From Siphonodentalium dalli (Eukaryota > Mollusca > Scaphopoda > Gadilida > Siphonodentaliidae): DNA of 64,000 bases. Numbering within the stretch: the stretch's first letter is position 1; each line of letters begins with the position of its first letter. The notes under the pieces were generated by a model, which was not told where the DNA came from, ran no database searches, and was given only the letters and a program-made list of their open reading frames with translations. Position numbers and translations under genes: made by a program. Location of the stretch: positions 226,438,578 through 226,502,577 of the forward strand of contig CP136062.1 of NCBI GenBank assembly GCA_032622095.1, written 5' to 3'. Positions 1 through 64,000 of this stretch are shown piece by piece.

Positions 1-548
1 AACCAATACCACTCATTTCACCAAACTCTTTTATTAATGGTATTATTGGTGGTGATTTAATTATAAGGTTATGCAAAGTTAACACCTCTATGAAGATGCA
101 GTTAGTCTGATATCATTAGTATCGACGGGTGGAGGGTTTGCTAGTATGTCTGTGATGGTGTTTACATAGCTAATCCTCTTTGTTTCGATGTGCTTTTCTG
201 ATGAAGAAACCCTTCTACAATTTCATCGTTATGCTGTTAGTTTATTGTTCTATGATAAACCCAAGTATAGAGGCGAGAATTGTTAATAATGAACTGCTTT
301 CCTATCGATATCAAAGGTCGCTCAAGCGGCGATTGTCGAAATAATCAAAATAAAAGACACAATGTTGTATAAACTTTTGGCAACTTCTAACAGCATTTGG
401 CAAAAATTATTTTCATTTGGCAAAATATTTGGCAAAAGTAAACTTTGGGCCAGCGCAGAACCTGCCCCCGGTTAGATGAGTCATTTACTTAGGGCAGTAC
501 AGTATGTCTTAAACCAGGCAACATACTCAAGTAAGGCAGAAAGGGACA
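1..548. other. No gene recognised; TTTGGCAAAA-rich patch
   Basis: Around 365-440 TTTGGCAA motifs recur, resembling sequence at 9750-9810. Otherwise unique sequence. Confidence 0.4.
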
Positions 549-1054
549 GGTTACTACGAATCAGGCGACTGGTTACTACGAATCAGGCGACTGGTTACTA
601 CGAATCAGGCGACTGGTTACTACGAATCAGGCGACTGGTTACTACGAATCAGGCGACTGGTTACTACGAATCAGGCGACTGGTTACCACGAATCAGGCGA
701 CTGGTTACTACGAATCAGGCGACTGGTTACTACGAATCAGGCGACTGGTTACTACGAATCAGGCGACTGGTTACTACGAATCAGGCGACTGGTTACTACG
801 AATCAGGCGACTGGTTACTACGAATCAGGCGACTGGTTACTACGAATCAGGCGACTGGTTACTACGAATCAGGCGACTGGTTACCACGAATCAGGCGACT
901 GGTTACCACGAATCAGGCGACTGGTTACCACGAATCAGGCGACTGGTTACTACGAATCAGGCGACTGGTTACTACGAATCAGGCGACTGGTTACTACGAA
1001 TCAGGCGACTGGTTACTACGAATCAGGCGACTGGTTACCACGAATCAGGCGACT
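549..1054 (+). repeat. 22-bp minisatellite, exactly 23 copies
   Basis: The unit starts GGTTACTACG and ends CAGGCGACT. 506 bp divided by 22 gives 23 copies. Variation is almost only T/C at unit position 7; C is found in copies 7, 16, 17, 18 and 23. The unit has no stop in any + frame, producing a false 213-codon frame. Confidence 0.97.
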
Positions 1055-1113
1055 GGTTGGATTGGAACAAGGACCAGTCTAATGCATGCAATTCGTCAAC
1101 AACTAGCTGTCTA

Positions 1114-1384
1114 TTAACCCTTTCTTGACATGAGCTGCGATGGTGCAAAACTAAAGATCCTGTGCCAGTGCATTCTCTTATAAATACGAGTCTCCCATTA
1201 TAAGTGAGTCTCACATAATATATAAAAGAGAATGCACTGGCTTACCAGGTCAAGGTAAATATTGTTAGGCCAATGCATTCTTTTATATATGCGAGGCTCC
1301 CTATGGGAGACTCGTATATATAAGAGAACGCATTGGCACAGGGTTTAGTACAATTTCAGTAAGCTCCAGTCATGGAAGGGTCAA
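1114..1384 (+). mobile_element. TTAA MITE, gamma type
   Basis: Left end TTAACCCTTTCTTGAC; right end CATGGAAGGGTCAA, where the duplication has mutated to TCAA. The first hairpin is damaged (TATAAATACGAG); the second is intact around CTCCC-TAT-GGGAG. Confidence 0.85.
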
Positions 1385-1447
1385 TAACAGATATTCATCT
1401 CAAAGTTGATATAATTGCTCAGTGAATGAAAATTAACTGCTATCTCG

Positions 1448-1597
1448 CTGTAATGCCCTAATAATCGACTCCTTAACCACATCTCTCTTGGTGAGAGCTT
1501 TCCGATGAATGGCAACAAGCCACATTTCCGACTAAATCCTGAAAAGTTACCCATAATTCTGCTGTTGTTAAGGAGTCGATTATTTAGGGCATTACTG
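1448..1597. mobile_element. Family A palindromic MITE, internally deleted
   Basis: TGTAATGCCCT..ATCGACTCC at left, GGGCATTACTG at right. Most of the left arm is missing. Confidence 0.85.
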
Positions 1598-1599
1598 TA

Positions 1600-2222
1600 G
1601 CTGTCGCCAGTCATAGTTTCTCTAACTCTCATGTCTGTTTTCATGCACGCGATCAATGTCTCTTGTTGAATTGACTGGTTCTGGTCCAAAACTTAAAAAA
1701 TCTGAAAACCTAGTAACCTAACCCCTCCAACTTTACCAAAATCCAGCCAATTATGGGGCCATCTCCTACTCTATTCAACAGAAAATATGCAACAAATTTG
1801 AATCACTTTAAATTTTGTTTGGGACAATGTTCTTTATCGAAGAATCTGACTTGCAGATCAGATTACAAAATGAGATAAATTCTCTCTAAAATTAGGATTA
1901 ATAGGCATTCTTTGGTCATGTCAGATTAAATTCTCTCTAACATTTAAAGATTAATAGTCGTGCTATGGTCACGAGATAAAATACACCATCAATATGTCCC
2001 GATCGACCATTAATATTTAAAACATTTAAATGCATGCAATGTCACACCATGAACAATTTATTTTAATCTTAAATCGTAAATGGCTGAACAATTGGGAAAT
2101 ATTTGATCGAATAAAGCATTCAATCAACTTCCATAATCTAAACACATTCCTGCTATCCTTCATGAATAATGCATGATCTAAACACATTCCTGCTATCCTG
2201 CATGCAGTTACTCTAATACAGT
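1600..2222. other. Unique A+T-rich sequence
   Basis: A short direct repeat with ACACATTCCTGCTATCC occurs at about 2142 and 2180. Nothing else recognised. Confidence 0.4.
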
Positions 2223-2757
2223 GGAATACTCTACAATATTCTACAATACTCTATAATATTCTTGCTTTATCCAAGTTTGTTATTCAAGTCTCAAATTTAT
2301 TCCTGGTACTAAATATAAATAAACATGAATAAACAGGAATTATGAGAAAACAATACAAAATCAGTGAAATTTAAGAATTCCTTATTGAGAATAAACATGA
2401 ATAAACATGAATTGTGAGAAAACAATGTAAAATCAGTGATTTTACTAATTCTTTATCTAGAATAAACATGAATAAACAAGAATGTTGTGACTTTGTAATA
2501 AATCAGAGAAGAATAACCTTGAATAATCTGGAATATTTCCAATTTGAGACTGGAATAAGAATGAATAAACAACAATTTAGTTACTTTGCAGATTTTGCAA
2601 CAAATTAAAATAGATTAACCTTGAATAATATGGACTATTCTAGAATATTCCTACAATTGCAAAAGTGACTTGTCCCAATTTTAAACATCTAGGCTGGTGC
2701 CTGGACCCAGGGCCGGCCCCCTGGATATTATAAAATAATTCCTGGTGAGGATAGCAG
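2223..2757 (-). mobile_element. Family D A+T-rich repeat, copy 1
   Basis: Contains AATAAACATGAATAAACA, GTGAGAAAACAATGTAAAAT and CCTTGAATAATCTGGAATAT, and ends near GGTGAGGATAGCAGGG. The same blocks appear reversed at 16147 and 50190. Only a few 10-bp units are present here. Confidence 0.75.
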
Positions 2758-2797
2758 GGCTGGTTGGTCCTGAGTGCTTGGCCCTGGCACTAAAATA

Positions 2798-2979
2798 TAG
2801 TAATGCCCTAAATAATCGACTCCTTAACCACAGAAGAATTATGGGTAACTTTTGAGGATTTAGTCGGAAATATGGTTTGTTGCAATTCATAGGAAAGCTC
2901 ACCATATTTCTGACTAAATCCTGAAAAGTTACCCATAATTCTGCTATGGTTAAGGAGTCGATTATTTAGGGCATTACTG
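2798..2979. mobile_element. Family A palindromic MITE
   Basis: TAGTAATGCCC ... GGGCATTACTG, flanked by TA. The centre is shortened (CATAGGAAAGCTCACC). Adjacent to the right border of family D copy 1. Confidence 0.88.
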
Positions 2980-3318
2980 TAGTTAAATATATGATGCAGC
3001 ATAAGGGTTATTTTAACGAAATCAGGATATATATAATCTGTCTGCATACAAACAGATGGCTCCCCTCGTAAATAGACTGGGCTAGAGATGGCGGTGTTGA
3101 GCATTCATGTATAAATAACGTCACTGATTTGGGTATTTATGACATCATGATGCAAATATAAGATCCAGGCTATATTTACGGTGTGGTAATCAAATCTGCA
3201 ACCTAATGAGATCCTAAAATGATGACGATATCAGAGATACCAACAATTATTTAGTTATGATAAAAGCCACTCATACAAGTTCATGGGTCCAATGTGAATG
3301 CAAATCATAATGGCATCT

Positions 3319-3765
3319 AAGCCTGCAAATAGTGTGTCTGTCATTTGCAGAATGAGGTCCCCAGAGGGATAACTTATTGATGCTATATCTCGCACAGTAG
3401 GGCTAGCATCACCAAAGTTACCATCTGGGGACCTCATTCTGCTTATACCTCATCTTTTGAGAAGTATCTATAGTCTCAAATTAACATTGTTTTTAGTTAC
3501 TTTTTCCAATTCTGGGACGTTTCTAAATCCCCTAATTTGCAGAAGATGAAATGCATAATCGAGGTGACTAATGGGTGAATATCACCAACTTCAACTCGGG
3601 TACTTCAATCTGATTCTAGGTTTCCAAAGCAGTTGAGGCCTCAGCAGAATGAGGTTCCCAGAGGGTGACTTTAGTGATGCTAGTCTGCTATGCGGGATAG
3701 TGTCAATAAATTCACCCTCTGGGGACCTCATTCTGCAAATGACAGGCACACTATTTGCAGGCTTG
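3319..3765. mobile_element. Family B twin-hairpin element, complete 447 bp
   Basis: Ends AAGCCTGCAAATAGTGTG / CACTATTTGCAGGCTT are inverted. A hairpin of about 90 bp (GCAGAATGAGGTCCCCAGAG...) lies at 3347-3440 and another at 3648-3738. The middle contains GTCTCAAATTAACATTG. There is no convincing target duplication and no coding capacity. Confidence 0.88.
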
Positions 3766-3779
3766 ATTGCATCACCAGG

Positions 3780-4030
3780 ATTCAGACTTGATTTATTCTC
3801 TCTATATCACCAAATTGGCAGATAACACATTGCATAATCAAGGTTCCCAATGTGTGCATATTACCATATTCATCATTTGGGAACTTAAATCTGAGTCCAT
3901 GTCTCCCATAGCAGATGAGGCCATACAGAATGAGGTCCCCAGAGGGTGAATTTGATGATACTAGCCTGCTATGCGGGATAGCATCACTAACTTCACCTTC
4001 TGGGAACCTCATTCTGCAAATGACAAGTCA
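3780..4030. mobile_element. Family B right half, second subtype
   Basis: Middle sequence CAAATTGGCAGATAACACAT and TCCCATAGCAGATGAGG, followed by one hairpin (3926-4020). It is adjacent to the complete copy at 3319. Confidence 0.8.
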
Positions 4031-4168
4031 CAAGATACACTAATCTCAATTGTTGCTGATTGTCCACTATTTCGTGTATTTTCAGGTTGCTACTGGTTCA
4101 TTGTTTATCTTGCTTGATGTCTTACACAAAACCATTGAAGGTCTGTATCAATATTTAATGTTAAAGTC

Positions 4169-4485
4169 ATGTGAAACACTCCGGCAGGGTGATCAAATAG
4201 AGATGGAGAATAATCTTGCTCAAAGTTGTTATTTTTACGAATATTAATCCAAATTGACAACACACAGACAATATTTACTTCTCGATTCGGGATGCAACTA
4301 TCGGCGATAAACTAACACAAACGATTTCGCCTTCGAAAGTTACTGCATTTAATTAATAAGATATAAAAATTATGGTGTGTTTTGTCAATTTGGATATTAT
4401 ATTTGTAAAAATAACTACTTTGAGCAAAAATTATTCTCCATTTCTTATAGATCAGTCTAACAGAGCGTTCACATCAATTTAACAA
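4169..4485. mobile_element. Foldback element with arms of about 75-100 bp
   Basis: GAGATGGAGAATAAT..GCTCAAAGT and CCAAATTGACAACACAC at left pair with GGTGTGTTTTGTCAATTTGG and ACTTTGAGCAAAAATTATTC at right. The right arm and loop recur, diverged, at 44435-44645. Confidence 0.7.
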
Positions 4486-5109
4486 GATGTTGTTTGCAAA
4501 TTTTATGTTGTAATTTTCTTCCTATTTATTGAAACAAGAGCATTGATATTCCTAATCAAAATCCTGCCATCATTTAAATTAATGGTGGTGACTGACTGAA
4601 ACTCTAGCCATTCAATAATGATAATTCATCATAATCTTAACAAATGCTGAACAAAACAAAATATTGTTTTAGATTTGAATAAAATTCTCCCAAAATTCTT
4701 ATTCAAATATTCTTGATGAAATTCTATGTAAATATGTGAAAATAAGATAATGAAATGGATTAGGAAATTGATAGTTTCTTCTAATATAATCAAAAATATT
4801 CTGGTAAGCGATATGCGATTAACTGAAATTGACAATATGTCACACAGACGTTAGATGCAGATCATATGGTGGGTCAACAAAACAAAAAACAAAATAAACT
4901 GGGTCACATATTATAATAAACTGAAGTATACTCTATCTGACCATTAACATTGTTCCTCTGAGATATCCCATTAGTTATATAGCAGATTAACCAGAAAAAG
5001 CATCACCGATCAACAAAGATTGAATAGTATGATAGTACCGCCTAAGTGGTAGTGTATAAAATTCCTATTATGTGAGTCCTGGGAGCCAAATTCAATTATT
5101 CCGTAGATA
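4486..5109. other. No feature recognised
   Basis: A+T-rich; a 68-codon frame on the minus strand (4629-4835) looks random. Confidence 0.4.
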
Positions 5110-5275
5110 GAGTAGCCCTATATCGTCCCTATGAATAGATCTGAGGTGACTACAGATTAGATTGAGTAGCCCTATATCGTCCCCATGAATAGATCTGAGG
5201 TGACTACGGATTAGATTGAGTAGCCCTATATCCTCCCCATTAATAGATCTGAGGTGACTACGGATTCAAATCCTG
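5110..5275 (+). repeat. 54-bp tandem repeat, three copies
   Basis: GAGTAGCCCTATATC recurs at 5110, 5164 and 5218, followed each time by GATCTGAGGTGACTAC. The last part (GGATTCAAATCCTGATTT) recurs at about 5802. Confidence 0.88.
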
Positions 5276-5303
5276 ATTTGCTGACTAAACAATCATGGTC
5301 ATA

Positions 5304-5516
5304 CAGTAATGCTCAAAGTAATCGACTTCTTAACCACAGCAGAATTATGGGTAACTTTTCAGGATTTAGTCGGAAATATGGCTTGTTGCCATTCATCGGA
5401 AAGCTCTCCCCAAGAGCTTTCCAATGAATGGCAACAAGGCATATTTCCGACTAAATCCTGAAAAGTTACCCATAATTCTGCTGTGGTTAAGAAGTCGATT
5501 ACTTAGAGCAATACTG
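5304..5516. mobile_element. Family A palindromic MITE, full length 213 bp
   Basis: TA-CAGTAATGC ... GCAATACTG-TA. The two arms of about 105 bp are nearly perfect complements around CCCAAGAGC. Confidence 0.92.
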
Positions 5517-5519
5517 TAG

Positions 5520-5735
5520 TGTGTCTCACATGCAGAATGAGGTCTCCAGATGGTGAATTTAGAGTGATGCTACCCTGTACAAAGAGCTTGCATCAATAAA
5601 TTCACCCTCTGGGGGACCTCATTCTGCTTTTATAGGCCTCATCTTCTGGATATCTATAGTCTCAAATTAACATATTGTCTTAGTTACTTTTTCCCTTCTG
5701 TTCAGTTTCTATATCTCCTAATTTGCAGAGATGTC
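5520..5735. mobile_element. Family B left half
   Basis: One hairpin (5541-5628) with GAATGAGGTCTCCAGATGG, then the middle block to CTAATTTGCAGAGATG. It abuts a family A copy. Confidence 0.78.
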
Positions 5736-5845
5736 TTATGTGTGACAATCATCACAGTGTAATTTTTATGCACCGCTATAGATATTGACTTTAGGTGACT
5801 TCGGATTCAAATCCTGATTTTCTGACTATAGCATAAAAATTATTG

Positions 5846-6587
5846 TGTGATTCTGGGTATATTGTAGACTCGTTCCTAGCCTGGCCAGCTCCGTTCACTG
5901 TGATTCTGGGTATATTGTAGACTCGTTCCTAGCCTAGCCACCACCGTTCACTGTGATTCTGGGTATATTGTAGACTCGTTCCTCGCCTAGCCACCTCCGT
6001 TCACTGTGATTCTGGGTATATTGTAGACTCGTTCCTAGCCTAGCCACCTCCGTTCACTGTGATTCTGGGTATATTGTAGACTCGTTCCTAGCCTGGCCAG
6101 CTCCGTTCACTGTGATTCTGGGTATATTGTAGACTCGTTCCTAGCCTGGCCAGCTCCGTTCACTGTGATTCTGGGTATATTGTAGACTCGTTCCTAGCCT
6201 GGCCAGCTCCGTTCACTGTGATTCTGGGTATATTGTAGACTCGTTCCTAGCCTGGCCAGCTCCGTTCACTGTGATTCTGGGTATATTGTAGACTCGTTCC
6301 TAGCCTGGCCAGCTCCGTTCACTGTGATTCTGGGTATATTGTAGACTCGTTCCTAGCCTGGCCAGCTCCGTTCACTGTGATTCTGGGTATATTGTAGACT
6401 CGTTCCTAGCCTAGCCACCTCCGTTCACTGTGATTCTGGGTATATTGTAGACTCGTTCCTAGCCTGGCCAGCTCCGTTCACTGTGATTCTGGGTATATTG
6501 TAGACTCGTTCCTAGCCTAGCCACCTCCGTTCACTGTGATTCTGGGTATATTGTAGACTCGTTCCTAGCCTGGCCAGCTCTGTTCAC
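5846..6587 (+). repeat. 53-bp minisatellite, exactly 14 copies
   Basis: The unit starts TGTGATTCTGGGTATATTG; 742 bp equals 14 x 53. Two variant blocks alternate irregularly: CTGGCCAGCTCC and CTAGCCACCTCC. Confidence 0.96.
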
Positions 6588-8892
6588 TGTTCTGTTACTC
6601 TCAGCGACGTTATGATTATACACAGGCAGGGTCAAGTACAGACCACCATATTAGTGGGCGGAATTCTGCCCACTACTTTTTACGATACAAAGTCATGACC
6701 ATCTGACTTAATAATAATGAAAGTGTCATTGACACTGTAGCTCAACTTGGAAAGGGAATAATTTCATGTGTTACAGTCAATGGAGTGATTAGTGACAAAT
6801 TATATTTAATGTTGCTAAGACAGTTATCAAACTTGAAGTACCTGTCATCATAGCAATCATAGCATACATATTATCTCGTCCTGTGTCTTAGTTGGCAACA
6901 AAGCCGAACCACCAATTAATCCATTTACATTCGACTGATTAACCTATTGTTTTATGATCGCTGGTCACAACACAAGGATACCATAAATAGGTGGTGTACA
7001 GTGTCACCAGTAATCTGCATACAAAGGGGATTAACTGTAAAAACAATTTTATAATTACCTTTTGCTGTTTCGGACTAAGTGCCTAATCTACATTGGGAGA
7101 CTATCACAAACAAATTACATACACCAGCCTCAATGAAATAATTACAGAATTGTTTTTTGTGACTGCCATATTTTAACCGCGGTTGATTCGAATATATTCC
7201 GTTGATCGGGTTTCCCTTTGCATTGTCTCTAAGTCGGATAATCCACCTTCGATGATGTTTTATGACCAGATAGTTCACGTCACATAATTTAACGAGAGGC
7301 CGATCACGATCGGCAGATGTTTAACCCATACCTTAGCGACAGCGATGAGCTATTTTCATAAATCCTTACCCCATCCTTTTCATGAGTGCAAAACTTTAAA
7401 CAATTCACACCTTACTATTAAGTTCACAAGTGGAATCACACTTATTGGGCACCTTGCTCACATTAACACAATGTTAACAGACGTGGCTTTGATTTCAACC
7501 TATTAGTGACTCCAACACAGATATGTCTCATAGAGTGATAAAGCTAATTAAGCTCAATCCATAGTGGGAGAGAAGCACCATAGATGTTAAATATAAAATA
7601 GTTAAGAAATTAAGTAGATGAACATCATAGCAACTCAATTTATCTATTTATTACATTGGAACATGAGACATAACATTTGTGTGTTTTTCTTTTATTATCA
7701 TTTCTATTTTTTTTGTTTATTATATTTTGTGTCAGCTGCATATTAAAAATTCATAGCAACTTATTAATATTTCACCACAAAAAAAAAAATCAATACCTTA
7801 TCAACTATACAAGTGAGAGATGTATAGACCTGGATATAAAATAAGATTGCAAATGATTGGATATAAATGTTAATTTTCTTCTAAGTTGACCATTCTTCTG
7901 TTTGTGAACAGTTTAAATATAATTAATGTTAAGGTTAATATTTTAAAAACCATTCGATCAATACAAAAATATATACAGGTGAAGAATATGTCATGATTAT
8001 CACAGATGTGATTATTTATAGAGTGATCATAGAGTGATCATTTAGCTATCACATTGTGTCAACAGTATTGGTGAAGGATGTTAATATATTTAAGCAAATA
8101 AACCAAATGACCCTCACTATGCAGGTTAGAGGTGTGTTATTATAAACTGTGCCAGAACTATAAACATAATCAATGGAAATATTTGAGTTATCAAATCGGA
8201 TAGTAAGGGATTAATCCTACCCAAACTAATGAACACAGAGAAGTCAACAAAAAGCATGTCATTGGATTTAGAAACCCATACAATAAGTCAGTCTCAAGAA
8301 TCCCAGCACTGTTAATATTATCCTGCAGCCCAAATGCAATTGAGGGAATTTCAAAAAAATACATTTCCTCTAATGATGAATATTCAATTGGTCATTTCTT
8401 GAAACACTGACTGAACCTGGCTCAAAGTTAAAGTTAAATATATGTCTATCGGATAATATGTGTCTATCGAATGGGTTAATTTTAATCCCAAATCCATGCA
8501 AGTTAAAAGTGGATCACCATCAACATGGACATAGAATAGGAGAATCATCAAATAAAAAACATCAGTTCTAAGACCATATGATGTGTGCAGAGGGTTAATC
8601 ATTTTCAATGACATCATATGATGGAACTAAGGAATGCCTATATTCATTATTTTCTAAGATATGACAACAGTGTCTCTGTAAACAATAATGCCATGAACTG
8701 CATGGTTTCAACACAGATAACAGAACTGGAATAAAGAGTCTGACATCAATCACAGTTTGACAGATGTTTATAAGTCTGCAGCCACCAGTGGTACTCAGGT
8801 GTCCAAAGCAATAAATTATCTCATTCCAATAACACAGGCATGTGTTGTGTCTTGTTCTATTCAAATTTAATAGTGTATGGAAAAGAGGTATG
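6588..8892. other. Long stretch without genes or clear elements
   Basis: A+T-rich. Diverged modules with ACTATACAAGTGAGAGATG (7805), ATACAGGTGAAGAATATGTC (7973) and, further on, 9095 and 9230 suggest an old repeat. No frame over about 90 codons. Confidence 0.45.
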
Positions 8893-9690
8893 AATTATAA
8901 AGGGCCCATAACTCTGTTAAAATATACCGGATCAAACCCATATCGCACTTGATATGTATTTAGGGGTCAGAAATTCATATACCAAAATTGGTGTCGATCA
9001 GATGAAAAATGTTCAAGTCATCCTGGCTTGGATGAATTCTATTTAAAAACAAGAGTGGAAAGGGTTAACTAAACAATACCAAAATCCATACAGATGAAGA
9101 ACGTGCTAAGAAAGACCTAGATAAGAAATATGAGGCAGATCAGAAGAAAATTGTTTGACTTTGATGTATCAGATAACATTTGTAAGCAGGGTTAATTATT
9201 TTCTAAACCGATCAACCAATCGATACCAAAAACTATACAGGTGAGCCATGTGTCATCATAAACCTGCGTATAAAATATGAACACAATGAGTAAAACAAGG
9301 AGCTAAATCTAAAAAAAAATCTTATTAAAAAAAAAAAAAAATCTGGAAAAAGGGTCATAACTCTTTTAAAATTAATCGGATCAAACCCATATATCTGTAT
9401 TTTGGGCTGTGAAACTCACATACCAAATTTGGTTCCAATCAGATAAAAAATGTTTGAGTTACGGCAGAATGGGTGAATTCTAAGTCGAAAAAGGGCCATA
9501 ACTCTGTAACAAAAATCTCGGATCAAACCCAAATTCGAACTCGATCTGTATTTTGGGCTGAGAAACCCATATACAAAATTTGGTTTCGACCATATAGAAA
9601 ATGTTTGAGTTATCGCATTACTTGTAAAGTGTCTACGGACAGACAGACGGACAGACAGACAGACAGACGGACGAACGACGAGTGGTCAAT
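8893..9690 (+). repeat. Family K dispersed repeat, tandem modules and (GACGGACA)n tail
   Basis: Modules with GGGCCATAACTCTGT, GGATCAAACCCATAT and CAGATAAAAAATGTTTGAG occur at 8893, about 9345 and 9490. The last ends in a GACAGACAGACGGACAG-rich tail (9635-9675). I know this style of repeat from bivalve genomes. Confidence 0.75.
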
Positions 9691-10264
9691 CCGGGCAACG
9701 ACACTATGTTTACCATACTATGGTATGGGTAAACATAAAAACCCACTTGCCAAAATGTTTGCCAAATGAATTTTTTTTTTGCCAACATAAAATATTTTGT
9801 GCCATTGGCAAGTGGCAGTGCGAACCCTGGGGATAGGCGATGAAATTTCTTTTTGCCTAGGCATTTGCCTTGGCTCAGCCGATAGCAGATGCCAATTAAC
9901 AAGGCTGAATCACCACATGCTTCATGACGTCCACTATTTATCATTACGTTAGGAATACCCCCTCTGGCTAATAATCGTATATGTCCTCGTTCTACGAAGA
10001 TAAATTCCGAGGATTGTCAGACCTGAGAGATTGTCAGACCAGAGAGATTGTCAGACCTGAGAGATTGCATTAACAGATCTATTTGGGCTTGATCGATGTG
10101 AAGACCCAACTTTTCCACAGGGACCACGATCTGGAAGCTGGTTTCCCCAAATTTATATATCAGATAACACTCATTTTAGTTTTGTCATGTTCAGTGTCCT
10201 CTGAATTATCGGACGAGACACGTATTGCGTCCCCATAATCGGACGACTTTGCATGTCGTGCATG
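9691..10264. other. No gene; short 20-bp triplet repeat
   Basis: GAGAGATTGTCAGACC-type units occur three times at about 10012-10075. TTTGCCAA-rich DNA at 9748-9810. Otherwise unique. Confidence 0.45.
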
Positions 10265-10652
10265 GTGAGGACATTCAAGCCTTTTACTAGTTCAGATCAT
10301 GTACTTTTTATGGCAGTTATTCATTTCCACTCAAATTTTATACTTGCTGAGAATGCTCTTACCAAAACTTCCCTTCTAAAACTATGATTAAAGTCATCAT
10401 TTTGACATTTTTATTGTTTTATAATATGCTTGATGTGGTCTTCAGATAGTATGTCATGGTGAGGACTTTCAATCTTTTTTCTAGTTCAGATCATGTACTT
10501 TTTATGGCAGTTATTCATTTCCACTCAATATTTGTATACTTGCTGAGAATGCTCTTTCCAAAATTTTCCTTCCAAAACTATGATTAAAGTCATCATTTTG
10601 ACATTTTTATTGTTTTATAATATGCTTGATGTGGTCTTCAAATAGCAAAGAT
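10265..10652 (+). repeat. 194-bp direct duplication
   Basis: GTGAGGAC starts at 10265 and again at 10459; the copies remain alignable through GCTTGATGTGGTCTTCA with few changes. Confidence 0.92.
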
Positions 10653-10683
10653 TCCTTCATGTGGTGCATTTGCTTAACAACTA

Positions 10684-10829
10684 CAGTAATGCCCTAAATA
10701 ATCAACTCCTTAACCACAGCAGAATTATGGGTAACTTTTCAGGATTTAGTCGGAAATATGGCTTGTTGCCATCCATCGGAAAGCTCTCAGTTGCTGTGGT
10801 TAAGGAGTTGATTATTTAGGGCATTATTG
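10684..10829. mobile_element. Family A MITE, right arm shortened
   Basis: TA-CAGTAATGCCC ... GGGCATTATTG-TA. The right arm lacks the segment opposite the TTTAGTCGG block. Confidence 0.88.
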
Positions 10830-11114
10830 TAAGTAGTTTTCTGTGTAGTTCAATCTACTCTAAAATTCCACCTCCTGATATAGCTCAGGAATGGAAACAC
10901 TTTAATGGACAGTTAATTATTTCATGATGTACGATTTAAGTTTATGCGCCTTGCAGGATTCAAAATGTGAATTATTTCTGCCATTGATAAATTTAGCATG
11001 TGGCAGCACGAACCCTGAATATACGATATCAATCAAAAAAACATCCATTATCCTATAAACATCCATTATCCTATAAACTGAACGCAAATGAATGTATGAT
11101 GTCATAGTCATGTT

Positions 11115-11271
11115 TTAACCCTTCCATTTTGAGAAAACCCTGTGCCAGTGCATTCTCTTATATATATGCAAGTTTCCCATAGGGAACCTCGAATTTATAA
11201 CAGAATACATTGGCCTAACAATATTTATCTTGATCTCGTATTCCAGTGCATTCTCTCATATATTCAAGGGA
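11115..11271 (-). mobile_element. TTAA MITE, gamma type, truncated
   Basis: Begins TTAACCCTTCCATTTTGAG. It carries one complete hairpin whose inner stem is TTCCC-ATA-GGGAA and the start of the second, then stops without a right end. Confidence 0.75.
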
Positions 11272-11430
11272 AATGTTGTGCTCTAATCACGGAAATAATG
11301 ACCAACGATTACACGTCGCGAAAAATCCGTCGGGTCCAGAATCACTCGATGATGAGTGTTGTTGTGAGCTGACTGAAGATTTTATTTTATTCTCGGTGGA
11401 TATTAGGAATCGGACCTGATTGATGTTACG

Positions 11431-11894
11431 CAAGCCAACAAATACTGTGTCTGTCATTTTCAGAAAGAGCTCCTCCCAGAATGAGGTCCCCAGAAGGTGA
11501 ATTTAGTGATGCTATACCACACAGTGGGCTAGCATCACCAAATTCACCTTCTGGGGACCTCATTCTGCTTTGGCCTCATCTTCTGGGAAGTATCAAATTA
11601 ACATTGTTTTAGTTACTTAATTTTTACCATCTGTTCAGTTTCTACATCCACTAATTTGCAGAAGAAAAATGCATAATCGAGGTAACTATTAAATGGGTGA
11701 TTATCAGCAATGTCAACTGGGGAACTTAAATCTGATCGAAGGTCTCTCATAGCAGTTAATTGGGGCCTCGGAAGAATGAGGCCCCCAGAGGGTGAACTTG
11801 GTGACGCTATCCCACTGTGCGGGATAGCATCACTAAATTTATCCTCTGGGAACCTCATTCTGTAAAAATGTCAGACTCACTATTTTAAGGCTTG
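11431..11894. mobile_element. Family B element, complete
   Basis: CAAGCCAACAAATACTG ... TATTTTAAGGCTTG with two hairpins (11480-11568, 11774-11862). It is inserted after GATGTTACG of a tandem segment copy. The sequence right after it does not restart GTTACG, so no simple duplication is seen. Confidence 0.87.
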
Positions 11895-12022
11895 TGAAAG
11901 GACTCCATCCAGACCAGAACCATGAGATGAGAGTTGTCTTGGTCTGATTATGGGACCTCCTTTTATTCTCGGTGGATATTAGGTATCAGACCTGATTGAT
12001 GTTACGGAACACGGGCTTGGTA

Positions 12023-12422
12023 TTAACCCTTTACCCAACAAACCGGCCAAAACCGGCCAAATAAAGCTTCAACATCCTAAAATATCTTCGGTCTGTCTCA
12101 ATAGAACCATACAAATATGGATATCATTGGAACCGGCTCCTTGACCACATTGTGATAGTTACAGTTATGCCCTGTGCCAATGCATTCTCTTATATATGCG
12201 AGTCGACCATAGGTCGCCTCGCATATATAAGAGAATGCATTGGCCTAAAAAAAATCTTTTTTTAACACTTTTTACCATTTTTTCTTACATTCTTTAACAA
12301 TTTTATAATTTTTAATGTGTTAAGCCAATGCATTCTCTTATATATGCGAGGCGACCTATGGTCGACTCGCATATATAAGAGAATGCATTGGCACAGGGCA
12401 ATTCTGTTGGGTAAAGGGTTAA
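12023..12422 (+). mobile_element. TTAA MITE, alpha type, complete 400 bp
   Basis: TTAA-CCCTTTACCCAACA ... TGTTGGGTAAAGGG-TTAA. A GC-rich direct repeat CCGGCCAAAACCGGCC lies near the left end. Two hairpins (12172-12245 and 12325-12397) are reverse complements of each other. It sits inside a segment whose other copies (13629-13632, 14909-14912) show the empty TTAA. Confidence 0.95.
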
Positions 12423-12628
12423 AGGGGTTTGTCGAGTAATCAAACTGAAGGTTGGCCATAAATCTACACAATGTCAGAAGAAATATTAACAGTGTGTCAT
12501 TCACAGGAGACAAGACTGATATGATGTCTGATTGGAAATTTAGGAAAAATTAAAGACGCACTTATTATTATAGGAAATATAGGAAAGTAGAAATTTAAGA
12601 CGGATTTAACGTCATGGAAGACAATAAA

Positions 12629-13111
12629 CAGGTCTGGCAATTCCTAATTATAGCTATAATAGCCACATGAATGTGAATCTGGTTGAAGAGAGATAACTCA
12701 ATCCAACAAACAATCGTTGAAATATATAATAACCTGATTTGATTATTCTTAGTAAGTTAATATAGTTTGCCATTTTCATGTATAATTAACAAAATAGTCC
12801 ACATGGTTACTTTTTCCTGACAAGTGTTCCTAAATACAAGAAAAGTAGATCATATATGGATGGATGCGAGTCCCATATCACATAGCATAACAGATATTCC
12901 GCAAGCTGGTGCAACAGAAATGACACCAGCAGTGCATGGTTTCATAAGTTGCTACAAAATATTACCCCTCAACCTTAGTTTTGCAACAGCTCGCGGTAAT
13001 GCTTACGAGCCATACCAATTGGTAAAATATTGTTTTACGACAGTCAAATGTAGCTACAATAGCTACATATATAATAGCTATAGTAGCTATAATTGGGAAT
13101 TGCCAGACCTG
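12629..13111. mobile_element. 483-bp TIR element (family J), 5-bp target duplication
   Basis: Inverted ends CAGGTCTGGCAATTCC / GGAATTGCCAGACCTG continue into AATTATAGCTA. They are flanked by ATAAA at 12624-12628 and 13112-13116. The related segment copy at 13787-13800 reads AGACAATAAAAGTTT without the insert, which supports these borders. A 107-codon frame runs out of the element and is not protein-like. Superfamily uncertain. Confidence 0.8.
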
Positions 13112-13259
13112 ATAAAAGTTCATACTAAAAATAACACGAAACGTTAAAAGGAGATCCTGTGTAATTAAATATGATTTATTATTATCAATGTAATTTGTAG
13201 ATGTGTTCTGTGTACCTATCCTCCTGCTACGGACTGTTTTTATTTAAATAAAATTTAAT

Positions 13260-13523
13260 TTAACCCTTTCATGACGAGAGCTGCGCAGGTGCTGCATTAA
13301 ATATCCTGTGCCATGCAATTCATTCTCTTATATATGTGAGTCTCCCATAGGGAGGCTCGCATATATAAGAGAATGTACTGGCTTACAAGGTCAGGCAAAA
13401 TATTGTTAGGCCAACGTATTCTCTTAAATATATGTGGGGCTCCATATGGAAGACTCGCATGTATAAGAAAATTGGCACAGGGTTTTCGCAAATTTCAGGA
13501 AGCTCCCATCATGAAAGGGTTAA
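13260..13523 (+). mobile_element. TTAA MITE, gamma type, complete 264 bp
   Basis: TTAACCCTTTCATGACGAG at left, CATCATGAAAGGGTTAA at right. The two hairpins have inner stems CTCCC/GGGAG and CTCCATATGGAAG. It occupies the same site in the tandem segment as the copies at 14556 and about 15229, so it predates the duplication. Confidence 0.92.
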
Positions 13524-13974
13524 AGGGGTTTGTTGAGTAATGAAACTGAAGGTTGGCCGATCTCCTTTTATTGTCAGTGGATATTAGACATTGGACCTGA
13601 TTGATGTTACGGAACACGGGCTCGATATTTAAAGGGTTTGTAGAGCAATGAAATTGAAGGTTGGCCATAAATCTGCACGTTGTCAGAAGAAATATTAACA
13701 GCATGTCATTCACAGGAGACAAGGCGAACATGATGTCTGATTGGAAATATAGGAAAGTAGAAAATTAAAGACGGATTTATCGTCATGGAAGACAATAAAA
13801 GTTTGTAATAACTAGAGGTGTGACTGTCCCAATGGGAATAAGGATACCCCCACGTCCCCCCCCCCAGTGTTTTAAAAATACTAAGATGTTTCACATGTCA
13901 GTATACATTTAGTTAAAATAATAAAATAACAGTTGCCATTGCAGGTGCACAACCCTAACCATAATCTTAAACCT

Positions 13975-14420
13975 ATTGACCGAAAAATGTAGGAATGAAA
14001 GCTCGGACAAAATTATGCATGTTGCGAAAATGTTCTAAAGTCGGACAGATATCATATTCGCAGATGCACAGGTTCCCATGGTACTAAATATCAGTGCCAA
14101 GATTCAAAAACATTGACCTATTAATGTCGGAATAAAAGCTTGGACAAAATTATGCATGTTGCAAAAAAAATTCTAAGTCGAAAAAGGGGGGATAACTCGA
14201 CCAAAAAAAGTCTGACAGACGTCATAATCGCAGGTGCATAGGTTCCCATGGTGGTTGATGTCTGTGCCAAGTTTCACGAAGATTGATAAAAAAACGACTG
14301 AGAAAAACTCCTGAGAAAAACTCCGGACAAATTTGTGTCCACGGACAGATGGACGGACGGCTCAACGGACGGACGAGCTGATTCCAGTATACCCCCCCCC
14401 CTAACTTCATAGCGGGGGGT
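13975..14420 (+). repeat. Family K-type repeat with (GGACGGAC) tail and poly-C
   Basis: Two modules with GGAATGAAAGCTCGGACAAA (13991) and GGAATAAAAGCTTGGACAAA (14128), then GACGGACGGCTCAACGGACGG and a C run. Inserted in the second tandem segment copy. Confidence 0.7.
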
Positions 14421-14555
14421 ATAAAAATGACACGAAATGTTAAAACGGGATCCTGGGTAATTAAATATGATCTATTATTATCATTGTAATTTGTAAATGT
14501 ATTTTAAGGTCCAATCCTCCTGCTACGGCCTGTTTTTTTCAAAATAAAATTTAAT

Positions 14556-14803
14556 TTAACCCTTTCATGATAAGAGCTGCGTGGGTGCAGCGTTAAAGAT
14601 CCTGTGCCAATGCATTCTCTTATATATGCCAGTCTCCCATAGGGAGGCTTGCATATATAAGAGAATGTACAAGGTCAGGCAAAATATTGTTAGGCCAATG
14701 TATTCTCTTATATATGTGGGGCTCCATTTGGAAGACTCGCATATATAAGAAAAAAACAGGGTTTTCGCAAAATTTCAGGAAGCTCCCATCATGAAAGGGT
14801 TAC
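14556..14803 (+). mobile_element. TTAA MITE, gamma type
   Basis: TTAACCCTTTCATGATAAG ... CATGAAAGGGTTAC; the right duplication is mutated by one base. The hairpin arms have lost sequence relative to the copy at 13260. Positional equivalent of that copy in the second tandem segment. Confidence 0.9.
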
Positions 14804-14839
14804 AGGGTGTTTGTTGAGTAATGAAATTGAAGGTTGGCT

Positions 14840-15374
14840 GATCTCCTTTTATTGTCGGTGGATATTAGACATTGGACCTGATTGATGTTACGGAACACGG
14901 GCTCGATATTAAAAGGGTTTGTAGAGCAATGAAATTGAAGGTTGGCCATAAATCTACACATTGTCAGAAGAAATATTAACAGCGTGTCGTTCACAGGAGA
15001 CAAGGCGGACATGATGTCTGATTGGAAATATAGGAAAGTAGAAAATTAAAGACGGATTTATTGTCATGGAACCAATAAATATTCAGAATAAAAATGACAC
15101 TGAACGTTAAAATTGGATTCTGGTTATTAAATATGATCTATTATTATCAATGTAATTTGCTGATGTATTCTAAGTTCCATCCTGTTATATACCTTTATGA
15201 AGTTATGGTCTGTTTTTCTTATATCAAATATATGGGAGCTGGGCAGGTGAAGCATTAAAGATCCTGTGCCAGTGCATTCTCTTATATATGGGAATCTCCC
15301 ATAGGGAGCCTCATATATAAAAGAAAATACACTGACTTACAAGTTCAAGGTCAATATTGTCAGGCCAATGTATA
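14840..15374 (+). repeat. Tandem segment, copy 3 (few insertions)
   Basis: The landmarks run on with neither alpha, J nor K insertions. It ends in the degraded gamma element. An incomplete earlier copy lies at 11363-11430, cut by a family B element. Confidence 0.8.
15229..15374 (+). mobile_element. TTAA MITE, gamma type, degraded
   Basis: GGGAGCTGGGCAGGTG, the first hairpin and the linker CAATATTGTCAGGCCAATG are recognisable. Neither TTAA end survives. It occupies the same place in the third tandem segment. Confidence 0.7.
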
Positions 15375-16138
15375 GACAAATTATTTTATACACCAAGACC
15401 TAACTACCATAATCCTAAAGTCACTAGGTAAACTTATGATCTGAACGTTTCCCCAAAAGTGTCGAAAAGCGATGGTCTGTTGTTTAAACACTCCATCACC
15501 AGGTACATAACTGACGACGATTCCAGTGAAATTTAGCATTTTACTTCAGACTTACACCTAAACTTACATTCTACAACTGCTTACTCATGTACATAACTAT
15601 AAATTTCAAAATTAACCCTTTCGAAAACTCGCGGCCTATGCTTACGTTCCTAATTTCTAAAATTGTAACACCTAACTATGTACCACGCTCCCATCTTTTA
15701 CTGAAACTACCGGTATGGGACAATCATGAAACTAAAGAATATTTTAATACTCCACGTATAACTAGTTCATTTATGATAGTGCGTGATTCTATGATACTGG
15801 TACGCATACTCTGTCATAGGTATACCTATATTTTCCAAATTTCAAAACACCAGGCATACCTCTATTATGCTCTTGTTTTTAATTTTACTGACTATGGAAT
15901 TGTCCAAGTGGCGCTTCGGAATGTGTACCTAGATAATGATCACCTCTGTCCATGTTACCGAAGACAGGTTTACCCTTGTATTCTGTGGTGTTCCCAGCCC
16001 CCCCCCCCCCCCCCCCGGATCTCTATATTTTACAACAATATTGTCAGGCCAATGTATAGACAAACTATTATATACACCAAGACCTAGCTACGATAATCCT
16101 AAAGTCACTAGTTGAACTTATGATCTGAACGTTTCCCC
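15352..16138 (+). repeat. 104-bp direct repeats enclosing 580 bp
   Basis: CAATATTGTCAGGCCAATG ... CTGAACGTTTCCCC is found at 15352-15455 and 16035-16138. The left part of the repeat is gamma MITE linker joined to other sequence, and both copies share that join. The enclosed DNA has a 166-codon frame (15587-16087) that runs through a poly-C tract and into the second repeat, so it is not convincing as a gene. Confidence 0.8.
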
Positions 16139-16146
16139 CAAGGAAA

Positions 16147-17215
16147 GGCCCTGCTAATATGACCAGGAATTATTAGAGAATATTCATGAATTAATCCAGA
16201 TTATTATGGAATAATATTCCAAGAATATTCTAGAATGGTTTATGGCACCAAGAATAAACTGGAATAAAAGTTGAATAGAATAAACATGAACTTTGTAGAA
16301 TATTTTAACTTTGTTGCACAATATAGTCAAAGTCCCAAATTCCTGTTTATTTGTACTTATTCTAGTATCATACTTGGCTGAAACTTAAAATATTCCAGTT
16401 TATTCAATGTTATTCTTCTCTAATTTATTGTAAAGTCACAACATTCTTGTTTATTCATGTTTATTCATGTTTATTCTTGTTTATTCTTGTTTATTCATAT
16501 TTATTCTTGTTTATTCTTGTTTATTCATGTTTATTCATGTTTATTCTTGTTTATTCATGTTTATTCATGTTTATTCATGTTTATTCATGTTTATTCATGT
16601 TTATTCATGTTTATTCATGTTTATTCATATTTATTCATGTTTATTCATGTTTATTCTTGTTTATTCATGTTTATTCATGTTTATTCATGTTTATTCATGT
16701 TTATTCATATTTATTCATGTTTATTCATGTTTATTCTAGATAAAGAATTGGTAAAATTTACTGATTTTACATTGTTTTCTCACAATTCCTGTTTATTCAT
16801 GTTTATTCCTGTTTATTCATGTTTATTCTTGTTTATTCATGTTTATTCTTGTTTATTCATATTTATTCATGTTTATTCATGTTTATTCATATTTATTCAT
16901 GTTTATTCATGTTTATTCATGTTTATTCATGTTTATTCATGTTTATTCTTGTTTATTCATGTTTATTCATGTTTATTCTTGTTTATTCATGTTTATTCTT
17001 GTTTATTCATGTTTATTCATATTTATTCATGTTTATTCATGTTTATTCATGTTTATTCATATTTATTCATGTTTATTCATGTTTATTCATGTTTATTCTA
17101 GATAAAGAATTAGTAAAATTTACTGATTTTACATTGTTTTCTCACAATTCCTGTTTATTCATGTTTATTCATGTTTAGTACCAGGAATACATTTTAGACT
17201 GGAATAACAAACTTA
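16147..17215 (+). mobile_element. Family D repeat, copy with a large 10-bp array
   Basis: Starts CCCTGCTAATATGACCAGG and continues with GAATATTCTAGAATGG. Two arrays of TTTATTCATG units (16446-16737 and 16794-17098) are separated and followed by the same 57-bp spacer with GATAAAGAATT and TTTTCTCACAATTCC. Ends near GTACCAGGAATAC. Confidence 0.85.
16446..17178 (+). repeat. (TTTATTCATG)n minisatellite, about 60 units
   Basis: Strict 10-bp units with variation almost confined to the last four bases (CATG, CTTG, CATA, CCTG). Every frame on the + strand reads as repeated FIHVYSCL-type peptide, which is a repeat artefact. Confidence 0.95.
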
Positions 17216-17674
17216 ATATTTTTTCACTGTGTTCTGCTGCGTTCCGATAATTTGAACATATATCCAGGAAAAGCCATTATTCATGTCAAACATTCTAAAA
17301 CATATTTATTGTGAAATATTTTTAATACTGGTTGTATTAGTTGTTGAAAATCGACTATAATCAAGATGGTTATTCATGTCATTTTAGAAACACCAGCGCA
17401 GGCATTGTTATATTTAAAAAAAATATATTTGTTCTTGAATGTTTCATACACACACTTGTATTTTCTCAAATCACTTGGATTAGCCAAACACCGCGAAAAT
17501 GACAACTTTAGAAAAAATAATTGTACTTTTTCGTAACGGCATCAGTTTGCCCTACCTGCATCATAGCAATTCAGCAGGACCACCATCATCATAGCATATT
17601 AGCAACCACTTGACCAGGGGTGATAACTGATGGAAGATTCCACTTAGTAAAGAAAGGGGTTAATTAGCTGTATC
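17216..17674. other. No feature recognised
   Basis: A+T-rich unique sequence. Confidence 0.4.
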
Positions 17675-18125
17675 CAAGTCTGAGAATAGGTGCCTGTTAT
17701 TTAGAGAATGAGGTCCCCAGAGGGTGAATTTAGTGACGGTATCGCGCATAGCGAGCTAGCTTCACCAAATTCACCCTCTGGGGACCTCAATCTACATTGC
17801 CTCATCTGCTGTGGGAGACTTAGACTCAGATTGAAGTTCCTAAATGGTTAATATTGTGATGTACACCCATTGGGAACCTCAATTATGCAATGTGTCGTCT
17901 GCCAATTTGGGGATCTATAGAAACTAAGCTAAAAACAAAATTGAATCAATGTGAAGAATTTTCTATAGAAATTTGATAATAAAGAGATAACTTTCCAAAG
18001 AAGATGATGCCTAAGCAGATTGAGGTCCCCAGAGGGTGAATTTAGTGATGCTAGCTCACTCACTATGCGTGATACCATCACTAAATTCTCCCTCTGGGGA
18101 CTTCATGCTGCAAATGACAGACACC
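17675..18125. mobile_element. Family B element, second subtype
   Basis: Two hairpins (17706-17790, 18016-18110) around a middle with CCCATTGGGAACCTC and TGTCGTCTGCCAATTTGG. Ends are mutated. Confidence 0.82.
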
Positions 18126-18498
18126 TTATATTATCATTCCTGGCAGTGTCACATTCTACAATCAATTTCAAAAATAGAAATATCCCTCATAATAATTATA
18201 CCCAGCCACACTCCAAACCACAATAAAATAACTGAGATCAATTCAACATGAAAACCCTCTTCATCATCAACTTCAATTTTCCAATTTCATATGCCAATCA
18301 ATACGCAATGTAAATTTTCATACTTGGTGTTCGATATTATTGCGATATTATTGCGATATTATTGTATCTCTCGTCCCGCTGCTCTCTGAATATAATTATG
18401 ATGAACTGTCTGAGTGTTCTTCATGCGGCGGTGAACATGGATTATGCATTATGTGTCCAGACATCCTGTTGAAACTCACACCCAATAAACAATAAACC

Positions 18499-18605
18499 AA
18501 AACGGCCTCATGTTCATGGGTACAAGTTCACTAAACGGCATCATGTTCATGGGTACAAGTTCACTAAACGGCCTCATATTCATGGGTACAAGTTCACTAA
18601 ATCTA
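18499..18605 (+). repeat. 38-bp tandem repeat, three copies
   Basis: CATGGGTACAAGTTCACTAA occurs three times at a 38-bp step. A diverged form (CTCATGCTCATGGGTTG) is at 19308. Confidence 0.88.
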
Positions 18606-18893
18606 TGGGAAAAGGACTCTTTTAATTACTTTGGAAGTAGGTCAAAAAATTTATAAAAATACTGAATTAATTTTAACTTACTCTAAATATATAAAAGAGT
18701 AGGTCTGTCTGTTCAGGTCTGTTTGCAGTTTTTATTCCAGACCCCTGGACTGATTGCAACCAAATTTGGTGTTAGTTTTTCATAGCGCACAAATGGGCAA
18801 AAGAGGCCATATGCCCCCCTTTGTGCAGGGGGCACAGGCCCCTACAACGCTGAATAAAGGCTCCCGAAGGGACCCTGTTTCAGCTGGTGTACA
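18606..18893. other. Dispersed repeat tail, no gene
   Basis: CTGTCTGTTCAGGTCTG followed by GCAACCAAATTTGGTG, a style seen in family K-like mollusc repeats. Confidence 0.4.
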
Positions 18894-19293
18894 TTAACCC
18901 TTTACCCAACAGAAGGGCCCTGTGCCAATGCATTCTCTTATATATGCGAGTCGACCATAGGTCGCCTCGCATATATAAGAGAATGCATTGGCTTAACACA
19001 TTAAAAATTATAAAATTGTTAAAGAATGTAAGAAAAAATGGTAAAAAGTGTTTAAAAAAGATTGTTTTTAGGCCAATGCATTCTCTTATATATGCGAGGC
19101 GGTCTATGGTCGACTCGCATATATAAGAGAATGCATTGGCACAGGGCATAACTGTAACTATCACAATGTGGTCAAGGAGCCGGTTCCAATGATATCCATA
19201 TTTGTATGGTTCTATTGAGACAGACCGAAGATATTTTAGGCTGTTGAAGCTTTATTTGGCCGGTTTTGGCCGGTTTGTTGGGTAAAGGGTTAA
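18894..19293 (-). mobile_element. TTAA MITE, alpha type, complete 400 bp
   Basis: TTAA-CCCTTTACCCAACA ... TGTTGGGTAAAGGG-TTAA. It has the same length as the 12023 copy but opposite orientation (the CCGGCC arm is at the right). One hairpin carries an uncompensated change (GCGGTCTATGGTCGAC). Confidence 0.95.
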
Positions 19294-19524
19294 ACTAAAA
19301 CAGCCTCATGCTCATGGGTTGAACCCAGCTAAATATATGTGAAAAGGATTATTTTCGCTAATTTGGAAATATAGTCATAAGAAGTGGGAGCTAGTATCCA
19401 TCTTTACTACCCACAACCATTCTTCTCTTTACAATTTCCATCACTGCCGCTGTCACGTCTCACGTCTTTACCAAAAACAGTTCAATGAAATGATCAATGA
19501 AGACAACAGAATGTTCCCCTGAGC

Positions 19525-19949
19525 AAAAGCCTCCAAATAGTGTGTCTGTCATTTACAGAATGAGGTCCCCAGAGGGTGAATTTAGTGATTCTACCCCGCA
19601 CAGTGGGCTAGCATCACTAAATTCACCCCCAGGAGACCTCATTCTGCTTAGGACTCATCTTCTGAGAAGTATCTATAGTCTCAAATTAACATTGTTTTTT
19701 AGTTCATTTTCTGTATCCCCTAATTTGCAGAAGATAAAATGCAAAATCAACATGACTAATGGGTAAACATCACCCGACTCCAACTGGGGAACTCCAATCT
19801 GAACCTAGGTCTCCCATAGCAGCTAGTTGTGGCCTCAGCAGAATGAGGGTGAATTTAGTGATGCTAACCCACTGTGCTGGATAGCGTAACTAAATTCACC
19901 CTCTGGGGACCTCATTCTGCAAACGACAGAATCACTATCTCAAGGCTTG
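19525..19949. mobile_element. Family B element
   Basis: AAAGCCTCCAAATAGTG ... ATCTCAAGGCTTG; the right hairpin has a small deletion (GAATGAGGGTGAATT). Confidence 0.85.
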
Positions 19950-20162
19950 TAAGAGCAAACGGAACCTCAAAGGGTTTTGAAATCAATCGGCCATCTGTCG
20001 AGTTCTATTTTTTTTTAATGTATTGGAACTCACCGTCTTTTGAACTCCTATCAGAATAATATCTTCAATACCTTAAAGGGATCAGAGCCGATGACAGGTC
20101 GGATAAATCAATTTCAAAAACCTTCGACGATTCTCAAGATATCTGGTAATTAACCCAGGGAC

Positions 20163-20540
20163 CAAGCCTGAGTTTAGTGTGCCTTTCATTTGCAGGATGA
20201 TGTCCCCAGAGGATAAATTCAGTGATGCCATCCAGCATAACAGGCTAGCATCACCAAATTCACCCTCTGGGGACCTCATTCCTATGGGAGACATAGACTC
20301 AAATTGAAGTTCTCAAATGGTGAATATTGTAATGTTACCCATTGGGAACCTCGATTTTGCAATGTGTCGTCTGCCAATTTGGGGAATACAGAGAAATTAA
20401 ACTAGTAAAGAAATAGAATCTATATGAAGAAGTTTCTATAGATGAGGCCTAATAAGTAGAATGAGGTCCCCAGAAGGTGAATTTGGTGATGCTAGCTCAC
20501 TGTGCGGGATAGCATCACTAAATTCGCACTTAAAAGTATA
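20163..20540. mobile_element. Family B element, right end lost
   Basis: CAAGCCTGAGTTTAGTG, hairpin at 20190-20282, second-subtype middle, then a second hairpin that stops after ACTAAATTCGC. Confidence 0.8.
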
Positions 20541-21148
20541 TCACCCTGATGTCCGATTGCACTCAAATTTTGACCATATCCTGTGGCACATCTTAGAAAA
20601 TGACATGCACAAATTTCAGGCCAATCGGTGCAAGATGACCTGAGATATAACGCGTTTCCCAAAGGTTATCAAGGCAATGTTTTTACTGATATAACGCGTG
20701 CAAAACGATATGACAAATGTGGTTTCAGTGGCATCCATGCTAAATTCCGGACAAACTCTGTGCACCATTTTCCGGCTTTCTTTATATATTATAAGCAGAG
20801 CTGCGGCGACGATATTTTCTTGCAATCATGTTTGTCATCCGCCTTTTTTATTACCTCAAGACGACTTAATTGGGCATAAATTATCAATACAGAGAGTTCC
20901 TTATAAGCTTAGAAGATATGCAGGAAAATTGGTGCACATATGTTCATATGACCAGGGAAATATCAAGGGATAGGCACCTTTGACCTCCGATGACTTCTTA
21001 AATTGGGGTGGGGGGGGGCTAATAAATTGCATGATCAATAAACAGCGTTTATCATCAGCTCAGAAGATATGTGGGAAAAGTGGTACACATATATAGGTAA
21101 CATGACACGGGGAATGTCACTGGATAGGTGCCGCTGACCTCAAATTAC
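20541..21148. other. Old dispersed repeat, no gene
   Basis: Modules around AAGATATGCAGGAAAATTGG (20910) and AAGATATGTGGGAAAAGTGG (21064) are related. Overlapping frames of 60-90 codons on both strands give no recognisable protein. Confidence 0.4.
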
Positions 21149-21269
21149 TTAACCCTTTGAGTGCCAGGTCCGATTTTTGTATCGACCCATATACCCTGTG
21201 CCAATGCATTCTCTTATATATGTGAGTCGACCATAGGTCGCCTCGCATATATAAGAGAATGCATTGGCC

Positions 21270-21308
<39 letters not shown>

Positions 21309-21396
21309 TTTTAATAATTTATTCTTATATTCTTTAACAGACTTATTTTGTAGGTTTAGGGCCGATGAGATCGGCCCCTGGCACTCAAAGGGTTAA
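21149..21396 (+). mobile_element. TTAA MITE, beta type, short form 248 bp
   Basis: TTAACCCTTTGAGTGCCAGG ... CCTGGCACTCAAAGGGTTAA. It has only one of the two hairpins, followed by a long T run. Near the right end is a small palindrome GGCCGATGAGATCGGCC. Confidence 0.93.
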
Positions 21397-21601
21397 AGGG
21401 GCACTAATAATTAGCAATAGAGCCCGTTTTTATCAGCTGAATAGATAGATGGTTACTTTATCCGGAGATTGTCATGCAATAGGCACTGTTTACCTCAGAT
21501 GACTAAAAATTATTTTAAATTACTTGAAGGGGACTTATTGTCCTGCATGTCGTGTTTGTCACCCGTCATTTTTGACAGGCAGCCCCCTAGTGGATATAGA
21601 G

Positions 21602-21720
21602 GATCTCCAACGAGTTATGTTGGGATATAAGGTTTTATGAAAAGAGTTTAATAAATTTGAATCAAATTTATCAAAACAGTTTCATAAAATCTTATATCCC
21701 AACATAACGAGTTGAAGATC
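21602..21720. repeat. Foldback repeat (family G), 50-bp arms
   Basis: CGAGTTATGTTGGGATATAA pairs with TTATATCCCAACATAACGAG around GAATC. The arms are imperfect only in the middle. Confidence 0.88.
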
Positions 21721-21859
21721 TTGTATATCACATGATAAAAACTAGAGCTTTGTGCCTTTTTAACAAATTAAAATCTCTAAAAGAAGCTGAGATGCTTCAC
21801 AACCGTATACGACAGTATGGCGCGCTCTGCCCTGCAACGAAACATATAGTCCCCCCATT

Positions 21860-23008
21860 TAGGCTTGCCACGATTATTTGATTAATCGACTAATCTTCGG
21901 CAGGTGCGGTAGTCGACGGTTATTTACTTTCGTCGACTAATCGCCCGAGGGGTGGGGGGGGGGGGGGGGGTATGGTTGTGTAAATTGTGTATCGATGTCA
22001 TGCCTGGAAGTAACTGTTAACCGCGTATGCAGCACAATTCCGTTGCAGTGTCCTCTGTCTTTGATGTCGCCGCCGACGTTTGGCGGTCATCTTCAAAGAA
22101 TTATGTGTGCGACATGTTCACACAGTACGTGCTTAGCTGGCAGCATCCTTCAGTTTGTCTTTGATGTCTGCGCCGACTTTTCACAGAGTCATCGCCGATA
22201 TGTGGGTGAATCTGATCAGCTATTGGTTGGAATATATGTCAGCGTGATAGGCCGTGGACAGACCTGGGAAGGTTGCAAATAATTACCATTACATGTATTC
22301 TCGTTTGGTGCCATTGTAAAAAAATGTCTTCAAGATAACAATCCGATGTTTGGGAGTTCTTTGACAAGGGGTTACGTATATTAATTTGTTTCATTATTTC
22401 TTGCAATTCTTTATTGAAAATGTCCAGGTTATACACGGCAGTAATTGTGACTGCATCCCCGTCACCCCGGGCCCCCCCACACAAGCTCAAATACCTCCCA
22501 CTGTCTACCTATGTCCTCGTTAAATTCATTGTAAGTGCACACCTTTCGCCGCAATTTCACCGATTAATGTGAAGCACGTGACCTGCCGAAATACGTAGCG
22601 GCGGCTTGTGAGTCGCGATCGAGATAAGCTTTACTTCTTGCAATTTTGCACAGTTACTGTCACATCGTACTCGTATGCAGTTTGCTCTAACTTTGCCAGA
22701 TACATCGGCAATATGGGCACTTGGCAGTATTTAATAGTAAGGGCCTGTTAAAAACTACATCGGGACGAATGAGACTATGAGGGCATGATTATTCCTTGTT
22801 GTATATGCAATAAAACAGTGTAAACACGGAACATCGACAGTTTATAACTGTCTTCAAAATGAATGTAAAGAAGTCATCGTAATTTCGCATTTATCACTTG
22901 TTTACATGGATGTAATACAGGGCGCATATATTACAGGATTAATCAACTAACCGTAGATTATAGCTGCCGATTAGTCGATTATGAAAACTCATAGTCGTGG
23001 CAACCCTA
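21860..23008. mobile_element. hAT-like DNA transposon, non-autonomous, 1,149 bp
   Basis: Ends TAGGCTTGCCACGA / TCGTGGCAACCCTA form inverted repeats. Weaker similarity continues inward through ATCGACTAATC for about 70 bp. The element is flanked by the perfect 8-bp duplication CCCCCATT (21852-21859 and 23009-23016). TIR type and duplication length fit hAT. Only short frames are found inside (up to 95 codons) and no transposase motif is visible, so it is probably a deletion derivative. The interior is notably CpG-rich compared with its surroundings. Confidence 0.88.
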
Positions 23009-23016
23009 CCCCCATT

Positions 23017-23437
23017 TGCCTCTTTGTTTTTGTGCCTATTTTTGTTAATGCAATTAAGTTGGACAATAATTGAACTTTAGTGAACAAAGCAATCATTTTG
23101 CAATGTCTAGTATTAGTATCAAGCGCGGCTTTTCTAATTAGTATTAATCCGCACGATAATTTACTTGGCGCGATGCCAAGTATCCCGGCGATTACACACT
23201 AGTGACAGATAAGAAAATATGTAATGGATTTTTCAATAATATTATAGGGGTTTCATGTCATATAATTATATAACTGGTCTCTTGTATTGAATACATGTAT
23301 ATACTTATTGAATCATAGAAGGGTGATTTAGGGAGTAAATTGAACTTCCTTCAACTATCGCAACTTCTCCCTAATAACAGTCCACTTCTCCTTAATATTC
23401 AAATAAGGAGAACCTCTAGGGCCCTGAATTAACCATT
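23017..23437. other. No gene; short diverged repeat
   Basis: GTAAATTGAACTTCCTTCAA and CTTCTCCTTAATATTC resemble inverted family N sequence. Otherwise unique. Confidence 0.4.
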
Positions 23438-23828
23438 TGATGACTCAATACTAACGAGTCGTTCACTTAGAAACATCCCTCCAAATCTCAAAATGAACAA
23501 TAGACCATTCCAATGTATACAACAGATGGGAGAATCCTGTTGGTAAAATAAGGGTTCACCCATTGACGACTGGATACTAATGATTCGTTCACTTAGAAAC
23601 ACACCTCCAAATGAACAATAGACCATTCCAATGTATACAACAGATGGGAGAATCCTGTTGGTAAAATAAGGGTTCACCCATTGACGACTGGATACTAATG
23701 ATTCGTTCACTTAGAAACACACCTCCAAATGAACAATAGACCATTCCAATGTATACAACAGATGGGAGAATCCATTTAGTAAAGTAAGGGTTCTCCCTTT
23801 GATGACTGGATACTAACAAGTCGTTCAC
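23438..23828 (+). repeat. 117-126-bp tandem repeat, three copies plus a partial
   Basis: GATGACTCAATACTAA / GACGACTGGATACTAA starts at 23438, 23564, 23683 and 23800; each unit contains CAATGTATACAACAGATGGG. Diverged single units are near 36930 and 61830. Confidence 0.92.
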
Positions 23829-23905
23829 TTGGGGAACGTTCAGATCATAATTTATGGAATCCCATTAATTTTTGTGCTGTTGAGATGTTGTGTTAACCCC
23901 TCCAT

Positions 23906-24275
23906 GACCCTAAGAGAAGTAGCAATAATCATATTAAGTTTTACCTGTTCCTCGATGTATATATTCTCCCACGACCCTAAGAGAAGTAACAATAATCATA
24001 TTAAGTTTGACCTGTTCCTCGATGTATATATTCTCCCACGACCCTAAGAGAAGTAACAATAATCATATTAAGTTTGACCTGTTCCTCGATGTATATATTC
24101 TCCCACGACTTGAAGACCTAACAATAATCATATTAAGTTTGACCTGTTCCTCGATGTATATATTCTCCCACGACTCGAAGACCTAACAATAATCATATTA
24201 AGTTTTACCTGTTCCTCGATGTATATATTCTCCCATATAAGAGGTAACATTAAGCATATTAAGTTTTACCTGTTC
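23906..24275 (+). repeat. 65-67-bp tandem repeat, about 5.5 copies
   Basis: AACAATAATCATATTAAGTT recurs with starts of GACCC/GACTY at 23906, 23973, 24040, 24107 and 24172. The array is preceded by TTAACCCCTCCATGAC, which looks like a gamma-type end. Confidence 0.92.
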
Positions 24276-24405
24276 TTTATGGAATTTATGGAAACAGCAA
24301 ATTCAATTAATACTCACCTGAAAAGAGACAAAGTAAAACATGATCAGATAGAGGTCAGATGGAGGTCAGATGGAGGTAACAGAAATTACCATCGAATATC
24401 AATTT

Positions 24406-24666
24406 TTAACCCTTCCATGACTGAAATTTTGCAACAAAAAAACCCTGTACCAATGCATTCTCTTATATATGCGATTTCCCATAGGGAGCCTCTGTGACAT
24501 ATATAAGAGAATACATTGGCCTAACAATATTTATCTTGACATTGTAAGCTAGTGCATACTCTTATATATGTGAGAGTCCCTATAGAAAACTTGCATACAT
24601 AAGAGAATGCACTGACACAGGATCTTTAATGCTGAACCAGAACAACTCCCATCATGAAAGGTTTAA
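24406..24666 (-). mobile_element. TTAA MITE, gamma type
   Basis: TTAACCCTTCCATGACTG ... CATCATGAAAGGTTTAA. Both hairpins are recognisable but mismatched (TGTGACATATATAAG). The right end has one change in AAAGGG. Confidence 0.88.
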
Positions 24667-24852
24667 GATCACCTGTAGATCATGTGAAGAACAGATTTGG
24701 TTTGATTTCTAAAATTATTATGAGATATAACGAGATTTGAGCAAAACAGTTTGTACATGAGCTGACTTTTCCGGCAAGTGTTTTCATGCTCAAATTCCCG
24801 AGAAAACAGTGAGTTATTTTCCATTTTAATTCAACTTAACAAAATATTTGAT

Positions 24853-24890
24853 TTAACCCTTTCATGACGGGAGCTGCGCTGGTTAAAGAG
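24853..24890 (+). mobile_element. TTAA MITE gamma, left-end fragment
   Basis: TTAACCCTTTCATGACGG followed by GAGCTGCGCTGG; the hairpins are missing and unrelated sequence follows. Confidence 0.6.
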
Positions 24891-25235
24891 GCTTGGCTTG
24901 GAATATGTGTAATAGCATGTTATATATGCCTTTAATTCAAACATCGAGCTATGCTGTCTGAGTTCTTATATAACAATTTAAACACCAAAATTAACATGTA
25001 ATTTTTGCCTTTAAATCAAACAATCTGATTAAATATGACGCATTGGAACATCAAACATGCTCTTCGTGACTAGAACCTTAAATTCCACATTGGAGAAATC
25101 CAGGATCTGAAGACATGCATGCCGTAATTAGGAATGAGAATGTCTGAGTAACGGGAAACCGAAAGAATATCAAACTCAATGAAATCCCAATAATCAAGGC
25201 TATTATAAAGAGAAATACAACGTGCTTCATAGAAT
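24891..25235. other. No feature recognised
   Basis: Unique A+T-rich sequence. Confidence 0.4.
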
Positions 25236-25272
25236 TTAGCCCTTTAACCATGGGAGCTGTGCTTGTGTAGTT

Positions 25273-25515
25273 TTAACCCTTTGAGTGCCAGGTCGATTTT
25301 TGTACCAACCCATATACCCTGTGCCAATGCATTCTCTTATATATGCGAGTCGACCATAGGTCGCCTCGCATATATAAGAGAATGCATTGGCCTGACAATT
25401 TTTTTTTTTTTTTTTTTTTTTTTACAATTTTAATAATTTATTCTTATATTCTTTAACAGACTTATTTTGTAGGTTTAGGGTCGATGAGATCGGCCCCTGG
25501 CACTCAAAGGGTTAA
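25273..25515 (+). mobile_element. TTAA MITE, beta type, nested in a gamma element
   Basis: TTAACCCTTTGAGTGCCAGG ... CCTGGCACTCAAAGGGTTAA with one hairpin. It lies exactly at the internal GTTAAAGATCCTG of a gamma copy, compared with the uninterrupted form at 14592-14605. Confidence 0.93.
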
Positions 25516-25529
25516 AGATCCTGTGCCAG

Positions 25530-25915
25530 TGCATTCTCTTATATATGCAAGTCTCTAATAGGGAGCCTCGCATATATAAGAGAATGCTCTGGCTTACAAA
25601 GTAAATATTGTTAGGCCAATGTATTCTCTTATATATGCGAGTCTCTAATAGGGAGCCTCGCCTCGCATATATAAGAGAATGCTCAGGCTTACAAAGTAAA
25701 TATTGTTAGGCCAATGTATTCTCTTATATATGCGAGTCTCTAATAGGGAGCCTCGCATATATAAGAGAATGCTCAGGCTTACAAAGTAAATATTGTTAGG
25801 CCAATGTATTCTCTTATATATGCGAGTCTTTAATAGGGAGCCTCGCATATATAAGAGAATGCTCTGGCTTACAAAGTAAATATTGTTAGGCCATTGTATT
25901 CTCTTATATATGTCA
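25530..25915 (+). repeat. Tandem hairpin array, four units of about 90 bp
   Basis: Each unit holds one whole MITE hairpin (GTATTCTCTTATATATGCGAG ends with CTCGCATATATAAGAGAATG-type arms) and the linker AAAGTAAATATTGTTAGGCC. One unit has an extra CCTCG. Confidence 0.9.
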
Positions 25916-25988
25916 GTCGCTCCCTAACTTTCTAAAGAAACTAAAAAACTTGTTAATTAGATAATACAGATACTTTCCAGAGAAGATG

Positions 25989-26526
25989 AGGGCTAAATGT
26001 TGCCATTCATTGGAAAGCTCTGAGTGAGAGCTTTCCGATGAATGGCAACAAGCCGTATTTCCGACAAAATCCTGAAAAGTTACCCATAATTCTGATGTGG
26101 TTAACCCTTTACCCAACAGAACGGCCCTGTGCCAATGCATTCTCTTATATATGCGAGTCGACCATAGATCGCCTCGCATATATAAGAGAATGCATTGGCT
26201 TAACACACTAAAAATTATAAAATTGTTAAAGAATGTAAGAAAAAATGGTAAAAAGTGTTAAAAAAAGATTTTTTTTAGGCAAATGCATTCTCTTATATAT
26301 GAGAGGCGACCTATGGTCGACTCGCATATATAAGAGAATGCATTGGCACAGGGCATAACTGTAACTATCACAATGTGGTCAAGGAGCCGGTTCCAATGAT
26401 ATCCATATGTGTATGGTTCTATTGAGACAGACCGAAGATATTTTAGGCTGTTGAATCTTTATTTGGCCGGTTTTGGCCGGTTTGTTGGGTAAAGGGTTAA
26501 GGAGTTGATTATTTAGGGCATTACTG
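25989..26526. mobile_element. Family A MITE split by an alpha TTAA element
   Basis: TTGCCATTCATTGG...GATGTGG, then the 26101-26500 insertion, then GGAGTTGATTATTTAGG and the end CATTACTG. The left arm is truncated. Confidence 0.88.
26101..26500 (-). mobile_element. TTAA MITE, alpha type, nested in a family A MITE
   Basis: TTAA-CCCTTTACCCAACA ... TGTTGGGTAAAGGG-TTAA, 400 bp. It is inserted in the TGGTTAAGGAG motif of a family A copy, whose halves are GATGTGG before and GGAGTTGATTATTTAGG after. Confidence 0.95.
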
Positions 26527-26682
26527 TACTATCTTCTTCATCAGATGCTTCATATTCTAGTGAACATGAACATAAACCAATCAAGGATGGGTTGGTACAC
26601 CACGCCATAAAATTACTGTCAACATTAAGTTGGTAAAACATAATCTTTAAATTCTTTAAATTTATTTATTAGCGCCTCAGGC

Positions 26683-27070
26683 TTAACCCTTTCAGTGCCA
26701 GGGACCGATTTTTTTTTTGGGTTGAATTTTTTTGGGTATTCTTAAGCATGCTATGGCGAATTTAAAAACAAACTGGATAAAACCTTAGGGGCATGTTATA
26801 ACTCAAAACTATCACCAAGTATTCATAGTAATAAGTTTGATGCCCATGAAAAACGTAAGATTCCCTGGCACTAAACCTACAAAATAAGAAAAAATTATTA
26901 AAATTGTAAAAAATTATAAAAAATAATAACAAATGATGAAAATTTGTTAGGCCAATGCATTCTCTTATATATGAGAGGCGACCTATGGTCGACTCGCATA
27001 TATAAGAGAATGCATTGGCACAGGGTTTATGGTTTGATACAAAAATCGGACCTGGCACTCAAAGGCTTAA
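26683..27070 (-). mobile_element. TTAA MITE, beta type, long form 388 bp
   Basis: TTAACCCTTTCAGTGCCAGG ... CTCAAAGGCTTAA. It has a unique block with GGGGCATGTTATAACTC not present in the short form, then one hairpin. The right end has one mutation (AAAGGC). Confidence 0.9.
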
Positions 27071-27296
27071 AGCTTTGCACCTGCCACTGCACCAGTGAGT
27101 TTTATTACTCCCATTATCTGTTAGAAGTTGTTTTGATCATGCTATTGACTCCAATGTACTGGGAATGTCTGGTTGATAATATGCAGGTGATGAATGGTTA
27201 TCATCAGGACGAATTTTGCTTGAAAAGTGGGCAGAATTTACACCATGAATAAAATAATACAGAAAATCCTTAAGAATTGAGTGGGTGAAGCTGTAT

Positions 27297-27593
27297 CAGG
27301 GACCAGCCTAGGGGGCGACGTGGGCGAAATAGTCGCCCTGTGTGGCCGCAAGTCTCCCTGAAATGACGTCAGGGAGAAGTGGATGTCTCCCTAAAAAAAA
27401 ATTAAAAAAATTTTAGTTAAATTTTTAATCTTTAATCTCCCTGAAGAATTGGTGACTGGATGATCTACTGCTCAGCTTAACACTTCCAGTTTATCCTCAC
27501 ACATGTAGAAAATCTATTGTGGACAATAATAACAGCTAAAACAAAGAGGGAGAAGTCACTTCTCCCTATATTTTGACCCTAGGCTGGTCCCTG
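27297..27593. mobile_element. hAT-like MITE (family M), complete, 297 bp
   Basis: Terminal inverted repeats CAGGGACCAGCCTAGGG / CCCTAGGCTGGTCCCTG are flanked on both sides by the 8-bp direct repeat AGCTGTAT (27289-27296 and 27594-27601). An 8-bp duplication with a CAGGG-type end is the hAT signature. There is no coding capacity. It sits 60 bp upstream of the putative splice acceptor at 27655, so if that exon is real this element is intronic. Confidence 0.85.
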
Positions 27594-27639
27594 AGCTGTA
27601 TTCAGTCATCAGAGTGTTAATAAAGTGATAACAAATTTT

Positions 27640-27655
27640 CCTTCTTGTTTTGCAG
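27640..27655 (+). promoter_or_regulatory. Candidate 3' splice site of a 5' UTR exon for the GPCR gene
   Basis: A pyrimidine-rich tract (TTTTCCTTCTTGTTTTGCAG) ends in CAG at 27655 and is followed by AATGG. It lies 1,150 bp upstream of the receptor ATG on the same strand. No other gene is nearby, so it could start the exon that holds the 5' UTR and the whole CDS. The putative exon contains short upstream ORFs, for example ATG at 27657 with a stop two codons later. This is inference; no transcript evidence is available. Confidence 0.35.
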
Positions 27656-28228
27656 AATGGACACTTGAGAAGTATAGCTGCCATGGTTACGGGAATGGTC
27701 AGCAGACGATAACATCTATTACATAAAGTAATAAACCACAGGATATAGCGTTTATCTATCCTTAATTAGATCTCTTACGTCAGCGAACATCGTCATTATA
27801 CAAAGGATTATTATGACAACCTTTTCCGCCAACGTGTTGTGAACAAAATCGTAATCACCAGTTAACTGGAGACGGAGACAGAGATAGAGACACCAGGATT
27901 GTCGTCACTGAATTCCGTGTCAGAGTATTATACCTCAGTCTATTGGAATTCCAACTTAAAGCCAATCGCACACCAACAGTGATACAGCCCAAGTGCTAGC
28001 ACTGTGTGGCGCCAATAAGGAATTCCCTGATGCCAATATATTCTTACCGGAGTTTCCATTTTAACCAACATTTCAAATTTAATATATACTGTGTGTCATC
28101 ATCATTGTATATAATCACAGATATATAAGAAGGATTTCAGTTAAATCATTCGGATAAAGATTTGGAAACTTTGTATTTTCTTGACAACCTGGATGTTCAA
28201 GTTTAAAACAGACAGAAGACATCTAAAT

Positions 28229-28363
28229 AGATAGCAGACTAGGAGATATCATTACAGATAGCAGACTAGGAGATATCATTACAGATATCATTACAGATAG
28301 CAGACTAGGAGATATCATTACAGATATCATTACAGATAGCAGACTAGGAGATATCATTACAGA
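28229..28363 (+). repeat. 27/39-bp minisatellite upstream of the GPCR
   Basis: Four direct copies of a unit beginning AGATAGCAGACTAGGAG start at 28229, 28256, 28295 and 28334. The later two spacings are 39 bp because AGATATCATTAC is itself repeated. The array lies 440-575 bp before the receptor ATG, in its probable 5' UTR or promoter. Confidence 0.9.
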
Positions 28364-28804
28364 CTATGCGATATCAGTGATTGTACATAATACTTAAAAA
28401 CAGGAGGATTTATCAACTAAAACTAATCAAAAGAAAAACGAACTATAGTTCAATAATTCCAGTAACTCTTAATTTTGAAAAATAACAAGAATTTCAGTTT
28501 CCATGGAGATATTATTAAAACGTTCGTGGTGAACTGTCGACAAATTAAACAGACACTGCCAGCAAAAGACACTTCTAATTCAATTCTAATCAAATTGGAT
28601 TACAGTACATCCTTAGAAGGAATATTATCACAATTTCACGGAACTTTTAAAGATGGAATTATATTTTCAAGATTTGTTTCTATAGAAACAATCGACGGAA
28701 CTCGCAGAGTGATAGGAATGATTAGAAAATTGTTCTAAATAACTACAGAAGGATTCAAACATAAGATATTAAATTCTTAGAAGTAAGTACATAGAATACT
28801 CAAA

Positions 28805-29917
28805 ATGTTCAACTGTACGAACATTAACATGACTCTAGAGAGTAATAACACGGAGATAGTGGATCTACTTAAAGGATATCTCTATGGAATACTTATTCCT
28901 ATAGTATGCGTGTTCGGTTTCGTTGGAAATATACTAAACGTTATCATTTTCTGTAAAAAGACGAACACGCGCGTTCTCGACGACATGGAGAAGTGCACGA
29001 CCGTCTGCCTCGTCGCTTTGGCACTGTCCGATCTTATGTTTTGCATCTGTACATTTCCGAATGGTTTTATTCCGGACAGAAAACTGTTTAATAAAAACGA
29101 GTTTATGTTGTATTACAAATCGTTCAGCACGGCGGTGATCAGTATTTTTATTCTTAACAGTACGCTGTTGACTGTACTTGCAGCTATAATGCGATACATT
29201 GCTATCTGCCACCCGTTCTATTCTCGACAATTCATATCGATGAAAACAACACTGATTTCAATAGGGGTCGTCATGCTTATTTCTATCGGACTCAACATCC
29301 CTCAATTCTGGAGGTTAAAGTTCATGTACTGCTCAGATTTAATGGATTTTATCTTCGTTCAAAAAGGCGACTTATTTAAAAATACGCAATTCGTATACGC
29401 TCATAAGCTTCTGTGGGCGATTATCGGCAATTTCATTCCACTCGCCTTACTTCTACATTGTAACATTTGTCTGATAAAGGCGTTGCACCAGAGCAAGCAA
29501 CTACGATTGCTTCACAGCCGTGACAACACAAGCTGTATCTCAGCACATCGAAGAATCAACATTACGCTCGTCGCGATTATTATATTATTCTTCATTCTCG
29601 TTGCTCCATCAGAAATGACTAAATTTGTATTCTACGTCACAAAAGACAATAATACGAAGAAAGAAACGCACCAGATCGTGAATATGGTGACGAACTTACT
29701 ACAATGTATTAATTTTTCTGTTAACTTTATTCTTTACTACACGATTATCGCTCCATTCCGAAAGACACTCAATAGCCTCGTCTGCCACTACAGCTTCAAG
29801 TTCAGGTTCCGTAAAAAGAGGAGACAGGAATCAAGTTCTTCAGAAAGTAAAACGGACAGCGCCCGGCAGCAGCAAACGCTGCTCTTGTTGTCGATGAAAC
29901 AGAAGCAGTTTGCATGA
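28805..29917 (+). CDS. Class A (rhodopsin-like) G-protein coupled receptor, orphan, probably peptide-type
   Basis: A single 370-residue open frame starts at an ATG in an A-rich context (CAAAATG) and ends in TGA. It shows the 7TM layout. The N-terminus carries three N-glycosylation sequons (N3, N8, N14). Approximate segments are TM1 26-50 (GN at 41-42), TM2 64-86 (LALSD, D76 = 2.50), TM3 103-135 (R130-Y131 then IAICHPF), TM4 147-168, TM5 201-226 (P212), TM6 249-277 (P268) and TM7 289-314 (N307..Y311). An amphipathic APFRKTL stretch and a basic, Ser-rich tail (KKRRQESSSS) follow. Several class A landmarks are altered: M129 replaces D/E in DRY, K105 sits where the TM3 disulphide Cys belongs although C176 is present in loop 2, the TM4 Trp is absent, V266 replaces the TM6 Trp, and F308 replaces Pro in NPxxY. 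The overall pattern resembles invertebrate FMRFamide/TRH-receptor-like peptide receptors. The ligand cannot be named. The coding region is intronless and less A+T-rich than its surroundings, and no disabling change is seen. Confidence 0.93.
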   Translation: MFNCTNINMTLESNNTEIVDLLKGYLYGILIPIVCVFGFVGNILNVIIFCKKTNTRVLDDMEKCTTVCLVALALSDLMFCICTFPNGFIPDRKLFNKNEFMLYYKSFSTAVISIFILNSTLLTVLAAIMRYIAICHPFYSRQFISMKTTLISIGVVMLISIGLNIPQFWRLKFMYCSDLMDFIFVQKGDLFKNTQFVYAHKLLWAIIGNFIPLALLLHCNICLIKALHQSKQLRLLHSRDNTSCISAHRRINITLVAIIILFFILVAPSEMTKFVFYVTKDNNTKKETHQIVNMVTNLLQCINFSVNFILYYTIIAPFRKTLNSLVCHYSFKFRFRKKRRQESSSSESKTDSARQQQTLLLLSMKQKQFA

Positions 29918-30903
29918 AGATAAATTGCAAACGGACCAATCAGATGGCATTTCAGTGTTATATGTGTTATGTGTTCATATCTGGTGACTTAAGATGATGA
30001 CTATGCCACCAGAAAACAAATTCCTAGTTTAAATGACGCAATCTCCTATTTAAAGCTGTGTTCTGATGAATGTGTTTCACTGTTTACAATGACAACATTA
30101 TAATTAGCTACAAAGTTCATCCCAAGAGAAAATGAAAGGGGAATTTTGGTGAAATATCAGTGAAATCAACAAATTTATTATTTGGAGATTTCAGTAAAAT
30201 TTAGTAAAATTTGATTGAAATTTCACTAAATTAACTTCACTAAAAGTAAATTTCATTGGAATTTTCACTAAAATATATTTCATTAGATTTTCAGTCAAAA
30301 CTGAAATCTTGGTGATAACTGCAGAAATAAACTAAACTTCACTTGAAGTGGACAGAAAATGATTTCAATTGTGATTTTTTAGGAAGAGTTTTGAATGCAT
30401 TGCCATAAGATGACTTATAGAAGTATATGTAAGCACATTTTTAGAATTTAGGAAAAGATCATGAGCTAATAAAAATATCAGTGAAATTAAAAAAAAAATT
30501 GAAAATACAATGACTAAAATACAATGACTAAAATACAATGACTAAAATTTCATTTCTAATTTCTCTAGGGCTGTTAATTGTGATACTTTAAATATTGAAA
30601 TATTAACAATTTTATCGAAAAGGTTTGCCAAGTCTATAGATTTGTTCACATCCTGTTTATGACTTCTAATGGACCACGACACTATACTAATAACATTGAT
30701 GTGGTCTAAGATAGATTTATAAAAGTACAATAACGACAACTTTTACTTGCTCAAAGCAGGCATTTAAATTAATTTTGTATCAAAATTGCTAGCACTCAAC
30801 GTCATTCTGTCATATAAATAAAATATATTGACTCTCATTAGCAAAATCATTCTCACTTATTAGATTTGATTGGGACGAATGGCTGGCTGTTTGGTTACAT
30901 TTT
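29918..30903 (+). other. 3' flank of the GPCR; no further gene seen
   Basis: Very A+T-rich sequence. It includes a run of quasi-repeats around ATTTCACTAAA (30150-30300) and a triple AATACAATGACTAA near 30505-30545. Probably 3' UTR followed by intergenic DNA. Confidence 0.5.
30326..30331 (+). terminator. Candidate poly(A) signal of the GPCR gene
   Basis: AATAAA lies 409 bp after the stop codon. A second AATAAA is at 30468-30473. Either would give a 3' UTR of usual size. The choice cannot be made from sequence. Confidence 0.35.
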
Positions 30904-31001
30904 TTCCGATGAATGGCAACAAGCCATATTTCCGACTAAATCCTGAAAAGTTACCCATAATTCTCCTGTGGTTAAGGAGTCTATTAATTAGGGCATTACT
31001 C
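30904..31001. mobile_element. Family A right-arm fragment
   Basis: TTCCGATGAATGGCAAC through GGGCATTACT. The left arm is absent. Confidence 0.8.
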
Positions 31002-31205
31002 TAAACATTGGTGATAATTAAGTGTGGTTGAAAAATTTTGTCAACATGAAAAGACACATTTAACATGGAACAAAAATTTTCTTGAATGTGTCTTTACTTC
31101 CTCTTTGGTTGTGATCAAGAAATCAATATTAATTTTTTTTTAACCCCAGCCATTTCAAGATTGTTATTTCCTTGCTAAAATGTGATAAAATAGATCTCAA
31201 ATTTG

Positions 31206-31314
31206 TCGCAATGTTATACAAAATTTATTAACCTCATCCACTAAATTCAATCCAAAAGCTCAGCTCAAACCAAATTTAGTGCACTTGGTTAATAAATTTT
31301 GTATAGAACTGCGA
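31206..31314. repeat. Foldback repeat (family G)
   Basis: TATACAAAATTTATTAACC pairs with GGTTAATAAATTTTGTATA; the inner part has CCACTAAATT / AATTTAGTG. Confidence 0.85.
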
Positions 31315-31743
31315 CTCGTTAGAGATTCTGTATTTACGATATGATGCATCGACAATGAATTCTGTATTTACGATATGATACATCGACAATGAATTCTGTA
31401 TTTACGATATGTTACATCGATAATCATATATTCTTCACATGGGTGTAGTGGCTGAGTTGTAAAATATGAGTTGAAATATGCACATAATATGTCTTAATGG
31501 AAATCATCTACATTTTTGTACATATATTACCACCCTGCTGATCACTTCTTCAATGTGCTGTTGTGTTGTGTTCAAAGTGAGACATGAGCGTAATATATGG
31601 TCAATAAAAAATGTGAATTAGAACGATGTTTTTGCCAGACTCATCCTGGACTCATCCTGGACTCATAAAAGCGACGGTTCGTCGTTTAGAGGATTCGTCA
31701 CCGAGATATTGTAACTGATGATGATATCGGTGAAATTTTGATT
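31315..31743. other. 37-bp triplet repeat and unique sequence
   Basis: ATTCTGTATTTACGATATG recurs at about 31325, 31360 and 31396. The rest is unassigned. Confidence 0.6.
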
Positions 31744-32190
31744 TTAACCCTTTCAGTGCCAGGGGCCGATCTGATCGGCCCTAATTTACAGTCTGTTAAA
31801 TCGGCCCTATTGATTTTTTTTTTTTTTTTTTAGTTGAATTTTTTTTGAATATGCTTAAGCATGCTATAGCGAAACTGGATAAAACCTTAGGGGCATGTTA
31901 TAACTCAAAACTATCACCAAGTATTCATAGTAATAATTTTGATGTCCATGAAAAACGTAAGATTCCCTGGCACTAAACCTACAAAATAAGTCTGTTAAAG
32001 AATATAAGAAAAAATTATTAAAATTGTAAAAAATTGTAAAAAATAATAACAAATGATGAACATTTTTTAGGCCAATGCATTCTCTTATATATGCGAGGCG
32101 ACCTATGGTCGACTCACATATATAAGAGAATGCATTGGCACAGGGTATATGTGTTAATACAAAAATCAGACCTGGCACTGAAAGGGTTAA
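31744..32190 (-). mobile_element. TTAA MITE, beta type, longest form 447 bp
   Basis: TTAACCCTTTCAGTGCCAGG ... CACTGAAAGGGTTAA. It includes GGGGCCGATCTGATCGGCCC at the left, the GGGGCATGTTATAACTC block and a single hairpin, and looks closest to a full-length beta element. Confidence 0.93.
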
Positions 32191-33221
32191 TACTACATAT
32201 GCATACACTATCTCTTTCTCTGCTCCTACAACATACATGTCTACTATTTAAATTCCTAATTAAACCCTTTGGCTATAAACTTCATTCGGCCCTTTGCATA
32301 CGCTCCAAATTACTTTCAAAATTGATAATAGCCCAACATCAGGTTACGGTCTTTGTATTCCCATTTGTTAACTATGATGACCGTGTTTTTGCTGTGATTT
32401 TAACTATATTACGATTTATACCTCTTGCAAAACACTCCATTATAGTTATCACATGGCATACACAGCCTTTATGTGAGTAGCATTTCTAATTTTATACTCC
32501 GCCGCCAAGCTACCAATTATCTTCTTTAGTTGACTAACCAATAGGGCTCTTGTAGCCTACTCTACAATATGTATCCAGGAAATATCATCGCATGTATGCA
32601 TACCATTGGTTTAGAACCTACCCTCGGTCTAGCAACATTCCTAGCAAACCTTGAATAATTTCACAACATATCAATATTCTTATGGTTGCAATCAGTCTCT
32701 TTAAAAAGCCGACAAATTTTTTACAATATTTACGTCTCTGGATATCTCATTCATAATCAGTTACTGAATTGATGGTATTCCCTCCATTTCATTGGAGAGT
32801 GGCGAAGCACGCACGTGATTTCATTAGTTTATGGCATAACAGATCACTTCACAAATTAGAGGTCAATGACGTGTTGACAAGTTTCCCCATGCATTGTCAA
32901 ACTCAACTATTGTTGGAAAAATTAATACAGGCGATATATCCATAACTCATTTTATTAATCGCAATATAGGAGACATCATCTTCGAGTCTTTATCAGTCAT
33001 TGATATTCGTGACTGATTATTCTTTCGCATCTTGTTGCATTTATATCTATTTCTAAATACTACGATTCTCACAAACTTTACTATGCCCGGAATGCACTCC
33101 ATATTTGGAAATGGTTTATTACATCATGTTTGGAATGCCGCGTTGTTGTAGAAATGAAATTTAGTGGACACATCTAGAAGCGTATACATCCGTTAGGATT
33201 ATCGTCATCTTTTTAAAGAGA
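32191..33221. other. No feature recognised over 1 kb
   Basis: A+T-rich unique sequence. The 129-codon frame entering from 32091 starts inside a MITE hairpin and is not protein-like. Confidence 0.45.
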
Positions 33222-33531
33222 CTGGGTAACAATACATCATTTCCAGCAATGTTGGCCAACCTGGGAAGGGTACTGTATTTCAAATCTATGCTGAGACATT
33301 ATCTTTGGCATAGGTCCCATCAAGCATGTTTTATGTTTGCCAGAAATGTTAGATGAAATCAATTGTCTGTACTTCAGCTTCTACTTCAAATTGTCAAGAG
33401 TTATGCACCTTGGTTTGCACACACAAAACGCTCAATTTTACAATTTTTGTTACTCAAATTGACCATTTTTAACACAAAATAACCATGGTATATCAAATGT
33501 CAGTAAAAAAAACTTTCTCCTGATAGAGCTA

Positions 33532-33744
33532 CAGTAATGCCCTAAATAATCGACTCCTTAACCACACAAGAATAATGGGTAATTTTTCCGGATTTAGTCG
33601 GAAATATGGCTTGTTGCCATTCATCGGAAAGGTCTCACTGAAAGCTTTACAATGAATGGCAACAAGCCATATCTCCGACTAAATCCTGAAAAATTGCCCA
33701 TAATTCTGTTGTGGTTAAGGAGTCAATTACTTAGGGCATTACTG
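33532..33744. mobile_element. Family A MITE, full length 213 bp
   Basis: TA-CAGTAATGCCC ... GGGCATTACTG-TA. It interrupts family F copy 1 just after GATAGAGCTA. Confidence 0.92.
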
Positions 33745-33805
33745 TATGTTACAGCTAAGAAATATTTGAAAAAGTTATCTTAGCAATTTCAAAGATATTT
33801 CTTGC

Positions 33806-34053
33806 AAGCGCAGATGACCGAGTTCAGGGGAGAGAAATCAGGCTATAACCAAACACAGAGCTGGCCTCAAGCGCAGATGACATAGTTCAGGGGAGAGAAA
33901 TCAGGCTATAACCAAACAGAGCTGGCCTCAAGCGCAGATGACATAGTTCAGGGGAGAGAAATCAGGCTATAACCAAACAGAGCTGGCCTCAAGCGCAGAT
34001 GACATAGTTCAGGGGAGAGAAATCAGGCTATTATGCCAAACACAGAGTTGGCC
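33806..34053 (+). repeat. 61-63-bp tandem repeat, four copies
   Basis: AAGCGCAGATGAC occurs at 33806, 33869, 33930 and 33991. Each unit ends near GAGCTGGCCTC or GAGTTGGCCTC. It is an expansion of a block that is single in the other family F copies. Confidence 0.9.
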
Positions 34054-34087
34054 TCCACTGAATACAAAAATCATGTTACTTATCCAA

Positions 34088-34402
34088 ATTTTTGCATGGT
34101 CTCATCTGCTATGGGATACCAAGGCAGATTTAATTTCCCACATGGTAAAGATGGTGACGTACACCCATTGGGCACCTCGATTATGCAATGTGTCGTCTGC
34201 CATGCAACTAAGGAAAAAAGAAAGTAACTAAAAAACTTGTTAATTTGATTATAAAGATACGTTCAGAGAAGATGAGGCCCAAGCAGAATGAGGTCCCCAG
34301 AGGGTGAATTTAGTGATGCTAGGTATATGCAGGGTAGCATCACTAAATTCTCCCTCTGGGGACCTCATTCTGCAAATGTCCAGTACATATATTGAGACCT
34401 GA
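34088..34402. mobile_element. Family B right part
   Basis: TCTCATCTGCTATGGGATAC, second-subtype middle and one hairpin (34281-34373). The left side merges with family F copy 1. Confidence 0.8.
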
Positions 34403-34520
34403 TTATACAGAATATATCTGGTTTTCTTGACACTATAGAAGTTAGTAAATAAATCGGGGTTCAATGCCTGCTATAAGAGGAGGCCTTACATGTAATTCAG
34501 GCTATGGCTTTCATCTATTT

Positions 34521-34916
34521 CAAGCCTTCAAGTAGTGCCTGTCATTTGCAGAATGAGGTCCCCAGAGGGTGAATTTAGTGATGCTATCCCACACAGTGGG
34601 CTAGCATCACCAAATTCACCCTCTGGGGACCACATTCTGCTTAAGTCTCATTTTCTGGGATGTATCTATAGTCTCAAAATAACATTGCTTTTTGTTACTT
34701 TTTTCCCTTTTGGGAAGTTTTTATATCCCGTAATTTGCAGAAGATAAAATGTATAATTGAGGTGACTATAATGGGACTGAACATCACCAACTTCAACTGG
34801 GGAACTTAATCTGATCCTAGATCCTTGATCCCATAGCAGATGAGGCCTGAGCAGAATGAGTTTCCCAGAGGGTGAATTTGGTGACGTGCAGGATAGCGTC
34901 CATAAATTCACCCTCA
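34521..34916. mobile_element. Family B element, right end lost
   Basis: CAAGCCTTCAAGTAGTG, hairpin at 34549-34640, first-subtype middle, and a shortened second hairpin ending at CACCCTCATT. Confidence 0.82.
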
Positions 34917-35075
34917 TTTAGTATTTCTACTTCAGGCATTGAATATCATGGTCCTATTCATGCTGGAAGATGTCCCAAGTGTCAGAATATAAACATCTGC
35001 CTTCATGTTCACCCAGGTAACCACAGACACTATAGAAGAGTTGAATATCAAATTTGAGTGGCCCTTGCAGAAAGC

Positions 35076-35168
35076 AAATTTATTGATTATAATAATGTGA
35101 TACATTGATGGAAAGAGCTCTAAGAGCTCTTTCCATCAATGTATCACATTATTATAATCAATAAATTT
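35076..35168. repeat. Perfect 93-bp palindrome
   Basis: The arm AAATTTATTGATTATAATAA... runs 46 bp to AAAGAGCTCT, a single A, then the exact reverse complement. No mismatch was found between arms. Confidence 0.95.
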
Positions 35169-35186
35169 GAAAAATGATCAAGGAAA

Positions 35187-35229
35187 TATGGGTTGATACA
35201 AAAATCGGACTTGGCACTGAAAGGGTAAT
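35187..35229 (-). mobile_element. TTAA MITE beta, right-end fragment
   Basis: ATATGGGTTGATACAAAAAT then GGCACTGAAAGGGTAA. It directly follows the perfect palindrome at 35076-35168. Confidence 0.65.
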
Positions 35230-35724
35230 AAATTAATCTTCTATTACTCTAATTTCATGTGCAAAAACTATGACCTAATAATGAAGCCCAAATTAGAATT
35301 GTGACGCACACGCTGTCATTCTTAAACTTTTAATTGGTCCGAAAACTGCATGTTAGCTTGTCACACTCCTGTCGTTAAAATCAGCCAATATCGGAACAGC
35401 CCAATATATTCTAAATTGGTCGAATTTACAGCTCATTTCAAGTGTAAAAATGGCACATAATGACGTGAAAGAAGAATGTGCGTCAAACTCGGAAAGAAAC
35501 CTAATGGTTTGATTAAATAATATGATGCGAGAACTGTCAACATGTCAGTTATCATTAAAGACCAACCATCAACACACAGGATTAAATCGATTAGCTGCTG
35601 TTAGGAGAGTTTTAAAGTTCATTTCTCTCATCACTCTCACTAACATCTTCCATTTGGAGCAGAATATTATTATCTTATGGAGTATATAAACGCCCTCTCA
35701 ATTCCCTTTGAGAGTGGGTTGTGC
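35230..35724. other. No feature recognised
   Basis: Unique A+T-rich sequence between a beta fragment and an alpha element. Confidence 0.4.
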
Positions 35725-36124
35725 TTAACCCTTTACCCAACAAAACGGCCAAAACCGGCCAAATAAAGCTTCAACAGCCTAAAATATCTTCAGTCTGTCT
35801 CAATAGAACCATACAAATATGGATATCATTGGAACCGGCTCCTTGACCACATTGTGATAGTTACAGTTATGCCCTGTGCCAATGCATTCTCTTATATATG
35901 CGAGTCGACCATAGGTCGCCTCGCATATATAAGAGAATGCATTGGCCTAAAACAAATCTTTTTTAAACACTTTTTACCATTTTTTCTTACATTCTTTAAC
36001 AATTTTATAATTTTTAATGTGTTAAGCCAATGCATTCTCTTATATATGCGAGGCGACCTATGGTCGACTCGCATATATAAGAGAATGCATTGGCACAGGG
36101 CCCTTCTGTTGGGTAAAGGGCTAA
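35725..36124 (+). mobile_element. TTAA MITE, alpha type, complete 400 bp
   Basis: TTAA-CCCTTTACCCAACA ... TGTTGGGTAAAGGG-CTAA. The right duplication has one change. Both hairpins are intact. Confidence 0.94.
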
Positions 36125-36185
36125 TTCTCAAACACCTAGTGATGTGATTTGATTTATCTGTTTAATACCAGTGACGTAGCCCCTG

Positions 36186-36325
36186 CAAGCCTGAGTTTAG
36201 AATGCCTGTCATTTGCAGAATGAGGTCCCCAGAGAGTGAATTTAGTGGCGCTATCCCACATAGTGGGCTAGCATCACTAAATTCACCCTCTGGGGACCTC
36301 ATTCTGCAAATGACAGGCACATGTA
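36186..36325. mobile_element. Family B derivative with a single hairpin
   Basis: CAAGCCTGAGTTTAGAATGC, one near-perfect hairpin and GCAAATGACAGGCACATG. Both ends are present but the middle and one hairpin are missing. Confidence 0.82.
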
Positions 36326-36600
36326 TGTGATGCATTTAAAGTACGCAAGTGACCACGATGAATTTCACCAATTTACAGGTACTTGTACCCATCAGACGGG
36401 TATCACAAGCTCGATATTATCTGAACATCTCCCTCCAATAAATATGACTTGCGGTCTGCCCTCGGTCTGCCCTCGGTCTGCCCTTTAAATGAATAACAGG
36501 CATTTGTAACTGTTGTAACTGAGTCAGCTGACTGAGTGGGAAAATATATTAGTACAGAACGGGTTAATGAATATTTTCTGGTTGATTTTATGTTGAAACG
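36326..36600. other. Unique sequence with a 12-bp triplet
   Basis: CGGTCTGCCCT is repeated three times at about 36450-36485. Confidence 0.45.
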
Positions 36601-36920
36601 CAAGCCTGAAAATAGTGTCTGTCATTTGCAGAATTAGGTCCACAGAGGGTTAATTACGTGACACTATCCCACAAGGTGAGCTAGCATCACCAACGTCACC
36701 CTCCAGGAATCTCATCTGCGATGGTAGACCTAGGTTCAGTTGAAGTTGGTGCTGCACATGTTCACCCATTATTCACCTCGATTATGCATTTTATCTTCTG
36801 CAAATTAGGGGATATAGAAATGGAACAGAAGGGAAAAAGTAACAAAATACAATGTTAATTTGGGACTATAGACACTAATTCCCAGATTAAAAGGCCTAGC
36901 TAATCAGAATGAGGTCGCCT
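36601..36920. mobile_element. Family B element, degraded
   Basis: CAAGCCTGAAAATAGTG, imperfect first hairpin, middle to AGGCCTAGCTAATCAGAATG. Confidence 0.75.
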
Positions 36921-37104
36921 AAAAACCCCTCGAGATGAATAATAGACCATTCCAATGCATACTTTTATAACTGATCAGGAGAATCCATTTAGTATAGAGA
37001 TAGGTTAAATATGCTTGCCTCGATCTGGTTCTAATTCAGTGATAGTTTTGATTACTAATCTTTCCCCCTGTATAAAACTCCTAATTAGATAGTTGTTCTC
37101 TGTA

Positions 37105-37187
37105 TAAAACAGTGGGCTAGCATCACCAAATTCAACATCTGGGGACATCATTCTGCAAATCACAGACACACCATTTGCAGGTTTGAG
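37105..37187. mobile_element. Family B right-end fragment
   Basis: GTGGGCTAGCATCACC to ACACCATTTGCAGGTTTG. Confidence 0.7.
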
Positions 37188-37315
37188 CGCCATCATTGAG
37201 ACAGTGACAGAATACTGTGGCAGCTATGAGGTAATAGGATAATAAGTCTCGCCTCAGAGTCATATCAGTGATCGCCTTCCTCAACCAGGGGCATCAGGAT
37301 TTAATATACAGAGTA

Positions 37316-37427
37316 CAGTAATGAGAGCTTTCTGATAAATGGCAACAAGCCATATTTCCGACGAAATCCTGAAAAGTTACCCATAATTCTGCTGCAGTTA
37401 AGGAGTCGATTATTTAGGGCATTACTC
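37316..37427. mobile_element. Family A MITE with nearly the whole left arm deleted
   Basis: TA-CAGTAATG joins directly to AGAGCTTTCTGATAAATGG and the right arm. Only 8 bp of the left terminus remain. Confidence 0.82.
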
Positions 37428-37527
37428 TACCATCAAGCTTGAACATAATCCAGATATTATTTTAATAAACGTAATCAACCCCTGTGAACTGGTCCGGTAC
37501 AAAAAGGTAGCAGTGGTTGTGGTACTA

Positions 37528-37729
37528 CAGTAATGCTCTAATTAATCGACTTCTTAACCACAGCATAATTAGGGGTACCTTTTCAGGATTTAGTCTGATA
37601 TATGACTTGTTGCCATTCATCGCCGAGAGTTTTCCGATGAATGGCAACAAGCCATATTTCCGACTAAATCCTGAAAAGTTACCCATAATTCTGCTGTGGT
37701 TAAGAAGTCGATTAATTAGAGCATTACTG
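37528..37729. mobile_element. Family A MITE, 202 bp
   Basis: TA-CAGTAATGCTC ... GAGCATTACTG-TA, with a shortened centre (CATCGCCGAGAG). Confidence 0.92.
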
Positions 37730-39461
37730 TATGTGAACGCTTTAGCAGGGGACCCCAATCACACCAGTAGCTTTTAAAAGATATCATGAATTTTCATCAG
37801 CGAACATATATAAGGAGTTAAGACATAATGGGTGATTTATTCATATAGGAAATTTCTTATAATTACCACAAATGACGAACTATATTTTTTACAAACACAG
37901 ACTTTTATCAACATTTTCACTGTCGGACGAATACAACAAAAAATCTGAATGTTTCACATTCATCGTCCATCGATTATCCATTAATTGTACTCCTCAATAG
38001 ATACTGAATCAAATTTATTCATCTTTTGATGGCCAATGTCTCCCTGGATCACAAAATCTAGGCCGATAGATTGGCAATTTTGTCAGGCACCAAACAGACA
38101 TGGTCTGACATTTCAAAATGAGGCCTGACATGTCTTTTTTTATCACCCGAAATAATGCCAAGTGAAACTAATAATGATGTATTATCCCCCAATTATGCTG
38201 GCCCTGGCCACATCAGACATGCTTGCCAATTTCATGCACAAATTTAAGTTATAGAAATCTTCAATTGCTCTGATCCCGATGCTGTTACTGTATAGTACCA
38301 TGTAAGGGTAGGCCTATCATTATGAACATATGAATGTATAGAACGCAGGACAGTACTATGTTATAAATCGACCAGGAGGAAAAACTCGTTCCATAAATTT
38401 TTCAATTCAAATATTTTGAAGACATCCAAGTTCTAATAATCATATATCTGAAAACCCCAGATTCTGGCAAAACATAATTAAAAACTACTCTCCAACAGAA
38501 TAAATTTCATTTAACAGCACACAATATTAATTCTTTTGCAAAATATCACATTACCAGAGATATGTTCCTTTAAAATATGTCAATATTTCAACCTGACATT
38601 ATGTCAGACAGTATCAAAGCAGAGCCTGACAACCTATAAAAATTTGACATCTGACAATTGTCCATGTCAGACCACTTATTTTGAGCCTTGGACCCCCACT
38701 CCATACTGTCTGCAGGTGGTAAGGGTACTGCCTGATGGTGGTCAGCTGTCAATTTAATGGGCTTTACTCAAGTAATAGCAATCACTTTTACTAATCATGT
38801 CACCTGAGGTTTACTTTTTAGCATATTAAACATTTTGTTTGTTTCACAACCGACAGACGAATGATACGATATTTGCAAAAAATTATGAAACACACAAATA
38901 GGTGACAAAATGAGACAAATTAAAGATGTTTTTGCATTGCAAAATATCATATAAGTGTATTGTGGATATTTCACGAAAATAATCTCATAGTTTCGTATGA
39001 TTTTTTTTCCAATTTCTAGCTCATTTTTGTCAAAGTACTTGTTTTTGATCTGTTTATCATCATTATTATCTCAAGAATACCTGCCATTGGCAGGATGGAT
39101 AGTTCTAAGACGTCAACCAAGAGAACTTATCAACATCAACTCCCACCAAGCTCCCGCGCTTCCAAATGATACTGTCTGCAGGTGGTGTGGGTACTGTCTG
39201 ACGGTGGTCTGCCATCAATTTAATGGAATTTACTTGAGTAAACATTTGTCACGGTGATTTGTGTAAATATTGGTGGGAAAGGGGCTGCATTAAGTTGTTA
39301 TAACTTGTGTCCCAATCCATTGTAAATTTTGTTGCAATAAACATGTTTAAACCAATACTATAGTCATAACACATTGTACTAATAGAATTTCCGCTAGACC
39401 CAAGACCACACACAGCCATTACCATTTCATAGATTGCAACCACTGGAATAAACATTGCAGA
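37730..39461. other. Mostly unique DNA with a 73-bp direct repeat pair
   Basis: ATACTGTCTGCAGGTGGT..CAATTTAATGG occurs at 38701-38773 and 39168-39241. No gene is recognised in between. Confidence 0.55.
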
Positions 39462-39770
39462 AATTGTGAGAAAACAATGTAAAATCAGTGAAATTTAAAA
39501 ATTCTTTATCTAGATTAAATTAAACATGAATAAACAAGAATGTTGTGACTTTGCAATAAATTTGAGAAGAATAACCTTGAATAATCTGGAATATTTTATT
39601 TTTCAGCAAATTATGAAATTGGAATAAGGATGAATATAAATAGGAATTTAGCTACTTTGCGGATTTTGCAACAATTAACAAGGAGATCGCGTGGCCGTAT
39701 GTTCCGAAGACTGAAGTGTGGCTATACAGCTGCTATATATATCAGCATATGTTTATATAATATTATACAA

Positions 39771-39913
39771 TTATCGCATTGTTTCGAGATTGACACAAGG
39801 AATTGTCAACTCGAGGAAGTCAATATTCACCAAGACAGTAGTCCGAAGGGAATATATTGACTTCCAATTAAGGGCTGACAATTCCTCGTGTCAACCAAGA
39901 AACAATGCAATAA
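39771..39913. repeat. Long imperfect hairpin, arms of about 58 bp
   Basis: ATCGCATTGTTTCGAGATTG and GAGGAAGTCAATATTC pair with GAATATATTGACTTCC and CAAGAAACAATGCAATAA. It lies in the 602-bp insertion within family D copy 39462. Confidence 0.85.
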
Positions 39914-40014
39914 CTATTTTATTATATGAAACTCGCTTTCGTTGGACAAGACGTTGTGACATTGAACGTCGCTGGGAAAACCTGATCTATTTTCAGGTCT
40001 GATAATAAGTTATG

Positions 40015-40094
40015 TTAACACGTTGAGTGGCGGCTCCCATTCAATTACATGCAAAAAGTATGAGATAATTCGTAGTTGGCACTCAACGTGTTAA
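40015..40094. mobile_element. 80-bp TTAA-flanked mini-element with a different TIR
   Basis: TTAA-CACGTTGAGTGGCGG ... TTGGCACTCAACGTG-TTAA. It has TTAA borders like the C elements but another terminus and no hairpin module; only about 45 bp lie between the inverted ends. Confidence 0.75.
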
Positions 40095-40532
40095 CCCCTG
40101 AAGTATCTGACATCACTCAGAACTGTTATTAACCTGTTGTTTCATTAATGAGGTGAACATCGTTAGATATCTCAATTTTTTCTTTACGGTTCAACATAGG
40201 AATTGGGCGAAGATACATGATTATATAATAAAACTTTTTAACGAGGAGATCACGGCCATCCGACTGAGACAGAGAACCAGCAACAAATTAAAACAGAGTA
40301 ACCTTGAATATCTGGATTATTCTAGAATATTCCAGTCATTTCATGGTGCCATATACCATTTTAGAATAATTCCTGGTCAGGATAGCAGGGCTGTTATCAG
40401 GGAGAAGTAACAATTAATGGCTGAAGTTCAATTTACACCCCGACATTACTCTTCTATGATCCATTAGGTGTTATGCAACACAAGACCCCATTTATAAACC
40501 CATAATAGTGAGTAAATAACACCAACATAATA

Positions 40533-40708
40533 TGGTAATGCTCCAAATAATCGACTCCTTATCCACAGAGGAATTATGGGTAACTTTACAGGATTTAGTC
40601 AGAAATATGGCTTGTTGCTATTCATCGGAAAGCTCTCAGTGACTAAATCCTGAAACGTTACCCATAATTCTGCTGTGGTTAAGGAGTCGATAATTTAGAG
40701 CATTACTA
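40533..40708. mobile_element. Family A MITE
   Basis: TGGTAATGCTC ... GAGCATTACTA. Both termini are slightly mutated and the right arm lacks its inner part. Confidence 0.85.
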
Positions 40709-40769
40709 TAAGTAAATATTCTTTAAATATGATGCTGGACATATACATACTGGTATTTGAGAGAGGTTA

Positions 40770-40850
40770 TGCACTTCTCCCTGGGACAAAAATAGGGAGA
40801 CGTGGCACATTTTAGGGAGACAATATCTCCCTCTAGGCTAGTCCCTGCTA
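40770..40850. mobile_element. Family M fragment, right end
   Basis: Contains the inner GGGAGA...CTCCCT motifs and the end CTAGGCTAGTCCCTG. The left end is not recognisable. Confidence 0.6.
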
Positions 40851-41094
40851 TTATGTGCATGCTGGTATTATAAGTAGAATAACATGGTGTAACAACCCCT
40901 AGTTAAATGGTCCTGCTAGTCTGCTACGATGTTGGTGGGTCCTGCTGAATTGCTTAGTGATGCTGTTAGGGCATACTGATGCAGATAAGAACAAGAGCAT
41001 CGCTAGGGTGGGGCAAAATATGCGCTTTAGCCATTTTGAATTGTACTACCGCAAAATAAAATAATAATTTGAGCTTACATTCGAAGAAAATCTG

Positions 41095-41530
41095 ATATAC
41101 CCCTAATTTCAATGCCAAAATGCAGTCAAATTCTAAGTCGAAAAATGGCCGTAACTCATGTGAAAATAATTAGACAGAACCTATATTCGAACTTGGCCTG
41201 TAGTTTTAGCTGGGAAATACACATACCAGCGTTGGTTCAGATCAAATAATAAAAACTGGAGTTATCGGTCGGAAACCGAAATGTTAACAAACGATCAAAT
41301 TTCTAAGTCGAAAAAGGGCCGTAACTCATGTAAAAATAATTGGACGGAACCCATATTCGAACTTGGCCTGTATTTTTAGCTGGGAAATACACATACCAAC
41401 TTTGGTTCAGATCAAATAATCCAAACTGGAGTTATCGATCGAAAACCAAAAATGTTAACGGACGGACAGACAGATGGACGGATGGACAGACTGATTACAT
41501 AATACGACCTTTTAAAAAAAAGGGTGTATA
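41095..41530 (+). repeat. Family K repeat, two modules and tail
   Basis: TTCTAAGTCGAAAAA..GGCCGTAACTCATGT occurs at about 41129 and 41300, followed by GGACGGACAGACAGATGG (41459-41490). Confidence 0.75.
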
Positions 41531-42020
41531 AAAAGAACCATTATTTTTTCTAAAGTTATTATTTTCGCGGTGTTTGGCTAATCTGAATAATTTGAGAAAA
41601 AGCCAATGTCTATTCGTATAACTTTCACAGTGACAGATTCATCATGGCAGCAATGGCAACAATCACAGCATATTGTGGCAGCTATAAGTAAATAGGACGG
41701 TAAGTATGGCCTCCCAATCATATCCATTATTGCTGTCCCCTCTGACGTGACAGAAATTACAGAACCGAGGATGAACATCATTTTCGTTTTATATGCCCAG
41801 CTTAAAATGCTATTAGAAATAGTTTTTCAAAGATATCAGACAAATTTCGGGCATAAATTATTGAATACTACCAACCGAAGTAGGCTCGAACATATCATGG
41901 GTACCTTCGACAGTGAGATAACCACAGTTTCATAGGATTAATAAACAATTCAGGAAAGAGAGCAGAAATGCTTCGAGCTGACCCAAATACTGTGCATCAG
42001 TCCTCTGCAGCAAGATCTGA
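41531..42020. repeat. Dispersed repeat (family E), copy 1, and unique sequence
   Basis: CACAGTGACAGATTCATCATG and GGCAGCTATAAGTAAATAGG (41628-41745) recur at 42548-42665 and, shortened, at 37200-37310. Confidence 0.65.
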
Positions 42021-42437
42021 TTAACCCTTTCAGTGCCAGGTCCGATTTTTGTATCAACCCATATACCCTGTGCCAATGCATTCTCTTATATATGCGAGTC
42101 GACCATAGGTCGCCTCGCATATATAAGAGAATGCATTGGCCTAACAATTTTTCATCATTGGTTATTATTTTTTACAATTTTTTAAAATTTTAATAATTTG
42201 TTCTTATATTCTTTAACAGACTTATTTTGTAGGTTTAGTGCCAGGGAATCTTACGTTTTTCATGGGCATCAAAATTATTACTATGAATACTTGGTGATAG
42301 TTTTGAGTTATAACATGCCCCTAAGGTTTTATCCAGTTTGTTTTTAAACTCGCTATAGCATGCTTAAGCATACCCAAACAAATGTTTTTTTTATTTTTTT
42401 AGGACCGATTTACAGACCGTAAATTAGGGCCGATCTC
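42021..42437 (+). mobile_element. TTAA MITE beta, long form, right end lost
   Basis: TTAACCCTTTCAGTGCCAGG, the hairpin and the GGCATCAAAATTATTACTATG block run to GGGCCGATCT, then change to unrelated sequence (a short tail ending ATCTATCTATCTAT at 42535). Confidence 0.85.
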
Positions 42438-42540
42438 TGTTGTATTGTTATTTTTATGTTGTTCCTTACAGTACCTGTTTGTCTTTTATCATTGTGTAAA
42501 GCGTTATGTGGTTTCTAATAACAATTAAATCTATCTATCT

Positions 42541-42860
42541 ATAATTTTCACAGTGACAGATTCATCATGACACGGATGGCAACAATCACAGAATACTGAG
42601 GCAGCTATAAGTAAATAGGAGCATAAGTATGGCCTCCCAGTCATACCAGTAATTGCCTTTCTCTACCAGGGGCTACAGGGCTATATACAAAGTACCATAG
42701 AGGTAAAACGTAATTGGCTTAAAATAAGGACCAAAAGGTTTATCTGCTTCCAATCTCAATCTCACCAATCTGCCATTTTGCCAGCAGGGAAATAATTTTC
42801 TTCAGTAATTGGGGACATCTATGAGATAAGATGGTTTGATTAGTTTTATAGGCAGATCTA
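42541..42860 (+). repeat. Dispersed repeat (family E), copy 2
   Basis: Shares the same blocks as 41628-41745 and extends through TTTCTCTACCAGGGGC. A (ATCT)n tail at 42525-42540 precedes it. Confidence 0.65.
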
Positions 42861-43345
42861 TCTAATAAGGCATTTTATACAGGAGAAAGATTAGTATGAT
42901 GGCACTCAAACCTGCAAATTGTGTGTCTGCAATTTGCAGAATGAGGTCCCCAGATGGTGAACTGTTTTATATGGAGAACTATATATCTAATATCTAATAT
43001 CTAATAAGGCATTTTATACAGGATAAAGATTAGTATGATGGCACTCAAACCTGCAAATTGTGTGTCTGCAATTTGCAGAATGAGGTCCCCAGATGGTGAA
43101 CTGTTTTATATGGAGAACTATATATCTAATATCTAATATCTAATAAGGCATTTTATACAGGATAAAGATTAGTATGATGGCACTCAAACCTGCAAATTGT
43201 GTGTCTGCAATTTGCAGAATGAGGTCCCCAGATGGTGAACTGTTTTATATGGAGAACTATATATCTAATAAGGCATTTTATATGGAGAACTATATATCTA
43301 ATATCTAATATCTAATAAGGCATTTTATACAGGATAAAGATTAAT
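42861..43345 (+). repeat. 139-bp tandem triplication containing a family B end
   Basis: The unit runs from AATAAGGCATTTTATACAGG through CAAACCTGCAAATTGTG and GAATGAGGTCCCCAGATGG to CTAATATCTAATATCT. The marker GGCACTC occurs at 42901, 43040 and 43179, an exact 139-bp step. A partial fourth unit follows. Copies are almost identical, so the duplication is recent. Confidence 0.92.
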
Positions 43346-44434
43346 AATCCAAACTATTACTGAATTAATTAGAACCAGAGGCAAGCATATTTTTTAACCC
43401 TTTACAGTACAAGGCCCGTGGTTTTGAACATTTTAACACGGAAAAAACACGGAAAAATCGCGCGTGGTCTTAGCGTGGTCAACTTCAGAAAAATGGCCAG
43501 CGTGTTCAAAAACGGTTTGAACACGGCGTGTACATGCCGTGGTCACCCTAGTTCACGCCGTGGTCATCCGTGTTGAAGTCGTGTTCTTAGCATGATCAAT
43601 TACGGCAAAATGGTTAGTTGGCATTAATATTTTCTTGTGTTTGTTCATATTACATGTACGCAAATGGTTTCGGTAGTTTGTGCGGCGATATCGTGTTCTA
43701 ACAAATGGCAGAAAAATTGGATATAACATTACAAAAATTCATAAGTTAAAGACATATTATGCACTCTGAGTGTACTCCGTGGTCATCCGTGTTGAAGTCG
43801 TGTTCATGCCGTGGTCATCCATGTTAATAGCGTGGTCAGCAGTGTTTACCCCGTGGTCTGCATCCCATTGCAGAGAGGCACCTACTCTTATCAGGGACAG
43901 AGCGGGAGGTGTGAATAATCCGCGAAATCAAAGAGTTGCCGCAGGATTACTTGCAGGTAGGATTTTTTAGGGTATATTTGGCCCAGATTGATTTCGTCAA
44001 TGAATAAAGAATTGTCAGATAAAATCTTTTATAATAAAAAACAATTTCATATATTGAAGTATATATGCATATTTGTTTATCTGTGTCTATGGCCTTTATA
44101 TCCGTGTCATGTTTTGTTGTCGCATTTTATTTTAGTTGGCATTACTATTTGCTTGTGTTTGTTCATATTACATGTACGCAAATGGTTTCGGTAGTTTGTG
44201 CGGCGATATCGTGTTCTAACAAATGGCTGAAAAATTGGATATAACATTACAAAAATTCATAAGTTAAAGACATATAATGCACTTGTTCGGGCGCGTGAAA
44301 TTGTTTAGTTAGTATGCAGGCGCTATGCCAACTCGGGGAATGTAGAATTCTACTAACATTGCCAAAAATCTCAAACAAATCGTCGTACCACATCATAGAA
44401 AACATCGTCTGAACTACGCTCAATTGTAAAAATT
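43346..44434 (+). repeat. Quasi-repeats of CGTGGTCATCCGTGTT and a 150-bp direct repeat
   Basis: Motifs such as CCGTGGTCATCCGTGTTG recur at 43440-43600 and 43775-43865. A block with GTTCATATTACATGTACGC and GCGGCGATATCGTGTTCTAA occurs at about 43615-43770 and 44130-44285. No protein is recognised. Confidence 0.75.
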
Positions 44435-44645
44435 TACTTCCCGATTCGGGAGGCAACTATCGGCGGTGAATTAACACAAACGATTTCGCCATCGGTGGGT
44501 CACTGTATTTAATGAATATATATGAATTACGGTGTGTTTTGTCAATTTCGATATAATATTTGTAAAAATAACTAATTTCAGCAAGATTATTCTCCATTTC
44601 TATTTGATCAGCCTACCGGAGTGTTTCACATCACTTTAAAATTTC
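44435..44645 (+). repeat. Diverged half of the foldback seen at 4169
   Basis: Shares CGATTCGGGAGGCAACTATC, ACACAAACGATTTCGCC and ACGGTGTGTTTTGTCAATTT with 4275-4485. The left arm is missing. Confidence 0.7.
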
Positions 44646-44848
44646 GAATTTAATGTTCAAAACGTAACTAAAGTTTTAAATTTTAATTTAATGTTCAATA
44701 TTCTCATTATAATATTTGGACTCCATACATGTATATCAAATAGTAAACGGTTACATGTACACAGAACAATTGACCCGAGAATTGGGTAAAGACAAACCGC
44801 AAACATGTTACTTTATTAATTTTAGATATTGAGCATCTCAGATGAGTT

Positions 44849-44962
44849 TCTATTTTATATGGAATTTATCAACCAAGTTTACTAAATTCGATTTGAACCG
44901 ATTTTTACCGAGGCTCAAATAAAATTTAGTGGACGAAGTTGATAAATTACGTATAAAATAGA
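44849..44962. repeat. Foldback repeat (family G)
   Basis: TCTATTTTATATGGAATTTA pairs with GATAAATTACGTATAAAATAGA; the inner part has ACTAAATTCG / AAATTTAGTGG, as in the 31206 copy. Confidence 0.82.
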
Positions 44963-45384
44963 TCGAGTGCGAGATACCTTTTATCACATGATCAAATAAA
45001 CGCAAAATATTCATCGAAAACAACAATAATAAACTGCAGCGATCGCACGTCATTTAAAGAATGGTGTGATGTCACCACACGCACTGATATTACACGTGTG
45101 TCTTATCGATAATCACTAAACTGGTTTTATGGCCTAATTATGTGATAAATTGTGATATTAGCTGTACGTGGCATATCCATATTCATAGTAATAACAAATT
45201 AATTGTTGTTGATGACTGTAAAAAATGTTATTCAAATAAACATCAAATGTTTTATTCAGTTTGTAGTCATTATGACATCCCACTCTACATAACAGTTCCA
45301 ATGCACCCATGTTGGCGAGATATTTCAGTAATATATATTTCACACGGATTCATTAAAAAAATATACCATTCTAGAATATAAGGA

Positions 45385-46027
45385 ACTAATCCATAAAGGC
45401 AGTCCATCCTGGTATTCTATGGTAAATTCTTCTTTGACAAGATTCAACATAAACTTAGAAACATTGAATGTAAACAACTTTGAGGACCCTATATTATATT
45501 CTTACAAGGCGGATGTAGATAAAAAAAAATTCAGACCTATTCACAAGATGTTACAATGGATAACAAACTTTATGTGTTTGGAAAAATCTATAAGGAATTC
45601 AAAAGTCAAACATTAGGGATAACTAAATCACTCACCAGACACCTGAGTGCGATGAGGATCAGGGCTCATAATTTAGCCATAGAAAAGGAAAGACAGAAAC
45701 GCCCAAAACCAACATTATCTCAAAGAACTTGCACTCTATGTCTTCAATTAGAAGACGAAGAACATTTTTTCCTTTTCAAAAGAATCTTTCAATAATTTTT
45801 CGAGGTCTTCTTAGCCCAGACACAGCACGCGAAACAAAATTGATATGTGAATTTATTTAATGTTCTCTAGACTGATAGGTCCTCCACAGATGTTTCACCT
45901 ATTATAGTCAATTTATAGTCACCAAATATATTATTTCTTTCTCAGATGTATATTGTATATATATTATGTTACGACAGACACCATTGTTTTATGGTTTGTT
46001 TTAATAAATCTTATCTTATCTTATCTT
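45385..46027 (+). pseudogene. LINE-type retrotransposon relic: C-terminus of the RT polyprotein and 3' tail
   Basis: Conceptual translation around 45625-45790 gives LSAMRIRAHNLAIEKERQ, then RTCTLCLQLEDEEHFFL. An R-x-C-x2-C-x(3-4)-EDEEHF pattern is typical of the C-terminal Cys/His region of animal LINE reverse-transcriptase proteins; the expected final Cys is missing. Preceding frames are broken by stops (frame changes near 45545 and 45610). Untranslated sequence and a (TCTTA)n tail at about 46003-46027 follow, as expected for a 5'-truncated insertion. Not functional. The clade cannot be named from this piece. Confidence 0.68.
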
Positions 46028-46029
46028 AA

Positions 46030-46093
46030 TTAATATTCTGGAATAATTCATGAATATTCTGAAACAGTTCCTCGACAGGATCGATAGCAGGGT
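46030..46093 (-). mobile_element. Family D terminal fragment
   Basis: AATATTCTGGAATAATTC to GGATCGATAGCAGGG. It follows the LINE relic tail directly. Confidence 0.65.
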
Positions 46094-46119
46094 ATGATGG
46101 CGTACCAATTAATAAGGAC

Positions 46120-46580
46120 CAGACCTGAGAATAAAATGCCTGTTATTTGCAGAATGAGGTCCCCAGAGGGTGAATTTAGTAACGCTATCCCACATAGCGG
46201 GCTGGCATCACTAAATTCACCCAATGGGAACCTCATTCTGCTTAGGCCTCATCTTCTCTGGAAAGTTTCTTTGTTATCAAATTTCTATAGAAACTTCTTC
46301 ACATAGATTCTATTTCTTTTTTAGTTTAGTTTCTCCAAGTCCCCAAATTGGCAGACAGCACATTGCATAATCGAGGTTCCCGATGGGTGTACATCACAAT
46401 ATTCACCACTTGGGAACTTTAATCAGAGTCTATGTCGCCCATAGCAGATGAGACCATGCAGAATGAGGTCCCTAGAGGGTACATTTGGTGATGCCAGCAC
46501 GCAGTGTGGGACAGCATCACTAAATTCACCCTCTGGGACCTCATTCTGCAAATGGCAGTCACCTTATTCTCATGCCTGAT
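46120..46580. mobile_element. Family B element, second subtype
   Basis: CAGACCTGAGAATAAAATGC ... TTATTCTCATGCCTG with hairpins at 46149-46240 and 46458-46548. Its right edge carries hAT-like element H copy 1. Confidence 0.85.
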
Positions 46581-46583
46581 AAG

Positions 46584-46916
46584 CAGGGGCGCCGGAAGAG
46601 GGGGCAGAGGGGGCAGCTGACCCCCCTGGAGACAGAGTAATGCTTTTTGTGTGTTTAATCTCGTGTTTTTATAGCAAAATGTGACTTTTCTGGTCCAAAT
46701 ACCACCAATTTCACAAGGAATATTAATGTTTTGTAAATTTTATCACAAAACGGCCATAAAAACTGACAAATACCATTAAAATAGGGATTTTTGCCACAAT
46801 GAATTTGTGGTTATTTTCCCGAGTTTGCGGAGAAAATGCCCTTTTTTGCGGAAAAGTGCCCTTTTTGTAGGCTCTGCCCCCCCCCCCCCTGCCCTTGGAT
46901 GCTTCCGGCGCCCCTG
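46584..46916 (+). mobile_element. hAT-like MITE (family H), copy 1, 333 bp
   Basis: Ends CAGGGGCGCCGGAAG / CTTCCGGCGCCCCTG, with perfect 8-bp duplication CTGATAAG at 46576-46583 and 46917-46924. It is inserted at the outer edge of a family B copy (46120-46580). The interior carries GGGGG-rich and poly-C tracts near its ends. Frames here are by-products of the repeat. Confidence 0.92.
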
Positions 46917-47199
46917 CTGATAAGGAAGAGCAAAACATGAGGAAGCCGAAAATTAATCAAACGATTTAATTTAGCCACAGTAAACGGAATGAGGATGGAG
47001 TTTGTGTGACTTATACTCACCTAACAGATTGTATACTGTTCAATGGGGTCGAGATGTTCAATGGGGTCGAGATAAGTCTTGTATGACATATTCCAACATA
47101 TATCAAGATAATTGTGTGGTTATTTTGCACCATTTGATTGAGTTCCTCAGACGATTCATCAGGAACCGAAATAGAGTATGTTTTCACTAATAAATCGGA

Positions 47200-47665
47200 C
47201 AAGGTCTCTCTTGCTTATATAGGATTTCACTGTTTTTACAAACTCACAAACTCATCACTGAGACATCATATATAACACAGTGCGACTAATTGAGTGTTTG
47301 TCGCAAGACTTCGATCATATTCATAGACATCTTTGCAAAGCAGCCACAAGGTCTCTCTTGCTTATATAGAATTTCCCTGTTTTTACCGGGTCACAAACTC
47401 ATCACTGAGACATATATAACACAGTGCGGCTGATTGGGTGTTTGTCACAAGACTTCGATCATATTCATAGACATCTTTGCAAAGCAGCCACAAGGTCTCT
47501 CTTGCTTATATAGAATTTCCCTGTTATTAACGGTTCACAAACTCATCACTGAGACATATATAACACAGTGCGGCTGATTGGGTGTTTGTCACAAGACTTC
47601 GATCATATTCATAGACATCTTTGCAAAGCAGCCACAAGGTCTCTCTTGCTTATATAGAATTTCCC
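47200..47665 (+). repeat. 145-bp tandem repeat, three copies plus a partial
   Basis: CAAGGTCTCTCTTGCTTATA starts at 47200, 47346, 47491 and 47635. Copies 2 and 3 are almost identical. Confidence 0.94.
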
Positions 47666-48026
47666 GGTATAACAGTTTATCCGTCCCCACATATCTACCT
47701 CGCCCCAAACCCCTGAATGAAACAACTTTTTAATTTCAACAAGTTAACTTCTCGCCGTTTCATAACTATATAAAGATGAAGAAGTGAAAAAATGAGAAAA
47801 TGATTTGTTCTTATATGTGGGCTGCTGTTGGGTGGTGAGGGTTGACAATTAAATAAGACAAATTGTTTTTTAAATAAGTTTTCTCGTCATCTCATACCAT
47901 AATAATATCAAATAAAGTGGAAAACAAATTTATCATGGGTGGAGGGAGATACACAGTGAGGCGGAAGCAGGTGAGATAACCAGGGGAAGATATCGTGATA
48001 CACCGGGTCACAAACTCATCAATGAT

Positions 48027-48404
48027 CAGGGGCGCCGGAAGCATCCAAGGGCAGGGGGGCAGAGCCTACAAAAAGGGCACTTTTCCGCAAAAAAGGGCAT
48101 TTTCTCCGCAAACTCGGGAAAATAACCATAAATTCATTGTGGGCAAAAATCCCTATTTTAATGGTATTTGATGGTTTTTATGGCCGTTTTGTGATAAAAT
48201 TGACAAAAAATTAATATTCCTTGTGAAATTGGTGGTATTTGGACCAAAAAAGTCACATTTTGCTATAAAAACACGAGATTAAACACACAAAAAGAATTTT
48301 CTGTCTCCAGAAAAAGGGCAAGTCCTGCCCCCGCTCGCCCCCCTTGGTCAAGGGCAGGGGGGTCAGCTGCCCCCTCTGCCCCCCCCCCTCTTTCGGTGCC
48401 CCTG
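48027..48404 (-). mobile_element. hAT-like MITE (family H), copy 2, 378 bp
   Basis: Same element in opposite orientation: left end CAGGGGCGCCGGAAG, right end CGGTGCCCCTG, flanked by TCAATGAT at 48019-48026 and 48405-48412. The target, CACAAACTCATCAATGAT..., resembles part of the 145-bp tandem unit found just upstream (47200-47660). Confidence 0.92.
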
Positions 48405-48589
48405 TCAATGATGGGACATGAGGTGATGGAGCCAATGTAGGCATATGACTTAAACAACTCACAGGTTTCACAATGTGTCATTTCATCACCCCCACTATGT
48501 AAGTTTGGTGGAAGAAGATTGAAAAGAAATTCATTTGTAAAGCATACTAAAATCTGTAAAAGTGTGCGCGCGCATTCACGATTTCATTT

Positions 48590-48880
48590 CCATAGGTCGC
48601 CTCGCATATATAAGAGAATGCATCGGCCTTACCCCAAACAAAATAAACAAAATAAAAAAACAAATTCATTTAAAAAAAAAAATTTAGGGCACTCTACAGA
48701 CCATAAATTAGGGCCGATAAAAAAATTGTAAAAAAAAAAAAAAAAAAAAAAAAAATGTTAGGCCAATGCATTCTCTTATATATGCGAGGCGACCTATGGT
48801 CGACTCGCATATATAAGAGAATGCATTGGCACAGGGTATATGGGTTGATAAAAAAATCGACCTGGCACTCAAAGGGTTAA
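48590..48880 (-). mobile_element. TTAA MITE beta, left end truncated
   Basis: Starts within a hairpin arm (CATAGGTCGCCTCGC), then an A-rich stretch, a complete second hairpin and the right end GGCACTCAAAGGGTTAA. Unlike other beta copies it retains parts of both hairpins. Confidence 0.85.
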
Positions 48881-49028
48881 CAATTATATTAGGGGATTAT
48901 TTATAGTTATTACGGTCATGCTGTTAATATAAAGACTACATATTTCATCTATTGTTTCATAATTTTAATTTACATATTACATCTCTCCCATTTATCGATT
49001 TCAAATTTGTAACACCCACTTCACAATA

Positions 49029-49171
49029 CTAGAGAATGACCCTTTGCCCTATAGAGAACGACCCTTTGCGCAATAGAGAATGACCCTTTGCCCTATAGAG
49101 AACGACCCTTTGCCCTATAGAGAATGACCCTTTGCCCTATAGAGAACGACCATTTGTCCTATCGAGAATGA
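49029..49171 (+). repeat. 22-bp repeat with 44-bp higher order, seven units
   Basis: TAGAGAATGACCCTTTGCC and TAGAGAACGACCCTTTGCC alternate strictly (AATG, AACG, AATG, ...). Confidence 0.92.
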
Positions 49172-49314
49172 CCACTTCAGATTATTTTTAAAACAACATA
49201 AATATTGAAGATAAAAAAATCTGGAAAAATTAGGAGATAATTACCCTACAATATATACAATTTAAAAAGTTTAAAAGGTTGTATGCACGGAGTTTCAGGA
49301 CCATGTGACGGACC

Positions 49315-49437
49315 CAAGCCTTGAAATAGTGTGTCTGTCATTTGCAGAATGAGGTCCCCAGAGGGTGAATTTAGTGATGCTACCCCGCATAGTGGGCTAG
49401 CATCACCAAATTCACCCTCTGGGGACCTCATTCTGCT
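49315..49437. mobile_element. Family B single-hairpin copy
   Basis: CAAGCCTTGAAATAGTG and one nearly perfect hairpin ending CTCATTCTGC. Confidence 0.8.
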
Positions 49438-49639
49438 GAGATGTAAGCAGGCTTGTTGGTAGTGTGAGAGAAATCAGTGCTCGAGTTTATACAGTCTTTC
49501 ATATTTATCTCCCCCTGCGTGATGTAGTAGTTCCGGTTTGAATTGGTAGAAAGTAAACAATGGCGACTCCCGGCGTTATCACAATAAACAATGAAATTAT
49601 ATGATCTCCATGTGCATTTCGACGGAAAAGCGGTGGTGG

Positions 49640-49735
49640 TAGCAATTTTGTCGCACCATTGTGTAACAACCAACGAGGAAAGGACAAAATCGTACTACCG
49701 ATTTCCAAGCGACAAAAAACAGTTAAATTTGTGGA
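49640..49735 (+). pseudogene. Degenerate THAP-type zinc-finger fragment
   Basis: One frame reads VAPLCNNQRGKDKIV. After a frame change near 49695 it continues YRFPSDKKQLNLWIN and then reaches a stop. The order C..NN.RGKDK..YRFPSD...WI matches the start of THAP domains (C2CH zinc finger, DNA-binding, also found in P-element-like transposases). The first cysteine is not in frame and a frameshift is needed, so this is a relic or an unspliced, misread exon. Similarity was judged by eye. Confidence 0.4.
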
Positions 49736-50189
49736 TAAACTGATGTACACTGACCTGAAAACTCTATGTGATCTTCCATCTCATGAAGTTACAAGCACAA
49801 ATATGTCACCTGCTATGGGTAAATACAACGATGTGTCCAAAGACGTCCAGCTCACCGGCTCAGCATCCTTCAGTCTCAGAGTTAAGATATAAAGTAACAA
49901 TTCTCGACTCGAGTGATGAAATCACGTACCCAGGGTTACCTCTTTCTTTAGTTGTAAATATTTACATAGCCTGTGTATGTTACACTAATTCTTGTTCAGT
50001 GATTGACCAACTGCTATTCAGGTCAAACATTTCAAATCCGAATAAAGCACACCATAATATATATGAACCAACGTCACATCTTGTAGACATAGATGACTAT
50101 AAGTGGCAGAATAACTGGGAGTTATTTAAATGCACGGACATAGACTAATCGATCATTAATTCACAGGTAGAATATAGGGCTATTTACAA
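49736..50189 (+). other. Unassigned stretch after the THAP-like fragment
   Basis: Frames of 77 and 126 codons overlap here (49659-49892 and 49768-50148). They resemble no family I recognise. They could be the remainder of the same decayed gene, or chance. Confidence 0.3.
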
Positions 50190-50575
50190 CCCTGCTATTA
50201 TGACCAGGAATTATTAGAGAATATTCATGGATTATTCCAGGTTATTATGGAATAATATTCCAAGAATATTCTAGAATGGTGTATATGCCACCATGAATAA
50301 ACTGGAATACAATTTGAATAGAATAAACATGAACATTGTAGAATATTTTAACTTTATCGCACATGAAGTCAAAAGTCCAAAATTCCTGTTTATTCATTCT
50401 TATTCTAGTCTCATACTTGGCAATGTCACAACATTCTTGTTAAATCATGTTTATTCTAGATAAAGAATTCGTAATTTCACTGATTTTACATTGTTTTCTC
50501 ACAATTCCTAATTATTCCTGTTTATTCATGTTTAGAATGGAATAACAAACTTGAATAAAGCAGGAATATTCTGGA
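50190..50575 (+). mobile_element. Family D repeat, copy without array
   Basis: CCCTGCTATTATGACCAGG, GAATATTCTAGAATGG, GATAAAGAATTCG and TTTTCTCACAATTCC. The position of the 10-bp array holds only one or two units. Confidence 0.8.
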
Positions 50576-50703
50576 GTATTCTGGAGTATTCCAGTTTAAT
50601 CGAGGCAACTGGAACAAGAAAGCACGGAAAACAGCATGGTATAATATCTAAACTGCAAAGAGATTTCAGAAAAAAACAAGGAATTAATAATGAAAAAGCT
50701 ATA

Positions 50704-51085
50704 TTAACCCTTTACCCAACAGAACGGCCCTGTGCCAATGCATTATCTTATATATGCGAGTCGACCATAGGTCGCCTCGCATATATAAGAGAGCATTGGC
50801 TTAACATATTAAAAATGATAAAATTGTCAAAGAATGTAGAAAAATATTATAAAAATTGTTTTTTTAGGCCAATGCATTCTCTTATATATGCGAGGCGACC
50901 TATGGTCGACTCGCATATATAAGAGAATGCAATGACACAGGGCATAACTGTAACCATCACAATGTGGTCAATGAACCGGTTCCAATGATATCCATATTTG
51001 TATGGTGTTATTGAGACAGAAGATATTTTAGACTGTTGAAGCTTTATTTGGGCGTTTTTGGCCGTTTTGTTGGGTAAAGGGTTAA
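50704..51085 (-). mobile_element. TTAA MITE, alpha type, 382 bp
   Basis: TTAA-CCCTTTACCCAACA ... TGTTGGGTAAAGGG-TTAA with small deletions in the first hairpin (AAGAGAGCATTGG) and in the right arm. Confidence 0.93.
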
Positions 51086-51379
51086 AACCAGATCACCACA
51101 AAAATCCATATGAAGTTGGTGACGATCGGTTGAGGAATATGACCTGTATGGGTGTGCGAAAGACAACTGTTGATGGAGGCAAAAAGGACACCAACCCATG
51201 TTAATTGCTCAAACTTTACTTGACATCAGCATATCTCTGTGGATGCTGGATCACAATTAGTGTAAACCCCGAAGTGTCAACTGAAGTGAGTAACCCGTTT
51301 GGTTATAAGGGAGAAGTGGACTTATCAGGAGAAGTTACAATGACTGAAGTTCAAGTTACACGTCAACATCACCCTTCTA
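51086..51379 (+). repeat. Dispersed repeat (family N) that hosts a family A insertion
   Basis: GGGAGAAG..GAAGTTACAATG..TGAAGTTCAAGTTACAC resembles 40395-40470, which continues in the same way on the far side of the A element. Confidence 0.6.
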
Positions 51380-51619
51380 CAGTAATGCCCTAAATAACTG
51401 ACTCCTCAACCACAGCAGAATTATGGGTAATTTTCAGGATTTAGTCGGAAATATGGCTTGTTGCCATTCACATCTCACTGAGAGCTTTCCGATGAATGGC
51501 AACAAGCCATAAGTGAGAGCTTTCCGATGAATGGCAACAAGCCATATTTCCGACTAAATCCTGAAATATTACCCATAATTCTGCTGTGGTTAAGGAGTCG
51601 ATTATTTAGGGCATTACTG
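51380..51619. mobile_element. Family A MITE with duplicated centre, 240 bp
   Basis: TA-CAGTAATGCCC ... GGGCATTACTG-TA. The inner block GAGAGCTTTCCGATGAATGG occurs twice. The host sequence is matched by an empty TA in the related repeat at 40455-40456. Confidence 0.92.
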
Positions 51620-52159
51620 TATAAACCAAAGTATTATGCAACATTTATAAAACCAACATAGTGAGTAAGAACACCATTATAATCAGTAAATATATTAAGG
51701 TACTCAATCCGATCAGATGGTCCCCATATCCTGAACACTGTCAACTATGGTATAAAATTTCCCAAAATGTGTTATTTATCAACATTTTGTTCAACGAAAT
51801 ATGGCCGTATTATCACTTGAGTATCACAAAATTTGGCCGTATTACCACTTAATTTTAGAGTTATCCATCTTCATCTGCAATTTTGTCCAAGGCTGTCAGT
51901 TTGCCGACTTTTTTCAGGACCACAGATAAGTGTACATATCGAGAAATAATCGATATCTGATCATAATCTGAGCTTTGATGGGTGGGTTCCTCGACTTGAA
52001 TCAAATATTTTTTACCTCCGAAGCCAAAGAAATAGTAATTTGGGATCGTTAAATCGGATTATGCATCTTTAAGTATAGGATTATGCATCTTTAAGTATGC
52101 TGGTGGGAAATATGGATACTGGAAAATATGGATACTGGAAATATGGATACTGGAAATAT
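51620..52159. other. Unique sequence with a 17-bp repeat
   Basis: GGAAATATGGATACT recurs four times at about 52105-52165. GGTTCCTCGACTTGAATC (51985) recurs inverted at 53515-53560. Confidence 0.55.
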
Positions 52160-52534
52160 GGATACTGGAAAATGAGAGAGAAATCACTTCTCACTAAGAC
52201 AAAAATAGGGAGAAATGACACACTTTAACCCTTTCAGTGCCAAGTCAGATTTGTGTATCAACCCATATACCCTGTGCCAATGCATTCTCTTATATTCTTT
52301 AACAGACTTATTTTGTAGGTTTAGTGTCAGGGAATCTTACGTTTTCATGGGCATCAAAATTATTACTATGAATACCCAAAAAAAATTCAACCCAAAAAAA
52401 TCTTCTTTTTTAGGGCCGATTTTACAGACCATAAATTAGGGCCGATGAGATCGGTCCCTGGCACTGAAAGGGTTAAGGAGATGTCGCCCTCTAGGCTGGT
52501 CCTCTCCCACGTTGCCCTCTATGCTGGTCCCTGC
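52160..52534. mobile_element. Family M fragment interrupted by a TTAA element
   Basis: GAGAGAAATCACTTCTC and AAAAATAGGGAGAAATG at the left continue after 52476 as GGAGATGTCGCCCTCTAGGCTGGTCC. A beta TTAA element (52225-52476) splits it. The right part is itself partly duplicated: CTCTAGGCTGGTCC and CTCTATGCTGGTCCCTG. Confidence 0.6.
52225..52476 (+). mobile_element. TTAA MITE beta, hairpin deleted, 252 bp
   Basis: TTAACCCTTTCAGTGCCAAG ... CACTGAAAGGGTTAA. The first hairpin arm (GCATTCTCTTATA) passes directly into TTCTTTAACAGAC, so the rest of the hairpin is lost. Inserted in a family M copy. Confidence 0.9.
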
Positions 52535-52835
52535 AACAGACTTTACAATATATAGGGCCTACAGGAAGTATAGTTCATTTGTGACAGTTGTCTATAGAAA
52601 CAAATATTTATTTAACAACCACACTTGGATCAAAAACAGCTTCATTGATTATTAATATATTCTTCTGGTACAAAAGATGTCTGTTTCAATTTATATTTGT
52701 TATTGATATGTCACAAGACGCATATAAACATTGCTATTTTAAGAATAGATCAAATTCCTTGGCATATTGATTTGAATTCCCGGGGATGCATCAAGGCCCA
52801 TGAATTTGATCACATTTGTTATAACTGTGCAACAT

Positions 52836-53277
52836 CTAGCCTGAGTTTAATGAGGTCCCCAGAGAGTGAATTTAGTGATGCTCTCCTGCATAGCGGGATA
52901 GCATCACCAAAATCACCCTCTGGGAACCTCATTCTGCATGGCCTCATCTGCTATGGGAGACATATAGACTCAGATAGAAGTTCCCAAATGGTGAATATTG
53001 TGATGTACACCCATTGGGACCCTCGATTATGCAATGTGTGGTCTGCCAATTTGGGGATATGGAGAAACTAAACTTAAAAAAGAAATAGAACTTTTGTGAA
53101 GAAGTTTCTATAGACATTTGATAATAAAGAAACTTTCCAGAGAAGATGAGGCCTAAGAAGAATGAGATCCCCAGAGGGTAAATTTAGTGATGCTAGCCCG
53201 CTATGCAGGATATCATCACTAAATTCACCCTCTGGGGACCTCATTCTGCAAATGACAGGCACACTAAACTCAGGCTT
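52836..53277. mobile_element. Family B element between 45-bp direct repeats
   Basis: CTAGCCTGAGTTTAATGAGG ... CTAAACTCAGGCTTG with two hairpins. The flank GGCCCATGAATTTGATCACA.. (52795-52834) recurs after the element as GACCCATGAATTCTATCACA.. (53282-53325). Confidence 0.85.
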
Positions 53278-53325
53278 GTCAGGACCCATGAATTCTATCA
53301 CATATGATATAACTGTGTAACATCA

Positions 53326-53758
53326 ATAAAGTTACCAATATGTCATGTTTTAGCTAACTTTGCTGATTTAAATTTTATAATTTGGCATGAGCGGGGTTCT
53401 CTGTGATTCTCAGGTTTTAGTTATACGAGGAAATCTGACATTATTAAAGATATATAATCTGATGATTTAAAACGCCCCTCAATTACTATTTATTTGGATT
53501 CAGGGGTAAAAAAAATATTTGATTTGAGTCGAGGAACTCACCATATCAAAGCTTAGAGTTATTAGATATAAATGTTTTTCACCATCAAGATTTATTAGTG
53601 GCCCAGTAAAAAGTCAATGATAATATTAATAAAGGCCAAATTTCATCGAATAACATGTTGATAAATAACATGTTTTGGGCAATTTCATACTATAGTTGAC
53701 AGTGGTTAGCATTAGTCGATCATACTATTAAAACCAATTTCCGACTGAGGAATAACTA
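53326..53758. other. No gene recognised
   Basis: Contains an inverted, diverged copy of 51960-52020. Confidence 0.45.
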
Positions 53759-53928
53759 CAGTAATGCCCTAAATAATCAACTCCTTAACCACAGCAGAAT
53801 TATGGGTAAACAAGCCATATACTGAGAGCTTTCAAATGAATGGCAACAAGCCATATTTCCGACTAAATCCTGAAAATTTACACATAATTCTGCTGTGGTT
53901 AGGGCGTCGATTATTTAGGAAAATACTG
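53759..53928. mobile_element. Family A MITE, left arm shortened
   Basis: TA-CAGTAATGCCC ... AAATACTG-TA. The left arm jumps from ATGGGTAA to ACAAGCCATA. Confidence 0.88.
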
Positions 53929-54015
53929 TAACTGCATAATAGGACTCCGTGAAGAGGTAAATCTTACAGGGAAGTAAGTCATACTAAACCAATTTCCTAC
54001 TGAGGAATAACTTAC

Positions 54016-54566
54016 CAAGCCTGCAAATAGTGTCTGTCATTTACAGGTCCCCAGAGGGTGAATTTAGTGACGCTATCGCGCATGGCAAGCTTAAGAATCA
54101 CCAAATTCACCCTCTGGGAACCTCATTCTGCTTAGGGCCTCAACTGCTATGGGATACCTTAGTATCAGATTGAATTTCCCTAGTTGAAATTGCTGATGTT
54201 CACCCATTAGTCACCTTGATTATGCATTACATCTTCTGCAAATTAGGAGATATAGAAACTTCCCAGAAGAGAACAATTAACCCTTTGAGTGCCAGGTCGA
54301 TTTTTGTATCAACCCATATACCCTGTGCCAATGCATTCTCTTATATATGCGAGTCGACCATAGGTCGCCTCGCATATATAAGAGAATGCATTGGCTTAAA
54401 TTTTTTTTATTTTTTTTTACAATTTTTTACAATTTTAATATATTTTATTATATTCTTTAACAGACTTATTGTGTAGGTTTAGGGCCGATAATATCGGCCC
54501 CTGGCACTCAAAGGGTTAAAGTAACTAAAAACAATGTCTGGGGACCTCATTTTGCCTCGATGTAAT
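54016..54566. mobile_element. Family B element split by a beta TTAA element
   Basis: CAAGCCTGCAAATAGTG, first hairpin, middle to AGAAGAGAACAA, then the 54277-54519 insertion, then AGTAACTAAAAACAATG and GGGGACCTCATTTTGCC. Confidence 0.82.
54277..54519 (+). mobile_element. TTAA MITE, beta type, nested in a family B element
   Basis: TTAACCCTTTGAGTGCCAGG ... GGCACTCAAAGGGTTAA. Family B sequence reads AGAAGAGAACAA before it and AGTAACTAAAAACAATG after it, as in an uninterrupted copy in reverse. Confidence 0.93.
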
Positions 54567-54596
54567 ATGAAGTATTCGATGTCGAATTTCTCGGGC

Positions 54597-54690
54597 ATGG
54601 AGAATTAACGCATAGTAGTGCGTAGTTAGTTCTGACGAGGAGAATTAACGCATAGTAGTGCGTAGTTAGTTCTGACGAGGAGAACGTAAT
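54597..54690 (+). repeat. 44-bp tandem duplication
   Basis: GGAGAATTAACGCATAGTAG to TTCTGACGA occurs twice without differences. Confidence 0.92.
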
Positions 54691-55424
54691 ACATCGTCTG
54701 CATCCTGTTGATCAATATAGTTTAACGGAAACCAATCTGAAGATTTTGATTAAAACGCTAAAGTTGAGCAAAAATACAAACCGGGCATGATAGCACCAAT
54801 AGACTGTAAATTGGATGGAAAGGTCAAAGCGATTATCAAGGCATCATGTTTCTTGAGAGTTTCTGGTGTACGTGGAGGGAAACCAGTAATTATCGGTTAT
54901 CTGTTCCCAGTATTAAAGATGAATTAAAAGCCGATACTCCTGGAAAGTATCTGTGAAATTAAGAGGCTTCTATGGTGTAAAATGGTACTGCCCTCAAACT
55001 GTTTGCATTATTAGGGTTTCTCGTATTAGGTGGCCTAAGCAGAATGAGGGCCCCAGAGGGATAGCGAACTAGCATCACTAAATTCACCCTCTGGGGACCT
55101 CATCCTTCAAATGACACAGGCACACTAATCTCAGGCTTGCATCATTTGCATGGATAGCTGTATATATCTGTTGTACTGGGAAACATTCTTGGAAATCGAA
55201 TGCAACAATTTAAAGGTTTTTGGTTTAAATTTAGAACTTTTATCTTCCTACAGGTCAAATATGTTTATGGTTAGAAAAATTTCCTGTGTGCTCGCAAAAT
55301 AATTGACCCTAGAACAATTCTTGAAGGAAATATGTCATTAATATGATGCTGGGAGGATAATTACCATATCAGTATGACTTCTATCAGGTTACCAATTAAC
55401 CAGTGGGGAGGTGTCCTCTCTAAC
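54691..55424. other. No gene recognised
   Basis: Unique sequence apart from the family B fragment at 55030-55139. Confidence 0.4.
55030..55139. mobile_element. Family B right-end fragment
   Basis: GGCCTAAGCAGAATGAGG, deleted hairpin, CACTAATCTCAGGCTTG. Confidence 0.75.
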
Positions 55425-57725
55425 TGAGAATCGTCCTGATAAAGACACCGACGTTATTGTTAATATCGTGTGATGAGAATCGTCCTGATAAAGACAACTC
55501 CATTATTGTTAATATCGTGTGATGAGAATCGTCCTGATAAAGACAACTCCGTTATTGTTAATATCGTGTGATGAGAATCGTCCTGATAAAGACAACTCCG
55601 TTATTGTTAATATCGTGTGATGAGAATCGTCCTGATAAAGACACCTCCGTTATTGTTTATATCGTGTGATGAGAATTGTCCTGATAAAGACACCTCCGTT
55701 ATTGTTAATATCGTGTGATGAGAATCGTCCTGATAAAGACACCTCCGTTATTGTTTATATCGTGTGATGAGAATCGTCCTGATAAAGACAACTCCGTTAT
55801 TGTTAATATCGTGTGATGAGAATCGTCCTGATAAAGACAACTCCGTTATTGTTAATATCGTGTGATGAGAATCGTCCTGATAAAGACAACTCCGTTATTG
55901 TTAGTATCGTGTGATGAGAATCGTCCTGATAAAGACAACTCCGTTATTGTTAATATCGTGTGATGAGAATCGTCCTGATAAAGACAACTCCGTTATTGTT
56001 AATATCGTGTGATGAGAATCGTCCTGATAAAGACAACTCCGTTATTGTTAATATCGTGTGATGAGAATCGTCCTGATAAAGACACCGACGTTATTGTTAA
56101 TATCGTGTGATGAGAATCGTCCTGATAAAGACAACTCCATTATTGTTAATATCGTGTGATGAGAATCGTCCTGATAAAGACAACTCCGTTATTGTTAATA
56201 TCGTGTGATGAGAATCGTCCTGATAAAGACAACTCCGTTATTGTTAATATCGTGTGATGAGAATCGTCCTGATAAAGACACCTCCGTTATTGTTAATATC
56301 GTGTGATGAGAATCGTCCTGATAAAGACAACTCCGTTATTGTTAATATCGTGTGATGAGAATCGTCCTGATAATGACAACTCCGTTATTGTTAATATCGT
56401 GTGATGAGAATCGTCCTGATAAAGACAACTCCATTATTGTTAATATCGTGTGATGAGAATCGTCCTGATAAAAACAACTCCGTTATTGTTAAATCGTGTG
56501 ATGAGAATCGTCCTGATAAAGATAACTCCGTTATTGTTAATATCGTGTGATGAGAATCGTCCTGATAAAGACAACTCCGTTATTGTTAATATCGTGTGAT
56601 GAGAATCGTCCTGATAAAGACAACTCCGTTATTGTTAATATCGTGTGATGAGAATCGTCCTGATAAAGACAACTCCGTTATTGTTAATATCGTGTGATGA
56701 GAGTCGTCCTGATAAAGACAACTCCGTTATTGTTAATATCGTGTGATGAGAGTCGTTCTGATAAAGACACCTCCGTTATTGTTAATATCGTGTGATGAGA
56801 GTCGTCCTGATAAAGACAACTCCGTTATTGTTAATATCGTGTGATGAGAATCGTCCTGATAAAGACACCTCCGTTATTGTTTATATCGTGTGATGAGAAT
56901 CGTCCTGATAAAGACAACTCAGTTATTGTTAATATCGTGTGATGAGAATCGTCCTGATAAAGACACCTCCGTTATTGTTTATATCGTGTGATGAGAATCG
57001 TCCTGATAAAGACAACTCCGTTATTGTTAATATCGTGTGATGAGAATCGTCCTGATAAAGACAACTCCGTTATTGTTAATATCGTGTGATGAGAATCGTC
57101 CTGATAAAGACAACTCCGTTATTGTTAATATCGTGTGATGAGAATCATCCTGATAAAGACAACTCCATTATTGTTAATATCGTGTGATGAGAATCGTCCT
57201 GATAAAGACAACTCCGTTATTGTTAATATCGTGTGATGAGAATCGTCCTGATAAAGACAACTCCGTTATTGTTAATATCGTGTGATGAGAATCGTCCTGA
57301 TAAAGACACCTCCGTTATTGTTAATATCGTGTGATGAGAATCGTCCTGATAAAGACACCGACGTTATTGTTAATATCGTGTGATGAGAATCATCCTGATA
57401 AAGACACCGACGTTATTGTTAATATCGTGTGATGAGAATCGTCCTGATAAAGACAACTCCGTTATTGTTAATATCGTGTGATGAGAATCGTCCTGATAAA
57501 GACAACTCCGTTATTGTTAATATCGTGTGATGAGAATCGTCCTGATAAAGACAACTCCGTTATTGTTAATATCGTGTGATGAGAATCGTCCTGATAAAGA
57601 CAACTCCGTTATTGTTAATATCGTGTGATGAGAATCGTCCTGATAAAGACACCTCCGTTATTGTTAATATCGTGTGATGAGAATCGTCCTCATAAAGACA
57701 CCTCCGTTATTGTTAATATCATGTG
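55425..57725 (+). repeat. 49-bp satellite array, about 47 copies
   Basis: The unit starts TGAGAATCGTCCTGATAAAG and ends ATATCGTGTGA. Variants are at the ACAACTCCG block (ACACCTCCG, ACACCGACG) and TTAATATC/TTTATATC. The ACACCGACG variant is found at the first unit and again near 56080, 57350 and 57400. One unit near 56490 is shorter by two bases. Confidence 0.97.
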
Positions 57726-57732
57726 CTATTCA

Positions 57733-57786
57733 GTCCTGAGAATAAGGTGCCTGTCATTTGCAGATTGAGGTACCCAGAGGGTGAAT
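57733..57786. mobile_element. Family B left-end fragment
   Basis: CAGTCCTGAGAATAAGGTGC to CCCAGAGGGTGAATT. It lies between the 49-bp satellite and a family A arm. Confidence 0.72.
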
Positions 57787-57885
57787 TTTCCGATGAATGG
57801 CAACAAGCCATATTTCCGAATAAATCCTGAAAAGTTACCCATAATTCTGCTGTGGTTAAGAAGTCGATTACTTAGAACATTACTG
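57787..57885. mobile_element. Family A right arm fused to a family B fragment
   Basis: TTCCGATGAATGGC to CATTACTG. The join is at GAATTTTCCGATG, where the B hairpin arm (GGGTGAATTT) passes into the A arm. Confidence 0.8.
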
Positions 57886-58445
57886 TACTACAAGTTACTA
57901 TAAAGAACTTAGGATAAGTCACAGGAACGATAGCATCCAACATCTAAACAGTGCTATTACAGACAAAATTAAGCCAAGGGGTCTGATTAGTCTGGCTCTC
58001 AAATTCAAATTTTTATAGAAATTTAATCGAATGGCACACACTTTGAGTCATTCGAGTCACTTGAGACCTCATTCTGCAAATGTCAGAAGCACTAAATTCA
58101 GGCTTGCCTGCACTCATACCCACTCGCAATTTTTAATTCAAGTGTGCTAAAATTGTCGCTCGTCCAAATGCTTCTTATGGTGACTGTAACTGACGATTCC
58201 ATATTGAACTATTTGAAGGTTAATTTAGATCAGTTCAATTATGGGAATGTGAAAGTGTCACAGGACATATATAGGTATATATCCCACAATGACATTTTGT
58301 TTGAGAAAAAATGCAACTTATGATTATATTACGGGTGCAATTACACCCTTCTTCTGAATTGTGGGAACAAATAAGTTCTCTGTCAGTGTTATTCTCATGG
58401 GAAGGACTGAAGTAGGGGCCCCACAGTTCAATGCTCGTCCACCTC
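57886..58445. other. No gene recognised
   Basis: Unique A+T-rich sequence except the family B end at 58061-58106. Confidence 0.4.
58061..58106. mobile_element. Family B right-end fragment
   Basis: GAGACCTCATTCTGCAAATG and ACTAAATTCAGGCTTG. Confidence 0.7.
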
Positions 58446-58887
58446 CAAGCCTATAAATAGTGTTTCTTTCATTTGCAGAATGAGGTCCCCAGATGGTGAT
58501 TTTAGTGATGCTCTCCTGCACAGAGGGCTAGCATCACTAAGTTCACCCTCTAGGGACCTCATTCTGCTTTGGCCTCATTTTCTGGGAAGTATCTGCATTA
58601 AGTCTCAAATTAACATTGTTTTAGTTACGTTTTCCGTTCTGGAAAGTTTCTATATCCCCTAATTTGCAGAAGATAAAATGCATAATCGAGGTGACTAATG
58701 GGTGAACATCACCAACTTCAACTGGACAACTTGATCCTGGTCTCCCATAGCAGTTGAGGCCTAAGCAGAATGAGGTTCCAAGAGAATAAATTTGGTGATG
58801 CTAGCCCGATGTGTGGGATAGCGTCCCTAAATTCACCCTCAGGGGAGATTCAATCTGCAAATGACAGACACACTATTTGCAGGCTTG
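58446..58887. mobile_element. Family B element, complete 442 bp
   Basis: CAAGCCTATAAATAGTG ... CACTATTTGCAGGCTTG with two hairpins (58475-58567, 58766-58857) and the first-subtype middle. Confidence 0.88.
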
Positions 58888-59108
58888 TGCATAACTGAAT
58901 GGGAGAATTCATTTAGTATAGAAAGTTTAAGACGGCTTCATACACTTTATAACCACTGATCAAAGAAGGGGAGGGTTGTGGGTCAGTTCCCCCTCCTTAA
59001 TTACCATATGAATAATTTCTAACACACTTATCAGATGATATGTTTAAGAGCTATCATTGATGAGTAGTTACCCTATGTTCACATAATAAGTTTAACCCTA
59101 TCTATACT
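58888..59108 (+). repeat. Dispersed repeat beside family F
   Basis: AAAGAAGGGGAGGGTTGTGG and ACACTTATCAGATGATATG recur at 61937-62030. The two stretches flank the two family F copies on opposite sides. Confidence 0.75.
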
Positions 59109-59109
59109 A

Positions 59110-59759
59110 AGGTAGCAATACACGATTTCCAGCAATTTTGCCAACCTGGGAGGGGTTACTGTACTTCAAATCAATGCTAAGCCATTATCGTTGGCATATA
59201 TCCAATCGAGCATGTTTTAATTTCGACAGAAATTTTAGGTGTAATCATATAAATGTACTTTTGGTTCTTCGTACAGTTTGTCATTGAGTTATGCCCCTTG
59301 GTTAGCACACACGAACCGCTCAATTTTACCCATTTTTTTACTCAAATTGGCCATTTTCAACCCAAAAACAGACCATGATAGAGCGAATGTCAGTAAATAA
59401 GATTCTTCCACCTGATAGAGCTATGCTAGAACTGAGAAATATTTGAAATAGAAAAAAAGTTATCGTATCAATTTGAAAAAAAAGTCTTGCGAGCCCAGAT
59501 GACAGAATTCAGGGGAGAGAAATCGGGCTATTTTCCTGTAATCAATAACACAGAGTTGGCCTTCACTGAATACGAAAACCCTGTTGCGTATCCAAATTTT
59601 GCACTTTTTTGAGAACTTTCCCAGTTTTGTAAAATAAATAAACCTTCAAACCAGTAATGACACAGTTAACACAGGCTACACTGGCCGTTATGCCCCCCAG
59701 ATACTTATATTTCTATTTTTCAGACGACCTACAACCCGTGAAATCGTGTACTGCTACCT
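59110..59759. mobile_element. Family F TIR element, 650 bp, copy 2
   Basis: Inverted ends AGGTAGCAATACACGATTTC / GAAATCGTGTACTGCTACCT, flanked by TA on both sides (59108-59109, 59760-59761). No coding capacity. Nearly identical to the copy at 61037. Confidence 0.88.
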
Positions 59760-59761
59760 TA

Positions 59762-61036
59762 AAGGAAAAATAGAGTTATCCCTCTTCAACGCGCAAATGT
59801 CCAGTTAAGTCTCTGACGTACACCGATAACTTTGATATATAACACATATGGTGTTTCTTCAGTGCGAATGGGAAATAAGGTCAATATAAGTAGTGTGGTT
59901 TCAATAAAAATGAACCAAATTCACCCAAATTAATGGTTATAGCGAGAGAAAAAAAACAGTTAAATTATAAATGTGACATCATGCCCACCACCTTAAAACT
60001 AAACATCCCAGTCAAAAAGGCAGTCTGAACAGACATATTACATCTGTATTCTGCTGACCAAAGCATATGCACTGTGGTTATTTACTAGCCAGCCCCCCCC
60101 CCCCCCCCCCATCCCCCCCCGCATATGTTAAGACAATGTTCTTGTCACCCCCCCCCCCCCAAATATGTTATCAATCAATACGCCTATTCGTAGGTGGGTG
60201 GTATCCGAGGAGTTTCATTGTTGGGATGTTCCCTTAGCAACACATTTCGTTACATGCAAATCACTTTTATGTGGTCAGTCATAAACATGTAAGAACGCAA
60301 CAAAATTCCAAACAAATCGTAAGGAATAACTAATGCATATATAATCACCCCTCCCCCAAAATGTGAACCATGTTTATTTGGCCGGTCGGTGTACATTCAA
60401 TGACTTAATTGTCAAGTTGAAATCACACTATTTAATTATTTATGGAATCTTATATACCATTTGTATGGTGCTGGTGCTCACGCGCTGTTCGTGATAACTC
60501 AGTAGCTGACTTTACCCCCCTCTCCAATATACATATTGACATTACTCGGTCAATCGGAAACACGACCAAGACTAAATAACCAACATTAATATGGCTTTTC
60601 ACACCAGGTATCCAAGGAAATCCATTGTTGAAATGTTTGCGTGGCAACACGTTTCATTAAATTAATGTCAATTTTATGTAATTACACATAACCGCACCAC
60701 TCGAAAAGAATCGTACAGAGTAACTGATGCATATATAATCACATAACCAACCCCCCCCCCCCAAATGTGAACCGGAATGTTTTTTTTTTATCGATAGCAG
60801 ACATACGTTGAATTTGTTTTTTGCCCTGTCGGTGTGATCATTCAGTGACTTGTCAAGCTGGAATCCATACTATCAAAGTTTACAGCCTCTGATACAAATA
60901 CTCTACAAGCAAATGCACCTAATTCCGAGAACAGTCATAAATAGAAACTGTCAATAGTAACTCAGACACGAAGATAGGAAAGATAAAATGTTTCAGTAGA
61001 TTTTCATTAATTTATCCAATTTGATATGTCTCTTTA
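59762..61036. other. Unique DNA between the two family F copies
   Basis: Contains C runs at 60095-60160 and 60755, and a weak internal repeat: CATATATAATCAC next to CCCCC at 60340 and 60730. No gene. Confidence 0.5.
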
Positions 61037-61686
61037 AGGTAGAAATACACGATTTCCAGCAATTTTGCCAACCTGGGAGGGGTTACTGTACTTCAAATCA
61101 ATGCTAAGCCATTATCGTTGGCATATATCCAATCGAGCATGTTTTAATTTCGACAGAAATTTTAGGTGTAATCATATAAATGTACTTTTGGTTCTTCGTA
61201 CAGTTTGTCATTGAGTTATGCCCCTTGGTTAGCACACACGAACCGCTCAATTTTACCCATTTTTTTACTCAAATTGGCCATTTTCAACCCAAAAACAGAC
61301 CATGATAGAGCGAATGTCAGTAAATAAGATTCTTCCACCTGATAGAGCTATGCTAGAACTGAGAAATATTTGAAATAGAAAAAAAGTTATCGTATCAATT
61401 TGAAAAAAAAGTCTTGCGAGCCCAGATGACAGAATTCAGGGGAGAGAAATCGGGCTATTTTCCTGTAATCAATAACACAGAGTTGGCCTTCACTGAATAC
61501 GAAAACCCTGTTGCGTATCCAAATTTTGCACTTTTTTGAGAACTTTCCCAGTTTTGTAAAATAAATAAACCTTCAAACCAGTAATGACACAGTTAACACA
61601 GGCTACACTGGCCGTTATGCCCCCCAGATACTTATATTTCTATTTTTCAGACGACCTACAACCCGTGAAATCGTGTACTGCTACCT
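61037..61686. mobile_element. Family F TIR element, 650 bp, copy 3
   Basis: Same length as the copy at 59110. On reading through, the only clear difference is AGGTAGA for AGGTAGC in the left end. The right flank is CTACCTAAGG, so the TA duplication is imperfect. Confidence 0.88.
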
Positions 61687-62367
61687 AAGGCATCATTGAT
61701 GAGTAGTTTTCCCATAGGAAATTTTCACATAATAAGTTCAACAAACGACCATATTCTTATCTAAACATTTCCCTCAATAAATACGGCTCTTTCTGCATGT
61801 TATTTAACTGTCATCTGCTTGTCACCTTATCATCCCTCCAATGAATAATAGACTGCTCTAATTAATACTTGTAGAACAGAATGGAAGAATCTCTTTAGTA
61901 TAGAAAGTGATAAGACCGCTTTAGCCACTGATCCAAAGAAGGGGAGGGTTGTGGGTCAGTTGGCCTTCCTTAATTATCATATGAATAATTCCTAACACAC
62001 TTATCAGATGATATGTTTAAGAGGTTATGGAAACTCATACAGGATATGAGAATACACGTAGGGTACAAATTAATCTAAAAATAATCACATCGCAGCGATA
62101 TAATTACGGGGAGCAGAGACCATGTTTCTCGCCATATTGAACAGGGGTCCAATAACTATTGGAAATTCATTCCGTGTCTTCCTTCATATGACAGACAACA
62201 TTGGCGAATCAATCAGAATTTCCTTTTAAGCTTAGCAATGACAGTCTTATTATCGCGGTATTGGATTGCGGTATCTCTGTAATGACCAAGCAGAAAAACG
62301 TAGGAGTCGTCCCGCTGCGATTCTGGTAAGTTCCAACAACCCTGTAGCAACGCGATGACAAAACTGT
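61687..62367. other. Repeat flank and unique sequence
   Basis: 61690-62030 matches 58890-59100 in part (CATCATTGATGAGTAGTT, GGGGAGGGTTGTGGGTCAGT). No gene. Confidence 0.55.
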
Positions 62368-62781
62368 TTAACCCTTTACCCAACAAACCGGCCAAAAACG
62401 CCCAAATAAAGCTTCAACAGCCTAAAATATCTTCGGTCTGTCTCAATAACACCATACAAATATGGATATCATTGGAACCGGCTCATTGACCACATTGTGA
62501 TGGCTACAGTTATGCCCTGTGCCAATGCATTCTCTTATATATGCGAGTCGACCATAGGTCGCCTCGCATATATAAGAGAATGCATTGGCCTAAACAAAAT
62601 CTTTTTTTAACACTTTTTACCATTTTTTCTTATAATATTTTCTACATTCTTTGACAATTTGATCATTTTTAATATGCGTTAAGCCAATGCATTCTCTTAT
62701 ATATGCGAGGCGACCTATGGTCGACTCGCATATATAAGAGAACGCATTGGCACAGGGTCATTCTGTTGGGTAAAGGGTTAA
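62368..62781 (+). mobile_element. TTAA MITE, alpha type, 414 bp
   Basis: TTAA-CCCTTTACCCAACA ... TGTTGGGTAAAGGG-TTAA, with a duplicated TTCT..ACATTCTTT spacer making it longer than the 400-bp form. Both hairpins are nearly perfect. Confidence 0.94.
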
Positions 62782-63058
62782 CACTTATTCTGCTTCCGAT
62801 TGATGAATTGTTCAACATTTGCAAAATGTAGGTTCACTAGGGGATTGCACGTCAAAAATGATGGATGTCATGCAGGAACATAGTGTGAAGAATTAGTTTA
62901 AGCTGATAATAAACTCTCTTGATTGCTAATTATTAGTGCCGTTATGTCGTTTGAGGACAATGGCACTTATTCCAGTGTCTTGTTATCTCTGTGCACCAAT
63001 TTTCTCACATGTTTTCAAAGCTGATAATTTATTAATCATGCAATGTATCAGTCGCCCT
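62782..63058. other. No feature recognised
   Basis: Unique sequence between two TTAA elements. Confidence 0.4.
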
Positions 63059-63318
63059 TTAACCCTTCCATGACTGGAGCTTCCTGAAATTTTGCAAAAC
63101 CCTGTGCCAATGTATTCTCTCATAGATGGGAGTCTCCCATTGGGAACCTCGCATATATAAGAGAATGTATTGGCCTAACAATATTTACCTTGACCTTGTA
63201 AGCCAGTGCATTCTCTTATATATGCGAGGCTCCCTGTGGGATCGAGACTCACATATACAAGAGAATACATTGGCAGAGGATCTTTAATGCTGCACAGCTC
63301 CAGTCTTGAAAGGGTTAA
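63059..63318 (-). mobile_element. TTAA MITE, gamma type, abutting a minisatellite
   Basis: TTAACCCTTCCATGACTGG ... CAGTCTTGAAAGGGTTAA. The right TTAA is also the start of the first 54-bp unit of the following array (CTTAACAACC). Confidence 0.92.
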
Positions 63319-63768
63319 CCACTTTCGTCTTTATATTAGAGAAGGAAACGCATTATAATAGTAAATATATCGCCTTAACAACCTTTATCTTAGAGAAGGA
63401 AACGCATTATAATAGTAAATATATCGCCTTAACAACCTTTATCTTAGAGAAGGTAAGACATTATAATAGTAAATATATCGCCTTAACAACCTTTATCTTA
63501 GAGAAGGTAAGACATTATAATAGTAAATATATCGCCTTAACAACCTTTATCTTAGAGAAGGTAAGACATTATAATAGTAAATATATCACCTTAACAACCT
63601 TTATCTTAGTGAAGGTAAGACATTATAATAGTAAATATATCGCCTTAACAACCTTTATCTTAGAGAAGGTAAGACATTATAATAGTAAATATATCGCCTT
63701 AACAACCTTTATCTTAGAGAAGGTAAGACATTATAATAGTAAATATATCGCCTTGACAACCTTTGGGA
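63315..63768 (+). repeat. 54-bp minisatellite, eight copies, in-frame
   Basis: The unit includes TTAACAACCTTTATCTTAG and ATTATAATAGTAAATATATC. Because 54 is a multiple of 3, one frame stays open as an 18-residue repeat, but the frame starts at TTG and no ATG precedes it. Confidence 0.95.
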
Positions 63769-64000
63769 AATGCCTTATATCTATAAGGCCAACTTTAACT
63801 GAAATTTTTCATGTCGTATTCTAAGATGTGCCTCAGGACATGGTAAAAATTTGGTCACAATTGGACATGAAGGTGATACATATCTAAATGCGCCAAAATT
63901 GTGACAGATAAACACACACAAACACTTGGCTGTTATATAAATAGATAGAAGTCAGTAGCCAAGAGGAAGCATACTGGTCTCTCATGCTAGCGTACCAGGG
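63769..64000 (+). repeat. Tail of a dispersed repeat
   Basis: AAATTTGGTCACAATTGGAC to ACACACACAAACACTTGG and TATATAAATAGATAG; the style is that of a retroposed repeat 3' region. No gene. Confidence 0.4.

Follow-up and report, generated by a model that had tools for sequence, protein, structure and literature searches.

Matched arm changes in the hairpins of an abundant piggyBac-type MITE of Siphonodentalium dalli probably reflect a few founder copies

Introduction

The closest described systems are two kinds of miniature element and one mutational process. CMITEs are coral MITEs of the piggyBac/TTAA superfamily (Wang et al. 2010, PMC2872659). REPINs are bacterial REP doublets linked to RAYT transposases, and the source that presents them describes compensatory changes in miniature mobile hairpins as common (PMC3116915). 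The process is template switching at quasi-palindromes, which, as set out in PMC3820800, perfects imperfect inverted repeats. Here we analyse hairpin-bearing elements in a 64-kb stretch of DNA (the window) from the scaphopod Siphonodentalium dalli and in the rest of its genome; searches of the open-access literature gave, among the papers listed, none on the present element.

Several features link these elements to the CMITEs as portrayed in PMC2872659: TTAA target sites, CC[C/T]T ends of which several start CCCTTT, an internal region that is better conserved across families than the terminal inverted repeats (TIRs), and a genome that holds both tandem arrays and piggyBac transposases. However, the CMITEs in that account are about 100 bp long with one 75-bp internal region, and their copy numbers were estimated at 18 to 737 per family in A. 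millepora, against about 141,000 hairpins here; the word ‘hairpin’ is absent from the main text of that paper, whereas the present elements carry one or two inverted 69-nt hairpins each. The cores are unrelated, in that the 60-bp CMITE internal consensus matches the hairpin over 5-6 bases only; among the 20 matches listed between a CMITE consensus and the window, none is longer than 12 bases. REPINs, as characterized in PMC3116915, are likewise miniature non-autonomous DNA with two inverted palindromic units, but they are bacterial and depend on another transposase class, and no homology is claimed. In contrast to the events described in PMC3820800, the expected product of quasi-palindrome switching amounts here to at most about 0.6-0.7% of one-sided transitions.

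Results

Hairpin elements in the window

The alpha element at 12023-12422 is 400 nt long with both TTAA copies included, and its inverted ends read TTAACCCTTTACCCAACA (Table 1). Each of its two 69-nt hairpins has an outer stem of 27 bp, a T.C mismatch, an inner stem of 5 bp and a loop that reads ATA. This mismatch, at the foot of the inner stem, makes the palindrome imperfect and gives it an orientation. An earlier note on this DNA had reported hairpins with the tips CGACC-ATA-GGTCG, CTCCC-ATA-GGGAG and TTCCC-ATA-GGGAA in TTAA elements, and all three can be read in the window; the positions it attached to the second and third forms (13260, 14556 and 11115) lead to elements that contain them, but are element starts and not inner stems.

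The alpha hairpin is far from anything that chance would produce. Its structure is the minimum-energy DNA fold predicted for 12176-12244, and none of 200 shuffles was equally good; folded as RNA, the 400-nt element gave z = -22.3, with 0 of 100 shuffles equally good. For the TTCCC/GGGAA hairpin, 2 of 200 shuffles did as well. Hairpin and linker also form tandem arrays, one in the window and others, with a period of 90-97 bp, at L021 (1291-3500) and L067 (146-600); the hairpins of these last two arrays are hybrids in which the left and right flanks come from different hairpin types, leaving an outer pair mismatched. At 28787-29917 the window holds a long open frame of the rhodopsin family of GPCRs (PF00001, E 1.6e-16).

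Table 1. Positions of the hairpin elements, other palindromes and transposase-associated ends (window coordinates unless a locus is named)
Feature	Position	Strand	Details
TTAA-flanked miniature element, alpha family (TTAACCCTTTACCCAACA ... TGTTGGGTAAAGGGTTAA)	12023..12422	.	read directly; termini by scan; TTAA at 12023-12026 and 12419-12422
Hairpin 1, 69 nt	12176..12244	+	sequence; DNA fold -35.4 kcal/mol, z -15.6
Hairpin 2, hairpin 1 inverted	12324..12392	-	sequence
Inner stem and loop CGACC-ATA-GGTCG (founder alpha/beta)	12204..12216	+	CGACC 12204-12208, ATA 12209-12211, GGTCG 12212-12216; flanked by T 12203 and C 12217, facing each other
Gamma element (TTAACCCTTTCATGACG...)	13260..13523	.	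hairpin A 13314-13382, CTCCC 13342-13346, GGGAG 13350-13354; decayed hairpin B about 13410-13474
Gamma element	14556..14803	.	hairpin A 14606-14674, CTCCC 14634-14638, GGGAG 14642-14646; decayed hairpin B about 14694-14753
Decayed hairpin TTCCC/GGGAA (element start 11115)	11144..11214	+	TTCCC 11174-11178, GGGAA 11182-11186; weak fold, z -2.2
Hairpin and linker tandem array	25525..25912	+	90-bp period, 4.3 copies
Second palindrome family (GCAGAATGAGGTCCCC...)	11477-11567, 34548-34640, 36203-36319, 49344-49436, others		
Third palindrome family (CACAGCAGAATTATGGG...)	2814-2963, 5335-5485, 33569-33707, 37554-37703; L117 643-793		
piggyBac-like transposase loci	L045, L046, L049, L050		one end TTAACCCTTTATCTGCTA
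piggyBac-like transposase locus	L059		one end TTAACCCTTTCGACGGCG
piggyBac-like transposase locus	L053 690-3226		perfect TIR pair TTAACACGTTGACTGCCG
piggyBac-like transposase loci	L037, L044		end TTAACACGTTGAGTGCCGG, resembling the beta MITE end

Element ends, copy number and transposases

TTAA flanks both ends of the alpha element and likewise those of the elements at L022, L034 and L035, and the terminal inverted repeats begin with CC[C/T]T (CCCTTTACCCAACA, CCCTTTGAGTGCCAGG, CCCTTTCATGA...). On the strength of the TTAA flanks and CCCTTT ends, the elements fit piggyBac-type MITEs. Elements with both ends located measure 243-484 nt. The elements are short, non-coding and present in high copy number; we take the stop-to-stop frames that cross the copies as incidental. 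One and the same hairpin is found within different element ends, which continue after CCCTTT as ACCCAACA in alpha, as GAGTGCCAGG or CAGTGCCAGG in beta and as CATGA... in gamma. Among elements with both ends located in the window and 96 further loci, all 19 alpha elements contain two hairpins, as do 18 of 19 gamma elements (the remaining one has three), and all nine beta elements contain a single one; the paired hairpins of alpha and gamma elements sit in inverted orientation.

A genome similarity search with a 226-base region as query, in which very common words were skipped, gave no matches, and patterns were counted instead. The hairpin core ATATATGCGAG-N15-CTCGCATAT is matched exactly at 140,858 sites on the forward strand and 140,900 on the reverse strand of the 2.23-Gb genome (9 contigs), the reversed control pattern at none. 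Since the core is near-palindromic and each hairpin is matched on both strands, this corresponds to about 141,000 intact-core hairpins genome-wide. A looser core pattern gave 188,144 matches per strand, against 2,008 for its control. The window is hairpin-rich, with 38 hairpins in its 64 kb against four in five arbitrary 10-kb stretches. On contig C1, hairpin pairs recur every ~11.2 kb between about 826 and 926 kb, a spacing that points to tandem repetition of some long segment.

The piggyBac transposase domain PF13843 has 128 matches in the genome, many of them in open frames. A search for an autonomous partner covered 26 transposase loci (8 and then 18 more); the sequence up to about 1.3-1.5 kb from the transposase contained the TIR pair of the MITEs at none of them. 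An end beginning TTAACCCTTT lies beside the transposase at five of the 26, on one side only and with other bases behind it.

Founder hairpins differ by matched changes

From the window and the 96 loci (143,306 bases; loci mostly drawn from pattern lists and most of them on contig 1) we obtained 260 non-overlapping matches, of which 23 were partial and were set aside. The remaining 237 hairpins were aligned and sorted into four subfamilies: gamma A (71), gamma B1 (61), gamma B2 (25) and the alpha/beta type (80). The inner stems of the founders read CTCCC in gamma A and B1, CGCCC in gamma B2 and CGACC in alpha and beta; the outer stem is nearly identical between them. Relative to the alpha/beta consensus, gamma A differs on both sides at 10/70, 35/45 and 36/44, gamma B1 on both sides at 35/45 and 36/44 and on one side at 13/67, and gamma B2 on both sides at 36/44. 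Thus three of the four pair changes between founder consensuses (10/70, 35/45 and 36/44) are two-sided and 13/67 alone is one-sided. The chance that three left-arm changes would all be matched among four right-arm changes is about 3e-5. The earlier note's observation that the arms change together with pairing kept holds between founder consensuses. On average, copies of gamma A and B1 lie about 8% from their consensus, those of gamma B2 3.6% and those of alpha/beta 1.5%; the last two values are biased low because exact cores were used to draw the loci.

Inserted copies decay mainly on one side

Collapsing identical rows reduced the 237 hairpins to 199 distinct ones, in which 675 one-sided changes were counted. 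Within subfamilies, complementary doubles number 22 against 21.9 expected, a test in which the inner-stem pairs and pair 10/70 are less independent since the classes were assigned by those columns. By subfamily the observed and expected numbers are 12 and 11.0, 6 and 8.3, 3 and 1.6, and 1 and 1.0, so that none of the four shows covariation above chance among the 199 distinct hairpins. When the count was limited to pairs that played no part in class assignment (6-28 other than 10 and 13), it gave 5 complementary doubles against 5.1 expected, pairs 22-28 being held fixed by the search core in whichever hairpin had recruited its locus. Nor is there a simple preference for wobble pairing, with 191 transitions preserving and 181 breaking it. 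Inserted copies decay mainly by one-sided substitutions, and covariation is at the chance level in this all-pairs sample.

If one arm had served as template for the other across the T.C mismatch at 33/47, or if an extruded hairpin had undergone mismatch repair, this mismatch should have been lost, yet it is retained in all four subfamily consensuses and in 182 of the 199 rows. Four rows have a gap; in the 13 rows with a substitution, a standard pair results in only three, and correction is therefore not preferential.

Two other palindrome families occur here. The second (GCAGAATGAGG..., 91-93 nt) has unrelated arms and 27 matches in the window. Its tip follows the same plan as that of the MITE hairpin (a T opposite a C, five pairs and an ATA loop), and its complementary doubles number 9 against 9.1 expected in 33 near-full copies out of 35 matches. 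Members often lie as inverted pairs about 270-310 bp apart. The third family consists of near-perfect palindromes of ~150 nt with inverted-repeat flanks.

Genome-wide counts at two inner pairs

The earlier note had proposed comparing one-sided with two-sided changes across all copies. We did this genome-wide for pairs 36/44 and 35/45 with an oriented 35-mer pattern that counts every hairpin once. The founder CGACC/GGTCG 35-mer has 113,486 exact copies, and on this main founder background the two pairs together are changed on one side in 3,913 copies and on both sides in 175, a result that goes against the idea of repeated regeneration.

At 36/44 (A.T), the left side alone is changed in 385 copies, the right side alone in 305 and both in 140, where independence predicts 1.0; read naively, this is strong covariation. 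However, the identity of the doubles points elsewhere. The commonest singles are A>G on the left (81 of 100 among the matches listed) and T>C on the right (60 of 100 among the matches listed), so that repair of, or selection on, such mutations should yield mostly G.C. Among the best 100 of the 140 doubles there are instead 82 C.G, 9 T.G, 6 C.A and one each of T.A, G.A and C.C; no G.C occurs in the 100 listed, which bounds G.C at 3 copies of the 140, or about 0.6% of one-sided transitions. The unpaired intermediates of a C.G pair are estimated from the listed shares at about 27 C.T and 37 A.G, against 113,486 founder copies. Twenty doubles were retrieved for inspection (14 C.G, 3 T.G and 3 C.A). 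A gamma-type end accompanies 13 of the 14 C.G copies and a gamma A partner hairpin 12, and all 14 have at least one of the two features; we conclude that C.G is an older founder, gamma B2. The T.G and C.A doubles are most simply one-sided decay products of that founder. The mirrored singles at this pair are unequal (81 against 60 of 100 listed), and 20 loci inspected for this strand asymmetry offered no explanation.

At 35/45 (G.C, with a CpG in both arms), the left side alone is changed in 1,491 copies, the right side alone in 1,732 and both in 35. The doubles comprise 29 A.T, 1 T.A, 3 A.A, 1 A.G and 1 C.T, against an expectation of 22.8 doubles that includes 12.9 A.T. The excess of A.T (P about 8e-5) runs counter to our reading of founders followed by one-sided decay. 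A rare flank is present in four of 20 copies retrieved, and in five of 15 exact-arm A.T hairpins against two of 64 unchanged hairpins; these figures rest on a strict flank match, a looser one (Fisher P 0.08) not being relied on. Because of this enrichment, a small founder accounts for part of the excess, leaving about 19 to 23 A.T doubles (P about 0.07 to 0.007). The remainder could be due to CpG decay common to both arms or to infrequent correction of one arm from the other, and the latter, if real, touches at most about 0.7% of one-sided transitions.

Discussion

The matched arm changes are real, but they are probably differences among a few founder copies of an amplified MITE. The variants trace in essence to two or three founder sequences with no further covariation, the small A.T excess at 35/45 excepted, and after insertion the hairpins escape repair and show no visible protection. 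In the mechanism that we propose, the hairpins would be an internal module of high-copy, TTAA-flanked piggyBac-type MITEs with short inverted ends starting CCCTTT, mobilised in trans by one of the many piggyBac transposases that the genome encodes, and pairing would be retained only in those lineages that continued to amplify. That three of four founder changes are two-sided, at a chance of about 3e-5, argues, on the basis of three events only, that the lineages which amplified kept their pairing; pairing may thus have been preserved in amplifying master copies. The earlier note had reasoned that the hairpin is either needed as a structure or repeatedly regenerated; for inserted copies neither version is supported by the counts, and what may survive is a preservation of pairing in copies that were amplifying.

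Why the founders stayed paired can be read in several ways. It is quite conceivable, and we put this forward tentatively, that an intact hairpin aided the mobilisation or copying of the element and that founder pairing was retained for this reason. That chance plus descent produced the founder pairing seems rather unlikely to us. Less likely again is an origin of the matched changes as single events, in which rare arm copying in a master copy made a new perfect inner stem that was then amplified. The scarcity of unpaired intermediates is what such one-step events predict, but selection against these intermediates explains it equally, and the T.C mismatch kept between inner and outer stem in all four consensuses would require very short copying tracts. 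Finally, the T.C left in place, the three paired founder changes and the same tip in the second palindrome family form the basis for supposing that the tip is a functional structure used only while the element amplifies, a suggestion that we consider doubtful.

We judge it very unlikely that arm-to-arm copying, by template switching or by mismatch repair of the hairpin, is a regular process that turns one-sided into two-sided changes in inserted copies. Quasi-palindrome events are known in yeast, according to PMC3820800, and the A.T doubles at 35/45 (29 against 12.9) are of the kind expected; however, the corresponding G.C product at 36/44 is missing from the 100 doubles listed and is limited to 3 copies, the T.C mismatch persists in 182 of 199 rows without preferential correction, and complementary doubles are at the chance level in two palindrome families. 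The supposition that inserted hairpins are under continuing structural selection (as regulatory RNA, small-RNA precursor or cruciform with a host role) is hardly credible, since for all their very stable predicted folds and the near-identical outer stem of the founders, covariation is absent in all four subfamilies and the old copies of gamma A and B1, about 8% from consensus, are mostly damaged on one side.

These results have implications beyond this element. Covariation among repeat copies may stem from a few founders and disappear within subfamilies, which makes it a trap when structure is inferred from transposon alignments. They also bound arm-to-arm correction of hairpins, at the two pairs tested, to at most about 0.6-0.7% of one-sided transitions. 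Should the tip prove to be a functional structure, a transposase or host factor would recognise it, and the integrity of the hairpin, not the TIR, would determine high copy number. More generally, the pairing kept at the level of the founders leads to a testable claim, that hairpin integrity matters to the mobilisation of these elements.
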